From Brevibacterium atlanticum (GTDB taxonomy: Bacteria; Actinomycetota; Actinomycetes; Actinomycetales; Brevibacteriaceae): a stretch of 64,000 nucleotides of DNA. The stretch covers positions 1,674,001 to 1,738,000 of the forward strand of contig NZ_CP050152.1 of assembly GCF_011617245.1 (NCBI RefSeq), written 5' to 3'. The position numbers were made by a program, and so were the translations under genes. Below the pieces are notes generated by a model, which saw nothing but the letters and a program-made list of their open reading frames with translations, was not told where the DNA came from and ran no database searches. This document shows, in pieces, positions 1-64,000 of the stretch (position 1 is the stretch's first letter; the number at the start of each line of letters is the position of its first letter).

Positions 1-1
1 C

Positions 2-3000
2 GTCATGGAGATCGTCGACATGCAGGAGCGACGCGAATCGCGCGTGTTCGTCCGCGCCGACCCCTATCAGCGCTTCGCTTCGGTCATCCTCTACCTGCCG
101 CGCGACCTCTACAACACCGATGCCCGTGTGCGCGTGCAGGAGGTGCTGCGGGGGTTCTACAACGCCGAGAGCGTCGACTTCGACGTGCTGCTGAGCGAAT
201 CCGCGCTGGCCCGCATCCACTTCGTCGCCCGCGTCGCCCGCGATGCGAAGCTGCCGGAGATCGATCCCGAACGGGTCGAATCCCGCATCGTCGGTGCTGT
301 GCGGTCGTGGTCGGAGGACGTCCATGCCTTCCTCACCCCGTCCGAGACCGGCGAGACCGGGGGCACGAGTGCCCGCGCCGATCTGTGGTCGAAGGCGTTC
401 CCTCCCAGCTACGGTGAGCATCACACCCCCACCGAGGCGGTCGCCGACGTCGCACGGTTCGAGGCCCTCGACGCCGGCACCGGTCCTGCCGTCCGTCTCT
501 ACCGGCCCGAACGCTCGGCCGACGCGTCCGTTCGCCTCGTGCTCTACCGTCGCGACCGGGTCGGCCTCTCCAAGGTCCTGCCCTATCTCACCGCCTTCGG
601 TGCCACCGTCGTCGACGAGCGCCCACACGAACTCGATCTCGCCGACGGCAGCCACCGCTACATCTACGACTTCGGTCTCAGCTTCGACGAGGAGCTGTCC
701 GAGGACGCCTGCGAACGCGTCTCTGATGCGTTCATGGCCGGATGGGAAGGCAAGAAGGAGGCGGGAGTCTTCGACCGCCTCGTCGTCGCCGGTCTCAGCT
801 GGCAGCATGTGACGATCATCCGCGCGCTCGGAAAGTATCTCCGCCAGGCCGGGTTCACCTATTCCGACACCTATGTCGGTGAGGTCTACAGCGACAATCC
901 CGAGATCTCGAAGCTGCTCGTCGACTACTTCGACGCGAAGTTCGACCCCGCGGCCGAGGATGCCGGTCGCGACGAGCGGATGCAGACGATCGACGACGCG
1001 ATCGAGGCCGCGCTCAGTGACGTCGCCAGCCTCGACGCCGACCGTGTGCTGCGCTCCTCGCTCGAGCTGCTGCGAGCGACGCTGCGCACGAACTACTACA
1101 TCGACGAATCGGGCGGCCTGCCGACAGCGCTCGTGCTCAAGATCCGGCCGACCGAACTCAGCTTCGTACCCAAGCCCAAGCCGTCCCTGGAGATGTGGGT
1201 GTATTCGCCCCAGGTCGAAGGTGTGCATCTGCGCTTCGGCACCGTCGCCCGCGGCGGACTGCGCTGGTCGGACCGTCGTGATGACTTCCGCACCGAGGTC
1301 CTCGGCCTCGTCAAGGCGCAGATGGTCAAGAACGCGCTCATCGTGCCGACCGGCGCCAAGGGCGGATTCTTCCCCAAGCAGCTGCCCCCGATGAGCGACC
1401 GCGATGCCTGGATGGCGGCGGGACAGGCCGCCTACGAGGTGTTCATCGAGAGCATGCTCGAGGTCACCGACGACCTCACCTACGGTGCCGATGATTCCTC
1501 GGTCGTCGTTCACCCCGACCGCGTGGTCCGTCACGACGGCGACGACTACTACCTCGTCGTCGCCGCGGACAAGGGCACGGCGCGCTTCTCCGATGTGGCC
1601 AACGCGATCGCCGAACGCCGCGGCTTCTGGCTCGGCGACGCCTTCGCCTCCGGCGGTTCCGTCGGATATGACCACAAAGCGATGGCGATCACTTCGCGCG
1701 GGGCCTGGAAATCGGTCGAACGGCACTTCCGTGAGCTCGGCCTGAACACTGCGGCCGAGGACTTCACGGTCGTCGGCATCGGCGACATGAGCGGCGATGT
1801 GTTCGGCAACGGCATGCTCCGCAGCGAGCACATCCGCCTCGTCGCCGCCTTCGACCACCGCGATATCTTCCTCGACCCGAATCCTGACGCCGCGAGCAGC
1901 TTCGTCGAGCGCCGGCGACTCTTCGACCTGCCGCGGTCGAGCTGGCAGGACTACGATCGGGAGCTGATCTCCGACGGCGGCGGAGTCTTCTCCCGCTCCG
2001 CGAAGTCCATCGACCTCAGCCATCAGGCCGCTGCCGCACTGGGTGTCGAACCCGGCAAACGCAGCCCCGCCGAGCTCATGTGCGAGATCCTCAAAGCCCC
2101 TGTCGATCTCCTCTACAACGGCGGCATCGGCACCTACATCAAGTCCTCGCAGGAGTCCCATGCCGAGGTGGGAGACAAGTCCAACGACGCGATCCGCATC
2201 AACGGTGAGGACGTCCGCGCACGGGTCATCGGCGAGGGCGGCAACCTCGGCGTGACTCAGCTGGGTCGCGTCGAAGCCGCGCTCGGCGGGGTCGAGGTCA
2301 ACACGGACGCGGTGGACAACTCCGCCGGCGTCGACAGCTCGGACCACGAGGTCAACATCAAGCTGCTGCTGCGCACCCTGCTGCACAAGGGTGCCTTCGC
2401 CGCGGAGGACCGGGAGGATGTGCTCCTGTCCTTCACCGACCAGGTCGCGGACCGGGTGCTGGCGAACAACTACGCCCAGAACGTCGTGCTCGGCGAGGCC
2501 AGAGCGCAGACCGAAGCGATGTCGGGCACCTATGGACGGATGCTGAGCTACCTCGAAAAGCACGCCGACCTCGACCGTGCAGTGGAGTTCCTGCCGAACT
2601 CCGAGGAACTGGCCAAACGCGAGTTCAGCTGCTACGTGTCACCGGAGCTGGCTGTGCTGCTGGCGTATGTCAAGATGCACGTTGCCGACGAGATCCTCGA
2701 CAGCGTCGTCCCCGACGAGACGTGGATGCGCAGGGAGCTCGTGTCCTACTTCCCGGATGCGCTGCAGGAGGAATACGGGGAGCTCATTCCCGAACACCCG
2801 CTGCACAGGGAGATCGCCACGGCGAAGCTCGTCAATCGCCTCGTCGACCGCGGCGGACTGACCTACGTCTACCGGATGCTCGAAGAGACCCCGGCCTCGG
2901 TGCCGCAGATCGCGCGCGTCTTCGTCGTCGTCTCGGCGATCTTCGGACTCGACGATTACTTCGAAGCGGTGTGCGACCTCGACAACACGGTGCCTACCGA

Positions 3001-3700
3001 GGTGCAGGTGGCGCTCCAGCACGACTATGTCCGCCTGCTCGACCGCTCCTCGCGGTGGCTCGTCCAGCAGGCCCCCGACACCCTCGACGTCGATTCCGGC
3101 ATCGACATGTACGGCAAGGTCGTCGAGGCGCTGCGCTCACGCGTGCCGGACCTCGTCGACGGATACGATGCGGAGACCATGCAGGCGAAGGCCGAGAACT
3201 ACATCGAACGCGGCGTGCCGGAGGAGCTGGCCTGGCGCGCCTCGGCACTCCTCGACGAGTTCGTGCTGCTCGACATCACCCAGCTGGCCGCCCACGCGAA
3301 CGAATCCGCGGAGGACGTCGCCGAAGTCTACTACGCCGTGAACGAACGGTTCTCCGGTTCGCAGGTGCTCACCCTCATCGGCAACCTCGACCGCAGCGAT
3401 CGGTGGTCGGCGCTGGCCCGCGGGTCGATGCGTGATGACTTCTACGCCGCGATCCTCTCGGTCGCCGGCAGCGTCCTCGACGCTACGGATTCGCCGATCT
3501 CCGGCACTCCCGACGACCGTGCGCAGCAGCGTCTGGCCGAATGGCTTGAGCGCAACGAGACCGTCGTCGGCCGGGTGCTCGAAACCACGGAGACGATCCT
3601 CGGCCTCGACACCGTCACACAGGCGCCCCTGTCGGTGCTGCTGCGGTCCCTGCGGTCGATGGTCCGGTCCTCGGCGTGGGAGAGCGAACACAGCGCCTGA
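2..3700 (+). CDS. gdh: NAD-specific glutamate dehydrogenase, large type (5'-truncated by window edge)
   Basis: The reading frame is open from the first bases and runs 1,231 codons; large NAD-GDHs of actinobacteria are about 1,600 residues, so roughly the first 390 residues lie upstream. The enzyme oxidatively deaminates glutamate to 2-oxoglutarate in the cytoplasm. The catalytic region is visible near residues 415-455, with GGLRWSDRRDDFRTEV followed by KAQMVKNALIVPTGAKGGF, and the dinucleotide-binding part follows. The long C-terminal helical region typical of the family is present. The first ATG (position 5) is internal, not a true start. A strong hairpin lies about 75 bases after the stop. 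Family assignment is secure; the N-terminal ACT-like regions cannot be seen. Confidence 0.95.
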   Translation, partial: VMEIVDMQERRESRVFVRADPYQRFASVILYLPRDLYNTDARVRVQEVLRGFYNAESVDFDVLLSESALARIHFVARVARDAKLPEIDPERVESRIVGAVRSWSEDVHAFLTPSETGETGGTSARADLWSKAFPPSYGEHHTPTEAVADVARFEALDAGTGPAVRLYRPERSADASVRLVLYRRDRVGLSKVLPYLTAFGATVVDERPHELDLADGSHRYIYDFGLSFDEELSEDACERVSDAFMAGWEGKKEAGVFDRLVVAGLSWQHVTIIRALGKYLRQAGFTYSDTYVGEVYSDNPEISKLLVDYFDAKFDPAAEDAGRDERMQTIDDAIEAALSDVASLDADRVLRSSLELLRATLRTNYYIDESGGLPTALVLKIRPTELSFVPKPKPSLEMWVYSPQVEGVHLRFGTVARGGLRWSDRRDDFRTEVLGLVKAQMVKNALIVPTGAKGGFFPKQLPPMSDRDAWMAAGQAAYEVFIESMLEVTDDLTYGADDSSVVVHPDRVVRHDGDDYYLVVAADKGTARFSDVANAIAERRGFWLGDAFASGGSVGYDHKAMAITSRGAWKSVERHFRELGLNTAAEDFTVVGIGDMSGDVFGNGMLRSEHIRLVAAFDHRDIFLDPNPDAASSFVERRRLFDLPRSSWQDYDRELISDGGGVFSRSAKSIDLSHQAAAALGVEPGKRSPAELMCEILKAPVDLLYNGGIGTYIKSSQESHAEVGDKSNDAIRINGEDVRARVIGEGGNLGVTQLGRVEAALGGVEVNTDAVDNSAGVDSSDHEVNIKLLLRTLLHKGAFAAEDREDVLLSFTDQVADRVLANNYAQNVVLGEARAQTEAMSGTYGRMLSYLEKHADLDRAVEFLPNSEELAKREFSCYVSPELAVLLAYVKMHVADEILDSVVPDETWMRRELVSYFPDALQEEYGELIPEHPLHREIATAKLVNRLVDRGGLTYVYRMLEETPASVPQIARVFVVVSAIFGLDDYFEAVCDLDNTVPTEVQVALQHDYVRLLDRSSRWLVQQAPDTLDVDSGIDMYGKVVEALRSRVPDLVDGYDAETMQAKAENYIERGVPEELAWRASALLDEFVLLDITQLAAHANESAEDVAEVYYAVNERFSGSQVLTLIGNLDRSDRWSALARGSMRDDFYAAILSVAGSVLDATDSPISGTPDDRAQQRLAEWLERNETVVGRVLETTETILGLDTVTQAPLSVLLRSLRSMVRSSAWESEHSA

Positions 3701-3774
3701 TCCTCGCGATCGCTCGGGGCGAGGCAGGACCCGGGCCGATGACGATCAGTGGTAGCGTCTGAACATCGAATGAT

Positions 3775-3805
3775 CAGCAGACCCGGGGGACTCCCGGGTC
3801 TGCTG
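3775..3805 (+). terminator. 13-bp perfect hairpin between gdh and pdtaS (terminator or leader hairpin)
   Basis: CAGCAGACCCGGG pairs perfectly with CCCGGGTCTGCTG around a 5-base loop and is followed by TTCTC. The right arm ends only 20 bases before the pdtaS ATG. A TAGCGT hexamer at 3752-3757 could be a -10 for pdtaS; if so the hairpin sits in the pdtaS leader, otherwise it ends the gdh transcript. Confidence 0.6.
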
Positions 3806-3825
3806 TTCTCACCTGAGAGGAACAC

Positions 3826-5343
3826 ATGGTGCTCAATGAACTGCTCGCGGCGGAGGGGCTGACGAACGAGTCGGACGTCGAACAGATCCACCTGCTCGTC
3901 GGCGACTGGCAGCTGCTCGCCGACCTCTCCTTCGCCGACCTCGTGCTGTGGGTGCCCTCGCCCAGCGGTGCCTACACCGTCGTCGCGCATGCGCGTTCGA
4001 CGACCGGGGCGACGCTGTTCAACCGCGACCTCATCGGCGCCCGCGCGACCGGTCTGGAACGGGAGCTGCTCGACGAGGCGGCTGCTGACCGCGCCTACGT
4101 CACTCGGGTATCGAAGGCCAGGGAGCTCGGCGTCAGCGCGGGTTCGGACGAGGTCGCCATCCTCGCCGAGGCGGTTCCGATCGTCCGGCATTCCCAGACG
4201 ATCGCGATCGTCGTCCGCTACTCCGAGGAGGTTCGGCGCCGGGGTTCGTCCCGCCTGGAGAAGTACTACCGGGAGACGGCGATGGCGCTGATGCGGATGA
4301 TCGTCCAGGGAACCTTCCCCGACCGGGACGCCCCGAGCGGAGTCCGACACGGCGAGCCCCGCGTCGGCGACGGGATCTTCATCCTCGACCGGGATTCGCA
4401 CGTCCAGTACGCCTCCCCGAACGCCGTGTCGCTGATGCACCGACTCGGACACGGCGGGGAGATCGAAGGCAGCTACCTCGCCGAGGTGGTCTCCAGCCTC
4501 GGCGCCGAACTGCGGCAGGTCGATGAGACGCTGCCGCTGGTGCTCACCGGCAGGGCCCCCTGGCGCACCGAGCTCGAGGTCGGCCGCACGAGCATTTCCC
4601 TGCGGGCGATCCCGCTGACCGACGAGGGGGAGAGGCTCGGGGCGATCGTCCTGGCCCGCGACGTCTCCGAGATCCGCCGTCGCAAACGCGAACTCCTCTC
4701 CCGTGATGCGATGATCAAGGAGATGCACCACCGGGTGAAGAACAACCTGCAGACCGTCTCCGCTCTGCTGCGGCTGCAGACCAGGCGCATCGACAGCCCC
4801 GAAGCCAAGAGCGCTCTGACGGAGGCGATGCGTCGGGTCTCGATCATCGCCGTCGTCCACGACGTGCTCAGTCAGGGAGTCGAGTCCGAAGTCGACTTCG
4901 ACGAGGTCGTCGACAAGGGTCTGCGCCTGACCCCGGAGCTGACGAGTCCGCTGGTGCACATCGAACTCAAACGCTGCGGCAGCTTCGGCGCGATCTCCTC
5001 TGCCGATGCGACCTCGTTGGCCCTGGCGATCACCGAGCTGATCACGAACGCGATCGAACACGGATTCCCCACCGACGATCTGGACAACCTGGGTCCGGGG
5101 GAGACGCTCAACGGCCACGTGTGGGTGACCCCGCAGCGCGACGGCGACCACCTGCAGGTGACGATCGCCGATGACGGCATCGGACTCGGTGAGACGCAGA
5201 GCCCGGGCAACGGCCTGGGTACGCAGATCGTGAAGACCTTGGTCTCGGCGGACCTGGCCGGTTCCATCCAATGGCAGGCACGCGAGGGAGGGGGAACCGT
5301 CGCCGTCCTCGATGTCCCGCTGCGCCCGGACTCGTACGACTGA
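3826..5343 (+). CDS. pdtaS: PdtaS-like sensor histidine kinase (HisKA_2 family)
   Basis: A 505-residue soluble histidine kinase with no membrane segment. The N-terminal ~150 residues look like the GAF-type sensor of the family, a PAS-like segment spans roughly 180-280, and the phosphorylation box MHHRVKNNLQTVSALLRLQ carries adjacent histidines at 301 and 302. The ATPase domain shows an N-box with NAIEHGF and a DDGIG G-box near the C-terminus. In mycobacteria PdtaS phosphorylates PdtaR, an ANTAR-domain RNA-binding antiterminator. The gene is convergent with whiB1, the same neighbourhood as Rv3220c-Rv3219, which strengthens the assignment. PdtaR is not in this window. AGAGGAACAC precedes the ATG as a ribosome-binding site. 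Confidence 0.9.
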   Translation: MVLNELLAAEGLTNESDVEQIHLLVGDWQLLADLSFADLVLWVPSPSGAYTVVAHARSTTGATLFNRDLIGARATGLERELLDEAAADRAYVTRVSKARELGVSAGSDEVAILAEAVPIVRHSQTIAIVVRYSEEVRRRGSSRLEKYYRETAMALMRMIVQGTFPDRDAPSGVRHGEPRVGDGIFILDRDSHVQYASPNAVSLMHRLGHGGEIEGSYLAEVVSSLGAELRQVDETLPLVLTGRAPWRTELEVGRTSISLRAIPLTDEGERLGAIVLARDVSEIRRRKRELLSRDAMIKEMHHRVKNNLQTVSALLRLQTRRIDSPEAKSALTEAMRRVSIIAVVHDVLSQGVESEVDFDEVVDKGLRLTPELTSPLVHIELKRCGSFGAISSADATSLALAITELITNAIEHGFPTDDLDNLGPGETLNGHVWVTPQRDGDHLQVTIADDGIGLGETQSPGNGLGTQIVKTLVSADLAGSIQWQAREGGGTVAVLDVPLRPDSYD

Positions 5344-5393
5344 GCAGTCCTGTGCCACGGGCGACGCCCGAGTGCCCGCAGACACAGTCGAAC

Positions 5394-5471
5394 CCCGCAG
5401 ACACGACTGAGTCCCTTGTGCGGATGACGATGATTCGCCGTCCGGACAAGGGACTCAGCTGCGTCTGCGGG
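5394..5471. terminator. Long imperfect inverted repeat between convergent pdtaS and whiB1
   Basis: A 26-base arm starting CCCGCAGACAC and ending GAGTCCCTTGT (5394-5419) pairs, with three mismatches, with the arm at 5446-5471 across a 26-base loop. A further CCCGCAGACACAG copy lies just upstream at about 5375. Its position between two convergent genes fits a bidirectional terminator; there is no clear U-tract. Confidence 0.6.
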
Positions 5472-5495
5472 AGTCGGCGTGCGGGCCGAAGTGTC

Positions 5496-5744
5496 TCAGC
5501 CGGCGCGGCGGGCGCGAGCGGCGCGACGTTTGAGCGCGCGACGCTCGTCTTCGCTCAGTCCGCCCCAGACTCCGGCATCCTGACCGGACTCGAGAGCCCA
5601 CTGCAGGCAGGTCTCTGCTACTTCACAGCGGCGACAGACAGTCTTTGCTTCCTCAATCTGGAGCAGCGCGGGTCCGGTGTTGCCGATCGGGAAGAAGAGC
5701 TCCGGATCCTCATTGAGGCATGCTGCACGGTGTCGCCAATCCAT
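5496..5744 (-). CDS. whiB1: WhiB1-type iron-sulfur transcription factor
   Basis: An 82-residue Wbl protein. Four cysteines that bind the [4Fe-4S] cluster are at 9, 37, 40 and 46 (C-X27-C-X2-C-X5-C). The turn GVWGG and the basic tail KRRAARARRAG follow, as in DNA-binding WhiB1. The sequence MDWRHRAACLNEDPELFFP is very close to mycobacterial WhiB1, an essential NO-responsive regulator that binds the housekeeping sigma factor. The convergent pdtaS neighbour is conserved. A CRP-like palindrome lies about 115 bases upstream of the start codon. Confidence 0.95.
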   Translation of the reverse strand: MDWRHRAACLNEDPELFFPIGNTGPALLQIEEAKTVCRRCEVAETCLQWALESGQDAGVWGGLSEDERRALKRRAARARRAG

Positions 5745-5857
5745 GGTGACCTTTCGACGAATTCAGTGAACGCGGTTGACTGCGCCCGAATTCCGGGCGC
5801 GCAACTCTCTCAGACAAGGTTCACATACGCCAATTGGGCGCACAAGGGTCCGGCAGT

Positions 5858-5873
5858 GTGAAATTTCTGACAA
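5858..5873 (-). promoter_or_regulatory. CRP-like site upstream of whiB1
   Basis: TGTGA-N6-TGACA matches the CRP consensus TGTGA-N6-TCACA at nine of ten specified bases. A weaker TGTGA-N6-TCTGA reads on the minus strand around 5813-5828. Mycobacterial whiB1 is controlled by the CRP-family regulator Rv3676 through paired sites, so the position is suggestive. No CRP gene lies in the window, so function is inferred. Confidence 0.45.
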
Positions 5874-6006
5874 ATATTTTCCCCATTGTCCTGCTATGGA
5901 CGCCTTCGCGCAAATCGGTCCGAGATGCGTCTTCAGGTCCTGGTCACAGGCGCTCCGCCTAGACTGTCACTGCCAAGCAGACAGCACGTGAACCAATGGA
6001 GGACTC

Positions 6007-6558
6007 ATGACAAACGACCTCGCCCGCCCCCGCATCATCTCCGTCGCCGGGCACACCCCGCAGATCGATCCCGGGGCCTTCGTCGCCGCCGGCGCCACCC
6101 TCGTCGGAGACGTCCGTGTGAAGAAGGGAGCGAGCGTCTTCTACGGTTGCGTGCTCCGCGCCGAGGCCGCGCCGATCACGATCGGTGAGGACTCGAACGT
6201 CCAGGACAACACCGTAATGCACACCGACGCCGGCAAACCCGTCGTCATCGGCGCCCGCGTCTCGATCGGCCACCAGGCGCTCGTCCACGGTGCGAGCGTC
6301 GACGACGACGTCCTCATCGGCATGCACTCGACGGTGCTCAACGACGCCCACATCGGCAGCGAGTCACTCGTCGCCGCCGGCGCCGTCGTCCTCGAAGGCA
6401 CCGACATCCCGCCACGCTCCCTCGTCGCCGGCATCCCGGCCAAGGTGCGCCGGGAGATGACCGATGACGGTGTGGAGAAGGTGCGTGCGAACGCCCAGTC
6501 GTACGTACGACTGTCGGCCCTGCACAAGGACACCGCCGAGGTGGTCGACGAGGGCTGA
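6007..6558 (+). CDS. Gamma-class carbonic anhydrase family protein
   Basis: A 183-residue left-handed beta-helix protein built of hexapeptide repeats such as VSIGHQALVHGASV and VLIGMHSTV. The three zinc histidines of gamma carbonic anhydrases are in place: one in NTVMHTD (about residue 73) and two in GHQALVHGA (about 91 and 96). Members catalyse CO2 hydration or act as YrdA/CaiE-like hexapeptide proteins, so actual anhydrase activity is not certain. It is a single gene between whiB1 and the LpdA-like gene, with no clear operon partner. Confidence 0.88.
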   Translation: MTNDLARPRIISVAGHTPQIDPGAFVAAGATLVGDVRVKKGASVFYGCVLRAEAAPITIGEDSNVQDNTVMHTDAGKPVVIGARVSIGHQALVHGASVDDDVLIGMHSTVLNDAHIGSESLVAAGAVVLEGTDIPPRSLVAGIPAKVRREMTDDGVEKVRANAQSYVRLSALHKDTAEVVDEG

Positions 6559-6647
6559 TCCTCGGGCCTCGCCGAGGTGATCGAAACGACATGATCATCG
6601 CCCCTCCGCCATTCGCCAGGTCGGGGGCGATTTGAGACAATCTCAGT

Positions 6648-8069
6648 GTGAGTACAGAATTTGATTCCACTGCAGATCGTGTCGTCATCATCGGCGGCGG
6701 CCCCGGCGGCTACGAAGCCGCTCTCGTCGCCGCACAGCTGGGCGCCGATGTCATGCTCATCGAGGAGAACCGCTGCGGAGGATCCGCAGTGCTCACCGAT
6801 GTCGTGCCGTCGAAGTCCCTCATCGCCACGGCGGAGATGATGGACGAAATCGGCCGGTCGGGCGGTCTGGGAATCCGGATCTCCGACGACGCCTCCGAGG
6901 ACGACGGCGGCACCGTCACCGCCGACCTCGAAGCAGTCAACAAGCGCATCCTGGCCCTGGCCGACGCCCAGGCCAATGACATCTACGAAGGACTCATCCG
7001 CGCCGGAGTCAAAGCCATTCAGGGCAAGGCGACACTCGCCGGTCGCGACCAGGTCCACGTCGTCGAGGCCGGAGGAACCGAATACACCCTCGACGCCTCG
7101 ACGATCCTGCTCTCGGTCGGCGCCCATCCGCGCGAACTGCCGAGCGCTCAGCCCGACGGCGAACGGATCCTCACCTGGACCCAGCTCTACAGCCTCGACG
7201 AGCTGCCCGAGCATCTCATCGTCGTCGGCTCCGGTGTCACCGGCGCCGAGTTCGCCTCCGCTTACCGGGCACTGGGCACCGAGGTCACACTCGTGTCCTC
7301 GCGTGAGAAGGTGCTGCCCGGTCAGGACGAGGATGCGGCCGATGTGCTCGAATTCGTCTTCCGCAACAAGGGCATGAACGTCCTCTCCCGCTCGCGCGCG
7401 GCATCCGTGACCCGCACCGACTCCGGCGTCGAGGTCGTGCTCGCCGACGGTCGACGCGTCGAAGGCTCCCACTGCCTCATGGCCGTCGGCTCGATCCCGA
7501 ACACCGAGGGCCTCGGGCTGGAGAAGGCCGGCGTGCGCGTCAACGACTCCGGTCACATCGTCGTCGACGGAGTGTCCCGGACCTCCCGCGCCGGCATCTA
7601 CGCCGCCGGCGACTGCACCGGCGTCCTGCCGCTGGCCTCGGTGGCCGCGATGCAGGGCCGGATCGCGATGAACCACGCGCTCGGAGATGCGGTGCAGCCG
7701 CTCAAGCTGCGCAATGTCGCCTCCAATGTGTTCACGGCCCCGGAGATCGCCACGGTCGGCTTCACCCAGCAGAACTACCGGGAGAACCCGACGGACATCG
7801 ACACCGTGATGCTGCCGCTGGACACGAATCCGCGGGCCAAGATGCTCGGGATCGAGGACGGCTTCGTCAAGATCTTCGCCCGTCGCGGATCCGGCTCCAT
7901 CCTCGGCGGCGTCGTCGTCGGACCGCGGGCCAGCGAGCTCATCCTGCCGATCACGATGGCCGTGGAGAACCGGCTGACAGTCGATCAGCTCTCTGCATCG
8001 TTCGTCGTCTACCCCTCGGTGAGCGGTTCGCTGACCGAAGCGGCACGGAAGCTCCACCGGCACCTCTGA
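6648..8069 (+). CDS. lpdA: LpdA-type flavoprotein, NAD(P)H quinone reductase lacking the redox disulfide
   Basis: A 473-residue two-dinucleotide-binding flavoprotein of the dihydrolipoamide dehydrogenase fold. FAD binding is shown by VVIIGGGPGGYEAA near the N-terminus, NAD(P) binding by IVVGSGVTGAEFAS, and the second FAD motif by IYAAGDCTG. The active-site segment at residues 44-56 reads GGSAVLTDVVPSK: both catalytic cysteines of the family are replaced (Ala47, Val52), and the C-terminal His-Pro is Tyr-Pro. That pattern matches mycobacterial LpdA (Rv3303c), which reduces quinones rather than lipoamide. The start is GTG at 6648. Confidence 0.88.
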   Translation: MSTEFDSTADRVVIIGGGPGGYEAALVAAQLGADVMLIEENRCGGSAVLTDVVPSKSLIATAEMMDEIGRSGGLGIRISDDASEDDGGTVTADLEAVNKRILALADAQANDIYEGLIRAGVKAIQGKATLAGRDQVHVVEAGGTEYTLDASTILLSVGAHPRELPSAQPDGERILTWTQLYSLDELPEHLIVVGSGVTGAEFASAYRALGTEVTLVSSREKVLPGQDEDAADVLEFVFRNKGMNVLSRSRAASVTRTDSGVEVVLADGRRVEGSHCLMAVGSIPNTEGLGLEKAGVRVNDSGHIVVDGVSRTSRAGIYAAGDCTGVLPLASVAAMQGRIAMNHALGDAVQPLKLRNVASNVFTAPEIATVGFTQQNYRENPTDIDTVMLPLDTNPRAKMLGIEDGFVKIFARRGSGSILGGVVVGPRASELILPITMAVENRLTVDQLSASFVVYPSVSGSLTEAARKLHRHL

Positions 8070-8093
8070 GCCCCGGCGGCAGGGGCGCCTATC

Positions 8094-8133
8094 AGCGCGG
8101 GGAGGGAAATTCCGAAATTTCCCTCCCCGCGCT
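8094..8133 (+). terminator. 18-bp perfect stem-loop after the lpdA-like gene
   Basis: The arms at 8094-8111 and 8116-8133 are perfectly complementary, with a CCGA loop and an AGCGCGGGGAGGG base. It starts 25 bases after the stop codon. Stem strength supports termination, although a U-tract is absent. Confidence 0.75.
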
Positions 8134-8211
8134 GTCGATCTCGGACCACCTCGCCCGTCATGATGGTGTCAGGCCGCCCGGCCCGACATCAGAGAGGATA
8201 GGGAGAGAGAC

Positions 8212-8553
8212 ATGAAGTACGCACTTCTGCTCATGGGACGCCACGATGACCCCGAATGCGGAGAGACCGGCGGCGCGGACCCGAGCGAGTTCATGGCCTT
8301 CGACAAGGAGATCACCGAGGCGGGAGTCGTCGTCGGCGGATTCGCCCTCGACGGACCCGAGTTCGGCGTCCGCGTCACCGAATCCGACGGTGAGTCGATC
8401 GTCACCTCGGGTCCCTTCGCCGAATCGAATGAGTTCGTCGGCGGTAGCTACGTCATCGAGGTGCCCGACCTCGACGAAGCGATCGCCTGGGCGAAGAAGA
8501 GCCCCGGGGCCAGAGGCGGACACATCGAGATCCGCCCCGTCGCCGACTACTGA
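8212..8553 (+). CDS. YCII/DGPF-domain protein
   Basis: A 113-residue protein of the YCII-related (DGPF) family, starting MKYALLLMGRHDDPE and ending with the IEIRPV strand. GGFALDGPEFGVRV is the region around the family's namesake motif. These small proteins have a ferredoxin-like fold and are suspected enzymes of unknown reaction. The stop overlaps the start of the next sigma factor (TGATG), indicating translational coupling. DGPF proteins are the known genomic partners of ECF42 sigma factors and are probable members of the sigma factor's regulon. Confidence 0.9.
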   Translation: MKYALLLMGRHDDPECGETGGADPSEFMAFDKEITEAGVVVGGFALDGPEFGVRVTESDGESIVTSGPFAESNEFVGGSYVIEVPDLDEAIAWAKKSPGARGGHIEIRPVADY

Positions 8554-9830
8554 TGAAGCCCGACCCCGAGGCGGCCGCCCGGATCCTCAGCGCCATCGGC
8601 GAGGAGGACTACGGGCGGCTGCTCGCGGCGCTGGTCACCCGGTTCCGTGACTTCGACCTCGCCGAGGAGGCCCTCCACGACGCCGTGCTGCGCGCGGTCG
8701 AGACTTGGCCGGGCAGGGGAGTGCCCGAACGCCCTCAGGCGTGGCTGATGGCCACGGCGAAGAACCGCGCCATCGATCTCATCCGCTCCGATGACGTGCG
8801 CACCCGGCACCTCGCCCGCCTGCGCATCGAGGACGAGCTGCGATCAGGTGACCACGACGATCACGCTGAGCGCCTCGGCGAGGAGATGGATGCCGCGGAT
8901 CTGCCCGACGAGCGCCTCGGACTGTTCTTCACCTGCTCCCACCCGACCCTGCGCGAGGACGAACGCATCGTGCTCATCCTGCGCTTCCTCTCGGGACTGA
9001 CCACCGCCGAGGTGGCCGCCGGGTTCCTCATCGAGACCGCGACGATGCAGCAGAGGATCGTCCGTGCCAAGCAGCGGATCCTCAAGACCGGGATTCCCTT
9101 CGGCCGTCCTGCGCCCGCTGAGGTCGGTGATCGGCTGCCCGGAGTGCTGCGCGTCCTCTATCTCATCTTCACTCAGGGCATCAACGCCACGGCAGGACAT
9201 GCACATACTCGAGTCGATCTGCAGCACGAAGCCATCCGACTGACCCGACTGCTCGTCGGATACCTGCCTGAGCATACCGAAGCCCGTGGACTGCTGGCCC
9301 TGCTCCTGCTCACACGGGCACGTGAGACCGCTCGTGTGACGCCGGATGGCCGGCCGGTGCCGCTGGCCGAGCAGGACCGCAGCCTGTGGGACTCGCGCCT
9401 CATCGCCGAGGGGACCGGACTCGTCGATGCAGCCGCGGGCGAACCGGGGGCCGGGACCTTCACCATCCAGGCGGCGATCGCCGCACTTCACGCCGATGCC
9501 CTGCGATTCGCCGACACGGACTGGGAGCAGATCCTCGTGCTCTATCGGATGCTCTCCGACATCGACCCGTCGCCGGTCGTCGCCCTCAACACCGCGATCG
9601 CCCTCGGGCAGGTCTCAGGCCCGAAGGCAGCGTTGCGGGCACTGGACGAACTGGCCGGCGATCCGCAGCTGCTGCGTTACCGGCCCTTCCACATCGCACG
9701 GGCGATCACCCTCGATGAACTGGGTCGCCCGGCGGAGGCCGAGAACGCCTATGCCGCCGGTCTGGAATGCCCCGGCAACGATGCCGAATCCGAGTACATC
9801 ACTGCCCGGATCACCGATCTTCGACGGTGA
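8553..9830 (+). CDS. ECF42-type RNA polymerase sigma factor with C-terminal TPR-like extension
   Basis: A 425-residue sigma-70 family protein, about twice the usual ECF length. Region 2 includes AEEALHDAVLRAVETWP and PQAWLMATAKNRAIDLIR; region 4 includes LTTAEVAAGFLIETATMQQRIVRAKQRI. The remaining ~240 residues form the DUF6596/TPR-like extension, with helical pairs such as ALNTAIALGQVSGPKAALRAL. No anti-sigma factor gene is adjacent; in ECF42 the extension itself is thought to control activity. The coupled upstream DGPF gene is diagnostic for the group. Confidence 0.9.
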   Translation: MKPDPEAAARILSAIGEEDYGRLLAALVTRFRDFDLAEEALHDAVLRAVETWPGRGVPERPQAWLMATAKNRAIDLIRSDDVRTRHLARLRIEDELRSGDHDDHAERLGEEMDAADLPDERLGLFFTCSHPTLREDERIVLILRFLSGLTTAEVAAGFLIETATMQQRIVRAKQRILKTGIPFGRPAPAEVGDRLPGVLRVLYLIFTQGINATAGHAHTRVDLQHEAIRLTRLLVGYLPEHTEARGLLALLLLTRARETARVTPDGRPVPLAEQDRSLWDSRLIAEGTGLVDAAAGEPGAGTFTIQAAIAALHADALRFADTDWEQILVLYRMLSDIDPSPVVALNTAIALGQVSGPKAALRALDELAGDPQLLRYRPFHIARAITLDELGRPAEAENAYAAGLECPGNDAESEYITARITDLRR

Positions 9831-9857
9831 CCCGGGCAGGGACCTCTGTGTTCGTGA

Positions 9858-9894
9858 CTCCTGACCTCAGGCCGGTGCGAACGGAAGTCAGGAG
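9858..9894. terminator. Inverted repeat between convergent sigma factor and carboxylase genes
   Basis: CTCCTGAC pairs with GTCAGGAG across a loop of about 20 bases, in the 74-base gap between two converging genes. The stem is modest and there is no U-tract; terminator role is inferred from position. Confidence 0.4.
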
Positions 9895-9904
9895 CGGGGC
9901 CGGC

Positions 9905-11716
9905 TCAGGCGGCGAAGCGGATGATCGTCTCACCGGACTTCACAGCGGCACCGGCGTCGACGAGCACCTCGGAGACGGTGCCCGAATGTCCGGCCTTGAG
10001 CGGCTGTTCCATCTTCATCGCCTCGATCACGGCCAAGGTGTCCCCGGCCTCGACGGTGTCACCGGCACCGACGGCGACGGAGACGATGGTGCCCTGCATG
10101 GGGGCGGCCAGTGCGTTCGAATCGTCGGCGAGCTGGGCACCTTTGTGGCTGGTGAGACCGCGCTTGCGGCGGGGCACGCTCGGGCTGGGGACGTGGCCGA
10201 GATCGGAGATGACGTCCTTGGGCACCGAGACGGTCATCCGTCGGCCGTCGACCTCGACGACGACGCTGAAGCTGTCGGCTGCAGTACTCATGTGATCTCC
10301 CGTATGCGGATCGGTGAGCGGATTGACGAAAGCGGTCTCGAGCCAGTTGGTCCAGACCTGGAAGTCGGTGGCGAAGGCCTTGTCGGAAACGAGCACCCGA
10401 TGCAGCGGGAGCAGCGTCGACACTCCTTCGATGCGGTATTCGGACAGTGCCCGGCGGGCCCGCGCAAGGGCCTCATCGCGCGTGGCGCCGGTGACGATGA
10501 GCTTGGCGAGCATCGGGTCGAAGTCGGTTCCGACGACGCTGCCCTCACCGATGCCCGAGTCCAGACGCACCCCGGGCCCCGACGGAGCACGGTAGCTCTT
10601 CACAGTGCCGGTGGCGGGGAAGAACGTCGTCGGATCCTCGGCGTTGATCCGGAACTGGAAGGAATGTCCGCGCACAGCCGGGAACTCATCCGGCAGCGAT
10701 TCGCCCGAGGCGATGCGCATCTGCCAGCCGACGAGATCGACTCCGGTGATCTCCTCGGTGACGGTGTGTTCGACCTGGATGCGGGCGTTGGCCTCCATGA
10801 AGATGATCGTTCCGTCCTTGCCGAGGAGGAACTCACAGGTGGCCGCGCCGACGTAGCCGACGTGGGCGAGCAGACGTGCCGAGGCCTCGGAGACGATGCG
10901 TTCCTGCTCGGCGGAGAAGTACGGAGCAGGCGCCTCTTCGATGATCTTCTGGTTGCGACGCTGCAGGGTGCAGTCGCGGGTGGAGACGATGCGGACAGCG
11001 CCGTGGGCATCGGCCAGACACTGAGTCTCGATGTGCCGGGGGCGCACGATCTGCTTCTCGATGAGGCAGTCGCCGCGGCCGAAGGCACTCTGCGCTTCAC
11101 GGGTCGCGGCCGTGTAGGCGGCCTCGAGGTCCTCGGCGGAGGCACAGGCGCGGAAGCCGCGTCCTCCGCCTCCGTGGACGGCCTTGACCACGATGGGATA
11201 CCCGATCCGGTCGGCCACCTCGGCTGCCTCGGCGAGATCGGCGACGGCGCCGTCGGAACCGGGGGCGACCGGTGCGTCGACCGCCTCGGCGACGGTTCGG
11301 GCACCCGACTTGTCTCCGAGCAGTTCGATCGCGGCCGGGGGAGGGCCGATCCAGGTCAGTCCCGCATCGATGACCGCCTGAGCGAAGAGGGCGTTCTCGG
11401 CCAGGTATCCGTATCCGGGGTGGATGGCGTCGGCGCCGGAGCGTTTGGCCAGCGCGAGGATCTTGTCGGCATCCAGGTAGGTCTCCCCGGCTCCGGATCC
11501 GTCGAGCAGCCAGGCGTCGTCGGCGAGGTCGACGAAATCGGCATCGGAATCGGCGCGGGTGTACACGGCGACGGCCTTGATGCCGAGGTCGTGGGCGGCC
11601 CGGATGATGCGCAGAGCGATCTCACCGCGGTTGGCGATGAGGACTCGGCGGACGGCTGCGGTCGGCACCGTGGTGCTCAGATCTGCGGTCGTCGTGTCGG
11701 GGAGGACTGTGGTCAT
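9905..11716 (-). CDS. accA: Acetyl/propionyl-CoA carboxylase alpha chain (biotin carboxylase plus BCCP)
   Basis: About 603 residues. The biotin carboxylase part begins VRRVLIANRGEIALRIIRAA, with the ATP-grasp glycine loop VHGGGGRGFRAC and the catalytic region FMEANARIQVEHTVTE. The C-terminal biotinyl domain has the attachment motif EAMKMEQ, lysine about 35 residues from the end. The enzyme carboxylates biotin for acyl-CoA carboxylases that make malonyl- or methylmalonyl-CoA. No carboxyltransferase gene is adjacent; Maf follows on the same strand, as in the mycobacterial accA3/accD5 region. ATG at 11716 is chosen because AAAGGAG lies four bases upstream; an in-frame GTG at 11737 is the alternative. 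Confidence 0.92.
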   Translation of the reverse strand: MTTVLPDTTTADLSTTVPTAAVRRVLIANRGEIALRIIRAAHDLGIKAVAVYTRADSDADFVDLADDAWLLDGSGAGETYLDADKILALAKRSGADAIHPGYGYLAENALFAQAVIDAGLTWIGPPPAAIELLGDKSGARTVAEAVDAPVAPGSDGAVADLAEAAEVADRIGYPIVVKAVHGGGGRGFRACASAEDLEAAYTAATREAQSAFGRGDCLIEKQIVRPRHIETQCLADAHGAVRIVSTRDCTLQRRNQKIIEEAPAPYFSAEQERIVSEASARLLAHVGYVGAATCEFLLGKDGTIIFMEANARIQVEHTVTEEITGVDLVGWQMRIASGESLPDEFPAVRGHSFQFRINAEDPTTFFPATGTVKSYRAPSGPGVRLDSGIGEGSVVGTDFDPMLAKLIVTGATRDEALARARRALSEYRIEGVSTLLPLHRVLVSDKAFATDFQVWTNWLETAFVNPLTDPHTGDHMSTAADSFSVVVEVDGRRMTVSVPKDVISDLGHVPSPSVPRRKRGLTSHKGAQLADDSNALAAPMQGTIVSVAVGAGDTVEAGDTLAVIEAMKMEQPLKAGHSGTVSEVLVDAGAAVKSGETIIRFAA

Positions 11717-11839
11717 GGCGCTCCTTTGTATGATCACAGAACAATTTAGAGAAGCTCACCAAGGCTTTGTAGGACAGCGATAAAAAGTTCGAGCGAAAAC
11801 TTCAAAGGGATCGGGCGTGTCATGCCGCCTTGGCCGATT

Positions 11840-12517
11840 CTAGCGTCTCGACGACCACAGATCCGGCCAGAACAGGCCCATGTCGGTGACGGTTTCGCGC
11901 ACCACGGGCAGGCTGAGCCCGAGGACAGTGAGATGGTCGCCGTCGAGGCGGTCGACGAAGGCGCCGCCGTAGCCGTCGATGGTCAGTGCGCCGGCGACGT
12001 GGAAAGGCTCCTCGGTGGCGACGTACGCTTCCAACTCGTCCGGGGTCGGGGTGCCGATGAGCACCGAGGTGGTCGATCTCCGTGAGCGCAGATCGGACAG
12101 TTCGAGGCCGGCCGCCGACGCCTCATCAGCGTGCCGACGTCTGAGCACGGCGACGGTGTGGCCTGAATGCAGCTGAGTCCACTGCCCGGCGATCCGCGCC
12201 CACACAGCGCGGGTTCCCTCGGCGTCGCCGGGCTTGCCGATGGGCTGACCGTCGAATTCGAGGAGGGAATCGCCGGCGATGACCACGATCGTGTCGGCGC
12301 TCGAGAGTCCCTCCGGCGGGGAGACGGTGAGCCGGTCGACGACGGCCCGGGCCTTGGCACGCGACAGGGCGATCGTGAGGTCGCCGACCGACCCGGCGAA
12401 GTCGGACTCGATGGCGCGTTCATCCACGTCGGAGACGATGATGTGCGGGTCGATCCCGGCGGCGGTGAGGATCTGGCGGCGGGCCGGGGACTGCGAGGCC
12501 AGGACGACCGGGATCAC
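11840..12517 (-). CDS. maf: Maf-family nucleotide pyrophosphatase
   Basis: A 225-residue Maf protein. The N-terminal signature VVLASQSPARRQIL and VSDVDERAI, and the middle motif DTIVVIAGDSLLEFDGQPIGKP, carry the expected residues; the second half has GALTIDGYGGAFVDRLDGDH. Maf proteins hydrolyse non-canonical or canonical nucleoside triphosphates to monophosphates and affect septation in some bacteria. The start overlaps the stop of the upstream SGNH hydrolase gene by four bases (ATGA), so the two are co-transcribed. Confidence 0.9.
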   Translation of the reverse strand: MIPVVLASQSPARRQILTAAGIDPHIIVSDVDERAIESDFAGSVGDLTIALSRAKARAVVDRLTVSPPEGLSSADTIVVIAGDSLLEFDGQPIGKPGDAEGTRAVWARIAGQWTQLHSGHTVAVLRRRHADEASAAGLELSDLRSRRSTTSVLIGTPTPDELEAYVATEEPFHVAGALTIDGYGGAFVDRLDGDHLTVLGLSLPVVRETVTDMGLFWPDLWSSRR

Positions 12518-13434
12518 GAGGCGACCACCGGAGTGTCAGGTGCCGGTGACGGAGAGAACTCGTGCCGCCGTGCCGTTTCGCCTTTCTCCGGCACATCGAG
12601 GCTGCGGTCGACGACGACCGGTGCCTCGATGCGTTCGGCGATCGCGGCGAGCAGGGTCGAGGACAGCTGCGCGTAGCCGAGTTCACTGGGATAGCGACCC
12701 GATTCGTTGAGCAGAGACCTCCGCGTCGTTCCGCTCAGGGAACCGGTCGCTCCCAGCGGAACCGCCCGTGCGGACAGCGCGGCCAGCCACTGCGAACCGG
12801 CGAGGACCCGTGAGGTGCGCCGCATGGACGTCTTGAGCGGATCGCGCAGGCCCGGCAGGCCGCCGAGGTTGGGACAGACGAGGACGAAGACCGTATAGCG
12901 GCCCTCGCGTTGGAGCCGGTTGATGGCCTGGTTGAGGATCGGGATGCCGATCGTGGCCTGGATCGGGTGGATGATGTCGCCGGTGCCGATCGAGATGACG
13001 GCGAATCGTCGGGACTCGCTCCACTGCTCCGAGAGCTGGCGTGAGAGCCAGGGGGAGCGGAGCACCTCGTCGACCTGACGGTGCACATCCTCCGACAGCG
13101 CCGACGGTCGTGCAGTGGACTGCACTCTCACGGTGGTCCCGAGCATACGGGCCAGGCCGCGAGCGATGAGAGTGGGCGGTGCCTGCTCGGGGTCGACATC
13201 GACCCCGCACAGCCACGAGTCTCCGATCACGGCCAGAGCGGCCGAATCGCCGTCGTCACGGTGCGGCGGGGCGGCGATCGCCTCGGCGATGGTGGAGTAG
13301 GGGCGGTTCTCGTCATCGTCGAAGGCACGACGAAGCGAGCCTGCCTGGTGGCGGAGGAGGCCCACCGCCGACGCCCCGGCACCGAAGGCCGTCGCGCCCA
13401 TGGTGGCCAGCGTGTAGATGATGCGTTTTCCCAC
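12514..13434 (-). CDS. SGNH/GDSL-type hydrolase, membrane-anchored
   Basis: A 306-residue protein with an N-terminal hydrophobic stretch (about residues 5-27) that should anchor it or act as a signal. LAVIGDSWLCGVDVD carries the block I GDS serine. ISIGTGDII fits the block III region, where the usual asparagine is a threonine. The final catalytic Asp/His block is not obvious, so esterase activity is uncertain. Translationally coupled to maf. The substrate is unknown. Confidence 0.75.
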   Translation of the reverse strand: MGKRIIYTLATMGATAFGAGASAVGLLRHQAGSLRRAFDDDENRPYSTIAEAIAAPPHRDDGDSAALAVIGDSWLCGVDVDPEQAPPTLIARGLARMLGTTVRVQSTARPSALSEDVHRQVDEVLRSPWLSRQLSEQWSESRRFAVISIGTGDIIHPIQATIGIPILNQAINRLQREGRYTVFVLVCPNLGGLPGLRDPLKTSMRRTSRVLAGSQWLAALSARAVPLGATGSLSGTTRRSLLNESGRYPSELGYAQLSSTLLAAIAERIEAPVVVDRSLDVPEKGETARRHEFSPSPAPDTPVVAS

Positions 13435-13498
13435 GGATTTCCCTCCTCAGCGGTCATCATTGCACCTTTGTCGGCGCATCAACAACTATTGTTGAGTC

Positions 13499-14986
13499 AT
13501 GACCGATAACGACCAACAGCAATCCCCTAACCGATTCCGTGGGGCTTGGGAGGCGTTCCGCCGCGGACGTGATTCCTCCCGCACCCAGGCCGAACCCGAA
13601 ACCCAGGGGCCGCAGGAGGTCAGCCCCGAGGAGATCGCGCTCAGCCGCATCGAGGCCGAAGCCAAACCCTATGTGGCTCCCGGCCTCAAGCTCGCCGCAG
13701 CATGGTCCTGGCGGTCGATCGTCGTCCTCGTCGCCATCGGCGTGGCCCTGTGGCTGCTGTCGAAGATCTCGAGCGTCGTCCTCCCTGTGCTCATCGCGCT
13801 GCTGCTCTCGGCTCTGCTCGCGCCCCTGACCGGATGGCTGGTGAAGAAGGGCATCCCCCGAGCCGGATCCGCGGCGATCTCCTTCATCGGCTTCATCGTC
13901 GTCGTGCTCGGCCTCTTCGGCCTCGTCGGTCAGCAGATCTATTCGGGCATGCCCGACCTCGTCAAGCAGGTCATCGCCGGAGTCTCCGGCATCAGCAGCT
14001 GGCTGGCGACGAGTCCCTTCGGGATCGATTCCTCGACGATCTCCGGCTACATCGACGAGGGCATCAAGACCGCCACTAACTTCTTCCAGAACAACAGCAG
14101 CCAACTCCTCGGCGGCGCCCTCGAAGCCACCTCATCGGTCGGGACGTTCCTCACCGGGATGGCCGTGTGCCTGTTCACGACGTTCTTCTTCCTCTACGAC
14201 GGGCAGAACATCTTCAAGTGGGTGATGGGGCTGCTGCCGATCCCGGCGCGTCCCGTCGCCACCGGTGCCGCACAGCGCGGCTGGACCACCCTCGTCCAGT
14301 ACGTCCGGGTCCAGGTCCTCGTCGCTGCCGTCGATGCCGTCGGCATCGGCATCGGTGCCGCGTTCCTCGGCATTCCGCTGGTCATCCCCATGACGGTGCT
14401 CGTGTTCCTGACCTCGTTCGTCCCTGTGGTCGGTGCGATCGCCTCGGGTGCTGTGGCCGTGCTCGTCGCCCTGGTCTCGAACGGGTTGGTCGCCGCGGTC
14501 ATCATGCTCGCCGTCGTCATCGCCGTGCAGCAGATCGAAAGCCAGGTGCTCCAGCCCTTCCTCATGGGCAAGGCAGTGTCCGTCCACCCCTTGGCCGTGA
14601 TCCTCGCGGTCACCGGCGGCGGCTTCCTCTTCGGCATCGTCGGCGCCCTGTTCGCCGTTCCGTTCGTCGCCGTGCTCAACAGCGTGGTCAGCTATATCGT
14701 CCGCGCAGGCGGTCCCGACGCGGCGGGTGATCCGCCGACGGACCCGGATGCGAGAGAGGCCGCCGAGGTGCTCGATGCCGCCGAGGATCGACCCACCGAG
14801 GTGGTCAAGGACTCCGCTGCGGAGACCGAACGCAGGTCGTCGACGGGTGAGACCCGCGCCGCAGACTCAGCCGCGGACGTCTCAGACTCGGACGCCTCAG
14901 ACTCGGACGCCGCGGAATCCGCGGACTCCACGCCGACGGGGCCGGAGGAGAATGGATCGCGCGGATCCGGCGGCCGGAAGAAGTAG
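13499..14986 (+). CDS. AI-2E family (PerM/UPF0118) membrane transporter
   Basis: A 495-residue integral membrane protein with about eight hydrophobic segments between residues 65 and 400, including the family-typical PLTGWLVKKGIPRAGSAAIS, PIPARPVATGAAQRGWTTLV and GIVGALFAVPFVAVLNSVV. The family includes AI-2 exporters and ion antiporters; substrate is not predictable here. An N-terminal charged region and a ~90-residue acidic C-terminal tail rich in Ser, Asp and Ala flank the core. A UPF0118 gene also lies in the mycobacterial equivalent of this neighbourhood. It is convergent with greA. Confidence 0.85.
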   Translation: MTDNDQQQSPNRFRGAWEAFRRGRDSSRTQAEPETQGPQEVSPEEIALSRIEAEAKPYVAPGLKLAAAWSWRSIVVLVAIGVALWLLSKISSVVLPVLIALLLSALLAPLTGWLVKKGIPRAGSAAISFIGFIVVVLGLFGLVGQQIYSGMPDLVKQVIAGVSGISSWLATSPFGIDSSTISGYIDEGIKTATNFFQNNSSQLLGGALEATSSVGTFLTGMAVCLFTTFFFLYDGQNIFKWVMGLLPIPARPVATGAAQRGWTTLVQYVRVQVLVAAVDAVGIGIGAAFLGIPLVIPMTVLVFLTSFVPVVGAIASGAVAVLVALVSNGLVAAVIMLAVVIAVQQIESQVLQPFLMGKAVSVHPLAVILAVTGGGFLFGIVGALFAVPFVAVLNSVVSYIVRAGGPDAAGDPPTDPDAREAAEVLDAAEDRPTEVVKDSAAETERRSSTGETRAADSAADVSDSDASDSDAAESADSTPTGPEENGSRGSGGRKK

Positions 14987-15027
14987 GCGCCGTCACTGTG
15001 GAACCACGGTGACGACAGCAGACGCAT

Positions 15028-15065
15028 ACAGCAGTGGGCGGGTGCGAACACCCGCCCACTGCTGT
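15028..15065. terminator. 17-bp perfect stem-loop between convergent AI-2E gene and greA
   Basis: The arms 15028-15044 and 15049-15065 (GCAGTGGGCGGGTG core) are perfectly complementary around a CGAA tetraloop. Position between two convergent genes supports bidirectional termination. Confidence 0.8.
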
Positions 15066-15090
15066 CTGCGCTCTGGTCGCGTCGTCGAGG

Positions 15091-15585
15091 TCAGCCGGTG
15101 AAGGCCTCGACGGAGGTCACCTTGACCTCGATGGTCTTGCCGTTGGGCGCCTCGTAGGACGAGGTGTCTCCGGCCTTGACGCCGAGCACGGCGGCACCGA
15201 GCGGTGACTTCTCCGAGAAGACGTCGATATCGGAATCGCCGGCGATCTCCCGGTTGCCGAGCAGGAACCGCATCGAGTTGCCTGCCACCTCGGCGGTGAC
15301 GACGGTTCCCGGGGCCACGGTCTTGCCGTCGCCCTCGCTGGAACCGACCTTCGCGTTGCGCAGCAGCACTTCGAGCTGACGGATGCGTGCTTCCTGTTTG
15401 CCCTGCTCGTCGCGGGCAGCGTGGTAGCCGCTGTTCTCCTTCAAGTCACCCTCGTCACGGGCGGCTTCGATCTTCTCAGCAATCTCTGCACGACCCGGTC
15501 CGGAGAGATGCTCGAGTTCCTTCGACAGTCGGTCAAAGGCTTCCTGGGTCAACCACGTTTCTTCCTGGGTGACTTCCTCGGTCAT
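15091..15585 (-). CDS. greA: Transcription elongation factor GreA
   Basis: A 164-residue GreA. The N-terminal coiled coil carries the acidic tip region GDLKENSGYHAARDEQGKQE, and the C-terminal FKBP-like domain contains SEKSPLGAAVLG. GreA rescues backtracked RNA polymerase by stimulating transcript cleavage. ATG at 15585 is preferred; the frame extends upstream, but through the terminator hairpin of the preceding gene, and the family starts at this position. AGAAGGAG precedes the ATG. Confidence 0.95.
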   Translation of the reverse strand: MTEEVTQEETWLTQEAFDRLSKELEHLSGPGRAEIAEKIEAARDEGDLKENSGYHAARDEQGKQEARIRQLEVLLRNAKVGSSEGDGKTVAPGTVVTAEVAGNSMRFLLGNREIAGDSDIDVFSEKSPLGAAVLGVKAGDTSSYEAPNGKTIEVKVTSVEAFTG

Positions 15586-15633
15586 GACTTCTCCTTCTTC
15601 GGTTCGGTGCACTGACGGGCGTGTCAGGCAACG

Positions 15634-15661
15634 AAAAAACCGGGCGTATGGGCACGCCCGG
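15634..15661 (-). terminator. Intrinsic terminator upstream of greA
   Basis: On the minus strand CCGGGCGT and ACGCCCGG form an eight-base-pair stem followed by six U residues. It separates the DUF4307 gene from greA, so greA should have its own promoter between here and 15585. Confidence 0.85.
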
Positions 15662-15746
15662 AAGTTGAATGAAACTACAGTGTAACGCATCTGTCGTGAA
15701 AGACGATGAGCTGTGTCACGCTCGGTATGTCGAGCGGGGGAAAACG

Positions 15747-16172
15747 CTACTCGAACCAGCAGGAGTCGACATGTCCCGATGCGGCCAGCTGCGTCGTGGC
15801 CAGATCGACGTCGAGCTGCCTCGGCGAATTCGGGTCGTTGTCGGCAGAGGCAGGCACGGTCACCTCGGTGAAGCCGACGATCGCCTCCTTGTCATTCGTG
15901 GCCTGGACGATGCAGTGCACATCACGGGTCCGGTCGGGAAATATTCCGACGGTGACCTGCGTTGAAGAGGAGTCGACAACCGAATAGTCGAGTGTGCGCG
16001 GCGTCGTCGGATCGGTCTGCGGACGGAATGCCCAGACGGCGATGACCACGGCGACGGCGAGAACGACTGCTGCGGCGACGATCTTCGACGTGCGGCTCAG
16101 GCCGCGCTTGGGCGTCCGGGTCCGGCCGTACCGATTGTCGTGCAGCGGCCTGTCCACTGTTACCTCAGTCAT
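15747..16172 (-). CDS. DUF4307 membrane protein
   Basis: A 141-residue protein with one transmembrane helix at about residues 30-50 (IVAAAVVLAVAVVIAVWAF), preceded by a basic cytoplasmic segment and followed by an extracytoplasmic domain. DUF4307 proteins are of unknown function and sit between greA and mca in many actinobacteria, exactly as here. ATG at 16172 is chosen for its upstream AAGGA; an in-frame ATG lies seven codons earlier. Confidence 0.85.
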   Translation of the reverse strand: MTEVTVDRPLHDNRYGRTRTPKRGLSRTSKIVAAAVVLAVAVVIAVWAFRPQTDPTTPRTLDYSVVDSSSTQVTVGIFPDRTRDVHCIVQATNDKEAIVGFTEVTVPASADNDPNSPRQLDVDLATTQLAASGHVDSCWFE

Positions 16173-16295
16173 TGAATTCCTTTTTGAGAACATCGCGCAC
16201 TAACCTAGAGTAGTCGATTCTCTGCCCGCGATCATGTCAGCCGCGGTGCGGGCAGTGAGGGTCCACCGGCTGATTCGAAAGGGACGATCAAGGAC

Positions 16296-17321
16296 ATGAC
16301 TTCGCTTCCGTACCATGGGCTGCGTCTGCTGGCAGTCCATGCCCACCCTGATGACGAATCCTCGAAGGGTGCGGCCACGAGCGCGAAGTACGCCTCACTG
16401 GGGGCACGGGTCCTCATCGCCACGATGACCGGCGGCGAGGCAGGCGACATCCTCAACCCCGCACTGCTGCAGTCCCCGAAGGCCAGCCGAGACATCGCCG
16501 GCCTTCGCCGCGAGGAGATGGCTGCCGCGGCCGCCGCGCTCGGGGCCGAGCACATCTGGGTCGGACATGTCGACTCCGGCCTGCCCGACGGCGACTTCGA
16601 CAATCAGACCCCGCCCGGATGCTTCTACCGCGTCCCCGACGAGGTGGCGATGCTGCCGCTCGTCCACATCATCCGCACCTTCCGCCCGCAGGTGGTGACC
16701 ACCTATGACGAGCTCGGAGGGTACCCGCATCCCGATCACATCAAGAACCACGCGGTGACCATGGCCGCTGTCGCTGCGGCCGCCGATCCTGCGGCGCACC
16801 CCGAACTGGGGGAGGCCTGGCAGGTGCAGAAGGTCTACTACAACCAGGATCTGTCGGCGAAGAAGTGGATCACCATCCACGAGAAGATGATCGAGGCGGG
16901 ACTGGAGTCCCCGTTCGCCGACCACCTCGAGGACTTCAAGAAGCGGGACAATCAGCGCGACAACTGGTTGAGCACCAGGATCGACTGCGGCGAGTTCTTC
17001 CCGGCCAGGGATCGCGCGCTGCTGTCCCATGCCACCCAGATCGACCCGGAGGGCGGATTCTTCTCCGCCTCGCGCAAGGCCGCCCGCACCTATTGGCCCA
17101 CAGAGGAGTTCGAACTCGCCACCGACCTCACCGGCCGGGAGCCGCTGACGCCGGGCGTCGACTTCCAGGAGGATGACCTGTTCGCCGCGGTGACCTTCGA
17201 CGACGGCCGCCTCGTCCCCGCCGAAGGAATGCTTCCGAAGTCGCCGGAGACCGAGACAGGGACCGGGTCCGAGACCGGTGCAGAGGCCACGACGCCGACA
17301 GAAAGCGATTCCCCCGCATGA
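16296..17321 (+). CDS. mca: Mycothiol S-conjugate amidase
   Basis: A 341-residue PIG-L family metal-dependent amidase. The zinc-binding motif AHPDDESSKGA is near residue 16 and the second motif GGYPHPDHIKNH near 143. Mca cleaves mycothiol conjugates to release mercapturic acids for export, a detoxification step specific to mycothiol-making actinobacteria. The length exceeds MshB, and the extended C-terminus (FFSASRKAARTYWPTEEF) favours Mca over the deacetylase MshB. The stop overlaps the next start (ATGA). The last ~25 residues are low-complexity Thr/Glu/Gly. Confidence 0.92.
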   Translation: MTSLPYHGLRLLAVHAHPDDESSKGAATSAKYASLGARVLIATMTGGEAGDILNPALLQSPKASRDIAGLRREEMAAAAAALGAEHIWVGHVDSGLPDGDFDNQTPPGCFYRVPDEVAMLPLVHIIRTFRPQVVTTYDELGGYPHPDHIKNHAVTMAAVAAAADPAAHPELGEAWQVQKVYYNQDLSAKKWITIHEKMIEAGLESPFADHLEDFKKRDNQRDNWLSTRIDCGEFFPARDRALLSHATQIDPEGGFFSASRKAARTYWPTEEFELATDLTGREPLTPGVDFQEDDLFAAVTFDDGRLVPAEGMLPKSPETETGTGSETGAEATTPTESDSPA

Positions 17322-17665
17322 TCCTCGCCTCCACTCCAGCACCGACGCCCGACGGCACCGCCCCGGACCCCGACCTGGTGACTCCGGGAACGATCGGCTT
17401 CCTCGTCACCTTGGCGGTGGTCATCGTGGTGATCTTCCTCATCCGTGACGCCCTCCGCCGCGTCCGCCGGGTGCGGGCACGCTCCGGCACCAGCGACGCC
17501 TACCCGATTCCGCTGCGCAAGCACGTGGTGCCGAATCAGTCGACGCTCTCGGGCCCGGAGGAGCCGGAACCCGAGGAGACATCCGCCGAGGCGGCCCCGG
17601 ACCATGACGCTGACGGCGCTGTCATGAAGTCGGACGACGCTGATGGCTCCGACTCGAGGTCATGA
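17318..17665 (+). CDS. Small single-pass membrane protein coupled to mca
   Basis: A 115-residue protein with one hydrophobic helix at about residues 25-43 (TIGFLVTLAVVIVVIFLI), a basic segment after it and an acidic, disordered tail. It is unrecognised at domain level, but a small membrane protein occupies the same place after mca in mycobacteria (Rv1083 position). The four-base overlap with mca indicates translational coupling. Function unknown. Confidence 0.75.
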   Translation: MILASTPAPTPDGTAPDPDLVTPGTIGFLVTLAVVIVVIFLIRDALRRVRRVRARSGTSDAYPIPLRKHVVPNQSTLSGPEEPEPEETSAEAAPDHDADGAVMKSDDADGSDSRS

Positions 17666-17738
17666 GCACACACGAGCAGGGCTGAAACGCCGGAGCTCAG
17701 TCCGACACGTGCGCCGCGGCTCTCTCAGCGCGACTCTC

Positions 17739-18524
17739 TCAGTACGCCGCGACGGCGGCGACGATGAGCGCAGCGAGGTGACAGCCGTAGCCGAAGATCG
17801 TCAGGATGTGGAAGATCTCGTGGAAGCCCAGCCACTTCGGTGACGGGTTCGGGCGTTTGATCCCGTAGATCACGGCTCCGGCGATGTAGCAGACTCCGCC
17901 GAGGACGACGAGGAGGCCGACGGCGGGAATCGTCGCCCAGATCTGCGGGATGTACCCGACTCCGGCCACACCGAAGCCGACGTAGATGGGAACGAAGAGC
18001 CACCTCGGCGCGGTGGTGAAGATCGTACGGAACGCCGCCCCGAGGGCGGCGGCGCCCCACAGAACCGACAGGAGCAGGATCGTCTGATCCGTGCGGAGCA
18101 TGAGCACGGCCAGGGGAGTGTAGGTTCCGGCGGTGATGAGGAAGATGTTGGCATGGTCGAGGCGGCGCAGGACGAGGCGGACTCGGGTGCGCCAGCGACC
18201 ACGGTGGTAGACGGCGGAGGTGCCGAAGAGGAGCATTCCTGTGACCGCGAAGACCGCGGCTGCGATCCGCGACTCGATCGTCGGCGAGATGATCACGAGG
18301 GCGAGCCCACCCAGCATCGCCAGCGGGAACGCGCCGGCGTGGAACCAGCCGCGCAGCTTCGGCTTGACATGTCCGGCGAGCTTCGCCAGTTCGGCACGCA
18401 GAGCGGATCGCCGGCGGGCGACGCGGTCCGGATAGGCAGGGAGCGCAGCGTCTCGGCCGAGCGCATCGGCTGAACGGGAGTCATCGGGGACGAGTGCTGA
18501 GGATTCGGTGACCGGAGCATTCAT
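17739..18524 (-). CDS. trhA: Hemolysin III family (PAQR-like) membrane protein
   Basis: A 261-residue protein with a ~65-residue polar N-terminal extension and about seven transmembrane helices. The PAQR/TrhA motif residues appear in FGTSAVYHRGRW and DHANIFLITAGTYTPLAVL, and near the C-terminus in GFHEIFHILTIFGYGCH. In E. coli TrhA affects membrane energetics; hemolytic activity should not be assumed. It sits between mca and the short-chain Z-prenyl transferase, as in mycobacteria (Rv1085c). Confidence 0.88.
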   Translation of the reverse strand: MNAPVTESSALVPDDSRSADALGRDAALPAYPDRVARRRSALRAELAKLAGHVKPKLRGWFHAGAFPLAMLGGLALVIISPTIESRIAAAVFAVTGMLLFGTSAVYHRGRWRTRVRLVLRRLDHANIFLITAGTYTPLAVLMLRTDQTILLLSVLWGAAALGAAFRTIFTTAPRWLFVPIYVGFGVAGVGYIPQIWATIPAVGLLVVLGGVCYIAGAVIYGIKRPNPSPKWLGFHEIFHILTIFGYGCHLAALIVAAVAAY

Positions 18525-18627
18525 GTCCCTATCGTACCGAGCTGGCCTGTGGCCTCATTCAGTGAATCCGGCTAGTAGTCTGTAAGGTGTTCGAACCGAC
18601 CCGCGATCAATGTGAAAGAGGACAGCT

Positions 18628-19389
18628 GTGGCTCGACCGGTGAACCTGCTGTATCGGCTGTACGAGCGACGGCTCAAGCGTGAGCTCGACAAGTCGGTGC
18701 CGGTTCCGCGCCACGTCGGTGTCATCACCGACGGCAATCGCCGGTGGGCCAAGGAATTCGGGGCCACCACCGCCGACGGGCACCGGGCAGGGGCGGCGAA
18801 GATCGTCGAATTCCTCGGCTGGTGCTTCGAGATCGACGTCGAGATCGTCACTCTCTACGTCCTGTCCAAGGAGAACCTGGCCCGCTCGGCGGACGAGGTC
18901 GAGATCCTCATCGAGATCATCTCCGACCTCGTCGAGCAGATTGCAGCCCTCGACGGCGTCGGTGTACAGCTCGTCGGCGACCTCGACATCCTGCCACCCG
19001 ACCTGCGCACGCGCCTGGAAGCGGTGACGACGAACACCGACTGCGGAATGCGTGTCAATGTCGCCGTCGGCTACGGAGGTCGGCAGGAGATCGTCAACGC
19101 GGTGCGCTCACTGCTGCGCACCCGCAGCGACGAGGGCACGGACCTCGAGACGATCATCTCCGAACTCTCTCCGGAGCAGATCGGCGAACACCTCTACACC
19201 AAGGGGCAGCCGGATCCGGACCTCATCATCCGCTCCTCCGGCGAACAGCGTCTCTCCGGCTTCCTCATGTGGCAGAGCGCCTACTCCGAGTTCTACTTCT
19301 GCGAGGCCTACTGGCCCGATTTCAGGCGCACTGACTTTCTCCGCGCTGTGCGTGACTACGGCCTTCGCCAACGACGTTTCGGCAGATAG
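18628..19389 (+). CDS. uppS: Isoprenyl transferase (cis-prenyl diphosphate synthase)
   Basis: A 253-residue UPP-synthase family enzyme. HVGVITDGNRRWAKEFG contains the catalytic Asp and the diphosphate-binding residues; the C-terminal signature RSSGEQRLSGFLMWQSAYSE is complete. It condenses isopentenyl diphosphate onto an allylic primer in cis. The position next to the hemolysin III gene matches mycobacterial Rv1086, a short (Z,E-farnesyl) synthase, so the product may be C15 rather than C55. The start is GTG at 18628. Confidence 0.9.
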   Translation: MARPVNLLYRLYERRLKRELDKSVPVPRHVGVITDGNRRWAKEFGATTADGHRAGAAKIVEFLGWCFEIDVEIVTLYVLSKENLARSADEVEILIEIISDLVEQIAALDGVGVQLVGDLDILPPDLRTRLEAVTTNTDCGMRVNVAVGYGGRQEIVNAVRSLLRTRSDEGTDLETIISELSPEQIGEHLYTKGQPDPDLIIRSSGEQRLSGFLMWQSAYSEFYFCEAYWPDFRRTDFLRAVRDYGLRQRRFGR

Positions 19390-19396
19390 GACGAAC

Positions 19397-19476
19397 CGCC
19401 TCGGCGGCGGTGCGGGCGGCACCATCGTGCGAACGTCGCGCCGATGGCGGTGGGCGAATCGCCTCGGCGGCGGTGC
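19397..19476 (+). repeat. 17-bp direct repeat in the uppS-phoH2 gap
   Basis: CGCCTCGGCGGCGGTGC occurs at 19397-19413 and again at 19460-19476, with weak similarity continuing after each copy (CATCGTGCGAACGTC against CATTCATGCGAAGTTC). The 257-base gap before phoH2 shows no gene. It looks like a degenerate two-unit tandem duplication. Confidence 0.7.
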
Positions 19477-19646
19477 ACGCGTCGCCCATTCATGCGAAGT
19501 TCATGACGCCGACTTTCCCGAACGCGCGTGCCGGTACCGATCACAGCCGCGAACCGGGTTAGGTTGGCAGTAGTTGGTCGACACCAACCCGAGATCGGGG
19601 GATGTCAGAACCGGATCTCGGCGGAACTCACGCCACAGAGGTCCTC

Positions 19647-20954
19647 ATGGCTGAAAATGTCCACACCTACGTTCTCGACACCTCGGTGCTGCTCTCGGAT
19701 CCCGGCGCGCTTCTGCGCTTCGCCGAACACCATGTCGTCATCCCGCTCATCGTCGTCTCCGAGCTCGAGGCGAAACGCAACCACCCCGAACTCGGCTTCA
19801 CTGCGCGTAAGGCCCTGCACATCCTCGACGACTTCCGGTCGGACTTCGACCGGCTGGATGAGCCCATCCCCGTCGGAGAGGCAGGAGGGACCCTGCGGGT
19901 CGAACTCAACCACATCGACGCTTCGACGATGCCGATCGGATTCGACCGGACGGAGAACGATACGCGCATCCTCGCCGTGGCCCGCAACCTCTCGGCTGAG
20001 GGCCACGATGTGGTGGTGGTGACGAAGGACGTGCCGATGCGCGTCAAGGCTTCGGCGCTGGGACTGCACGCCGAGGAGTACCTCGCCGAACTCGCCACCG
20101 ACTCCGGATTCACGGGGATGAGTGAGATCGGCTTCGACGACGAGCAGATGAGTGAATTCTACGATTCGGGCTCGGTGGTCACCGAGGACGTGTCAGACGA
20201 GATCGTCAACACCGGAGTCGTCATCACTTCGCCTCGCGGCTCCGGGCTCGGACGAGTGCAGCCGGGCAACCGGGTGAGCATGGTGCGCGGGGACCGGGAC
20301 ATCTTCGGAGTCCACGGACGGTCGGCCGAACAGCGCATCGCCATCGACATGCTGCTCGACGATGCGCTGGGAATCGTGTCCTTGGGAGGGCGAGCCGGAA
20401 CGGGGAAGTCCGCGCTGGCCCTCATGGCGGGCCTACAGAAGGTGCTCGAGGAGAACAAGCACTCGAAGATCATGGTCTTCCGCCCGATCTATGCCGTCGG
20501 CGGGCAGAACCTCGGTTACCTCCCCGGCAGCGAGGGGGAGAAGATGAATCCCTGGGCCGAGGCGGTGTTCGACACGCTCAGCGCTCTGGTGAGCAAAAAC
20601 GTCATCGACGAGGTGGTCAATCGGGGGATCCTCGAGGTGCTTCCGCTCACCCACATCCGCGGCCGGTCACTCCACGATGCGTTCGTCATCGTCGATGAGG
20701 CGCAGTCGCTGGAGCGCAACGTGCTGCTCACGGTGCTCTCGCGGATCGGGATGAATTCGAAGGTGGTGCTCACCCACGATGTCGCCCAGCGTGACAACCT
20801 GCGCGTGGGACGCCATGACGGAATCGCTGCCGTGATCGAGAAGCTCAAGGGCCACGAGCTCTTCTCCCACGTCACGCTGACGAGGTCGGAGCGCTCGGAG
20901 ATCGCAGCGCTGGTCACCGATGTGCTCGAGGAGTTCGACCCGTTCCGGTCCTGA
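19647..20954 (+). CDS. phoH2: PhoH2: PIN-domain and PhoH ATPase fusion
   Basis: A 435-residue two-domain protein. The N-terminal PIN ribonuclease domain starts [19 protein letters not shown] and has further acidic residues in VSELEAKRN and [10 protein letters not shown]. The C-terminal PhoH domain has Walker [13 protein letters not shown] and Walker B IVDEAQSL. Mycobacterial PhoH2 is an ATP-dependent RNA-unwinding ribonuclease. ATG at 19647 is chosen because AGAGG precedes it and family members begin just before TYVLDTS; an upstream in-frame ATG lies at 19602. Confidence 0.92.
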
Positions 20955-20967
20955 ACTCGGTGCAGAG

Positions 20968-21012
20968 GCACAAAACGGCGCCCGGACGGTTTCGTCCGGG
21001 CCCGTTTTGTGC
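20968..21012. terminator. Bidirectional terminator between phoH2 and fumC
   Basis: A 20-bp stem with a single bulged base: arms begin GCACAAAACGG and end CCCGTTTTGTGC around a GTTT loop. The T-rich and A-rich lower stem gives a U-tract in both directions, fitting the convergent genes. Confidence 0.85.
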
Positions 21013-21032
21013 TGATCAGGCAGGTCTGAAGC

Positions 21033-22436
21033 CTACTTGTAGCTGCCGACCATCGTGGTGACGTCGAGGGCCTTGTCGAGGTCGGCCTCGGTGATCGAAC
21101 CGTTCTCGACGAAGCCGAGGTCGATCGTCGCCTCTTTGACGGTCATCTTGTTGGCCACGGCGTGCTTGGCGATCTTCGCCGCTGCCTCGTAGCCGATGAC
21201 CTTGTTGAGCGGAGTGACGATCGAAGGACTCGCCTCGGCGAGGAAGCGGGCGCGCTCCTCGTTGGCGGTCAGGCCGTTGATCATCTTCTCGGCCATGACG
21301 GTCGAGGCGTTGGCGAGCAGACGGATCGACTCGAGCAGGTTCGAGGCCATCACGGGAATGCCGACGTTGAGTTCGAAGGCCCCGTTGGTCGAGGACAGAG
21401 ACACCGAGGTGTCGTTGCCGATGACCTGGGCCGCGACCTGGATCGTCGCCTCGCAGATGACCGGGTTGACCTTGCCGGGCATGATCGACGAACCGGGCTG
21501 CAGATCGGGGATCGCGATCTCGCCGAGGCCGGTGTTCGGTCCCGAACCCATCCAGCGCAGGTCGTTGCAGATCTTCATGTAGCCGTAGGCGATGGTGCGC
21601 AGCTGGCCGGATGCTTCGACGAGTCCGTCGCGGTTGGCCTGCGCCTCGAAGTGGTTGCGTGCCTCGGTGATCGGCAGTCCGGTCTCCTCGGCGAGGATCT
21701 CGACGACGCGGGAGGAGAATCCGTCCGGGGTGTTGATGCCGGTGCCCACGGCAGTTCCGCCCTGGGGGACCTCGGCGACGCGGGGGAGCGAGGCTTCGAT
21801 GCGTTCGATGCCGTAGCGGACCTGAGCGGCGTAGCCGCCGAACTCCTGGCCGAGGGTGACCGGGGTGGCGTCCATGAGGTGGGTACGCCCGGACTTGACG
21901 ATGGAGGAGAACTCCTCGGCCTTCTTCTCCAGCGAAGTCGCCAGCGTATCCATGGCTGGGATGAGGGTGTTGACCAGGGCTTTGGTCACGGCCAGGTGCA
22001 CCGAGGTGGGGAAGACGTCGTTCGAGGACTGCGAAGCATTGACATGGTCGTTGGGGTGGACGTCGACGCCGTCGGCCTCGAGGGCCTTCGTCGCGAGCGA
22101 CGCGAGGACCTCGTTCGTGTTCATGTTCGACGAGGTGCCCGAACCGGTCTGGAACACGTCGATGGGGAAGTGGGCGTCGTACTTGCCGGCGATGACCTCG
22201 TCGGCGGCGTTCTGGATCGCGGTTGCGCGAGCCTCATCGAGGACGCCGAGTTCGAGGTTGGCCTTGGCCGCGGCCTTCTTGACCTGGGCCAGGGCAGCGA
22301 TGTGCGCTGATTCGAGGGTCTTGCCGGAGATCGGGAAGTTCTCCACCGCCCGCTGTGTCTGCGCGCTGTAGAGGGCGTCCTTGGGGACCTTCACTTCTCC
22401 CATGGTGTCGTGTTCGATGCGAAACTCTTCGCTCAT
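21033..22436 (-). CDS. fumC: Class II fumarate hydratase
   Basis: A 467-residue fumarase of the aspartase/fumarase superfamily, interconverting fumarate and malate in the TCA cycle without an iron-sulfur cluster. The superfamily signature [11 protein letters not shown] is intact, as are [14 protein letters not shown] and the active-site stretch [16 protein letters not shown]. Length is normal. The gene heads a minus-strand series with a beta-carbonic anhydrase and glpX, both lying upstream of it. Confidence 0.97.
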
Positions 22437-22536
22437 GTCTGTCCTTTCCGATTTGCTGCCGTGGAATGGTTCCGGGGCGTGATGGTTCTGTGTGGTGACG
22501 TCGTAACGACGTCACGCATGGGCCCGCAGGCCCGCG

Positions 22537-23163
22537 TCAGGACGCGTAGGTCGAGACGGCCGTCTCGTTGCCTCCGTACTGGGCAACGACCGTGGTGCGG
22601 CCGTCGTGGAGCTGGTAGGTGAGTCCGACGATGATCAGCCGTCCCTCATCGACCGCGCGGGCGATGAGGGAGGAGAGCTGCATGATCTTGTCGACGGTGT
22701 CGATGGTGTTCTGCACGACGGTCTGGTTGACCGTGGTGCGGTCGTTCTTCCGTGCGCGGGCCACGGTCGGCAGGATCCTCGCGACCACGTCGGAGATGAA
22801 TCCTGGGGGAGTCTCTCCGGTGTCATAGGCATTGTAGGCGGCGGTGACAGCTCCGCAGCTGTCATGGCCGAGGACGACGAGCAGCGGAGTGCCGAGCATC
22901 TCGACCCCGTACTCGAGCGAACCAAGTGTCACCGGGTCGACGACCTGGCCGGCATTGCGCACGACGAACATGTCGCCGAGGCCGACGTCGAAGATCATCT
23001 CCGCCGCTACCCGGGAATCCGAGCAGCCGAAGAGAGTGACGAATGGGTCCTGATCGCCGGTGACCGCCTCACGTCGGGCGGTGTCCTGGTTCGGGTGCTC
23101 GGGTTCATCGTTGACGAAGCGGCGATTGCCCTCGAGCAAGCGGTTCCATGCATTGTTGGGCAT
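22537..23163 (-). CDS. Beta-class carbonic anhydrase
   Basis: A 208-residue beta-carbonic anhydrase. Zinc ligands are the Cys and Asp of FGCSDSR and the His/Cys pair of LGHDSCGA. It interconverts CO2 and bicarbonate, which would feed the biotin-dependent carboxylases. It lies between glpX and fumC on the same strand, with gaps of about 75-100 bases, so operon membership is possible but not shown. Confidence 0.95.
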   Translation of the reverse strand: MPNNAWNRLLEGNRRFVNDEPEHPNQDTARREAVTGDQDPFVTLFGCSDSRVAAEMIFDVGLGDMFVVRNAGQVVDPVTLGSLEYGVEMLGTPLLVVLGHDSCGAVTAAYNAYDTGETPPGFISDVVARILPTVARARKNDRTTVNQTVVQNTIDTVDKIMQLSSLIARAVDEGRLIIVGLTYQLHDGRTTVVAQYGGNETAVSTYAS

Positions 23164-23238
23164 CGTGATCGGACCTGCTTCCGGTGGTGATGGATTCGGA
23201 TGGGCTGCGCGGCGTGTGCCGGTGGCAAAGGTGCCGAC

Positions 23239-24363
23239 TCAGACGAGTCCGCGGCGTGCCGCTTCCTCGGCGGCCTCGACATAGGAGTGGGTCTTTGCGG
23301 ACTGGTGTTCGGCGAAGACCTGTCGGACGGTGCCCGACTTCGACCGCATGACGAGGGAATGGGTGGTGACGTGACCGCCCTGGAACTTCACACCGTCGAG
23401 CAGGTCGCCGTTGGTGATGCCCGTGGCGACGAAGTAGCTGTTGTCGCCGGTGACGAGGTCGTCGGTGTTGAGCACCTGGTTGACGTCGAGTCCGGCCTTG
23501 GCGGCGGCTTCGCGTTCGGAGTCATCCTGCGGCCAGAGACGACCCTGGATGACACCGCCGAGTGCCTTGATGGCGCAAGCGGTGATGATGCCTTCCGGGG
23601 TGCCGCCGATGCCCATGAGCATGTCGACGCCGGTGCCGGGACGGCACGCGGCGATGGCGCCGGCGACGTCACCGTCGGTGATGAGCTGGATGCGGGCGCC
23701 GGCGGCGCGGATCTCATCGATCATCTGCTGGTGGCGGGGGCGGTCGAGAATCATCACGGTGACGGATCCGGGATCTTTCGTCCCCTTCGCCTTGGCTACG
23801 CGGCGGATGTTCTCGGCGATCGGCAGGCGCAGGTCCACGGCGTCGGCCGCCTCGGGGCCGGTGACGAGCTTCTCCATATAGAACACTGCGGAAGGGTCGT
23901 ACATCGCGCCGTCTTCGGTGACAGCCATGACCGAGATCGCGTTGGGCATGCCCAGTGCGGTCAGGCGGGTGCCGTCGATGGGGTCGACGGCGACGTCGCA
24001 GTGAGGGCCGGTGCCATCGCCGACCTGCTCACCGTTGAAGAGCATCGGGGCTTCGTCCTTCTCGCCTTCTCCGATGACGACGGTGCCGGCCATGCGGACA
24101 GTGGAGATGACGTTGCGCATCGCTGCCACGGCGGCTCCGTCGGCGGCGTTCTTGTCACCGCGGCCGACCCAGGGAGCGGCGGCGATTGCGGCGGCCTCGG
24201 TGACTCTGACGAGTTCGAGAGCGAGGTTGCGGTCAGGCGCGTCCTCGCTGACCTGTGCATTCTGCGACCACGCATCGGTCACAGCAACGGGGGGAGTCTC
24301 GTCGTCGACTCGTCCGCGGTCATGGTGAGATTTCACGTCAACAGGCTCTATGGAGTCACTCAT
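23239..24363 (-). CDS. glpX: Class II fructose-1,6-bisphosphatase
   Basis: A 374-residue GlpX. Metal- and phosphate-binding motifs are present: [26 protein letters not shown] and [12 protein letters not shown]. It dephosphorylates fructose-1,6-bisphosphate in gluconeogenesis. ATG at 24363 gives the family's usual length; the reading frame stays open upstream without similarity. Divergent from the DUF4245 gene, the same arrangement as Rv1099c-Rv1100. Confidence 0.95.
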
Positions 24364-24561
24364 GCCTCCAATTGTGCCACCCCTGTGATGAGGGTCGCGA
24401 CAGTGGCATCGGGTTGTGGCGTCGGCCACCTCGGCGCGTGGGGATTGGCTCTTGGTGCCCCAGCCGAGGACAATGGCGATGTGAATGTCCGAAATGCTGC
24501 CGAGGAGGCGGGTACCCGAACGGTCGTCAACGACACGAACTCGGGCCCCAAGGGAGAGACC

Positions 24562-25131
24562 ATGGCTGACGAGTCCGGAGCGATGTTGCCGGGTTCCCGG
24601 GAAGAGATGCGCTTCCTGCGGAAGAACTCGAACTGGGTGAACATGGTCATTGCCATCCTCGCGTGTCTGGCGGTGGCAGTGGGGATCCTGTTCATTGCTC
24701 CGCAGCCGGAGGTCGATTCCGAACGTGTCGTCGACTATCAGGGCATCGCCGAGCAGTCCGAGGGCAACGCGGACTTCGACCTCATCGTGCCGCAGATCCC
24801 TCAAGGCTGGTCGGCCAATGAAGCGACCCTCGATCGCCTCAATGACTCAGAGTTCCTCTCCTGGTACATGTCCTTCATCGGCACCGACGATCAGTGGGTG
24901 AGCATCGAGCAGTCCAAGGCCAGCGCGAACTGGGCGAAGAAGAAGACCGATGACGCCGTCGCCGCGGAGAAGGTCACCGTCGGCGGAGCCGACTTCCAGA
25001 TCTACCGAACCGATGATGCTAAGGAATACTGGGTCACGCACAAGGGCGACGTATATGTCGTCATGACGGCGACCGCCGCCCCGGACACGATCAACTCCTT
25101 CGCCGACCAGGTCGCTGCGCAGCTGAAGTGA
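24562..25131 (+). CDS. DUF4245 membrane-anchored protein
   Basis: A 189-residue protein with one transmembrane helix at about residues 27-46 ([20 protein letters not shown]) and an extracytoplasmic domain of ~140 residues. DUF4245 has no known function and sits beside glpX in actinobacteria. ATG at 24562 follows AGGGAGAG; the frame is open far upstream but only as antisense to glpX. It is convergent with xseB. Confidence 0.85.
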
Positions 25132-25157
25132 GCCGCCGGCTCACTCCGCGTCCGCGT

Positions 25158-25397
25158 TCACTCCGCGTCGTCGGAGGTTTCTTCGCGTGCCTTGTCCAGC
25201 CGTTCGCGGGCGCCGTTGAGCCATGACTGGCAGCGGTCGGCCAGGGCTTCCCCGCGTTCCCAGAGTCGCAGGGATTCCTCGAGGGGCAGATTGCCCGTCT
25301 CGAGTCGTTTGACGGTCATGACGAGTTCCTCGCGCGCCTGTTCGTAGCTCAGCGTGCTGATATCGGGCTGGTCCTGCGCGGTCGTCGGTTCGGTCAT
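25158..25397 (-). CDS. xseB: Exodeoxyribonuclease VII small subunit
   Basis: A 79-residue XseB with the helical-hairpin signature [20 protein letters not shown] followed by [16 protein letters not shown]. It forms the ssDNA-specific exonuclease VII with XseA, which is encoded just upstream on the same strand. Confidence 0.93.
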
Positions 25398-25487
25398 CGT
25401 GGGCTCCTTCTCGTGGTGCGGTGTCGGCTGTTTGGACGGCGTCGGTCTGGTGGTGTGAGGTCGATTCGCAGTGATGCGGCGTACTGG

Positions 25488-26786
25488 TCAGTCGTCGGGC
25501 TCGGTGTCGGGCGTGACCTCGGTGATATCGGCATCGAAGCGTCCATGTGCAACACGCACATGGACCGTGTCCCCGGCAGCCACCTCGGCGGCATCGCGGA
25601 CCGCCTGCCCCGCGTCGGTCTGAACGACGGCATAGCCGCGTTCGAGGGTGCGCAGCGGCGAGAGCGACCGTGCCTGCGATCGCAGGTGATGGATTTCGTT
25701 CTGGGCCTGAATGACCAGCCCGTTCATCGCCTGCAGGCCGCGCCGCCGGGTCGTCGTCAGCTCGTTCTCGTGTGCGGTGATCAGCGTCTGCGGTTCGGCC
25801 AGCACCGGTCGAGAGCGTACTGCAGTGAGCATCTCCTGCTCGCGGTCGAGAATGCGATTGACCGCGGCTTCGAGTTCGGCACGGGCCCGCAGCAGGTTCA
25901 TCCCCTCCTCAGCGACATCGGGAACGATGCGCTTGGCCGCATCCGTCGGCGTCGAGGCGCGCATATCGGCGACCTCGTCGAGGATCGGGCGGTCGGCCTC
26001 GTGCCCGATCGCCGAGACCACCGGCGTCCGGGCCGCGGAGACGGCGCGCACGAGCGCCTCGTTCGAGAACGGCAGGAGATCCTCCATGCTGCCCCCACCG
26101 CGGGCGATGACGATGACGTCGATGTTCGGGTCTTCGTCGAGTTCGGCGAGGTTCTTCATCACCCCGGGCACCGCATCCGGGCCCTGCACGGCGCAGTTGC
26201 GGATCTCGAACTCTGCCGCGGGCCACCTCAGGTGCACATTGCGCACAACGTCCTTCTGCGCGTCCGAGTCACGTCCGGTGATCAGGCCGATCCGGTTCGG
26301 CAGGAAGGGAAGTCGGAGCTTCCGGCCCGGGTCGAAGAGTCCTTCGGCGGCCAGTTGCTTCTTCAGCCGTTCGAGTCGGGCGAGCAGTTCGCCGAGGCCG
26401 ACAGCGCGGATGTCGTTGGCCCGCATTGTCAGCCGTCCGGTCTTCGTCCAGAAATCGGCCTTGAGGTTGGCCACGACGTGGCTGCCTTCGGTCAGGGGTG
26501 CGCCTGTGCGTTCGAGAACGTTCTTCCAGATCTGAACGGGCAGAGACATCTCGACATCGGTGTCGCGCAGGGTGAGGTAGCTGGCTTTGCCGCGGTGGTT
26601 GAGCTCGACGACCTGTCCCTCAATCCACACGCTCGACATGCGGTCGATATAGGATTTCATCTTCGACGAGAGCAGGCTCAGCGGCCACGGGTTCTCCGCC
26701 GTGGTCTCGGCGGCTGTAGCGGCGAGCTCCTTCGGTGCGACGGCTTCGCCGAGCGTGCCGGGAGTCCCGGAGATGCGTTGTGCCAT
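25488..26786 (-). CDS. xseA: Exodeoxyribonuclease VII large subunit
   Basis: A 432-residue XseA. An OB-fold (about residues 35-130) with VWIEGQVVELNHRGKASYLT precedes the catalytic domain, where IARGGGSMEDLLPFSNE and VSAIGHEADRPILD are the nuclease motifs. A coiled coil follows. The ATG at 26786 is chosen because AAGGGGA precedes it. A 90-base gap separates it from xseB. Confidence 0.95.
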   Translation of the reverse strand: MAQRISGTPGTLGEAVAPKELAATAAETTAENPWPLSLLSSKMKSYIDRMSSVWIEGQVVELNHRGKASYLTLRDTDVEMSLPVQIWKNVLERTGAPLTEGSHVVANLKADFWTKTGRLTMRANDIRAVGLGELLARLERLKKQLAAEGLFDPGRKLRLPFLPNRIGLITGRDSDAQKDVVRNVHLRWPAAEFEIRNCAVQGPDAVPGVMKNLAELDEDPNIDVIVIARGGGSMEDLLPFSNEALVRAVSAARTPVVSAIGHEADRPILDEVADMRASTPTDAAKRIVPDVAEEGMNLLRARAELEAAVNRILDREQEMLTAVRSRPVLAEPQTLITAHENELTTTRRRGLQAMNGLVIQAQNEIHHLRSQARSLSPLRTLERGYAVVQTDAGQAVRDAAEVAAGDTVHVRVAHGRFDADITEVTPDTEPDD

Positions 26787-26931
26787 GGTGTGTCCCCTTC
26801 CGAGCCCCCAGCCTAACGAACACCACTGACGTAGACCCACATCGCTGTGCCTAGGTGCCGTCACCGTTCCCACACCGACGTCTGCCCCGCCGAAGGAGCT
26901 GCGAAGACTCCGCTGAGACCTCGGAGGCGAG

Positions 26932-28125
26932 TCAGCTCGTCCCTGTGTGACGGTCGCGCAGGTCGGTGGGACGGCGCTCGTCGAATCGTCCGGAGCGAGG
27001 GCGGGTCAGCTCCTCGGCGCTGATTCCGCGGGCGCGAGCATCGAGTTCGGCGACTGCGTCGAGTTCGTCGGCGACGATCCCCGTCGACGGGAACTTTCGG
27101 GCGGTGACGAGGAAGCGCGATTCCAACGAGGAGACGAATCGGTTGTAGTCCTCGACAGACCGGTCGAGACTGGCTCCCATCCGCGACACATGCGTCACGA
27201 GCGTACCGATGCGCTCGTAGAGCTCCGTCCCGAGGCGGAGGACTTCGCTCGCCGAGGTGGACATGTCGGCCTGGCGCCAGTTCAGCGCCACCGTCTTGAG
27301 CAGGACCAGCAGGGTAGCCGGGGAGGCAAGGACGACGTTCTTGCCCAGCGCATGATCGATCATCTTCGGATAGCTTGCGGCCGCCGAGGACAGCAGCCCG
27401 TCGGTGGGTACGAAGCAGACGACGAAGTCAGGTGAGGAGTCGAACGACTTCCAATACTCCTTCGACGCCAGCGCATCGACGTGGCGCAGGAGAGCCCGAG
27501 CATGATCCTGAGCATCCGAGCCATCCGCCGCATCCGAGTCCGCACTGCCCATCCGCGCCGACAGCGGTGTCTTCGCGTCGATGATGATCGTGCCGCCGCC
27601 GGGCAGGTGCACGACCATATCGGGGCGATGCCGTTTGCCGTCACGGTCGCTGCTGACCTGGGTGTCGAAGTCGACGTGGGGGAGGAGCCCTGCGTATTCG
27701 ACGATGCGTCGCAGCTGCACTTCGCCCCAGTCGCCTCGGTGGGTGGTCGAGTTCAGGGCATTGGCCAGGGTCCCGGTGGATTCCTGGAGACGCAGGTTCT
27801 GCTGGCTGAGGTGTCCGATCTGTGAGTTCAGGCGGGTGATCTGTTCGATCTGGGTCCGATCCTGGGCATGGAGATTCTCCTGCAAGTTCTTCACACTCGC
27901 GGCTAGGGGGCCGATGGCAGCGGTGATCTCGCCGGCCATCTGGGCATCGGCCTCGAGGTCCTCCGTCCGTTCGGACAGAATGCGGGACGTGGTTTCGGCG
28001 CGAGTGAGTCTCTCGAGGTAGCGGGAGCGGGTGAGCGCGCGCCCGAGGAGGAAGCCGAGGGCGGAGGCGAGGACGATCGTCACGACGAAGGCGATGATGA
28101 CACCGGAGGCGGGGAAAGCATTCAT
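26932..28125 (-). CDS. rmuC: RmuC-family DNA recombination protein
   Basis: A 397-residue RmuC: an N-terminal transmembrane anchor (about residues 8-28), a coiled coil to about residue 125, and a PD-(D/E)XK-like nuclease core with HRGDWGEVQLRRIVEYAG, RPDMVVHLPGG and IIIDAKTPL. E. coli RmuC limits inversions and acts on damaged DNA. Divergent from ychF by 72 bases. Confidence 0.9.
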   Translation of the reverse strand: MNAFPASGVIIAFVVTIVLASALGFLLGRALTRSRYLERLTRAETTSRILSERTEDLEADAQMAGEITAAIGPLAASVKNLQENLHAQDRTQIEQITRLNSQIGHLSQQNLRLQESTGTLANALNSTTHRGDWGEVQLRRIVEYAGLLPHVDFDTQVSSDRDGKRHRPDMVVHLPGGGTIIIDAKTPLSARMGSADSDAADGSDAQDHARALLRHVDALASKEYWKSFDSSPDFVVCFVPTDGLLSSAAASYPKMIDHALGKNVVLASPATLLVLLKTVALNWRQADMSTSASEVLRLGTELYERIGTLVTHVSRMGASLDRSVEDYNRFVSSLESRFLVTARKFPSTGIVADELDAVAELDARARGISAEELTRPRSGRFDERRPTDLRDRHTGTS

Positions 28126-28197
28126 GATTCCAGGGTGACAGAGGGCACTGACGCGAGAATTCGAGGACCACCTCGGCGACGGCTAGACTTGACTACC

Positions 28198-29283
28198 GTG
28201 GCTCTGACTATCGGAATCGTGGGACTGCCCAACGTCGGCAAGTCGACCATGTTTAACGCACTGACCAAGAACCAAGTTCTCGCGGCGAACTACCCGTTCG
28301 CGACGATCGAACCCAATGTCGGCGTGGTGCCTCTGCCCGACGCCCGGCTGGGTCGGCTGGCGGAGATCTTCTCCTCCGAGCGCATCCTCAACGCCACGGT
28401 CGACTTCGTCGACATCGCGGGCATCGTGCGCGGCGCGTCCGAGGGTGAAGGCCTGGGCAATCAGTTCCTCGCCAACATCCGTGAGGCCGATGCCATCTGC
28501 CAGGTGATCCGTGGATTCGTCGACGACGATGTCGTCCACGTCGACGGTAAGATCAGCCCGGCCGACGACATCGATACGATCAACACCGAACTCATCCTCG
28601 CCGATCTCCAGACCTTGGAGAAGGCCCGGCCGCGGATCGAGAAGGAAGTCAAGGGCAAGCGTGCCCCGGCCGAGCAGCTGACCGCGATCGATGCCGCCAC
28701 CGAGGTGCTCGAGAGCGGCAAGACCCTGTATCAGGCGATGCAGGCGGATAAGTTCGATGTCAGCAATCTCCGTGAACTGCAGCTGATGACCGTCAAGCCG
28801 TTCCTCTATGTCTTCAACGTCGACGACGATGTTCTGGCCGATGAGGCGAAGAAGGATGAGATGCGTGCCCTGGTGGCGCCGGTCGAGGCGATCTTCCTTG
28901 ATGCGAAGTTCGAGTCCGAACTCGCTGAGCTCGACGCGGAGGAAGCTCTCGAGATGCTGGAATCCACCGGCCAGGACGAGGCCGGTCTGGACAAGCTGGC
29001 TCGCGTCGGATTCGATACGCTCGGTCTGCAGACCTACCTGACCGCCGGTCCCAAGGAATCCCGCGCGTGGACGATTCCGAAGGGTGCCACCGCGCCCGAG
29101 GCGGCCGGGGTCATCCACACCGACTTCCAGAAGGGCTTCATCAAGGCCGAGGTCGTGTCCTTCGATGATCTCGATGCGAACGGTTCGATGGCTGCCGCGA
29201 AGGCCGCCGGCAAGGTCCGGATGGAAGGCAAGGACTACATCATGGTCGATGGGGACGTCGTGGAGTTCCGCTTCAACGTGTAA
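28198..29283 (+). CDS. ychF: YchF/OLA1-type redox-regulated ATPase
   Basis: A 361-residue Obg-related ATPase. The P-loop GLPNVGKST is at residues 8-16, with switch regions FATIEPNVG and [19 protein letters not shown], a coiled coil in the middle and a TGS-like C-terminal domain ending in VVEFRFNV. YchF binds ribosomes and prefers ATP because of its altered G4 motif. The start is GTG at 28198, right before ALTIGIVG. The last ~265 bases recur, diverged, at 32775-33052, and the last nine codons also at 30646-30672. Confidence 0.96.
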
Positions 29284-29306
29284 TGTGAGCTGATTCTGCT
29301 CCGCGG

Positions 29307-29335
29307 GCCCCGTCGATCTTCGTGATCGGCGGGGC
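29307..29335 (+). terminator. Stem-loop after ychF
   Basis: GCCCCGTCGATC pairs with GATCGGCGGGGC (one bulge-like mismatch) around a TTCGT loop, 23 bases after the ychF stop. It is followed by a T-rich stretch (TTCGATGTCTCGTCCTTG). Confidence 0.7.
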
Positions 29336-29376
29336 TTCGATGTCTCGTCCTTGTCTTTCCGCATCGCGCAATCAGA

Positions 29377-29394
29377 GCTATCATAGTTGATAGC
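29377..29394 (+). promoter_or_regulatory. Probable FitA operator
   Basis: GCTATCA-TAGT-TGATAGC is a perfect seven-base inverted repeat ending 14 bases before the antitoxin start. Autoregulation by ribbon-helix-helix antitoxins through such palindromes is usual for FitAB/VapBC pairs. Confidence 0.7.
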
Positions 29395-29408
29395 AGAAGG
29401 GGGGGCTC

Positions 29409-29642
29409 ATGTCATCCATCATCGTGCGTGGTCTCGATGACCACGTGAAGCAACAGCTCGCATCTCAGGCGAAGGAGCACGGGCGGTCCATGGAGGCCGA
29501 GGTTCGCGACATCCTGACGAAGGCGGCTCGACGGCCGCACATCGGCATGGCTCTTCTGGGTGTGGCGCGGGATGTCGGTGGGGTCGATGAGCTGCCGATT
29601 CCGACGCGCGATGATGTCGCACGGGCGGCGGACTTCGAATGA
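29409..29642 (+). CDS. FitA/VapB-type antitoxin (ribbon-helix-helix)
   Basis: A 77-residue antitoxin. The N-terminal ribbon-helix-helix MSSIIVRGLDDHVKQQLASQ and EVRDIL segment match FitA-type (Arc-like) repressors; the C-terminal LPIPTRDDVARAADFE would wrap the toxin. The stop overlaps the toxin start (ATGA). It should repress its own promoter via the palindrome just upstream. It is the first gene after ychF in the accessory region. Confidence 0.92.
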   Translation: MSSIIVRGLDDHVKQQLASQAKEHGRSMEAEVRDILTKAARRPHIGMALLGVARDVGGVDELPIPTRDDVARAADFE

Positions 29643-30064
29643 TCGTCCTCGACACGAACGTCCTCTCGGAGATCTTTCGGCCCTCTCCGGAGCCTCGTGT
29701 CGTCGAGTGGCTCGTGTCGCTGACGGGCGACGTCGCGATCACGTCCATCACTCTTGCGGAGTTGCTTGCCGGTGTTCGAAGGCTCCCGGACGGCCGACGC
29801 AAAGACGAGCTGGCGCACGGGATCGAAGAGGCGGTAGCGCCGTATCGGGGGAGCCAGTCGGTGCTCGCATTCGATGCTGACGCGGCGGAGCGATACGCGG
29901 AGGTGCTCGCGTCGCGTGAGGCGGCAGGTACGCCGGTCAGTACCCCCGACGCCCAGATCGCCGCGATCTGCCTGGCGCACGGGGCAACCTGCGCTACGCG
30001 CAATGTGAAGGATTTCCAGCACACCGGCGTCGAACTCTTCGACCCGTGGAATGTGGACGCGTAA
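29639..30064 (+). CDS. PIN-domain toxin, FitB/VapC type
   Basis: A 141-residue PIN ribonuclease. The acidic active-site residues are visible: D in MIVLDTNVLSE, E in TLAELLAGV, and D in TPDAQIAA plus the following acidic residue. It should cleave RNA unless bound by the upstream antitoxin. All catalytic positions are present, so it is probably functional. The stop lies inside the following GNAT frame. Confidence 0.93.
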   Translation: MIVLDTNVLSEIFRPSPEPRVVEWLVSLTGDVAITSITLAELLAGVRRLPDGRRKDELAHGIEEAVAPYRGSQSVLAFDADAAERYAEVLASREAAGTPVSTPDAQIAAICLAHGATCATRNVKDFQHTGVELFDPWNVDA

Positions 30065-30612
30065 AGCGTCATTCGATCGAGGTCCTCGTCCACCAGGAGC
30101 TCACTGAGGCCGTTCTGGATGGTTTTCGACAGCCCTTCGACAGCGAGTATCTCAAGGAGTTCGGAGAGTGGGATCCACAACAGCCTTACGGTTACGCGTC
30201 ACACGATGTCCACCTCATGGCGCGGATCGAAGGTCGCATCGTTGGCCACGTGGGCTGGGCGCGCCGCGAGATCGCTGTCGGTACGGAGACCCTTGCAATC
30301 GCGGGAGTTGGCGGTGTCTTTTTCTCCGCTGACGCAAGATGGAAGGGTCGCGGGCGCGAACTCATGGGCTGGGCAGTGCAGTGGATGCGCGATCGCGGCC
30401 GCGTCGCGTGCGACTACTTGGGCTGTCGAGAGCAGGTCGTCCCGTTCTACGAGTCATCTGGTCGGAAGAAGATCCTTGCCCGCGTGAGGTCGATCGGGCG
30501 TGATAGCGAACCGGTTGTGGACGAGCCCGGCCCGCCGATCGTCATCCTGCCAATAGCCCCGCTCGAGCTGTGGCCCGAGGGAGACATCGACCTGAGCGGA
30601 CGGGCTTGGTAG
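30046..30612 (+). CDS. GNAT-family acetyltransferase-like protein
   Basis: A 188-residue protein beginning at GTG 30046, overlapping the PIN toxin by 19 bases; no other start is available before the conserved part. GVGGVFFSADARWKGRGREL is the acetyl-CoA binding V-x-x-x-x-R-G-R-G region, and VPFYESSGRKKI is the terminal GNAT motif. Overall it resembles aminoglycoside 2'-N-acetyltransferase/NodA-type GNATs, but substrate is not predictable. It travels with the toxin-antitoxin pair between two ychF ends. Confidence 0.75.
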   Translation: MECGRVKRHSIEVLVHQELTEAVLDGFRQPFDSEYLKEFGEWDPQQPYGYASHDVHLMARIEGRIVGHVGWARREIAVGTETLAIAGVGGVFFSADARWKGRGRELMGWAVQWMRDRGRVACDYLGCREQVVPFYESSGRKKILARVRSIGRDSEPVVDEPGPPIVILPIAPLELWPEGDIDLSGRAW

Positions 30613-30645
30613 TCGCTGACTGCAGATGGCCGTGCGTGCCGGAAC

Positions 30646-30672
30646 GTGGTGGAGTTCCGGTTTAACGTCTAG
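30646..30672 (+). repeat. Second copy of the ychF 3' end (last nine codons)
   Basis: The bases encode VVEFRFNV plus stop, identical in amino acids to the ychF C-terminus but with synonymous changes (CGG TTT GTC instead of CGC TTC GTG, and TAG instead of TAA). That pattern indicates a copy brought from another ychF allele, not a local duplication. It bounds the segment 29284-30672. Confidence 0.7.
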
Positions 30673-30674
30673 CG

Positions 30675-30697
30675 TTATTGACGGCTTCCGTTATAAG
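30675..30697 (+). promoter_or_regulatory. Imperfect inverted repeat upstream of higBA, probable operator
   Basis: TTATTGACGG and CCGTTATAA form an imperfect palindrome around CTT, ending eight bases before the higB start. Upstream palindromes bound by HigA are normal for these operons; the exact promoter elements are unclear. Confidence 0.5.
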
Positions 30698-30705
30698 CTC
30701 GACTC

Positions 30706-30987
30706 GTGATCAGATCGTTCGGCGACAAGGCGACCGAACGGCTGTGGCGTCGTGAGCGCGTGCGGTCCATCGATCCGAGGATCCATCGGGTCGCATTGCG
30801 CAAGCTTCTTCAGGCGGGATCCGCGGAGCCCCTTGAGGACCTTCGCAACCCACCTGGCAACCGGCTCGAAGCTCTCAAGGGTGATCGGGCCGGGCAGTAC
30901 AGCATCAGGATCAACGACCAGTGGCGAGTCTGTATCACATGGACGGACGCCGGACCGGAGGAGGTGGAGATCGTTGACTACAACTGA
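30706..30987 (+). CDS. higB: HigB-type mRNA interferase toxin
   Basis: A 93-residue RelE/HigB superfamily toxin of the killer-protein type: MIRSFGDKATERLWRRE, then NRLEALKGDRAGQYSIRIND and QWRVCITW near the end, which carry the basic residues used for ribosome-dependent mRNA cleavage. The start is GTG at 30706. The antitoxin follows, the usual higBA order. Confidence 0.92.
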   Translation: MIRSFGDKATERLWRRERVRSIDPRIHRVALRKLLQAGSAEPLEDLRNPPGNRLEALKGDRAGQYSIRINDQWRVCITWTDAGPEEVEIVDYN

Positions 30988-31276
30988 CAGGATCGAGCCG
31001 ATCCACCCTGGGGAGGTTCTCATGGAGGACTTTATCGAGGGCTTCGGGATCACGCAGAACAAGCTCGCGGTCTCGATCGGTGTGCCGCCTCGACGGATCA
31101 ACGAGATCGTGCACGGCAAGCGCGGGATCACGGCGGACACCGCGCTGCGGCTGGCGAAGTACTTCGGCACGTCGGCGGAGTTCTGGATCAACCTGCAGAG
31201 TCATTACGAGCTCGACCGCGCCGAGGACCAGGCAGGTGAGCAGATCGCTTCGATCGTTCCGCTGCAGGTGGCGTGA
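30974..31276 (+). CDS. higA: HigA-type antitoxin (XRE HTH)
   Basis: About 100 residues, with the HigA opening IEPIHPGEVLMEDF and an XRE helix-turn-helix ITQNKLAVSIGVPPRRINEI. The start appears to be TTG at 30974, inside the end of higB, because no ATG or GTG exists before the conserved part. The end overlaps the start of the following kinase gene. Confidence 0.9.
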   Translation: MTTTDRIEPIHPGEVLMEDFIEGFGITQNKLAVSIGVPPRRINEIVHGKRGITADTALRLAKYFGTSAEFWINLQSHYELDRAEDQAGEQIASIVPLQVA

Positions 31277-32022
31277 ACGGCGAGCACTCCGATCAGGTGG
31301 GCAGGGTGCCGGAAGAACCACTGTCGGGTGGTAACGCGGCGGCTCTCGTCGTCCGGGTCGGTGGGACAGTGCGCAAACCGTGGTTTGACGGCGCGTCTGG
31401 CGTTCTCAATTTCATGCGAGTTCTACGTCAGCGTGGTGTGGATGTGCCGTTACCGATGGGGCGGGACTCCCAGGGGCGGCTGGTCGCGGAGTTCGTCGAC
31501 GGCGTTCTTGCGATGGATGCGCCGCCCATGACTCATGCGCAACTCGAGCGAGTCGGAGGGATGGTCAGGGACATCCACGATGCGAGCGCTGGGCTCGACG
31601 CTGATGGTCTTGGACTGGCTCCTGCACTGATACCGGTGCCAGCGCCCGACTGGGTGTGTCACGGAGATCTCACGCCCTGGAACCTTCTGCTGGGTGAGCG
31701 CTGGGTATTTATCGACTGGGATGGTGCGGCTGCGAGTACCCAGTTGTGGGACCTGGCGTACTCCGCGCAGGCCTTCACGCTCAACGACACGTCGGTTGAT
31801 CCCAACGTGGCAGGGCAGTCACTCCGCGCCTTTGTTGACGGGTACCGCGCCGAGGCGGAGCTGCGCAGCGTTATTCCTGACGTGCTGGTGCAGCGAACCT
31901 GGGCGATGTATGAGATGCTTCGAGATGCTCATCGCGACGGAGTGGAACCCTGGGGGACCATGTTTCTGAACGGCCACGGCGATCACTGGCGAGCGGTGGC
32001 ACACTCTCGACTCTTCCTATAA
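31273..32022 (+). CDS. Aminoglycoside phosphotransferase (APH)-fold kinase
   Basis: A 249-residue APH-family protein. The catalytic loop VCHGDLTPWNLLL (H-G-D-x-x-x-x-N) is near residue 129 and the metal-binding aspartate is in FIDWDGAA. The N-lobe is short, with a glycine-poor loop. The family includes antibiotic, choline and fructosamine kinases, so resistance should not be assumed. The start is GTG at 31273, overlapping higA by four bases, suggesting it is co-expressed with the toxin-antitoxin pair. Confidence 0.85.
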   Translation: MNGEHSDQVGRVPEEPLSGGNAAALVVRVGGTVRKPWFDGASGVLNFMRVLRQRGVDVPLPMGRDSQGRLVAEFVDGVLAMDAPPMTHAQLERVGGMVRDIHDASAGLDADGLGLAPALIPVPAPDWVCHGDLTPWNLLLGERWVFIDWDGAAASTQLWDLAYSAQAFTLNDTSVDPNVAGQSLRAFVDGYRAEAELRSVIPDVLVQRTWAMYEMLRDAHRDGVEPWGTMFLNGHGDHWRAVAHSRLFL

Positions 32023-32025
32023 GCG

Positions 32026-32037
32026 GAAGATATCTTC
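32026..32037 (+). promoter_or_regulatory. 12-bp perfect palindrome before the MNT gene
   Basis: GAAGATATCTTC lies seven bases upstream of the nucleotidyltransferase ATG and just after a TATAAG hexamer (32019-32024). The downstream protein has an N-terminal winged helix, so this could be its own operator. Confidence 0.5.
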
Positions 32038-32044
32038 GTGTTCT

Positions 32045-32638
32045 ATGAAGAATATGGCACCGCAGCTGACGCCTTTCGTGCGCTCGGATGCCGTTGGGGC
32101 GATTCTTGCCGAGACTCTCGGGCACCCTGATCGGGAGTTTACGCTGGCAGAGCTTGGGCGGCGGACCGGCACGAGTGGCCCGGTCGTGCACCGCGAAGTG
32201 GGGCGACTGGTCGAATCCGCCGTGCTTCGTGACCGGTACGAGGGGCGAAACCGTCTCGTGAGCGCTAATGCCGACCGCCCATTGTTCGCTCTGATGCGAG
32301 ATCTGATCGCGGCGACCTACGGGCCGGTGCCGGTGTTGCGTGAGCTCTTCGCCGGGATCGACGGGGTGGAGGAGCTGCTTATCTACGGATCTTGGGCCGC
32401 ACGCCGGTCCGGGGAAAGCGGTGAGTTTCCCAACGACTTAGACGTCCTCGTCGTGGGGGAGGCGCCGCGGAGGACGCTGTCGGGGATTGCGGCCGAAGCA
32501 GGCGACAAGCTCGACTTGCCCGTGAACGTCACGCGTATCGCACCGGTTGACTGGAACTCTGAGGACCCGTCGCCGTTCGTCTCGACGATTCGGTCACGAC
32601 CCTTAGTCGATGTGAGATCCGGTGAGATCCTTGCCTGA
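32045..32638 (+). CDS. MNT-type nucleotidyltransferase with N-terminal winged-helix domain
   Basis: A 197-residue protein. Residues ~10-75 form an ArsR-like winged helix (FTLAELGRRTGTSGPVVHRE). The minimal nucleotidyltransferase domain follows with LLIYGSWAARRSGE and DLDVLVVGEAP, giving the G-S-x10-D-x-D catalytic signature. In HEPN-MNT modules the nucleotidyltransferase neutralises the HEPN ribonuclease by adenylylation. Here the HEPN gene right after it is broken, leaving an orphan antidote. It ends in the segment duplicated at 36.7 kb. Confidence 0.85.
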   Translation: MKNMAPQLTPFVRSDAVGAILAETLGHPDREFTLAELGRRTGTSGPVVHREVGRLVESAVLRDRYEGRNRLVSANADRPLFALMRDLIAATYGPVPVLRELFAGIDGVEELLIYGSWAARRSGESGEFPNDLDVLVVGEAPRRTLSGIAAEAGDKLDLPVNVTRIAPVDWNSEDPSPFVSTIRSRPLVDVRSGEILA

Positions 32639-32771
32639 GATCGTCAAGCAGATGGTCTTGAATCGAAGACTGGAGCGTGTAGAGCGGAATCGTGAGCATG
32701 CTCTGGCTGTGGTCGTGACCGCAGAACGCCATATCCGTCGGCGGAGCTCATCGCAACACCGGGATCGCGGC
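32622..32771 (+). pseudogene. HEPN-domain gene remnant
   Basis: From GTG 32622 (or TTG 32631) the frame gives LPEIVKQMVLNRRLERVERN then [15 protein letters not shown], the usual start of HEPN partners of MNT proteins. A frameshift follows (SAELIA continues in another frame) and similarity stops after about 50 codons, where ychF-like sequence begins. It overlaps the MNT stop, as a coupled toxin would. The catalytic R-x4-6-H region is missing, so it cannot be active. Confidence 0.65.
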
Positions 32772-32774
32772 AGC

Positions 32775-33052
32775 GGGCTTCGACAACTCCGGTAGGCAGA
32801 CCTATCTGACGGCCGGTCCCAAGGATTCCCGTGCGTGGACGATTCCGAAAGGCGCCACCGCCCCCGAGGCGGCCGGAGTCATCCATACCGACTTCCAGAA
32901 GGGCTTCATCAAGGCCGAGGTCGTGTCCTTCGATGATCTCGATGCGAACCGGTTGGATGGCAGCCGCGAAGTCCGCCGGCACGGTCCGGATGGAACGCAA
33001 GGACTACATCATGGTCGACGGGGACGTCGTGGAGTTCCGCTTCAACGTCTGA
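32775..33052 (+). pseudogene. Diverged, frameshifted copy of the ychF 3' end
   Basis: About 275 bases corresponding to YchF from roughly [15 protein letters not shown] to the final VVEFRFNV and stop, with scattered synonymous and other differences from the intact gene at 28198-29283. One inserted base near 32948 (GCGAACCGGTTGG against GCGAACGGTTCG) shifts the frame, and an early TAG replaces the codon before QTYLTAGP. It has no start and cannot be expressed as YchF. It marks the right end of the toxin-antitoxin segment. Confidence 0.9.
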
Positions 33053-33226
33053 GGCAAACGTTGATAGGTAGCCACTCTCCGTTCTGCCCTGCGTCTGCGG
33101 CAGAGGCTGGGGGTACTGTGGCAACGACAGCCTGCGCTGTCACTGCACTTCCCGGGCTCGGAACGCCCGAATCATTGCGGAAGGGCACGACGGCTTGGGA
33201 CCTGGGCGGACGGAGTGCGGCGGCGG

Positions 33227-34267
33227 TCAGACCCTTGACGCGACCAGCTCCTCGCGGACGATCGCTGTTCCCGCACTCAAGGCGCTCATCTTCGCGAGGG
33301 CGACGTCGCGCGCGAAGGGGGCCATGCCGCAGTTCGTGCTCGGAATGAGCTTGTCCGCGTCGGCGAACTTCAGTGCCTTGCGCAAAGTAGCGGCGACCTC
33401 CTCCGGCGTCTCGATGGTCTTGTTTGCGACGTCGATGGCGCCGAGCATGACCTTCTTGCCGCGGATCAGTTCGATGAGGTCCATCGGGACATGGGAATTG
33501 TGGCATTCGAGCGAGACGATGTCGAGGCTCGAGCGCTGCAGGAGGGGGAACGATTCCTCGTATTGGCGCCACTCGGACCCGAGAGTCGTTTTCCAGTCGT
33601 TGTTCGCCTTGATCCCATAGCCATAGCAGATATGTACTGCGGTCTCGGCCCGCAGACCTTCCGCTGCCCGTTCGAGCGCGGCGACTCCCCAGTCCTTCAT
33701 CTCCTCGAAGAAGACATTGAAAGCGGGCTCGTCGAACTGGATGATGTCCACCCCCGCCGCCTCCAGCTCCTTTGCCTCCTGATTGAGGACCGTGGCGAAT
33801 TCCCAGGCCAGCTTCTCGCGGCTCTTGTAGTGGTCGTCATAGAGTGTGTCGATCATCGTCATCGGTCCCGGCAGCGCCCACTTGATCGGCTGATCGGTCT
33901 GCTGGCGGAGGAACTTCGCATCGTCGACGAAGACCGGTTTCTCGCGGCTTACGGCGCTGACGACTGTGGGTACGCTTGCGTCGTAGCGATCGCGGATCCG
34001 AACCGTCTTGCGCTTCTCGAAATCGACTCCGCTGAGATGCTCGATGAACGTCGTCACGAAATGTTGGCGGGTCTGCTCTCCGTCGCTGACGATGTCGATG
34101 CCGCGGGTGGTCTGCTCATGAGTCGAGATGCGCAGGGCATCGTGCCTGCCCTCGACCAAGGCATCGCCCTGGAGGTTCCAGGGGGACCAGAGGGTTTCGG
34201 GCTGCGCGAGCCAGGACGGCTTCGGCAGGCTGCCGACGATTGAGGTGGGCAACAGCGGCTGCGTCAT
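33227..34267 (-). CDS. mesD: MesD: core methionine synthase (folate- and B12-independent)
   Basis: A 346-residue protein equivalent to the C-terminal catalytic half of MetE only, lacking the folate-binding N-terminal half. Zinc-site residues are in VHICYGYG (His, Cys), SLECHNSH (Glu) and STNCGMAP (Cys). Adjacency to the DUF1852 gene identifies it as MesD, one of the core methionine synthase families; MesD of aerobic bacteria is reported to need DUF1852 and oxygen and not methyl-folate or cobalamin. ATG at 34267 follows AGGAGAAG. It is 17 bases after mesX in the same operon. Confidence 0.88.
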
Positions 34268-34284
34268 CGTTTCTTCTCCTGCGG

Positions 34285-35277
34285 TCATGCGACTGGGACG
34301 GGTCGGTCGGAAGCCCACTGCTCGAGCATCTCTCGGTGCGGGTTGACGAAGAACTCCTCCGTGAACTTCCCCTGTCTGATGCCGAGCTGGCTGCGTTCGA
34401 CGCGATCATATGTGACAGGCATCTCCGAGAAGTCGTGCCGGTCCAGCGTCGGCCGGTAGACCTCTCCGGCGGCGGTATGCGCGTTGTAGATCTCGGGTCG
34501 ATAGATCTTCTGGAAAGTCTCCATCGTGCTGATCGTGCCGATGAGCGCCAGATCGGAATAGTCGCCGAGGAGGTCGCCGCGATGGTAGAAGGCCAGCGGT
34601 GCGACGCTGCCCGGTGGCATGAAATACCTCACCTGGAGTCCCATCTTCGCGAAGTAGTCATCGGTCAGCGAGTACTCGTCCTGCTGGTATTCGAATCCGA
34701 GAATCGGGTGGTGATTCTCGGTCCGACGGTACGACTTGCTCGTGGACACGCTGATGCAGATCACGGGTGCCGTGTGGAACCGTTCCCGATAGGCAGCAGA
34801 ATCGAGGAAGTGCTGGAACAGTTTGCCATGCAGGTCACCGAAGTCATCGGGGACCGTGAACTCGGTTGCGGCCTCATTGGCAGCCGGCAGCCGCACGCTG
34901 AAATCGAAATCGCGGACGAAGGACGAGAGATTGTTCCCCACGATCCCGGGGTGACGCTTTCCAGTCAGTCTGTCGATGATCTGGATATCCAGGACTTCGA
35001 GCAGGGGGAATTCCTGTTCCCGACCGCCCGAGGTGAAGTGAAGTCCTCCGGAGACGATGTCGAGTTCGAGGACATAGCGATCCTGGTCGGGATTGTCCCA
35101 AGACGCGAGTTCGTTGAAGCGGCGATTGATGATGCTCAGAGCAGTGCGGAGGTTCTGCTGACGGTCCTCGCCCCTGGCGAGGTTGGCGAAGTTCGTCGTC
35201 GCTCGGGTGCTCTCTGACGGCGAGTAGTCCTCGTCGAATCGAGTCGTGGTGATGCTGAATGAGAACCCAGGTGTCAT
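34285..35277 (-). CDS. mesX: MesX (DUF1852), partner of MesD
   Basis: A 330-residue DUF1852 protein, cytoplasmic, with no membrane segment. It begins MTPGFSFSITTTRFDEDYSP and ends with FFVNPHREMLEQWASDRP. The family co-occurs with MesD and is required for its function; it probably helps generate or deliver the unknown methyl donor using O2, but the chemistry is not established. It is the first gene of the mesX-mesD operon and is divergent from a LysR regulator, with a palindrome between them. ATG at 35277 is chosen; the frame opens further upstream without support. Confidence 0.88.
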   Translation of the reverse strand: MTPGFSFSITTTRFDEDYSPSESTRATTNFANLARGEDRQQNLRTALSIINRRFNELASWDNPDQDRYVLELDIVSGGLHFTSGGREQEFPLLEVLDIQIIDRLTGKRHPGIVGNNLSSFVRDFDFSVRLPAANEAATEFTVPDDFGDLHGKLFQHFLDSAAYRERFHTAPVICISVSTSKSYRRTENHHPILGFEYQQDEYSLTDDYFAKMGLQVRYFMPPGSVAPLAFYHRGDLLGDYSDLALIGTISTMETFQKIYRPEIYNAHTAAGEVYRPTLDRHDFSEMPVTYDRVERSQLGIRQGKFTEEFFVNPHREMLEQWASDRPVPVA

Positions 35278-35375
35278 GGACGTCCAATTCGGTGGGTGTT
35301 CGGCCGGTTGCGGTCGCTTGCATGTCTGTGATCCATCCTGCCCGTCCCCGGCAGTCATCGGGTAACTCGAGGGAA

Positions 35376-35391
35376 CTATGGATTCCTATAG
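35376..35391. promoter_or_regulatory. Near-palindrome in the mesX-lysR divergent promoter region
   Basis: CTATGGATTCCTATAG, a T-N11-A type partial palindrome (CTAT at one end, ATAG at the other), lies nine bases before the lysR ATG and about 100 bases before mesX. Its position suits a LysR autoregulatory site controlling mesXD. Confidence 0.5.
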
Positions 35392-35400
35392 CCTTGAACT

Positions 35401-36348
35401 ATGTCTCGAGGTCTGAAGAACATCACGCTGCTGCAACTCCAGTACTTCATCGAGGTCGCGTCGGAGGGGTCGATCACCGCCGCCGCCGATCTCCTCTATG
35501 TCTCCCAGCCGACCATGTCTGCTGCGATGAAGGACCTGGAGACTCGCGTGGATCGCGCTCTGCTCGTTCGGTCCGCCCGCGGGGTGACTTTGACTGACGA
35601 CGGTGTGGAGTTCCTCGGCTATGCCCGGCAGGTCGTCGAGCAGGTGGAACTCCTCGAACAGCACTATCTAGGGCGACCACCGTCACGGCGTCTGCTCGGA
35701 GTCTCGGCGCAGCACTACTCGTTCGTCGTCGATGCTTTCGTTCGGATGGTCAAGGCCAGCGATGCTGCCGAGTACGAGTTCTCACTGCGAGAGACACGTA
35801 CCTGGGACATCATCGAAGACGTTCGCACGCTCCGCAGTGAGCTCGGCATCCTCTACCGCAACGACTTCAACAGGAAGGTCATCGACAAACTGCTGCGAGA
35901 TTCCGGACTTGCGTTCCACCCGCTCTTCCTCGCCTCCCCACACATCTTCATCTCTCGTACGAACCCGCTTGCCTCCCGCCACCGCGTCACCTTGGACGAT
36001 CTTGCCGCCCTGCCGCGGCTCACTTTCGACCAGGGTGCGAATAACTCGTTCTCCTTTGCCGAGGAGATTCTCTCCACCCTGTCGAGCAAGCAGGAGATCC
36101 GGGTCTCTGACCGTGCGACCATCTTCAACCTGATGATCGGACTCGACGGCTACACCATCTCGACGGGCATCATCAGCGACGATCTCGATCCGGCCATCGT
36201 CGCGATTCCACTTGAGGTCGAGGAACGCATCGAGATCGGCTGGATCGATCATTCCGGGATCCCTCTGACCGAACAGGCGCAACGCTACCTCGACGAAGTT
36301 CGGGCCGTCGTCGGCGGTTTCGGCATTGCGCTGCTCGATCAGGCGTGA
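35401..36348 (+). CDS. LysR-family transcriptional regulator, probably of mesXD
   Basis: A 315-residue LysR protein: winged helix with LQYFIEVASEGSITAAADLL and SQPTMSAAMKDLETRV, then a periplasmic-binding-like effector domain. Divergent orientation and a shared 123-base promoter with mesX-mesD suggest it controls methionine synthesis, possibly sensing homocysteine, methionine or a sulfur metabolite. The effector is not predictable from sequence. Confidence 0.9.
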   Translation: MSRGLKNITLLQLQYFIEVASEGSITAAADLLYVSQPTMSAAMKDLETRVDRALLVRSARGVTLTDDGVEFLGYARQVVEQVELLEQHYLGRPPSRRLLGVSAQHYSFVVDAFVRMVKASDAAEYEFSLRETRTWDIIEDVRTLRSELGILYRNDFNRKVIDKLLRDSGLAFHPLFLASPHIFISRTNPLASRHRVTLDDLAALPRLTFDQGANNSFSFAEEILSTLSSKQEIRVSDRATIFNLMIGLDGYTISTGIISDDLDPAIVAIPLEVEERIEIGWIDHSGIPLTEQAQRYLDEVRAVVGGFGIALLDQA

Positions 36349-36705
36349 CCGAGGACAGCGCCGAGGCGGTTCCCTCGACCCACGAGGCCGTCAGATCGTC
36401 AGCGCTCCCGCAGCAAAGGCCGCTTCAGTTCTCGTGTGAATATGGAAGATGTGACCGACAATGATGCGGGGGAACGCCCGATCGCCATCTCTGAACGCTC
36501 CGGCGTGCTCTACCCGGATTGACTGGCACGGTACGCGGCGAGCCGGACTGAACCGGGCCACGCCGTTTCAGCGGCAGTCGATCAATACTGGCACGTCTCA
36601 AGGGCGCTGGATGAAGCCGAGCAGCTGGACCAGCAAATCATCACCTTCCCGCAGTGACCTCATCCCCGAACGCGTAGCCGACGCCACTGTCCCGCTCGCA
36701 AGCAA
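36349..36705. other. Gene-free stretch after lysR
   Basis: I see no convincing gene here. The short open frames have no family resemblance, no good start signals and atypical composition. It probably consists of decayed sequence joining the lysR segment to the MNT/HEPN scar that follows. Confidence 0.5.
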
Positions 36706-36833
36706 ACTCGATGCGATGTGAAATCCGGAGAGATCCTTGCTTGAGATCGTCAAACAGATGCTCGTGAACCGAAGACCGGCTCGTGTTGAACGGAATCGCG
36801 AACATGCGGGGGATCGTGGCAGTCATCGCAGCT
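36706..36833 (+). pseudogene. Second MNT/HEPN junction remnant
   Basis: About 115 bases align with the end of the MNT gene and start of the HEPN remnant at 32611-32710, sharing GATCCTTGC, GAGATCGTCAA and GGAATCG blocks in the same order. In frame it reads LEIVKQMLVNRRPARVERNR then EHAG before stops appear. Neither the nucleotidyltransferase nor HEPN domain is otherwise present. It is a scar of a duplicated or second HEPN-MNT module. Confidence 0.7.
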
Positions 36834-37165
36834 GCTGAGTGGTGGCAGGCCGACGGCTCGCTTCGCCCCTCGCTTGAAGACCGCCTCGAGTCGATCGCGA
36901 CCGCCGAACCGCATTCTTGCTCGATGACCTCTGCAGATCGTTCAGGGTGTCCGACTAGCCTCGCAGCATCGATGAGGCTGGCTACGATCCCGGATTTCCT
37001 GCAGGACTTGATTGCGATCCCATGGCTGTGGACGCAGGTCGATTCATCAAGGTCATGAGAATCTGCCTGCGTTAGAGTGACCCCTGGCGTCAGCAGGTGA
37101 CCGCCACGATGAGATCTGCTGCAGAGGGAATCTCAACCCGAAAGATCGGAAGGCGAGGACCGACG
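36834..37165. other. Gene-free stretch before the alpha/beta hydrolase gene
   Basis: No coding sequence could be supported. It likely contains further degenerate accessory sequence and, near its right end, the promoter and ribosome-binding site (GGCGAGGA) of the hydrolase gene. Confidence 0.45.
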
Positions 37166-38395
37166 ATGACAGCCAGCAAAAGTTCGTCACAGCCCGCGGT
37201 GCCCCAGCGCGTGGCCAATACAATTCGGGCAACGGGCCTCATCCTCGCGCTCTTGCTCGGTGCGATCGTCGCGGTCATCGGCCTGGCATCGCTCATCCCC
37301 GGGCTTGGCCCAGTCAGTTCCGCTGCGGCTCGGTTTGCGCCGACGATTGCGCCGATAGCGACTGTGATCGGAGCGATTGTGCTCGGGTTCGGAATCGATT
37401 GGCTGCGTCGAGGCCATCGACGGACCGGAGCTGCAGTGACAGGATTCGGAGCGGTGAGCACGATCGCGAATCTGGCTGTCGGCATAGTGCTCCTCGTTGC
37501 CATCACCTCGGCCGGTGGTTCGGTGAACCTGTTCACTGCGACGTTCGGACTCTCGGCGATCGACTCGGCATCGCCTGATCGCAAGGAAGTGTACGACAAA
37601 TCCAGCTCAGGCGATGACCTCTCCGTATCGATCTACGAACCCGAGAGAGCGAAGGGTTCAGCTCCCACGATCATGTACGTCCACGGAGGTGGTTGGATCG
37701 CCGGCGAACCGAACGCAGCGAGTTCAGAGCTTCGTGAACTCGCTGATCACGGTTATCTGGTCGTCTCGGTCGAATACGAACTCGCCACCCTGGACAACGC
37801 GACCTGGCAGAGCGCACCTTCGCAGGTGGCATGTGCAGCAAGCTGGATTCAGGCCCATGCAGCGTCACTCGGCGCGGACATTGACCGCTTGGCGTTCTGG
37901 GGCGAGAGTTCGGGCAGCAACATGGTCGCCAACACCGCCGGTGCCGCAGCGCAAGGCGACGCCGAGTCGTCCTGCGGTGGGAAGGTTCCGGTTCCGGCAG
38001 CGGTCATTGCCGACTACCCCGCGTTCGACGTGACGGGCCTCTACGAGAACGCTCCCACCGGGCCAGGCGCGGGATCCGGCACGCGCCTGTTCGCGACCAG
38101 CTACACGGGTGGCACACCAGAGGAATATCCGGAACGCTACGCAGCGGCCGATTCCGTCACGCATCTGAAAGCACCCGCGCCGCCGATGCTCATGATGACA
38201 GCGATGCGCGATGACGTGATCACCCCAACCGACCAGCTCTCATGGGCCGAATCGGCCCGAAGCCGCGGAGTCGACGTCACGACCGTGAAAGTTCCCCTCG
38301 CCAATCATGCGTACACGCAGAAGGCGAAGAACTCAATCGGCAGCCAGGGACACCTGAGCATCGCAGAGGCCTACTTATCCGAGCAACTTCGCTAG
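37166..38395 (+). CDS. Alpha/beta hydrolase (HSL-like esterase) with N-terminal membrane domain
   Basis: A 409-residue protein. Three to four hydrophobic helices occupy the first ~140 residues; the hydrolase domain follows. The oxyanion-hole motif MYVHGGGWIAG, nucleophile elbow WGESSGSN, acid in MRDDVITP and histidine in LANHAYT give a complete triad of the hormone-sensitive-lipase type. It is probably a membrane-tethered carboxylesterase. The ATG at 37166 has an upstream GCGAGGA; an in-frame GTG lies at 37097. Confidence 0.85.
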   Translation: MTASKSSSQPAVPQRVANTIRATGLILALLLGAIVAVIGLASLIPGLGPVSSAAARFAPTIAPIATVIGAIVLGFGIDWLRRGHRRTGAAVTGFGAVSTIANLAVGIVLLVAITSAGGSVNLFTATFGLSAIDSASPDRKEVYDKSSSGDDLSVSIYEPERAKGSAPTIMYVHGGGWIAGEPNAASSELRELADHGYLVVSVEYELATLDNATWQSAPSQVACAASWIQAHAASLGADIDRLAFWGESSGSNMVANTAGAAAQGDAESSCGGKVPVPAAVIADYPAFDVTGLYENAPTGPGAGSGTRLFATSYTGGTPEEYPERYAAADSVTHLKAPAPPMLMMTAMRDDVITPTDQLSWAESARSRGVDVTTVKVPLANHAYTQKAKNSIGSQGHLSIAEAYLSEQLR

Positions 38396-38616
38396 CCACA
38401 CGTCTGTTGTGGATCTCGGCTGTCCTGGCGGGAGGCGTCGATGCAGGTATTGTGGAAATCGGCAGCACGTACGGTGGCCAGCACTTCCAGGTACCTAAGC
38501 CTGAATCATTGCGGAGAGCTCCGGGTCGGTCCGGAACATGTCCAAATGGGGTGTGGCGCATTCTTGCGCCGTCTTCAACTGCCGGTGCGAGACACCGGCC
38601 GACGTAAGGACATGAG

Positions 38617-38970
38617 ATGACGACCAAAGACGAGAAGAACCTGTCCCAGGTGACCGTCAAGATCGCGAAGATGGACGAACCGGAACGATCGCTCATGCAG
38701 CGAGCGCACGAGATCATCGTGACCGTCGCCCCCAGTCTCAAGCCGCGGATCTGGTACGGCATGCCTGCCTATGCTCTGTCCGCGAGCACTCCTGCACTGG
38801 TGACACTGCGCAATGACGACCGGGTCAACCTGGCCCTCACGGAAAAGGTCGAACTCACCCCAGCCGGTGGTTCCGACGGATCGCTGATGCCCGCCGCATG
38901 GTACTTCGAGACCATCGACGAGGTCGCCGAGAAGCGCATCGCCGAGATCGTCAGGACGGTAACCTCCTGA
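38617..38970 (+). CDS. DUF1801/YdhG-like protein
   Basis: A 117-residue cytoplasmic protein. IWYGMPAYALSASTPALV and VNLALTEKVEL fit the YdhG/DUF1801 fold, in which a conserved G-M-P-x-Y segment leads a beta strand. Function is unproven; some members were linked to iron delivery. No operon partner is evident; an unassigned ~220-base gap precedes it. Confidence 0.7.
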   Translation: MTTKDEKNLSQVTVKIAKMDEPERSLMQRAHEIIVTVAPSLKPRIWYGMPAYALSASTPALVTLRNDDRVNLALTEKVELTPAGGSDGSLMPAAWYFETIDEVAEKRIAEIVRTVTS

Positions 38971-38983
38971 CGGTGACAACCGC

Positions 38984-39041
38984 CGGGGCTGAGCCCGCAG
39001 ACGACACTGCGTGCGCCGTCTGTGTCCGGGGCTCAGCCCCG
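38984..39041 (+). terminator. Stem-loop downstream of the DUF1801 gene
   Basis: CGGGGCTGAGCCC pairs perfectly with GGGCTCAGCCCCG; inside the loop CAGACG and CGTCTG can pair too. It starts 13 bases after the stop codon. No U-tract, but the stem is strong. Confidence 0.65.
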
Positions 39042-39126
39042 CGGTCGGCTCCGAGAATCTGACCTCCGATTGGCTATGGTGGTGCTTGAGGGGGAAAAGC
39101 AGTCCAATCTGCTATAAGAGGGAGGA

Positions 39127-39370
39127 GTGATCGACATGAGTTTCTCCGTCTACCTGTCCGGTGAGATCCACACCGAGTGGCGCGAGGAGATCAACGGCGG
39201 CACTCGGCACACCCTATGTGACCCTCGACGATGCCGACATCGTGCACCCGCTCAAAGCAGTCGATGCCGAGGCCGAAGCCTGGTGCCAATCGACCGAGGA
39301 GCAAAAACGGTCGTTCGCGGCCTCAGGCGCTGCGCGTCGTGACGCTACGGCAGGGGATGATCACCCTTGA
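39127..39370 (+). pseudogene. YtoQ-family pseudogene with internal deletion
   Basis: The first part (from ATG 39136) reads SFSVYLSGEIHTEWREEI, the family's N-terminus. After GGCACT the frame shifts by one and continues GTPYVTLDDADIVHPLKAVD, which resembles the family's C-terminal quarter. About 85-90 middle codons are missing and the end runs on into non-homologous sequence. A good ribosome-binding site (AGGGAGGAG) remains. It overlaps the convergent gene by 26 bases. Confidence 0.65.
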
Positions 39371-39818
39371 TCTTGAAGAAGGATCCACGGATCTCTCCGG
39401 CGAGCTTCGACTTCTGACGGGCGAACTTGAACGCCGATAATTCGGGAGGCACCTCCATGCCCTCCGAAAGTTTGAAACCGACAGCCCGCTTGCCATCGTC
39501 TGCTCGTGTCCATAGGACATTGACTGCGAGCCCGGACTCATAGAAGACGTGCACCCAATAGATGCCGTCGACATCATTGATGCTGACTTCGAGAGCCGGC
39601 GAGGTCGGTGCGATCTCACGCTCGGAGGCAAGGATCTCCTCCACCCAGTCCAGGGCCTCTTGCGCCTCAGCCGCCGGGGCCACGGCGAACGTGTGTTTGT
39701 ACTTGTTGGAGAAGTACCGCGCCTCGTTGGCGCGCAGACCGGCGAGCGCCTCTGCGACGGGGGAGGATTCGAGTCCCTCGGCGGAGACATCGGTGAATGA
39801 AACTGGTTCGATGGGCAT
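39345..39818 (-). CDS. Hypothetical protein
   Basis: A 157-residue soluble protein that I cannot place in a family. It begins MPIEPVSFTDVSAEGLESSP and contains YKHTFAVAPAAEAQEALDWV and YWVHVFYESGLAVNVLWTRA; composition and codon use match neighbouring genes, supporting a real gene. There is no signal peptide or membrane segment. The 3' end overlaps the ytoQ pseudogene on the other strand, perhaps because the deletion there moved the neighbours together. Confidence 0.6.
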   Translation of the reverse strand: MPIEPVSFTDVSAEGLESSPVAEALAGLRANEARYFSNKYKHTFAVAPAAEAQEALDWVEEILASEREIAPTSPALEVSINDVDGIYWVHVFYESGLAVNVLWTRADDGKRAVGFKLSEGMEVPPELSAFKFARQKSKLAGEIRGSFFKIKGDHPLP

Positions 39819-39900
39819 GGGCTAAGGATATGCCCGATCGCACATGCGACTACGATGGCACCAATCATCCCGCTCTCCGGGTGCGTCGAAGGAGGAGTGC

Positions 39901-40296
39901 ATGCACAGCAGTTCCGATGTCCGACCCTTCACCCCGTCACGACACTGGCGCGAGGACTGGCCGTACGACGAGGAGACCGTGGTTCAGGCCAGAGCCTCGG
40001 TCACTGGTACCGCGGCGGATCGTGCGGTGAACTCCTTCCACGCATCCCTCACAGCAGTGCCTGACGCTGAAGTCGCTGACGGCACGAGCGTTCACTATTG
40101 GGGCGGTTACACCGCGGAGACGTCGAAGGCGGCCGACGGAGACGGGTGGCAGATCCTGCTGAAATCGGCGGGCGAAGACGGAATCGGTTCCGTCATGGGG
40201 GCGACCGAAGACCTCGTCGAGGCCTTGCGCGCGGGAGCGGGAGACGTGCGACTCACGTGGCATGAGATGGCCGCAACCCGGGCAGACGGGACCTGA
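39901..40296 (+). CDS. Hypothetical protein
   Basis: A 131-residue protein, unrecognised. GGAGGAGTGC directly before ATG 39901 is a strong ribosome-binding site and fixes the start. Segments DWPYDEETVVQARASVTG and GDGWQILLKSAGEDGIGSVM suggest a small alpha/beta protein without membrane segments. The GNAT gene follows four bases after the stop, so the two are likely co-transcribed. Confidence 0.65.
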   Translation: MHSSSDVRPFTPSRHWREDWPYDEETVVQARASVTGTAADRAVNSFHASLTAVPDAEVADGTSVHYWGGYTAETSKAADGDGWQILLKSAGEDGIGSVMGATEDLVEALRAGAGDVRLTWHEMAATRADGT

Positions 40297-40300
40297 GCCG

Positions 40301-40873
40301 ATGACTTCGTCAGAGACCGCCAGGAATGGCACAGCGAACCGATCACCCGCGCCGGACTGGCCGCGAGCTGTGCCGTTGTCCACCCAGCGTCTCCGCCTCG
40401 AACCGCTGACCCCCGACCATGCCGAGGAGATGGTCGAGACCCTGTCCGCGACGGAACTCTACGAGTTCATCGGAGGGACCCCACCGACGCTGCCAGAACT
40501 GCAGCGCCTGTACTCTCTGCAGGCGGCCGGCCGGGCACCGTCCGGTGACGCAGGCTGGCTGAACTGGATCGTCCGCGACAAGGTGAAGACAAACACCGTT
40601 GGATACGTCCAAGCCACGCTGACCACTGATGAGGGGCGGTACCAGGCCGACATCGCCTGGGTCATCGCCCCCGACCGACAGCGGCAGGGATTGGCCACCG
40701 AGGCGGCTGTTGCCATGGTCGAATGGTTGGGCGAACGCGCGGTGACCGATCTCCGGGCGGCAATCCATCCCGGCAACGTGGCGTCGAATCGCGTCGCCGA
40801 GCGACTGGGGCTGCACCCGAGCGACGACTTCGACGACGGTGAGATCATCTGGCGCACTGATGACAGGACCTGA
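40301..40873 (+). CDS. GNAT-family N-acetyltransferase
   Basis: A 190-residue RimJ/RimL-like GNAT. It opens LSTQRLRLEPLTPDHAEEMV, typical of the group, with the acetyl-CoA loop IAPDRQRQGLATEAAVAMV and the terminal motif HPGNVASNRVAERLGL. Substrate unknown; possibly a protein N-terminus or a small amine. ATG 40301 is the likely start. A second, broken GNAT follows almost immediately. Confidence 0.85.
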   Translation: MTSSETARNGTANRSPAPDWPRAVPLSTQRLRLEPLTPDHAEEMVETLSATELYEFIGGTPPTLPELQRLYSLQAAGRAPSGDAGWLNWIVRDKVKTNTVGYVQATLTTDEGRYQADIAWVIAPDRQRQGLATEAAVAMVEWLGERAVTDLRAAIHPGNVASNRVAERLGLHPSDDFDDGEIIWRTDDRT

Positions 40874-40875
40874 GA

Positions 40876-41629
40876 ATGACCATGCGAGAACCGTCCGTGA
40901 CCGACCTGCCCGATATCATCGATACCGTCGCGACCTGGCAGGCGGAAGGCCAGCCTGTGCAGGTCCATCCGGGCGACCTCGGGTGGTACCAGCGCTTCGG
41001 CGCCGCCGCGCTCGACTCCGCCCTGCGAATTTGGGTTCTAGACGATGAGATCGTCGCCGTCGGATTCCTCGACGAATCCGAACTCATCCGCATGGCCGTT
41101 TCGCCTTTCCACGCCCATGAGGCGCATCCTCGCCGAGGCGGGATGGACGACCGACGAACCGTGGACTCAGCTGCGTCGGGAGTTGGCAGACCCGGTCCCT
41201 CCCGTACCTCTGCGATTCGACGTCGTGACCCCCGACCGCGTCGAGGACCGCATCGGCGTGGAAGCCGCAGCCTTCCCCGGATCTTCACTGACCCTCAAGC
41301 GGTGGGCTGCGATGGCAGACGGGTACGCTTACCGGCAGGCTCGGTGCCTCGTCGGCTACACCGAAACCGGGGACGCGGCAGAGGCGACGACCGTTTGGTC
41401 GGCCGGTCGGGGACGCCCGGGTCTCATCGAACCACTTGGGGTCGACAGCGCCCACCGCGGACACGGCTTCGGCGTCGCGATGGCACAGGCAGCGGCCTCG
41501 ACGTTGCGGGCGATGGGAGCCTCGAGTGTCACGGTCGCCACACCCTCATCGAATACCGCCGCCGTGGCGACCTATCGTGCGGCCGGGATGGACAGCCTCG
41601 GCGAGGTCACGGACTTCCGCCGTCCCTGA
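40876..41629 (+). pseudogene. Tandem-GNAT acetyltransferase, frameshifted and internally deleted
   Basis: The 5' part (from 40876) gives VHPGDLGWYQRFGAAALDSA and ELIRMAVSPF; near 41110 the similarity moves to the +1 frame with RRILAEAGWTTDEPWTQLRR and a complete GNAT domain to 41629 (EPLGVDSAHRGHGFGVAMAQ). Intact relatives have about 30 further residues at the join, so a deletion accompanied the frameshift. The C-terminal domain might still be made from an internal start, but this is unlikely. Confidence 0.75.
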
Positions 41630-41653
41630 CCGAGCCGACGGCAGACAGGGCGG

Positions 41654-42157
41654 TCAGGCCTCGGCGCCGGCGATGAAAGCCGCCTGAGCGACATGCTGGA
41701 TGGCATCGTCGACGATCGAGACCATCCGCACCCCGCGGGTGACTGCGGGCGTCCAGTTCTCATCGATGACTTCGCCGAGGTCGGCCTCGGACAGTGTGGC
41801 GGCATAGTCGGTGAACGCGTTCAGCACCGCCTTGAGGTAGTTAACGAGAAGCTGCTGATCGTCGACCCTGATCTGCGCGGCCTCCTCGGGAGTGTGCCCG
41901 AGGCCGAAGCCGTCACCGGGCTGGCCGAGGTCGAACCGCTCCCGGAAGTCCTCCCACTGCTGCGGGCGACCGGTGAGGTCGGACAGTTGGACGTCGATCT
42001 CCCGGCCGCTGTGCCACAGCAGCCATGCCACCGAATTCGGATGACCGCCGAGGTGGTCGTTGAGCTGATCGGCGGACAGTCGGGGGAGGGCGGTGGCCGC
42101 CTGCAGGGGACGCTGTGCCAGGTCGGTGAGGAGTTCGATGCTGTTCATGTCGCCCAT
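41654..42157 (-). CDS. DinB/DUF664-family protein
   Basis: A 167-residue four-helix DinB-like protein, opening MNSIELLTDLAQRPLQAAT three residues after the chosen ATG; the ATG at 42148 is the alternative. Metal-ligand-type histidines appear in LLWHSGREIDVQ and DDAIQHVAQAAF, positions used in DinB and mycothiol-dependent enzymes. In actinobacteria many such proteins are mycothiol-S-transferases or of unknown activity; no substrate can be named. Confidence 0.8.
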   Translation of the reverse strand: MGDMNSIELLTDLAQRPLQAATALPRLSADQLNDHLGGHPNSVAWLLWHSGREIDVQLSDLTGRPQQWEDFRERFDLGQPGDGFGLGHTPEEAAQIRVDDQQLLVNYLKAVLNAFTDYAATLSEADLGEVIDENWTPAVTRGVRMVSIVDDAIQHVAQAAFIAGAEA

Positions 42158-42208
42158 TCTGCTCTTCGACATCGGTCCTGTCACGGAAACCGGCCCTGTC
42201 ACGACATG

Positions 42209-42652
42209 TCAGTCCGGGCGTGGTCGGCGACGGTTGCGTTTGATCTCGGATCTGCGCTGTTCCGTCCGGACTCGGCGGCGACGGGAGTTACGCGAGGGCT
42301 TCGACGCTCGCCTGGGAGTCGGCGGTGCCAGGGCCTCCCGCAGCAGTCGTGCCAGTCGGACTCTCGCGTCCTGCCGGTTCTTCACCTGAGATCGCTGCGA
42401 CTCGGAGGTCACCGTGAGCACGGTGCCGGTCAGCCTCGGTGCCAGGAAACTCAGCACCCGATCGCGCTGGGTCTCAGTGAGGAAGGACGCGCTCGCCAGA
42501 TCCAGGCTCAGCTGCACCCGAGAGTCGGCAGTGTTGACATGCTGCCCGCCCGGGCCCGAGGAACGGGAGAACTGTTCGCTCAGTTCGCCGGCGGGAATGA
42601 CCAGGCCGGTCGGAATTCCTGGTCCTGCGGGAACACGCACATCACCGTTCAT
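42209..42652 (-). CDS. arfB: ArfB-type peptidyl-tRNA hydrolase (ribosome rescue)
   Basis: A 147-residue release-factor-like protein. The catalytic GGQ is in RSSGPGGQHVNTADSRVQL, and the last ~30 residues are a basic tail (RRRRVRTEQRRSEIKRN) that inserts into the empty mRNA channel. There is no codon-recognition domain, so it acts on stalled ribosomes. ATG 42652 directly abuts the stop of the upstream acyltransferase gene, suggesting coupling. Confidence 0.92.
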   Translation of the reverse strand: MNGDVRVPAGPGIPTGLVIPAGELSEQFSRSSGPGGQHVNTADSRVQLSLDLASASFLTETQRDRVLSFLAPRLTGTVLTVTSESQRSQVKNRQDARVRLARLLREALAPPTPRRASKPSRNSRRRRVRTEQRRSEIKRNRRRPRPD

Positions 42653-42653
42653 C

Positions 42654-43259
42654 TCAGTTCGGCTCCGAGCCGCCTTCGCGACTCTCACCTGCGACGTCCT
42701 CTTCGCGCAGCCTCGGCGTGATCTGCAGGTGCGGCCGAATACCGTGCTTGTCGGCATAGAATCCGCGGATGCGGTCCATGTCCGCAGAGATGTCTCCGGT
42801 CATCTCGATGGTCGGACCCAGTCCTGTCGTCCGGGTCGCGGTGTCGAGGTATCCCATGGTCACCGGCATTCCGGTGTGCACGGCGATGCGGTGGAAGCCG
42901 GATTTCCAGTGTGTGTGTCCGCCGCGGGTGCCGTCGGGGGTGATGACGAGGCCGAAGACCTCGCCGGCGCGGACACGATCGATCACCTCGGCGACGATGC
43001 GGCTGGGGTCGGATCGATCGACGGGGATTCCGCCGAGGCTGCGCATGATCGGGCCCCGCCACCCTGTGAACAGGGAATCCTTGCCCAGCCAGTGCACCTC
43101 GACACGGAGGCTCCACGCGATGGCGAGCATGATGGCGAAGTCCCAATTGGATGTGTGGGGCGCTCCGACGAGCACGGTCGGACGGTTCGGGGCAGGCTCG
43201 GTGACGAGTCTCCACCGGCTGAAGGTCCAGAAGGCGCGGGCGATGAGGCGTCGGATCAT
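42654..43259 (-). CDS. PlsC-like acyltransferase
   Basis: A 201-residue lysophospholipid acyltransferase family protein. Block I appears as APHTSNWDFAI (H-x4-D variant HTSNWD) and the acceptor block as VITPDGTRGG. The protein is short, with a hydrophobic N-terminus, like 1-acyl-glycerol-3-phosphate acyltransferase variants of actinobacteria. Exact acceptor unknown. It is followed directly by arfB. Confidence 0.85.
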   Translation of the reverse strand: MIRRLIARAFWTFSRWRLVTEPAPNRPTVLVGAPHTSNWDFAIMLAIAWSLRVEVHWLGKDSLFTGWRGPIMRSLGGIPVDRSDPSRIVAEVIDRVRAGEVFGLVITPDGTRGGHTHWKSGFHRIAVHTGMPVTMGYLDTATRTTGLGPTIEMTGDISADMDRIRGFYADKHGIRPHLQITPRLREEDVAGESREGGSEPN

Positions 43260-43292
43260 GAACTCAACGGTAGAGCACCGCAGTGAGTGAAC

Positions 43293-43880
43293 CTACTGGC
43301 GTCCCTGTGTGTGAACAGTGAAGCGTGCATGTGCGGCCACCAGAATCGGATGGAGGCGGCGGTGGTTGAGGACGAATCCGCTGCGGACCACGATACGGGG
43401 ATTGAGCCCGCGACCGCGCAGTCGCCGGGTTGCCTCCTCGGTGAGGATGTAGGCGAGCACCTTCGGCCCTCGGGAGACGGCACGTTCGAACACGACCTCC
43501 GAGATGTCGTGCCACGGCAGAAGGGTTCCGGGCAGGACTCTCCCGTGTCTGGCGAGGGCGACGCCCGCGGGGGAGAGGACGAGTGCCTCACGGCGGCGCA
43601 GCCGCAGCACCACGCCGATCGGAGCCACGACGAGGCAGCCGATGATGCCGACGACGAAGGCCCACATGCGCAGATTGGCGATGATGAGCCACCAGCTGCG
43701 ACCCTCGCTGATCGTGCCGGCGGTGATCCAGATGAAGGCGACGAGCAGCCCGAATCCGATGATGAGCGCGAGGAACAGGGTGAGGACGATGTGTCGGGTC
43801 GACGAGGGGATGAACACGGATTGTCCGCGCTCCAATCGGCGCATCACGGCTGCGGGTGAGAGGTCCTCGGGCATAGGCAT
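43293..43880 (-). CDS. Hypothetical membrane protein (two TM helices, PH-like C-terminus)
   Basis: About 195 residues. Two hydrophobic helices lie at roughly 33-53 (VLTLFLALIIGFGLLVAFIW) and 70-95; the C-terminal half, with LVLSPAGVALARHGRVLPGT and LPWHDISEVVFE, looks like a bacterial PH-type beta domain. Unrecognised beyond that. Starts at 43880 or 43898 are both possible; the reading frame extends much further upstream but without protein-like sequence. Confidence 0.65.
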   Translation of the reverse strand: MPMPEDLSPAAVMRRLERGQSVFIPSSTRHIVLTLFLALIIGFGLLVAFIWITAGTISEGRSWWLIIANLRMWAFVVGIIGCLVVAPIGVVLRLRRREALVLSPAGVALARHGRVLPGTLLPWHDISEVVFERAVSRGPKVLAYILTEEATRRLRGRGLNPRIVVRSGFVLNHRRLHPILVAAHARFTVHTQGRQ

Positions 43881-43973
43881 CAGAGTACCGGGCACCATGA
43901 TCGACGTGATCATTCGGACACAATCCCATCGGCCCGGGATCGCCGCGCGAGCGTGGACGGTAGGCTCAGTTCC

Positions 43974-44487
43974 ATGGGTTTCAGCGCCAATATCATCATC
44001 GCCGATACGACACTGACCGACTCCGACCTCGCCGGGATCGACCTGCACCCGACAGAGGAAGATCTGACCGCCGAGGCGGTCCTGCTGACCCCGTCCGAAG
44101 ACCGTGCCTGCGTGGTCAGGACTGATGGTCGCACGATCATCATCGACGGCTCCGATGCGCTCGCCGAGGCGATCGACGAGGAGGGGATCACCCTGCCTGG
44201 ACGGATCGTGTCTGCGGCTGCCGTGTGCCGAGACTGATGAGGACGAGAGCGCTGACGGCGCAGTCGATGGAGACAGCACAGTCGCCGGAACTGTCGAGAT
44301 CGACGGCGACCTGCTCATCCAACGGCTTCCCGTGGTGGCAGGAATGGATGCGCACACCGACCTCTTCGCCCTCACCGGCACCGCGTACACGCGAGCCTCG
44401 GCCGGTCCGACCGCCAGCGCTGGGGCACCGGCAGAAGGCGCCGAGCCTGCTCGGAAGGGGCTCTTCTCACGGCTCTTCGGGCGGTGA
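43974..44487 (+). pseudogene. Hypothetical gene split by a frameshift
   Basis: From ATG 43974 the first frame encodes 87 residues (GFSANIIIADTTLTDSDLAG through LPGRIVSAAAVCRD) to a TGA at 44235. From about 44225 the +1 frame continues protein-like sequence, DEDESADGAVDGDSTVAGTV and EIDGDLLIQRLP, ending KGLFSRLFGR at 44487. Together this gives one protein of ~170 residues of unknown function. It may be a real mutation or a sequencing error; there is no slippery heptamer. Confidence 0.55.
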
Positions 44488-44584
44488 TCACCGAGTCTGC
44501 GATCTCGGTTGGAGTCCGACGGGAATAATCGCAGCAGCCTGATCGCTGTGCGAAGTACGACCATCACCAACAGCAGAGGAAGAT

Positions 44585-45271
44585 ATGTCTGATTCAGCTC
44601 GTGTTGTCATTCTCGGCGGCCATGGGAAGATCGCCCTCCTGGCCGCACCCAAGCTCAACGCCGCCGGCTTCACGGTGGACTCCGTGATCCGCAATCCCGA
44701 CCAGTCGGCCGATGTCGAAGCCGCACAGGCCAACCCGGTCGTCCTCGACATCGAAACCGCCGACACGCAGGCGCTCGCCGACCTGTTCTCCGGAGCCGAA
44801 GCGGTCGTCTTCTCCGCCGGTGCCGGCGGAGGCAGCCCGGAACGGACGAAGGCCGTCGACCTCGACGCCGCCAAGCGCTCCGTCGACGCCGCCGAACAGG
44901 CCGGAGTCAAGCGTTTCGTTCTGGTCTCCTACGCCAGCGCCTCCGTCGACTCCGACCGTGTTGACCCGGAGAGCTCCTTCTACCCCTACGTGCAGGCCAA
45001 GCATGGAGCCGATGAGCATCTGCGCGCCAGCTCGCTCGACTACACGATCCTCGGCCCCGGCGGACTCACCCTCGAACCCTCGACCGGCCAGGTGCTCATC
45101 GCCGATGCTGCCGGTGACCTCGACGGACAGAAGCCGGCCGACGATGTGCGCGTGACGTCACGCGAACTCGTCGCCGATGTCGTCACCCACGTCGTCTCTG
45201 AATCGGCGGCGGTGCGTGAGACCGTGAACTTCTACGACGGTCAGACCCCCATCGCCGAGGCGATCCGCTGA
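44585..45271 (+). CDS. NAD(P)-binding SDR/NmrA-like protein
   Basis: A 228-residue atypical short-chain dehydrogenase. The Rossmann motif VVILGGHGKIALLAAPKL shows a G-G-H-G-K-I variant of GxxGxxG; VSYASAS and YVQAKHGADEHLRASSLDYT include the Tyr-x3-Lys-like region of the extended/atypical group. It probably binds NADP(H) and may be a sensor or reductase. AGAGGAAGAT precedes the ATG. Confidence 0.85.
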   Translation: MSDSARVVILGGHGKIALLAAPKLNAAGFTVDSVIRNPDQSADVEAAQANPVVLDIETADTQALADLFSGAEAVVFSAGAGGGSPERTKAVDLDAAKRSVDAAEQAGVKRFVLVSYASASVDSDRVDPESSFYPYVQAKHGADEHLRASSLDYTILGPGGLTLEPSTGQVLIADAAGDLDGQKPADDVRVTSRELVADVVTHVVSESAAVRETVNFYDGQTPIAEAIR

Positions 45272-45322
45272 CCTCAATCGCCATGCGGGCTCGAATGCCC
45301 GCAGGTTTGAAGGGTCACCAAC

Positions 45323-45362
45323 CCGATGGCTCGTCGCTCAGTAAGGAGCGACGGGCCATCGG
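45323..45362. terminator. 17-bp stem-loop between convergent genes
   Basis: CCGATGGCTCGTCGCTC pairs with GAGCGACGGGCCATCGG (one G-U pair) around AGTAAG. A shorter hairpin TGCGGGC/GCCCGCA precedes it at 45285. Placed between the SDR gene and the convergent reductase pseudogene. Confidence 0.7.
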
Positions 45363-45406
45363 TCTGTGACGCCGGCGACGATCGGCCGGCAGGGATCTCG
45401 GGAGGC

Positions 45407-46045
45407 TCAGCCTCGGCGATTCCACAGTTGGTGGGTCAGTCCGCTCGCGGTGGTCAAGGATTCGATCGCGAAATCCTTCTCCACTCCATCGAGGCCCTCC
45501 CACAGTGAGACACCCCGGCCGAGGGCGACCGGCACGATGACGATGTGGAGGAAATCGATCAGACCGGCGGAGAGAAACTGCCTGACCGTCGACGGTCCGC
45601 CGCCGATGCGGACATTGAGGCCGTCGGCCGCTGCGGTCGCCTCGGCGAGAGCCTCGGCGGGGGAGGCGTCGATGAACTGGAAGCTCGTGCCGTTGTCGAA
45701 CTCCATCGGCTCACGCGGATGGTGGGTGAGGACGAAGCACGGGGTTCGGAACGGCGGTTCCTCACCCCACCAGCCGCGCCACCCGTCATCGGGCCACGGC
45801 CCAGACTGCGGTCCGAACTTCTTTCGCCCCATGATCTCGGCACCGTTGCCCTGACCTCACATGGCGAACAGCGCGCGGTCGGCTGTGATGGGGCCGTCGA
45901 CGGTGTGAACGCCCTTGATCCCTTGGCCGTCGAAGTAGGAGAACAGTGCCTGTGCCTCCCCGATCGGCTGATCGAGCGTGACGAACTCTCCGGCGGCGAA
46001 GCCGTCGAGTGAGACGAAGAGATTGTTGACACATGCTTTGGCCAT
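45407..46045 (-). pseudogene. Dihydrofolate-reductase-like (RibD C-terminal fold) gene with one in-frame TGA
   Basis: The N-terminal part (from ATG 46045, GGAGTGCTC upstream) reads NLFVSLDGFAAGEFVTLDQP and ends ALFAM. Then comes TGA at 45857-45859, and the same frame continues GQGNGAEIMGRKKFG and on to IVIVPVALGRGVSLWEGLDG and the end. Relatives have Trp at the stop position (M-W-G-Q-G-N-G-A-E-I-M-G), so one TGG-to-TGA change explains it. It is divergent from the HxlR regulator and shares its operator region. Read-through or a sequencing error is possible. Confidence 0.85.
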
Positions 46046-46131
46046 GAGCACTCCAGTGTGGTGGTTCGGCTGATGTCGGCTGTCGGATGAACGGCGTCGG
46101 TTCCCGCGAAGTGGACCAAGTGTAAGATAAA

Positions 46132-46152
46132 GTAGTTTCAGAATGCAATCAC
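46132..46152. promoter_or_regulatory. Probable HxlR operator in the divergent promoter region
   Basis: The right half TGCAATCAC is identical to the perfect palindrome at 46841-46861, and six of nine left-arm bases also match (GT..TT.CA). It lies 13 bases before the hxlR ATG and about 87 bases from the divergent reductase start. Confidence 0.6.
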
Positions 46153-46165
46153 TGGGGGTGGATCG

Positions 46166-46657
46166 ATGCCTGCACAGCCGCGCTCGGGATGTGCGATCAA
46201 TGCCGCTGTCGAGGTCCTCGGCGACAATTGGTCGCTCATCGTCCTCCGCGATATCATCTTCGGCAATCGTCGGCACTTCCGCGAGCTGCTCACCGGCAAT
46301 AATGAGGGCATAGCCTCGAATATGCTCGCCAGTCGTCTGAAGAAGCTCATTGACGAAGGGCTGCTGACAAGGGCGGATGCTGCACGCGGGCAGCGAGCCG
46401 AGTACTCCCTCACCGAGGCTGGAATCCAGACTCTGCCGGTCATGGTCGCTCTCGGGACCTGGGGGATGACCCACCGGGAGACCTCGCGGGAGTTGACGAT
46501 CCGCTCCCGCCTCATGGCAGGCGATCCGCAGCTCGTGGACGGTCTCATGGATGAACTCCGGGAGACCCACCTCGGCGTGCCTCGCCCGAACCCAGATGCT
46601 CCGCGTTCCTCGCAGCGATTGCAGGCCGCGTACGAGGCGGAGATCGCCGACAGGTGA
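46166..46657 (+). CDS. HxlR-family transcriptional regulator
   Basis: A 163-residue HxlR protein: SGCAINAAVEVLGDNWSLIV contains the conserved N-terminal cysteine and W-x-L-I/V segment, and SRLKKLIDEGLL the recognition-helix region. A ~60-residue C-terminal extension follows the wing. HxlR regulators commonly sense electrophiles or oxidants through the cysteine and control adjacent detoxifying enzymes; here the divergent reductase-like gene and the downstream glyoxalase-fold gene share a matching operator. Confidence 0.93.
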   Translation: MPAQPRSGCAINAAVEVLGDNWSLIVLRDIIFGNRRHFRELLTGNNEGIASNMLASRLKKLIDEGLLTRADAARGQRAEYSLTEAGIQTLPVMVALGTWGMTHRETSRELTIRSRLMAGDPQLVDGLMDELRETHLGVPRPNPDAPRSSQRLQAAYEAEIADR

Positions 46658-46840
46658 ACCGCGTTGCGGCCGACGTTGAAGACTCCATGCGCCTTTGGCT
46701 GCGATGGCAATGGTTTTCGGCATCGGCGGAGCCTTGCAGATCGTGCTGTCAAAGGAGAGGTAACGTGCGCTGGCCCCGTTTGACGGCTGAGTTGGATAAC
46801 GCTCTTGTCCTCGAGGCTGAAGTGTGCTTCCATGGAATAA

Positions 46841-46861
46841 GTGATTGCAATCTGCAATCAC
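46841..46861 (+). promoter_or_regulatory. Perfect 9-bp inverted repeat upstream of the VOC gene
   Basis: GTGATTGCA-N3-TGCAATCAC, ending 32 bases before the VOC start codon. The same half-site lies upstream of hxlR, so it is the best candidate for the regulator's full operator. Confidence 0.75.
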
Positions 46862-46893
46862 TCGATGTCAAGACTGATCCCGAAGGAGCGATC

Positions 46894-47226
46894 ATGTTCA
46901 CAGGACTCATGGCCAATATCGTTGTCACCGGCGAAGAGGAAGCGACCGAATGGTATTCCCGACTCTTCGAAAGGGAACCGGATGACAAGCCGATGGCGGG
47001 GCTGGCGCAATGGTGCTTCGACGAGAAGTTCGGCATCCAGATCTGGGAAGACCCGCAGCGAGCCGGAGGCTCCAACGTGGTCATCGACGTGGACGATCTC
47101 GACACAATGGCCGAGCATCTGCGAGCGGTCGGAATCGACCACGACGAACCGAGTCCCGGTGGCGGACAGCGCATCCTCCCGGTCAGCGACCCGGATGGAA
47201 ATCAGGTGGTGTTCTTCGGTGAGTGA
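46894..47226 (+). CDS. VOC-family (glyoxalase/dioxygenase fold) protein
   Basis: A 110-residue VOC protein, one two-module fold: LMANIVVTGEEEATEWYSRL at the start and RILPVSDPDGNQVVFFGE at the end, the latter carrying the usual metal-ligand glutamate near the C-terminus. AAGGAGCGATC before ATG 46894 fixes the start. Likely substrates are not predictable; control by the adjacent HxlR regulator suggests detoxification or resistance by binding. Overlaps the next gene by eight bases. Confidence 0.88.
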   Translation: MFTGLMANIVVTGEEEATEWYSRLFEREPDDKPMAGLAQWCFDEKFGIQIWEDPQRAGGSNVVIDVDDLDTMAEHLRAVGIDHDEPSPGGGQRILPVSDPDGNQVVFFGE

Positions 47227-47716
47227 GCCCACCTCGGACTCGCCCGGCCCGTCGTTCCTCTCGGATCCGCCCGGCCCGATCACCGCCACGATCAGCCTCG
47301 GCGCCGACATCGACCACCCGACCTCAGTGGTGTGGGAGGCCTTCGCCGAGGTCGACCAGCGAGTGCGATGGGGTGTTCCTGCGGGAGAGGAGATGATCTG
47401 CGATGAGGACGAATTCCGGCCGGGAGGATCGATTCGTGCCCGCTGTGGAACGCCGGGAGCACTGGAATTCGACTCCGCGGGACAGTACTGCGCAGTCGAA
47501 GATGAACGCTGGCTCGTGACCACCGAGACGCTGAGCCGCGACGGTCAGATCCTGTCGACCGCGATCATCACCTGGACCTTCGCGGCCACCTCGAGCGGCA
47601 CCCGAGTCGACCTCATCGACCAGGTCGTCTCCTTCGTCGGCCAGGGAATGATCGACGGCCACCGCAATGGCCACGAGATCTGCCTGCGCCAGCTCGGCGC
47701 ATACCTCAGTTCGTGA
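47219..47716 (+). CDS. SRPBCC/AHSA1-family protein
   Basis: A 165-residue START-like protein starting at GTG 47219 within the end of the VOC gene. IDHPTSVVWEAFAEVDQRVR and ITWTFAATSSGTRVDLIDQV are typical first-helix and late-strand segments of the AHSA1 fold. It probably binds a hydrophobic ligand. Coupled translation with the VOC gene places it in the same HxlR-controlled unit. Convergent with, and overlapping, the kinase gene by 11 bases. Confidence 0.85.
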   Translation: MSEPTSDSPGPSFLSDPPGPITATISLGADIDHPTSVVWEAFAEVDQRVRWGVPAGEEMICDEDEFRPGGSIRARCGTPGALEFDSAGQYCAVEDERWLVTTETLSRDGQILSTAIITWTFAATSSGTRVDLIDQVVSFVGQGMIDGHRNGHEICLRQLGAYLSS

Positions 47717-48611
47717 GGTCCTCGGCCCAGGGCAGATCGGCGCCCTCGCGCCCGACCGTGATCGCGGCAAGCCGCACGGCCCGTTCGGCCAGGCGGGTGA
47801 GTGCGGATTCTCCGAGGGTGCTCACCTCGGTTGCGTTCGCGTGCAGTTCGTGGATGAGCGAGACCATGAACGTATCCCCGGCCCCGATCGTGTCCCGCAC
47901 ATCGACCCGGACCGCATCGACCTCCGCCCGCGCCGAGGCGGTCGCCACGATTGCCCCATCTCCACCGCGTGTCATCGCCGCCATCCCCGCACCGAGGTCG
48001 AGGATGCGGTCCATCTGAGCGGTTTCGTCGAGTTCGGGGTAGAGCCAATCGGCATCGGCATCGCTGAGCTTGACGACATCGACCCGGGCTGCCAACTCCT
48101 CGAACCGGTGCAGTGCCTCGGTGTGAGTGCCGATGATCGAGGGTCGAATGTTCGGGTCGAAGGTGACGAGAGGAGATCGGGGTGCCGCTCCTGTCGCCGA
48201 GGCGGCCCGCTCGAGCAGCCGATCCACCGCGGCCGCGCCGGGCTGGAGGAACGCGGCGATCGACCCGAAATGCAGCACCGAACGCTCATCGTCTGCGACC
48301 AGCGAGTCGTCGGGATCCCATCGCAGTCGGAAGTCGTAGTCGGCGGAGCCGTCTGCGGCCAGTCGCGCGAGTGCCGTCGATGTGGCGCCGGTCGGGCGGG
48401 TGAGAACGTCGACCCGCGATTCCCGCAGATGCGCGAGGAGGAATCCGCCGTGGAAATCATCGCCGACGTCGGTGAGGAACTCGACCTCATCGCCGAGGCG
48501 GCCCAATCCAAGAGCGACATTCGCCGGGGCCCCGCCCGGGGAGTACCGATCACGGTGTCCGGCGGTGCTGACGATGTCGATGAGTGACTCACCGATGACG
48601 AGAATGCCCAT
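47706..48611 (-). CDS. PfkB-family sugar kinase (fructokinase-like)
   Basis: A 301-residue PfkB kinase. The N-terminal motif GESLIDIVSTAG and sugar-binding YSPGGAPANVALGLGRLG precede the C-terminal ATP motif VRDTIGAGDTFMVSLIHEL with the catalytic aspartate. It phosphorylates a sugar, probably fructose by similarity, though PfkB specificity is hard to tell. ATG at 48611 is the start; the frame extends upstream without support. Confidence 0.9.
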   Translation of the reverse strand: MGILVIGESLIDIVSTAGHRDRYSPGGAPANVALGLGRLGDEVEFLTDVGDDFHGGFLLAHLRESRVDVLTRPTGATSTALARLAADGSADYDFRLRWDPDDSLVADDERSVLHFGSIAAFLQPGAAAVDRLLERAASATGAAPRSPLVTFDPNIRPSIIGTHTEALHRFEELAARVDVVKLSDADADWLYPELDETAQMDRILDLGAGMAAMTRGGDGAIVATASARAEVDAVRVDVRDTIGAGDTFMVSLIHELHANATEVSTLGESALTRLAERAVRLAAITVGREGADLPWAEDLTN

Positions 48612-48701
48612 GCCTGCGATTCTACGATGAGCAACGACCGGCAGTGTGACCTGCAGCAATAGGACAGCAATCGAGGATCCGACATGATAGAGGCAATTTC
48701 G

Positions 48702-48723
48702 TGTCAGTGGCGCCTGGCAGTGT
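48702..48723 (+). promoter_or_regulatory. PafBC-type (RecA-NDp-like) promoter for the DUF2695 gene
   Basis: TGTCAGTG-N8-CAGTGT closely matches the mycobacterial RecA-independent DNA-damage promoter TTGTCRGTG-N8-TANNNT, with one deviation in the -10 (CA for TA). The ATG at 48730 is six bases after the -10, so the message is probably leaderless. Confidence 0.7.
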
Positions 48724-48729
48724 GTGGCC

Positions 48730-49194
48730 ATGGACAAGAACACGATTGACACAGACATCAGAACGATCATCGACACGGCCTCGGACCGCATCCTCGCTCC
48801 ACGACCCGGCGAATGCCTGGTCTGCTACGTGCACCGCCAACTCAGCGAATTCGGCTGCAACGGCACTCGCCGTTTCGCGCTGACCTTCCGGGACCAGACG
48901 GCACCCAGGGCAACGGCCCTGCTCGATCGTCTCAGCAGCCTCGGCGCATGCTGCTGTGATGGGCAGATCATCCTCGACGCTTTCACCCTCGGGCCTCATC
49001 CGTGGATTCTCGACCCCGGCCCGTTCGCCGAAGCCCTCGGCACTCCGATCAGAATCGTCGACGTCGATGAGAACATGAGAATCGAGGACATCGATGAGAC
49101 GCAGATGACGGTGAAATATCTGTGCTGCAAGATCGTGCGCCGCGGTTCGACTCAGCCCTGCGGCAACTGGGTACGACAGTCAGGACGGGACTGA
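48730..49194 (+). CDS. DUF2695 protein
   Basis: A 154-residue protein with a DUF2695-like core: CLVCYVHRQLSEFGCNGTRR and LGACCCDGQIILDAFTLG. It is unusually rich in cysteine (nine), including Cys pairs that could bind metal. The function is unknown. The upstream PafBC-type promoter suggests induction by DNA damage. The start at 48730 is chosen because the promoter places transcription start at or near this ATG; a GTG two codons earlier is the alternative. Confidence 0.75.
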   Translation: MDKNTIDTDIRTIIDTASDRILAPRPGECLVCYVHRQLSEFGCNGTRRFALTFRDQTAPRATALLDRLSSLGACCCDGQIILDAFTLGPHPWILDPGPFAEALGTPIRIVDVDENMRIEDIDETQMTVKYLCCKIVRRGSTQPCGNWVRQSGRD

Positions 49195-49228
49195 GTTCGG
49201 GCGCGCATACGCTCGGCCCTCGGGCACA

Positions 49229-50389
49229 ATGGAGACCATGGCCGACACTCTTCCGCTCTTCCTCGACTGCGATCCGGGGATCGACGACGCAATTGCACTC
49301 GCCTATCTGTGCTGCCAGGCTGACGTCAATGTCGTCGGCATCGCAGCCTCCGGCGGAAATGTTCCGACCGCACAGGTGGCAGCGAATACTCGCGGATGGC
49401 TGGAGTTGGCCGGACGCAACGACATCCCGATCCACGTCGGACACGCACTGCCGCTGATCCGGCACGACAAGGAGACGACACCGGCCGAAGCTCTTGAATA
49501 TGCCGACCTCACACACGGCGACACCGGCGCCGGGTACGCGGTCCTGCCGAAACCGAGCGGACATGCACACCCCGTCTCGGCGGCCCAAGCGTGGGTCGAT
49601 GCGGCCCATGCCCACCCCGGCCAGCTTATCGGGGTCGTCATCGGCCCGACGACGAATCTTGCGCTCGCCCTCGAGATCGAACCTGCGCTGCCGCGACTGC
49701 TCAAACGGCTCTTCATCATGGGAGGCGCCTTCAACTATCGCGGCAACACCCATCCGACGACCGAGTGGAACGTCACCTTCGACCCGGAATCCACGGCCCG
49801 GGTGCTCGCGGCTTTCGGCAAGGCACACGCGCACGGCCAGCTCGCCCATTTGCCGGTCATCGCGCCGATCGAAGCCACCGAGGCCGTCGAGATGACGCCT
49901 GACCGAGTCAGCGACATCCTCGGCGGGGCAACGGACACCGATGCTGCTTGGCAGCGGATGCTCACCCAGCTGGCCGCGGCGCTGCGGTTCTACTTCGAAT
50001 TCCACGCATCCGACGGACTCGGTTATCTCGCTCACATCCACGATCCCTTCGTCCTCGCCTGCGCTCTCACCTGGGCACGGCAGAACACCACGTCCGCAGT
50101 CTGGCCGGCGCCGACGGATCCCGCCACCGGAGGGGAGGCCACGGTCGACGACGACCCGGTGACCGCCTCGGCGCCGGTGAGGGGAACGCACGGCACGCTG
50201 CCCTGGGCACGGACTCTGTTCGCACCCGTCGACGTCGAACTCACGGGTACACTCACACGAGGCGAAACCGTCGCCGACTGGCTCGGTCGGTGGGATCGAC
50301 CCGTCAACGCCGAGATCATCCGAACGGTCGACGCCCGGGCCTTCTTAGACCACCTCAGCTCCACACTGATGAAAGGACCATCCTCGTGA
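49229..50389 (+). CDS. Nucleoside hydrolase (IU-NH type)
   Basis: A 386-residue inosine-uridine nucleoside hydrolase family protein. The calcium-binding signature LFLDCDPGIDDAIALAYL is at the N-terminus, and the second-metal region HIHDPFVLACAL near residue 270; FIMGGAFNYRGNTHPTTEWN contains the substrate-binding Asn and metal-ligand region. It releases a base and ribose. It overlaps the ECF S-component start by four bases, so hydrolysis and uptake are linked. Starts at 49229 or 49238 are possible. Confidence 0.93.
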   Translation: METMADTLPLFLDCDPGIDDAIALAYLCCQADVNVVGIAASGGNVPTAQVAANTRGWLELAGRNDIPIHVGHALPLIRHDKETTPAEALEYADLTHGDTGAGYAVLPKPSGHAHPVSAAQAWVDAAHAHPGQLIGVVIGPTTNLALALEIEPALPRLLKRLFIMGGAFNYRGNTHPTTEWNVTFDPESTARVLAAFGKAHAHGQLAHLPVIAPIEATEAVEMTPDRVSDILGGATDTDAAWQRMLTQLAAALRFYFEFHASDGLGYLAHIHDPFVLACALTWARQNTTSAVWPAPTDPATGGEATVDDDPVTASAPVRGTHGTLPWARTLFAPVDVELTGTLTRGETVADWLGRWDRPVNAEIIRTVDARAFLDHLSSTLMKGPSS

Positions 50390-51270
50390 CTGCACCCTCC
50401 CCACAGCCTGGGCAGGGGCCGACCACCTCCTCGGTCGGTCCCGGACAAAGTCGCAGAACCGCACTTCCCCTGACTCTGACGCTGCTCGGAACCCTCGTCG
50501 TCATCGGCACCTACCTTTCGGTGCTCCTGACGCAACCTGCCAACCTCGGCATCGATCTCGGCCACACCACCCTGTGGGTGATGCTCGGCTACCTGCTCGG
50601 CGGAATCCTCCTGGCCGCCGGCACCCTTCCGCTCATTCCTCGCCGCGTCCTCGCGCTCATCCCCGTCGCCATCGCACTGAACATCATCATCGGGCAGATC
50701 ATCGGCAACTACACTCCGGTCCCGCTCTACCTCGACTCCATCGGCACTGTGATGATCGGCGTCCTCGCCGGTCCCGCTGCCGGTGCGTTCACCGGGATCA
50801 TCTCGAATCTCATCTGGGGAGTCACGCTGAGCCCCAGCGTCATCGCCTTCAGCTCCGGGGCAGCCTTCATCGGCGCCGCCGCCGGGTGGGCCGCCCGTCT
50901 CGGCGTCTTCCGTACACCCTGGACCGCTGTCATCGTCGGCGCGGTCGCCGGAGTCCCCGCCGGAGCCATCGGAGCCCCGGTCGCCGCATATGTGTTCGGC
51001 GGCGGGCTCGGTGCCGGAACCGGGGGAGTCGTGGCGATCCTCCAGGCCGCGGGAGTCGAGATGTTCAACGCAACCTTCGCACAGAGCATGTTCTCCGACA
51101 TCGTCGACAAGGCGCTCATCTTCGCTCTGGCCTACGTCGTCATTCGGTCCCTGCCCAAACGCATCATCGGACGCTACCCGTTCGCTGCATACAGCCGCCC
51201 GAAAGCAGTGCGAACAGGTTCGACGCCGCAGTCGGGTGCGCCGGTCGAGTCGGCTCCTACGGCGGAATGA
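50386..51270 (+). CDS. ECF transporter substrate-binding S component
   Basis: A 294-residue integral membrane protein with about six to seven hydrophobic helices; YLDSIGTVMIGVLAGPAAGA and GIISNLIWG match S components of the riboflavin-type/DUF group. It would bind the transported compound. The start is GTG at 50386 overlapping the nucleoside hydrolase stop. The gene order hydrolase-S-T-A suggests nucleosides, bases or ribose as cargo, an inference from context only. Confidence 0.85.
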   Translation: MTAPSPQPGQGPTTSSVGPGQSRRTALPLTLTLLGTLVVIGTYLSVLLTQPANLGIDLGHTTLWVMLGYLLGGILLAAGTLPLIPRRVLALIPVAIALNIIIGQIIGNYTPVPLYLDSIGTVMIGVLAGPAAGAFTGIISNLIWGVTLSPSVIAFSSGAAFIGAAAGWAARLGVFRTPWTAVIVGAVAGVPAGAIGAPVAAYVFGGGLGAGTGGVVAILQAAGVEMFNATFAQSMFSDIVDKALIFALAYVVIRSLPKRIIGRYPFAAYSRPKAVRTGSTPQSGAPVESAPTAE

Positions 51271-52157
51271 TCACCACCGGCACCGAGCCCGGGACGACCG
51301 GAGACGCCACCGGGCGCTCCGGGGCCGACCGGGTCGAACGTGAGCACGGGGCGGGCGACGACACTGCCGGCCGAGAGGGGCATCGGCTGCACCCGGCGAC
51401 CGAGATCGTCATCCTCTCTGCCGGTCTGCTGCTCGTCTTCGGCATCCCCTCGCCCGTGGTGCCCATCGCCGTCATCGTCGCCACAGTGCTCGCGGTCGCC
51501 TCCTCACCAGCGGTGCGGCTGCGGTCGTGGGCACTCGGCGTCGGCGTGCTGTGTCTGCCGACGCTGCTCGTGCTCATCATCGTGCAGGGACTGTTCTATC
51601 CCGGCGCGAACGCACATGTCCTCTGGGTGGCCGGACCCGCACACTTGAGCGTCGAAGGACTGAGCATCGCCGTCCAGATCTGGCTGCGCGTGACCGCACT
51701 CATCGGACTGTGCGCCCTCTTCGGGCTCGGCACTGACTCCGCCCGACTCTTCGACGGACTGCGCAGACTCCGACTGCCCGACAGCATCGCCTACGTATGC
51801 GCCTCCGCGATCGGACTCATCCCCCTCATCGGTACTCGGACCCGCAACGTCATCGAGGCCCGCAGGGCACGAGGCTGGGCGACGGGACGCTGGCGGGTGA
51901 GGATGCGGCTGATGCCGGGCATCGTCACCGGCCTGTTCACCTCGATGCTCATCGAGGTCGAACAGCGCCATGAGGTGCTCGAACAGAGCGGCTTGGGAAC
52001 GCAGGGCCGAACCGTCGAACTGCATGACCACCACGACAGTCGCAGGCAGGGACTGTTCCGGCTCCTCATCCCCGTCCTCGTGGTCGGACTCATCGCGTGC
52101 TCGGTGGCCGGTGTGCTCCCGCTGCCGGACACCGTGCAGCTGATCGGCATCAGCTGA
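51267..52157 (+). CDS. ECF transporter transmembrane T component
   Basis: A 296-residue EcfT. A polar N-terminus of ~45 residues precedes four to five hydrophobic helices; the coupling-helix motif IEARRARGW (Ala-Arg-Gly family signature) is near residue 200. It links the S component to the ATPases. ATG 51267 overlaps the ecfS stop (ATGA). Confidence 0.9.
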   Translation: MITTGTEPGTTGDATGRSGADRVEREHGAGDDTAGREGHRLHPATEIVILSAGLLLVFGIPSPVVPIAVIVATVLAVASSPAVRLRSWALGVGVLCLPTLLVLIIVQGLFYPGANAHVLWVAGPAHLSVEGLSIAVQIWLRVTALIGLCALFGLGTDSARLFDGLRRLRLPDSIAYVCASAIGLIPLIGTRTRNVIEARRARGWATGRWRVRMRLMPGIVTGLFTSMLIEVEQRHEVLEQSGLGTQGRTVELHDHHDSRRQGLFRLLIPVLVVGLIACSVAGVLPLPDTVQLIGIS

Positions 52158-52158
52158 G

Positions 52159-53616
52159 ATGACGACGAGCATGAAAGGCTTCGGCTTCACCTATGACGGC
52201 GAAGACGACCCAGCGCTGACTGAAGTCGATCTCGAACTGCCCGCCGGATCGATGACCGCGGTGCTCGGTCCCGTCGGCTCGGGCACATCGACCCTCAGCC
52301 GGGCACTGGCCGGTCTGCTCGAGACTCGAGGGGCGACGACTGGTCGCGTCGACGTCACCGGCACGGTCGGTTTCCTCGGGGACGATCCGGAGGCCCAGCT
52401 GAGCGGACTGACCAGCCGAGTCGACGACGAGACTCAGCTGGCGTGCCGACTGCGCGGCGTCGCTCCCGCCGACGCCGAGATCCGGGCACGCGATGTACTG
52501 GCCAGGCTTGGGATCGACGATCTGTGGAACCGGCGTCTCGATACCCTCTCCGGCGGTCAGCGCCAATTGGTGGCACTGTCGAGGATCGTGTCACTGGACC
52601 CCGATCTGCTCATCCTCGACCAGCCCTCGCAGTCGCTCGATCCCGCTATGCGTCGACGTCTGGCGGGGCTTCTGCGTGAGAACTGCGAGCGTGGAGGCTC
52701 GGTGCTCATCACCGGCCATCAGATCGACGAGCTCACCCTCGCCTGCGACGAGGTGCGCTTCCTCGGCGCGGGTGACGGTTTGGCCCAGGGCAGCGCTGAC
52801 GGTGACGGGCCGGCACAATCGGCTCGAGCGCGGGGAGTCTGGGACACCCGCCCAGACCACGCGGGCCAGTCACGAGGCGCGTCGATGACGGGGAGCCGGT
52901 CGGTCGAACCTCCGCGGGCCGAACCGGTGCTGAGCGTGAGGAGCCTGAGCGTGCGACGCGCGGGCCGAACCATTCTCGACGGTGTCGACGTCGATCTGCA
53001 TCGCGGCGAACTGACCACGCTCACCGGTGCCAACGGAGCGGGGAAGTCGACTCTGCTGCGCGGACTCATCGGGCTCCTCGGGCGCTCCGGAGACTGTGCG
53101 GGCACGGTCACGATGAGCCGCCTCGGCGAAGGAATCAACCTGTTGGATATGCCCGCTCACGCACGCAGCGCTCACCTCGGCTGGGTGGGGCAGGATCCGG
53201 GCATCCAGCTCTCGGCGGCGACCGTGCGGTCCGAACTCATGCATGCGTTCCCGCTGCCGCGGCACCGGCGGCGGGAACGCACACGAGTGCTCGAGGACCG
53301 TCGCCGCATCGTCGATGCGGTGCTGCACGAGGTCGATCTGGCTGCCGTCGACGAGGAACATCCGTTCGACCTCGACGGCCCCCGACGGAAGGACCTCGTC
53401 ATCGCTTCGGCCCTGGTCACCGGTGCTGACGTCCTGCTGCTCGACGAACCCACGATCGGGCGTGATCAGGCGGGGATGGACCGGCTCACCGCCATCATCG
53501 ATCGTGTCCTGCGCCGAGGCGGTGCCGTCCTTGCGGCGACCCACGACCAGCGGTGGGCTGCGGATTCGTCCCACCGTCGCCTGCACCTCGCCGAAGGGCG
53601 AGTTCACTCACTCTGA
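52159..53616 (+). CDS. Fused EcfA-EcfA' ATPase with one degenerate ATP site
   Basis: A 485-residue protein with two ABC domains. Domain 1 (residues ~1-215) has a Walker A with Thr43 in place of the lysine (GPVGSGTST), Walker B ending D154-Q155 instead of D-E, but an intact signature LSGGQ at 130-134. Domain 2 (from ~255) has intact Walker A (GANGAGKST, K296) and Walker B (D429-E430), but a degenerate signature LDGPRRK at 405-411. In a head-to-tail dimer this gives one full site (domain 2 Walker plus domain 1 signature) and one dead site. ECF ATPases are usually two genes. Confidence 0.9.
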   Translation: MTTSMKGFGFTYDGEDDPALTEVDLELPAGSMTAVLGPVGSGTSTLSRALAGLLETRGATTGRVDVTGTVGFLGDDPEAQLSGLTSRVDDETQLACRLRGVAPADAEIRARDVLARLGIDDLWNRRLDTLSGGQRQLVALSRIVSLDPDLLILDQPSQSLDPAMRRRLAGLLRENCERGGSVLITGHQIDELTLACDEVRFLGAGDGLAQGSADGDGPAQSARARGVWDTRPDHAGQSRGASMTGSRSVEPPRAEPVLSVRSLSVRRAGRTILDGVDVDLHRGELTTLTGANGAGKSTLLRGLIGLLGRSGDCAGTVTMSRLGEGINLLDMPAHARSAHLGWVGQDPGIQLSAATVRSELMHAFPLPRHRRRERTRVLEDRRRIVDAVLHEVDLAAVDEEHPFDLDGPRRKDLVIASALVTGADVLLLDEPTIGRDQAGMDRLTAIIDRVLRRGGAVLAATHDQRWAADSSHRRLHLAEGRVHSL

Positions 53617-53684
53617 GGAAGACGCGTCACTGATGCGGTCGTGTGATGCAATGGGGGTGAGAACCGTCGTCGGAAGGGATCGCA

Positions 53685-54182
53685 ATGCGCGGGCCATTGG
53701 TGCTCTTCGCCTCCTGGGCTCTCCATGATGCGGAGGAGGCGCTGACCTTTCCAACCACGGCTGACCAGCTGGCCGACCTCACTGGAATCGACTCCCTGCG
53801 GATGAGCACGAAGCAGAGTGTGGCCGCGATCGGTCTGGTGGGAGCCGCACTCGCCGTCGCAGGAATCCGAGGAGCGAGAACTCGCGGAGCGTCCCGGTTC
53901 TACCGAGCCTCCGTCGCCGGCCTCGAAGCACATGTGTTCACTCATCTGCTGTCGGCGGCGGCAGCCCGCCGATACACCTCAGGGGCGCTCACGGCACTGC
54001 CGATCATGTGGCCGGGAGCCGCCTTCGCCAGAAGCGAACTCGCTTCGCTCGGCAAGCCGCTGACCGCCTCCGACCGGCGGCTCGGTGCGCCGACGATGGG
54101 CGCGATCGCGCTCGCCGCTCACCTCATCGTCAGAATCGATTGGGCCTCTCGACTCAGACATCGAGGCTCGAGTCCGCGGTGA
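53685..54182 (+). CDS. HXXEE-domain membrane protein
   Basis: A 165-residue protein with the namesake motif ALHDAEEALTFP near the N-terminus (H-x-x-E-E). About four hydrophobic segments and a conserved central His (LEAHVFTHLLSA) fit the family. HXXEE proteins are uncharacterised multi-pass proteins possibly with metal-dependent activity. The gene follows the ECF operon by 68 bases. Confidence 0.75.
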   Translation: MRGPLVLFASWALHDAEEALTFPTTADQLADLTGIDSLRMSTKQSVAAIGLVGAALAVAGIRGARTRGASRFYRASVAGLEAHVFTHLLSAAAARRYTSGALTALPIMWPGAAFARSELASLGKPLTASDRRLGAPTMGAIALAAHLIVRIDWASRLRHRGSSPR

Positions 54183-54303
54183 CGGCGCCGGACCCGCGGA
54201 ACCGCTGCAGACTCTGCCATACGCGCCTACGTCTCCTCCGGCCGTGCGGGCAGGCCCGGGCACTGGCGGATCTCGTGTCAGGGGCGAGACCTAGATTGAG
54301 CAT

Positions 54304-55017
54304 ATGGATGACAACCGGTACTCTTTCGACGCTCTCTACAGCGAACCGCTCGAGCGCGGCTCACTCCCGCCGTGGGACGAGCTGCTCGTCTGCGTGCGCC
54401 GGCGCCCGCAGCTCGCAGCCTTCGACGCGGCGATGCTCGCCCGATCGCGCCCGGAGGCGACCGCTGGGACTCCAGAGGCAGTCGACGGGACTGGTCAGTC
54501 GATGGTCGCCGGTATCGCGGGGCCGATGGTCTTCGCGGAGGCGGAGGACCCCGAGATTGCGGACCGTGCACCGACGTGGGACGGCCTCGATACGGTGATC
54601 GCGGATCTGCGCGGACAGGACCTGCTGCACGTGACGCTGCCGACGACGCGCAGCCCCACCGTCATGCTCACTTACCTCATCGAAGAGCTCGCGCTCGTCT
54701 TCGCCGGTCACCGCGGGGACCGTCCCGACCACAACATCGTTGCCAGCGACCTTGGGCTCGATCAGGCTCAGGTGCGCTTCGAAACGGAATGCATCACGTG
54801 GCTGATTTCCGGTCGTCTCGGTCTGAGGTCGGCGGCGGCCGGATCGCTCAAGGGCTACCTCAAGGACGGGGACCTCATGCCCCCGATCTCACGTGATCGG
54901 GTGCTGCGGACGGTCGACGCCGTCGAAGGACTTTTCGGCGGGGCCCCTGCCCTTGGGGATCAGATCAGGCAGGAGGTTCCGAGTCTGTTCTCCCTCGACG
55001 AGCCGTTGGCTGTGTGA
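54304..55017 (+). CDS. Hypothetical protein
   Basis: A 237-residue soluble protein I cannot assign. It has LPPWDELLVCVRRRPQLAAF near the start and LLHVTLPTTRSPTVMLTYLI and FETECITWLISGRLGLRS later, suggesting an all-alpha or alpha/beta fold. TAGATT lies five bases before the ATG, so the mRNA may be leaderless. Composition is like the neighbours. No operon partner. Confidence 0.65.
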   Translation: MDDNRYSFDALYSEPLERGSLPPWDELLVCVRRRPQLAAFDAAMLARSRPEATAGTPEAVDGTGQSMVAGIAGPMVFAEAEDPEIADRAPTWDGLDTVIADLRGQDLLHVTLPTTRSPTVMLTYLIEELALVFAGHRGDRPDHNIVASDLGLDQAQVRFETECITWLISGRLGLRSAAAGSLKGYLKDGDLMPPISRDRVLRTVDAVEGLFGGAPALGDQIRQEVPSLFSLDEPLAV

Positions 55018-55078
55018 TCACCGGGGATCCGAGCACGCCCCCTGGTAATCACGGACGGATGAGAGCAGAATTCCAGCT

Positions 55079-55210
55079 ATGTCCACCCCACCGCAGCGAT
55101 GGACCGTCGCCACCGTCTACCCTGACATGTGGGTCGGTCCCGCAGACGACCCGCGAAACTCCGAGGGTCTGAGTCCCGACGGTGAGTCGGCCAAGGAGAG
55201 ACTGAAATGA
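55079..55210 (+). CDS. Small ORF translationally coupled to a VOC gene
   Basis: A 43-codon frame, MSTPPQRWTVATVYPDMWVG and onward to AKERLK, ends in an ATGA overlap with the VOC gene start. It may be a leader peptide, a real small protein or the truncated start of an older gene. No family recognised, and no clear ribosome-binding site. Confidence 0.35.
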   Translation: MSTPPQRWTVATVYPDMWVGPADDPRNSEGLSPDGESAKERLK

Positions 55211-55668
55211 TCAGAACCGTCCAGGTGACATTCGACTGCCGTGACCCGGAGACTGTCGCGAGATTCTGGGCGTCGGCACTCGGGTACATCATTCCGGGGC
55301 CACCCGGTGTTGAACTCGCCGATGGCGATGATCCGTTCGACGCATGGAGAAGCTTCATCGCCGACCTCGGCGTTGAACTGGGGCCAGAGGATATGCGTGC
55401 GGTCATCGAGGATCCCGGAGGGGTTGGGCCGCGACTGTTCTTCCAGGCCGTCCCCGAAGGCAAAACAGTGAAGAACCGGATCCATCTCGACGTCCGAGCT
55501 GCACCCGGTCTCGAAGGTGAGGAACGGATGGAGGCCTTGGAAGCCGAATGCGTTCGCTTGGCGCAGGCAGGAGCAAGCCGGCTGAGACGGGTCGAACCCG
55601 ACCCGCCGATGGAGCACGGCTTCATCGTCATGGCCGATCCCGAAGACAACGAATTCTGCCTTGACTGA
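55207..55668 (+). CDS. VOC-family glyoxalase-like protein
   Basis: A 153-residue VOC protein of the glyoxalase_6-like type: VQVTFDCRDPETVARFWASA at the start, NRIHLDVRAAPGLEGEERME in the middle and MADPEDNEFCLD at the end, the last carrying the metal-ligand glutamate. Such proteins are common in actinobacteria; substrate unknown. ATG 55207 overlaps the upstream small ORF; the end overlaps tdk by eight bases. Confidence 0.85.
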   Translation: MIRTVQVTFDCRDPETVARFWASALGYIIPGPPGVELADGDDPFDAWRSFIADLGVELGPEDMRAVIEDPGGVGPRLFFQAVPEGKTVKNRIHLDVRAAPGLEGEERMEALEAECVRLAQAGASRLRRVEPDPPMEHGFIVMADPEDNEFCLD

Positions 55669-56320
55669 CACCGGTCGCCTCATCGTCATCGCCGGACCGA
55701 TGTTCTCCGGCAAGTCCGAGGAACTCATGCGTCGGGTGCGGCGGGCTACCATCGCCGGGATCACCGTCTTGGTCGTGTCCCATTCACTCGACACTCGGTC
55801 GTCGATCTCGACGATCACCTCCCACATCGGAGCGAACATCCCTGCGGTGCCGCTGTCCGACGTGGAGTCCCTCGCCGAGGCTGCCCGATCCGCAGACTAC
55901 GATCTCGTCGCCATCGACGAAGCCCAGTTCTTCGGACCCGGTCTCATCCCCGCCGTCGACGAGCTCCTGCACAGAGGAGTCGACGTCATCGTCGAAGGGC
56001 TGTGTGTAACCTTCGACGGAGAACCGTTCGAACCTCTGCCGAGCCTCATGGCCGTGGCCGAAGAGGTGCTCCGACTCACCGCAGTGTGCACGATCTGCGG
56101 CCGCGACGCCGTCTTCCATCAGCGGCTGAGGGACTCGGAGAGCGGATCGGGCGCTGCAGCGGCAGCGAAGGCGGCCTCGGACGAGGACTCACCGAGTCCC
56201 GCCGCAACCGCCATCGATGCCAGCCACGTCGGTGGTCTCGACGCCTATGTCGCTCGCTGTCGCGAGCACTTCAGCCGGGGCCGCTCCACAATGTCAGCCG
56301 TCAGCAGTTCTCAGGCATAG
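55661..56320 (+). CDS. tdk: Thymidine kinase, type II
   Basis: A 219-residue Tdk. P-loop GPMFSGKSEELMRRVRR at residues 11-27, the DEAQFF motif with the Walker-B Asp and catalytic Glu near 85, and the zinc-binding CTICGRDA and CREHF cysteine/histidine sets. It phosphorylates thymidine with ATP for salvage. The Ala/Asp/Ser insert between the two zinc knuckles is longer than usual. The start is TTG at 55661. Confidence 0.93.
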   Translation: MTDTGRLIVIAGPMFSGKSEELMRRVRRATIAGITVLVVSHSLDTRSSISTITSHIGANIPAVPLSDVESLAEAARSADYDLVAIDEAQFFGPGLIPAVDELLHRGVDVIVEGLCVTFDGEPFEPLPSLMAVAEEVLRLTAVCTICGRDAVFHQRLRDSESGSGAAAAAKAASDEDSPSPAATAIDASHVGGLDAYVARCREHFSRGRSTMSAVSSSQA

Positions 56321-56475
56321 CCAGTGCTGGGACTGTCGCCTTTTGCCTGTGGGGTGCTGGCTCTGCCCTTGCCGCGCAGGCCTTCCTGAGACTGCGCAAT
56401 CGGCTTTGACCTCGCGATTCGGTTCTGATCTCACGTTTAGGCTCTGACCTGGAGGAACACTCGCCTGAAATCTCG

Positions 56476-56497
56476 TGTCAGTGGCGACCTCTAGTGT
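56476..56497 (+). promoter_or_regulatory. PafBC-type (RecA-NDp) promoter for the DUF222/HNH gene
   Basis: TGTCAGTG-N8-TAGTGT matches the mycobacterial consensus TTGTCRGTG-N8-TANNNT at every specified base except the first T. The ATG follows seven bases after the -10, implying a leaderless transcript. Confidence 0.85.
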
Positions 56498-56504
56498 GGT
56501 GGGT

Positions 56505-58169
56505 ATGGAAGCAGAGCAGGTTCCGGACGTTGTCACCGAGATTCATCGGTGGCGTCGTAGCCTGTCCGAATTGCCGCCGGCGACGACTGAGGAAGAGGCC
56601 GTTGATCGTATCACTGCGCTTGAGGAACTGAACTCGGCGAGTGCGGCGGCGCAGGCGCGTGAGACTCTGACTTTCGATATGCTTCGCCGCAATCGCGAAG
56701 CCGAGGATGGTGTGGTCAGTAGGAAGCAGGGTCGCGGTGTTGGTGCTGAGGTGGCTTTGGCGAGGAAGGTCTCGCGTTCGCGGGGTGCTGCCCTGTTGAA
56801 GTTCTCCCGTACCCTGCTGATGGATCTGCCCAAGACGTATCAGGCGATGAAGGGCGGTGACATCTCCGAAGAGAAGGCGCGGGTGGTGGCCAAGGAGTCT
56901 GACTGGTTGCCGCGGGAGAAGAAGCAGGAGCTCGATGAGCGTATGGCTGAGCGCCTGCCTGTGGTGGGTGTGAGGCGTCTGGGAAACGAGGTGCGGGCGT
57001 TGGCTCAGAAGCTCGATCAGCGGGCCGCGGTTGAGCATTTGGAGCGGTGTGTTCAGGAGCGGTCGGTGAGTGTGCGTCCTGCTCCGGGCAACATGGCTTA
57101 TCTGACTGCGTTGTTGCCGATGCCGCAGGCGGTTGCTGCCTTTGCGAACCTGAAGAAGTCGGCACAAACCGTCATCGCCACCGGCGACGCTGACGGGCGG
57201 TCGCAGGGCCAGATTGCTGCTGACCTGCTGGTTGAGCGCCTGACCGGGCAGGAATCGGCTGCGGCTGTGCCGACCGAGGTTCACCTCATCATGCAGGCCA
57301 GCAGCCTGTTCGGACCAGGGGAGGAGCCAGCATGGTTCCCCGGAGTCGGTCCGATTCCGGCCAAGGCGGCGCGGGACTTCGTGGCCGAGAACGATGCCGC
57401 GGTGTTCCTGCGTCGTCTCTATACCCGGCCGGAGGATGGACAGTTGGTGCGTATGGATTCGCGCCGCAGGGAGTTCGCTGGTCTGCTTCGGCGCATGGTG
57501 GTCATCCGTGATGATGTGTGTCGTTCGCCGTGGTGTGAGGCTGCGATCAAGCAGGCTGATCACGTGGTGTCCTTCGCCGACGGTGGAGACACCGATTGGG
57601 AGAACTCGTCCGGTTTGTGTGCGGCCCGCAATTATGTGAAGGAACTTGCGGGGTGGCGCCACAACGCGACCCCGGATGGGCTTGAGGTGGTTACGCCTAC
57701 GGGTCACCGGTACCGTTCGCGCACGAGACCGATCAGTGAGCCTGATCCGGGTTGGGTCCATGGTGAGATCGTCGAAGGGTCGACCGGTCCGCCGGGGGTT
57801 CCGGCGGGAACTGGTCCGCCGGACTCGGCGGGAACCAGTCCGCTGAACCCGGCGGTCGGTTCCGACCCACCATCGACCGACATACCAGCCGCTGAGGCTG
57901 GAACACCACCACCGACCGCGAAGGTCGGGGAGACGACGACACCGACGGACGAGGTCGAAGCAGCGGGTGCCGACGGCGACAATGTCGGCGACCAGCAGTG
58001 GCAGATCCACCTGCCGTGGCGCTACCTCCGCCGGGCCGAGCAACCCCCACCGTTGAGGATCGGGCGGACGACCGTCAATGTCGATGTCTATGACGCCGAC
58101 TACGAGCCGCTGAGCCCGGTGGAGGAGTTGCTGCTCACTGGGATCCGGGAACATCTCGGTTCCCGATGA
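56505..58169 (+). CDS. DUF222 and HNH endonuclease domain protein (13E12 type)
   Basis: A 554-residue protein. The DUF222 helical region spans roughly residues 20-310. The HNH domain follows at about 345-385: CRSPWCEAAIKQADHVVSFA and ENSSGLCAARNYVKELAGW. The C-terminal ~150 residues are Pro/Gly/Thr-rich with short repeats (GPPGVPAGTGPPDSAGTSP). Family members are numerous in actinobacteria and include the mycobacterial 13E12 repeat proteins. Codon use is less GC3-biased than the neighbours. The upstream damage promoter fixes the start. Confidence 0.9.
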   Translation: MEAEQVPDVVTEIHRWRRSLSELPPATTEEEAVDRITALEELNSASAAAQARETLTFDMLRRNREAEDGVVSRKQGRGVGAEVALARKVSRSRGAALLKFSRTLLMDLPKTYQAMKGGDISEEKARVVAKESDWLPREKKQELDERMAERLPVVGVRRLGNEVRALAQKLDQRAAVEHLERCVQERSVSVRPAPGNMAYLTALLPMPQAVAAFANLKKSAQTVIATGDADGRSQGQIAADLLVERLTGQESAAAVPTEVHLIMQASSLFGPGEEPAWFPGVGPIPAKAARDFVAENDAAVFLRRLYTRPEDGQLVRMDSRRREFAGLLRRMVVIRDDVCRSPWCEAAIKQADHVVSFADGGDTDWENSSGLCAARNYVKELAGWRHNATPDGLEVVTPTGHRYRSRTRPISEPDPGWVHGEIVEGSTGPPGVPAGTGPPDSAGTSPLNPAVGSDPPSTDIPAAEAGTPPPTAKVGETTTPTDEVEAAGADGDNVGDQQWQIHLPWRYLRRAEQPPPLRIGRTTVNVDVYDADYEPLSPVEELLLTGIREHLGSR

Positions 58170-58244
58170 GCCGGGGACCGAGATGTTCCCGAGCTGACTG
58201 AGCCCACGCACACTGACGTGTCGACTCCCGGAGGACGATGAGCG

Positions 58245-58889
58245 TCAGTCGTCGATGCTCTCCCACACCTCACGCCAGATCCTGGCGAGGTCGGCAACCT
58301 GGTAGTGGGCGTTGAGGCCGCTGGGCTGGGGCACCACATGCAGGGCCACTGAGTTCGGCCACTCTGCGATGAGCGACGTGTCCTGCCTGCCGAACTGTGC
58401 CTTCGGCAGTGCGAAGCCGGTCCGAAACGAGGTGATGCCGGCGATCGCGACGGCGCGCGGTCGAATGTCGGCCAGCCGCTCGACGAGATGGGCGGCACCA
58501 TCGCGCAGCTCCTGCCGGGACAGCTCATCCGCGCGGACAGTGGCACGTCCGACGAGGTTGGTCAGCCCGATGCCGCGGGCCAGCAGCTGCTGTTCATCGG
58601 CAGGGTCGAGTCCGCGGGAGGCATCGACGAGGTGGTCGGTGAGTCCCGCTTCGAAGAGCGATGGCCAGAATCGGTTGCCGGGACGGGCGAAGGGGGCGTT
58701 GACCGCCGCCGTCCACAGACCCGGGTTGATGCCGACGATGAGCAGCCTCAGTCCGGCAGAATCGGTGGGCAGAATATCGTCGATCGCGTTCGGATCGTCG
58801 GTGGCGAAAGCTGCGAGATCGTCCTTCGTCGGTTTGCGACCACCCAGGGGAGGCGGGCGACGTCTGCTGACATTGCTTTTCTCACTCAC
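58245..58889 (-). CDS. mug: Mug-type G:T/U mismatch DNA glycosylase
   Basis: A 214-residue uracil-DNA-glycosylase-fold protein. LLIVGINPGLWTAAVNAPFA is the GINPG active-site motif and VVPQPSGLNAHY the (N/H)PSGL intercalation motif. It removes thymine or uracil mispaired with guanine in base-excision repair. GTG 58889 is chosen because a TAGTGT hexamer lies seven bases before it, suiting a leaderless start; GTG 58898 is the alternative. Divergent from the SRPBCC gene. Confidence 0.9.
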   Translation of the reverse strand: MSEKSNVSRRRPPPLGGRKPTKDDLAAFATDDPNAIDDILPTDSAGLRLLIVGINPGLWTAAVNAPFARPGNRFWPSLFEAGLTDHLVDASRGLDPADEQQLLARGIGLTNLVGRATVRADELSRQELRDGAAHLVERLADIRPRAVAIAGITSFRTGFALPKAQFGRQDTSLIAEWPNSVALHVVPQPSGLNAHYQVADLARIWREVWESIDD

Positions 58890-58912
58890 GTCTTTCACAC
58901 TACCGTCGTACC

Positions 58913-59401
58913 ATGAGCCACGATCATGTGACACCGCGGGCGGGCGAATCATCGCCCTTCCATTTCGACGATCGCTGGAGCGTGGACGCCGATATCGACA
59001 CTGTCTGGGCGGTACTCGAACGGGTCGATGAGTGGCCGCAGTGGTGGCCGGGGCTTGCCGCGGTCGAACCCGTCGGGGACAAGGTGCGGCCGGGCAGTCG
59101 AGCGCAGGTCGTCGTGCGCACACCGATCGGGGTGCCGCTGCGGTTCACCCTCGAAGTCGAGGCCCTGACTGCTCCGAACCTCGTTGTGCTCCGTGCCCAC
59201 GGTGACCTGCGCGGCGAGGGCGTGTGGACCGTGAGCGAACACGACGGGACCACCCACGTCGATTCCCTCTGGTGTGTGACCTCGACGCGGACGATGATCA
59301 GAATCCTTCGGCCCGTCGCGAGCCTCATGCATGCGATTGTGATGCGAGCCGGAGAGCGCGGTCTCGCGGCGCGACTGACCGACCCGCGTGCTCACCCATG
59401 A
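58913..59401 (+). CDS. SRPBCC-family polyketide-cyclase-like protein
   Basis: A 162-residue START-like protein: RWSVDADIDTVWAVLERVDE and WPQWWPGLAAVEPVG at the start, GEGVWTVSEHDGTTHVDSLW later, and a last amphipathic helix. It probably binds a hydrophobic ligand; no reaction can be named. Divergent from mug. Confidence 0.85.
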   Translation: MSHDHVTPRAGESSPFHFDDRWSVDADIDTVWAVLERVDEWPQWWPGLAAVEPVGDKVRPGSRAQVVVRTPIGVPLRFTLEVEALTAPNLVVLRAHGDLRGEGVWTVSEHDGTTHVDSLWCVTSTRTMIRILRPVASLMHAIVMRAGERGLAARLTDPRAHP

Positions 59402-59504
59402 TCGACCGCCGTTCTTGCCTGACCCGGACCCGAGGATCTCCGAAGCGGACCGATGTCAGACACGAGGTTGCCCGACTCAGTACTGATGCTTGGTCAGTTC
59501 AGCG

Positions 59505-61711
<2,207 letters not shown>

Positions 61712-61715
<4 letters not shown>

Positions 61716-62896
61716 GATGTGCTCCTGTACAGGGTCGTTGGGTGGAGGATTGATGGGTCAGAGGTCGAGTCGGCAGACGACGGTCCGTCAGAGAAGCGCG
61801 CGGGGGAGACGGACGCGAGTCCTCCTGCAGGCATCCAGTCGGGGGTGAGCCCCATGGCCAGTTCGGCACCGAGCCGTCCGCCCAGCGGGGCGAGCAGGAT
61901 GCCGTGCCGGAAATACCCGGTGCTGACGAGGCAGCCCTCGTCGATGCGACCGACGATGGGCAGGTCATCGGGCGAACCGGGGCGGGCACGCGTGGTGATG
62001 TCGGTGATCTCGCAGTCGAGGATGCCGGGGACCAGGCGCTGACCGTCCTGGAGGAGCCGGTGGACGGCTCCGGCATCGGTGCCGCTGCGGCCGTCCTCCC
62101 GGGAGCTCGCTCCGAGCACGAGTTCCCCGTCATCACGAGCAACGATGTAGACCGGTCGACCGTTGACGAGTCCGCGGACCGTGCCGTGCAGCAGAGGGGT
62201 GAGTGCGGCCGGTGCCCGCAGACGCAGAACATCACCCCACACCTTTCGCAGGGGAAGGGGCGGCATGCCGGTGATCGCGGCAGCCTCGGTCCCGGCGGTG
62301 ATGACGACCTGGTCGGCTGTCAGCTCGTCGCCGCCTGAGAACTCGACGCCCACGGTGACTCCGTCTCGACGGGTGAGCCGGGTGACCTGCCGGCGGACGG
62401 TCGTGTCCGAGACGACGGACAGCAGGGCGGCCGTCGTCCTCCTGGGGTCGATGGACTGGTCGTCGGGGATGCGCACGGCACCGGCCACCGACGGCGACAG
62501 CGCCGGTTCGAGCTCCCGGGCGCGGGATCCGGTGATGAGTTCGGTGGGGAATCCTGCCGCGGTCTGCGCGGTGCGCAGCTCACGGAGAGCCTGCAGATCG
62601 GCACGGTCCCCAGCGCACACCAGGGTTCCCGAGTCCGTGAGCCCGAGATCCGCACCCGCCGCGCTCGCCACCTCGGCGGCGAACGACGGATACATCTGCG
62701 CCGATGCGCGCATCAACGGGTACAGGGGTGACTGACCCCAGACCACCTCGGCGGCGGGCGCGAGCATCCCCGCGGCCGCATGGCTGGCTCCCTGACCAGG
62801 AGCAGGATCGATGATGGTGACACCGGCACCGAGGCTGCGCAGGTGCCACGCTGTCGCCAGGCCGATGATTCCGGCGCCCACGACGATGACATGCAT
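61712..62896 (-). CDS. thiO: Glycine oxidase ThiO
   Basis: A 394-residue FAD-dependent DAO-family protein. The FAD-binding VIVVGAGIIGLATAWHLRSL is at the N-terminus and the terminal region ISTGYFRHGILLAPL-like stretch (VSTGYFRHGILLAPLGG) at about 345-361. It oxidises glycine to dehydroglycine for ThiG, the aerobic route. First gene of thiO-thiS-thiG-thiF, directly downstream of the TPP riboswitch. ATG 62896 is seven bases after the riboswitch ends in GGAGGGAGA. Confidence 0.95.
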
Positions 62897-62902
62897 GGAT
62901 TC

Positions 62903-62982
62903 TCCCTCCGGCGGCATGATCCGCATCAGGTCTGACGGTCGGCTCCTACGCCCTCTCAGCCTCAGTGGGAGGCTCCCGCGAA
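62903..62982 (-). promoter_or_regulatory. TPP riboswitch controlling thiOSGF
   Basis: On the minus strand the conserved THI-box pieces appear in order: GCGGGAGCC, GGCTGAGAGGG, CCGACC, ACCTGATGCGGATCATGCCG and GGAGGGA. The final GGAGGGA overlaps the probable thiO ribosome-binding site, so TPP binding should block translation initiation. A TAGAGT hexamer at 62989-62994 could be its -10. Confidence 0.96.
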
Positions 62983-62994
62983 CTCCTCTACTCT

Positions 62995-63684
62995 ATGACC
63001 ATGACCTTCGATATTCCACCGCACACCGCAGGCTCCGAATCCAGGCGAGCCTGGCGGGACGCCCGTTTGGCCGAAGCTCGACTGTACCTGTGCACCGATG
63101 CCAGAACCGCCCAGGGCGATCTGCCCGAATTCCTCGACGCCGCTTATGCCGGGGGAGTCGACATCATCCAGCTGCGCGACAAGACGCTTGAAGCCAGAGA
63201 AGAGATCGCAGCCCTCGACGTGCTCAAGGACGCTGCGGCCCGGCACGGGAAGCTCTTCTCGGTCAACGACCGTGCCGACGTCGCCCTGCTGGCCGGAGCC
63301 GACGTCTTCCACGCCGGGCAAGGCGACCTCACCAGTGCTCAGGCGCGGGCCGTCCTCGGACCCGACGTCCTCCTCGGCCGCTCCACCCATTCGCACGAGC
63401 AGGCTCTCGCCGCCGATGCGGATCCGGAGACCGACTATTTCTGCGTCGGCCCCGTATGGGAGACCCCGACGAAACCCGGCCGCGCCGCCGTCGGCACGGG
63501 CCTGCTCAGCACGGTGGCCGCCTCGTCGCGCACCCCGTGGTTCGCCATCGGCGGCGTCGCGGTCGGAGAACGCCTCGACGAGATCCGACAGGCGGGCGCC
63601 ACGCGCGCCGTGGTGGTGCGTGCGATAACCTCGGCTGGCGATCCCGCAGAAGCCGCACGGGAACTCAAGGAGGAACTGGAATGA
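62995..63684 (+). CDS. thiE: Thiamine-phosphate synthase ThiE
   Basis: A 229-residue TIM-barrel ThiE joining the thiazole and pyrimidine phosphates. [52 protein letters not shown] and [10 protein letters not shown] cover the substrate sites. The start is ATG 62995 or the in-frame ATG at 63001. No leader is present, since TACTCT ends right before the ATG; a leaderless start at 63001 is plausible. Divergent from the riboswitch-controlled operon. The stop overlaps the next gene's ATG. Confidence 0.93.
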
Positions 63685-64000
63685 ACGACACCATCGAGGG
63701 CAGCACCGGCACGGGTACGGGCGAACAGGACGCGAACGATTTGGGCGCGCACGGGCCGAGCATCCTCATCGCCGGTGCCGGAGCCACGGGCGGGGCATTC
63801 GGGACCTACCTGCTCGAAGCCGGTCGCGAGGTGACGTTCCTGCTGCGGGAGGCGAAGGCACAGCGGATCCGCACCGACGGTCTGCGCTTCGTCTCACCGG
63901 GCAACGACCGGACGAACACCGTCGAGGTGGTCACCGCCGCCGAACTCGCCGAGGATCCGCGCACTTTTGATCTCGTGCTCATCGCAGTCAAATCGGGCGG
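63681..64000 (+). CDS. panE: 2-dehydropantoate 2-reductase-like protein (3'-truncated by window edge)
   Basis: The first 106 residues. After a ~25-residue polar N-terminus comes the Rossmann motif [20 protein letters not shown] and the second PanE-like stretch [12 protein letters not shown]. The family reduces ketopantoate to pantoate with NADPH in pantothenate synthesis, but many actinobacterial paralogs have other substrates. ATGA overlap with thiE indicates translational coupling, an unusual partner. The C-terminal domain with the catalytic Lys is outside the window. Confidence 0.85.

Follow-up and report, generated by a model that had tools for sequence, protein, structure and literature searches.

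The locus considered here raises the question of whether a short promoter element, placed before an uncharacterized DUF2695 gene and a DUF222/HNH gene, ties DUF2695 to the DNA-damage response. A sequence-only reading of this DNA had claimed as much, describing leaderless, PafBC-type promoters before both genes. The window, i.e., the whole 64-kb stretch analyzed, covers positions 1,674,001–1,738,000 of the 4.16-Mb genome, a single contig, of a Brevibacterium.

Three promoters and their conservation in Brevibacterium

Both sites were found, with flanking bases as quoted in that reading and with start codons at the claimed distance of six to seven bases from the −10. PafBC-type promoter 1 (48702..48723, + strand) reads TGTCAGTG-GCGCCTGG-CAGTGT. 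Its −26 element TGTCAGTG occupies 48702-48709 and its −10, CAGTGT, 48718-48723, while the spacer GCGCCTGG carries a TGn extension with TG at 48715-48716, all on the + strand. A 6-nt gap leads from the −10 to the ATG at 48730 of the DUF2695 gene (48730..49194, + strand), which encodes a 154-aa protein with a PF10905 match. PafBC-type promoter 3 (56476..56497, + strand), TGTCAGTG-GCGACCTC-TAGTGT, stands 7 nt before the ATG at 56505 of the DUF222/HNH gene (56505..58169, + strand; 554 aa, PF02720 match). A further promoter falls within the interval of the sequence-only reading but was missing from its account: PafBC-type promoter 2 (54276..54297, + strand), TGTCAGGG-GCGAGACC-TAGATT, where GCGAGACC is the N8 spacer. 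It has 6 nt between the −10 and the ATG at 54304 of a 237-aa ORF (54304..55017, + strand) of unassigned function, described here as ImmA/IrrE-like. The −26 element TGTC[GA]G is present at all three sites and in the orthologues; the DUF222 and 54304 genes also have a −10 of the form TANNNT that begins 16 nt downstream of the initial T of TGTC. Convergent with the DUF222 gene lies a uracil-DNA glycosylase superfamily gene (58245-59123, − strand), with no motif seen near its start.

All three promoters are conserved within the genus. Upstream of DUF2695, the TGTCAG block occurs at a fixed distance from the ATG in 30/30 orthologues, 27 of which have the exact TGTCAGTG. The DUF222 promoter retains 9/9 motif positions in 30/30 orthologues with a gap of 6-7 nt, and the 54304-gene promoter 8-9 of 9 positions in 30/30, again 6-7 nt from the start (the start was taken from flanking DNA in the orthologues L259 and L262, whose protein matches set in farther downstream). 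In column statistics, for which three DUF2695 sequences were mis-registered so that the DUF2695 spacer and −10 figures are slightly low, the mean top-base frequency of the octamer was 0.92-0.97 vs. 0.54-0.66 for the 25 bases upstream; for TGTCAGTG it was 0.96 in the DUF2695 promoter and 0.97 in the DUF222 promoter. Beyond these two sites, the upstream DNA diverges among orthologues. Five more diverged Brevibacterium DUF2695 genes (L095, L099, L102, L113, and L115), which lack PfkB and nucleoside hydrolase neighbors, have TGTCCG in place of TGTCAG with the spacing unchanged.

The DUF2695 promoter within and beyond the genus

The −10 of the Brevibacterium DUF2695 promoter is of a non-standard, extended type that the sequence-only reading did not recognize. 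Its first base is C in the window (CAGTGT) and mostly A in orthologues (mostly AANNGT), with G also found. T−12 has been lost, whereas the A in second place, the closing T, and a TG two bases ahead of the hexamer persist; the DUF222 and 54304 promoters have an ordinary TA without TG. The YANNNT form proposed for the −10 accordingly describes the DUF222 promoter but fails in most DUF2695 orthologues, where A, C, or G stands first. We read this as an extended −10 (TGn) that would substitute for T−12. Alternatively, the DUF2695 promoter of Brevibacterium may depend less on PafBC. In the stronger form of this reading it would act chiefly as an ordinary extended −10 promoter of sigma-A, under little or no damage control, as conservation of the TGn extension and not of T−12 might suggest. 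That form is unlikely, given that TGTCAGTG is equally conserved in the DUF2695 and DUF222 promoters and that DUF2695 homologues of other genera have a standard TA-type −10.

For the comparison beyond the genus, upstream regions were scored against TGTC[GA]G-N10-TANNNT, a motif of 9 positions from work on M. tuberculosis (PMC8151990), with a threshold of 8/9. Scores of at least 8/9 were reached at 75 of 130 DUF2695 loci; the controls gave 0 for the reversed motif, 1 for the opposite strand, 1 for coding sequence, and 0 for DNA 600 bp upstream, and shuffles predict 0.9% of loci. As many of the 130 loci come from close relatives, a grouping at genus level was also made, and the motif was present in 20 of 33 actinobacterial groups and missing from 13 (e.g., Arthrobacter and Agrococcus). 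When one sequence was drawn per group and 6-mers were ranked without reference to the motif, TGTCGG came first, with a mean of 16.75 of 32 groups (next, 10.35). A TA follows TGTCRG at offset 16 in 23/45 cases and at any other offset in 5 or fewer. Most motif-bearing homologues outside Brevibacterium have a TANNNT −10, and in some the final base is not T. The counts by locus and by group argue strongly for the proposed tie between DUF2695 and the damage response and carry it well beyond Brevibacterium.

The spacing to the start codon bears on the claim of leaderless starts. Among non-Brevibacterium motif loci, the gap from −10 to start codon is 6-7 nt in 27/46, which would leave no space for a ribosome-binding site; in those with a gap of >20 nt, a Shine-Dalgarno-like purine-rich run precedes the start in 18/18. 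Such a split is to be expected if transcription starts ~7 nt after the −10, and start-codon spacing lends the leaderless claim strong support.

The gene neighborhood of DUF2695 is not carried across genera. PfkB and nucleoside hydrolase genes flank it in most Brevibacterium and not elsewhere, and outside the genus no recurring neighbor family was found, the largest cluster consisting mostly of antisense frames of DUF2695 itself. The gene occurs in 18/395 sampled genomes of the class, and the three papers found to name DUF2695 do not deal with damage; this may explain why work on the mycobacterial regulon has not led to it.

The probable regulator and its predicted regulon

Two adjoining WYL genes at 2,122,377-2,124,312, with tatC next after them, encode homologues of the PafB (E 8e-34) and PafC (E 1e-37) chains in solved PafBC structures. 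Single-stranded DNA activates PafBC, which is positioned between the promoter and domain 4 of sigma-A; in the transcription complex, PafB reads the −26 element (PMC11804915). Across DUF2695 genomes, a close PafB homologue (E <1e-28) was found in 12/13 with the motif vs. 6/12 without it (Fisher p 0.03), in a small set that was grouped by hand with close relatives counted apart. The association of PafB with the motif before DUF2695 is only suggestive, and the motif is missing there from some genomes that do encode a close PafB homologue. In four genomes (G534, G479, G771, and G619) the best PafB match is weak and lies in a frame of 669-944 aa, and these genomes also have no motif before DUF2695; in G666 the best match lies in a 779-aa frame and the motif is present. 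The 669-944 aa frames with a PafB match are perhaps fused PafBC.

Could another regulator read the element? ClgR was earlier proposed for the RecA-independent motif (reference in PMC5656591), and a second WYL-domain regulator (L016, genome position 2108342) lies behind a promoter that bears the motif, with TGTCAGTG repeated there in inverted orientation (CACTGACA...TGTCAGTG), which suggests that this factor is damage-inducible or self-regulated. Nevertheless, control of the sites by either of these is very unlikely, because later work has PafB reading the −26 element (PMC11804915) and the Brevibacterium genome encodes both PafB and PafC. Marginally less probable again is LexA/RecA (SOS) control with TGTCAGTG as a secondary element. 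Five putative HNH endonucleases of M. tuberculosis were RecA-dependent after mitomycin C (PMC8151990), and some genes use both systems (PMC8223512), but no CGAAC-N4-GTTCG site, allowing ≤1 mismatch, was found near the DUF2695 or DUF222 gene, and the 6 such matches in the 64-kb window are at chance level.

PafBC is the preferred reader of the element, and the claim that the promoters are of PafBC type gains from the distribution of that element as well as from the presence of both subunits. The pattern proposed in the sequence-only reading, TGTCRGTG-N8-YANNNT, has 32 matches in the 4.16-Mb genome and 1 when reversed. For TGTCRG-N10-TANNNT, the less strict form from the literature, the corresponding counts are 38 and 17, so that the full TGTCRGTG octamer holds much of the signal; some of the strict matches to the literature pattern are due to chance. 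Among 37 strict sites, start codons of long open frames fall at +6 after the −10 in 9 and at +7 in 8, the next most frequent position being +1 (5). The genes behind sites include recA, uvrA, a PD-(D/E)XK nuclease, a WYL regulator, and DUF222/HNH genes, along with dnaX, pcrA, uvrB, holA, a uvrA paralogue, a DNA polymerase I-like gene, and a cytosine methyltransferase. Core repair genes are preceded by the same element, and the genes that share it make up a predicted DNA-repair regulon. A gene behind the motif (L281, genome position 2114268) begins with a GTG located 8 nt downstream of the −10 and combines a PolA-like N-terminal region with a DnaQ/epsilon-type exonuclease match at residues 360-501. 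Although ~2.3 one-mismatch matches are expected per window, a chance origin of the sites has a negligible probability and is refuted by conservation, given the excess of exact matches genome-wide and the 30/30 conservation with fixed spacing at each of the three genes.

The proteins, the proposed mechanism, and its meaning

The DUF2695 protein is identified by PF10905 (E 3.2e-10; 40.4 bits vs. a curated cut-off of 25). Seven cysteines are invariant in 78 homologues (C29, C32, C43, C75, C77, C107, and C118 in L079 numbering); the window protein keeps 6/7, with Gly at the third position of CDC. One homologue has a confident AF2 model (mean pLDDT 94), for which neither the PDB nor a set of viral models yielded a significant match, a profile search for a solved relative found none, and no phage copies of DUF2695 were found. 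A resemblance to winged-helix folds was rejected as not significant (E 0.7 or worse). From the cysteines, we infer that the protein may bind metal; it is probably a small, mostly helical, seven-cysteine metal-binding factor in damage repair or tolerance.

The DUF222 protein is identified by PF02720 (E 1.6e-12; 47.8 bits vs. a cut-off of 24.4). Its HNH region lacks an intact cysteine pair (CxxC before N), as the last Cys is replaced by Arg (LCAARN vs. LCAACN in a paralogue) at a position that is Cys in 28 matched orthologues and the paralogue; the window copy may therefore be impaired. The paralogue, at 2.839 Mb, has the same promoter, and its DNA is 96% identical over 1547 bases, so that these two sites represent one duplication and are not independent. 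A defense-system search with DUF222 returned a weak HNH-region match only. Pfam gave no match for the 54304 protein. Over residues 28-131, in its N-terminal half, a longer orthologue shows weak similarity to a plasmid protein annotated as ImmA/IrrE, and the HExxH zinc motif expected of an ImmA/IrrE metallopeptidase is not present in the 11 aligned sequences. The window species and some relatives are without a central stretch that the longer orthologues have.

Very probably, the three sites are leaderless PafBC-dependent promoters of a damage-induced regulon that includes DUF2695 as an accessory member. Promoter identity, conservation, spacing, and the presence of PafB and PafC are established by sequence comparison, and from these we infer induction, PafBC dependence, the start site, and protein function. 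As in mycobacteria, single-stranded DNA arising from damage would activate the PafB-PafC heterodimer, which would dock between the promoter and domain 4 of sigma-A and read TGTCAGTG as a −26 element replacing the −35. Transcription would then start at or beside the A of the start codon, ~7 nt downstream of the −10, and DUF2695, the ImmA/IrrE-like ORF, and DUF222/HNH would be co-induced with recA, uvrA, uvrB, pcrA, dnaX, and holA. Across Actinomycetes, DUF2695 would belong to this regulon as an accessory gene, with T−12 putatively exchanged for a TGn-extended −10 in Brevibacterium.

Among the closest known systems are the Mycobacterium PafBC/RecA-NDp (P1) promoters, which share the TGTC[GA]G-N10-TANNNT motif, its spacing, recA/uvrA/uvrB-type targets, the presence of PafB and PafC, and tatC beside pafBC. 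Unlike Mycobacterium, Brevibacterium favors TGTCAGTG, has many leaderless targets, and has a TGn-extended −10 without T−12 at DUF2695; moreover, its DUF222/HNH genes have a PafBC-type promoter, whereas HNH endonucleases of M. tuberculosis were RecA-dependent (PMC8151990). A precedent exists in the SCO6735 macrodomain gene of Streptomyces coelicolor, an uncharacterized gene that was linked to damage by a conserved RecA-NDp promoter and later shown to be UV-inducible (PMC5087735). DUF2695 belongs to a different protein family, and its assignment to the damage response is a prediction from sequence. The DUF222/HNH genes resemble the 13E12 repeat family in their DUF222 domain, HNH region, and multiple copies in one genome; they differ in the PafBC-type promoter and, for the window copy, in the loss of one HNH cysteine.

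RecA-NDp promoters were already known in actinobacteria outside mycobacteria (PMC8223512, PMC5087735). What is new is the predicted placement in the PafBC regulon, through comparative genomics, of DUF2695 along with the DUF222/HNH genes and the ImmA/IrrE-like gene described here. Tentatively, and with slightly less than even confidence, DUF2695 may be a widespread, hitherto unrecognized effector of the RecA-independent damage response, i.e., a seven-cysteine metal-binder, with a fold without a significant PDB match, that is controlled by PafBC in many families despite changing neighbors. The placement would extend the PafBC regulon by three conserved genes outside mycobacteria, and the Brevibacterium DUF222/HNH genes appear to be under PafBC, not LexA. 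Leaderless transcription induced by damage could be studied cleanly in Brevibacterium, and the uncharacterized DUF2695 family would gain a specific pathway.
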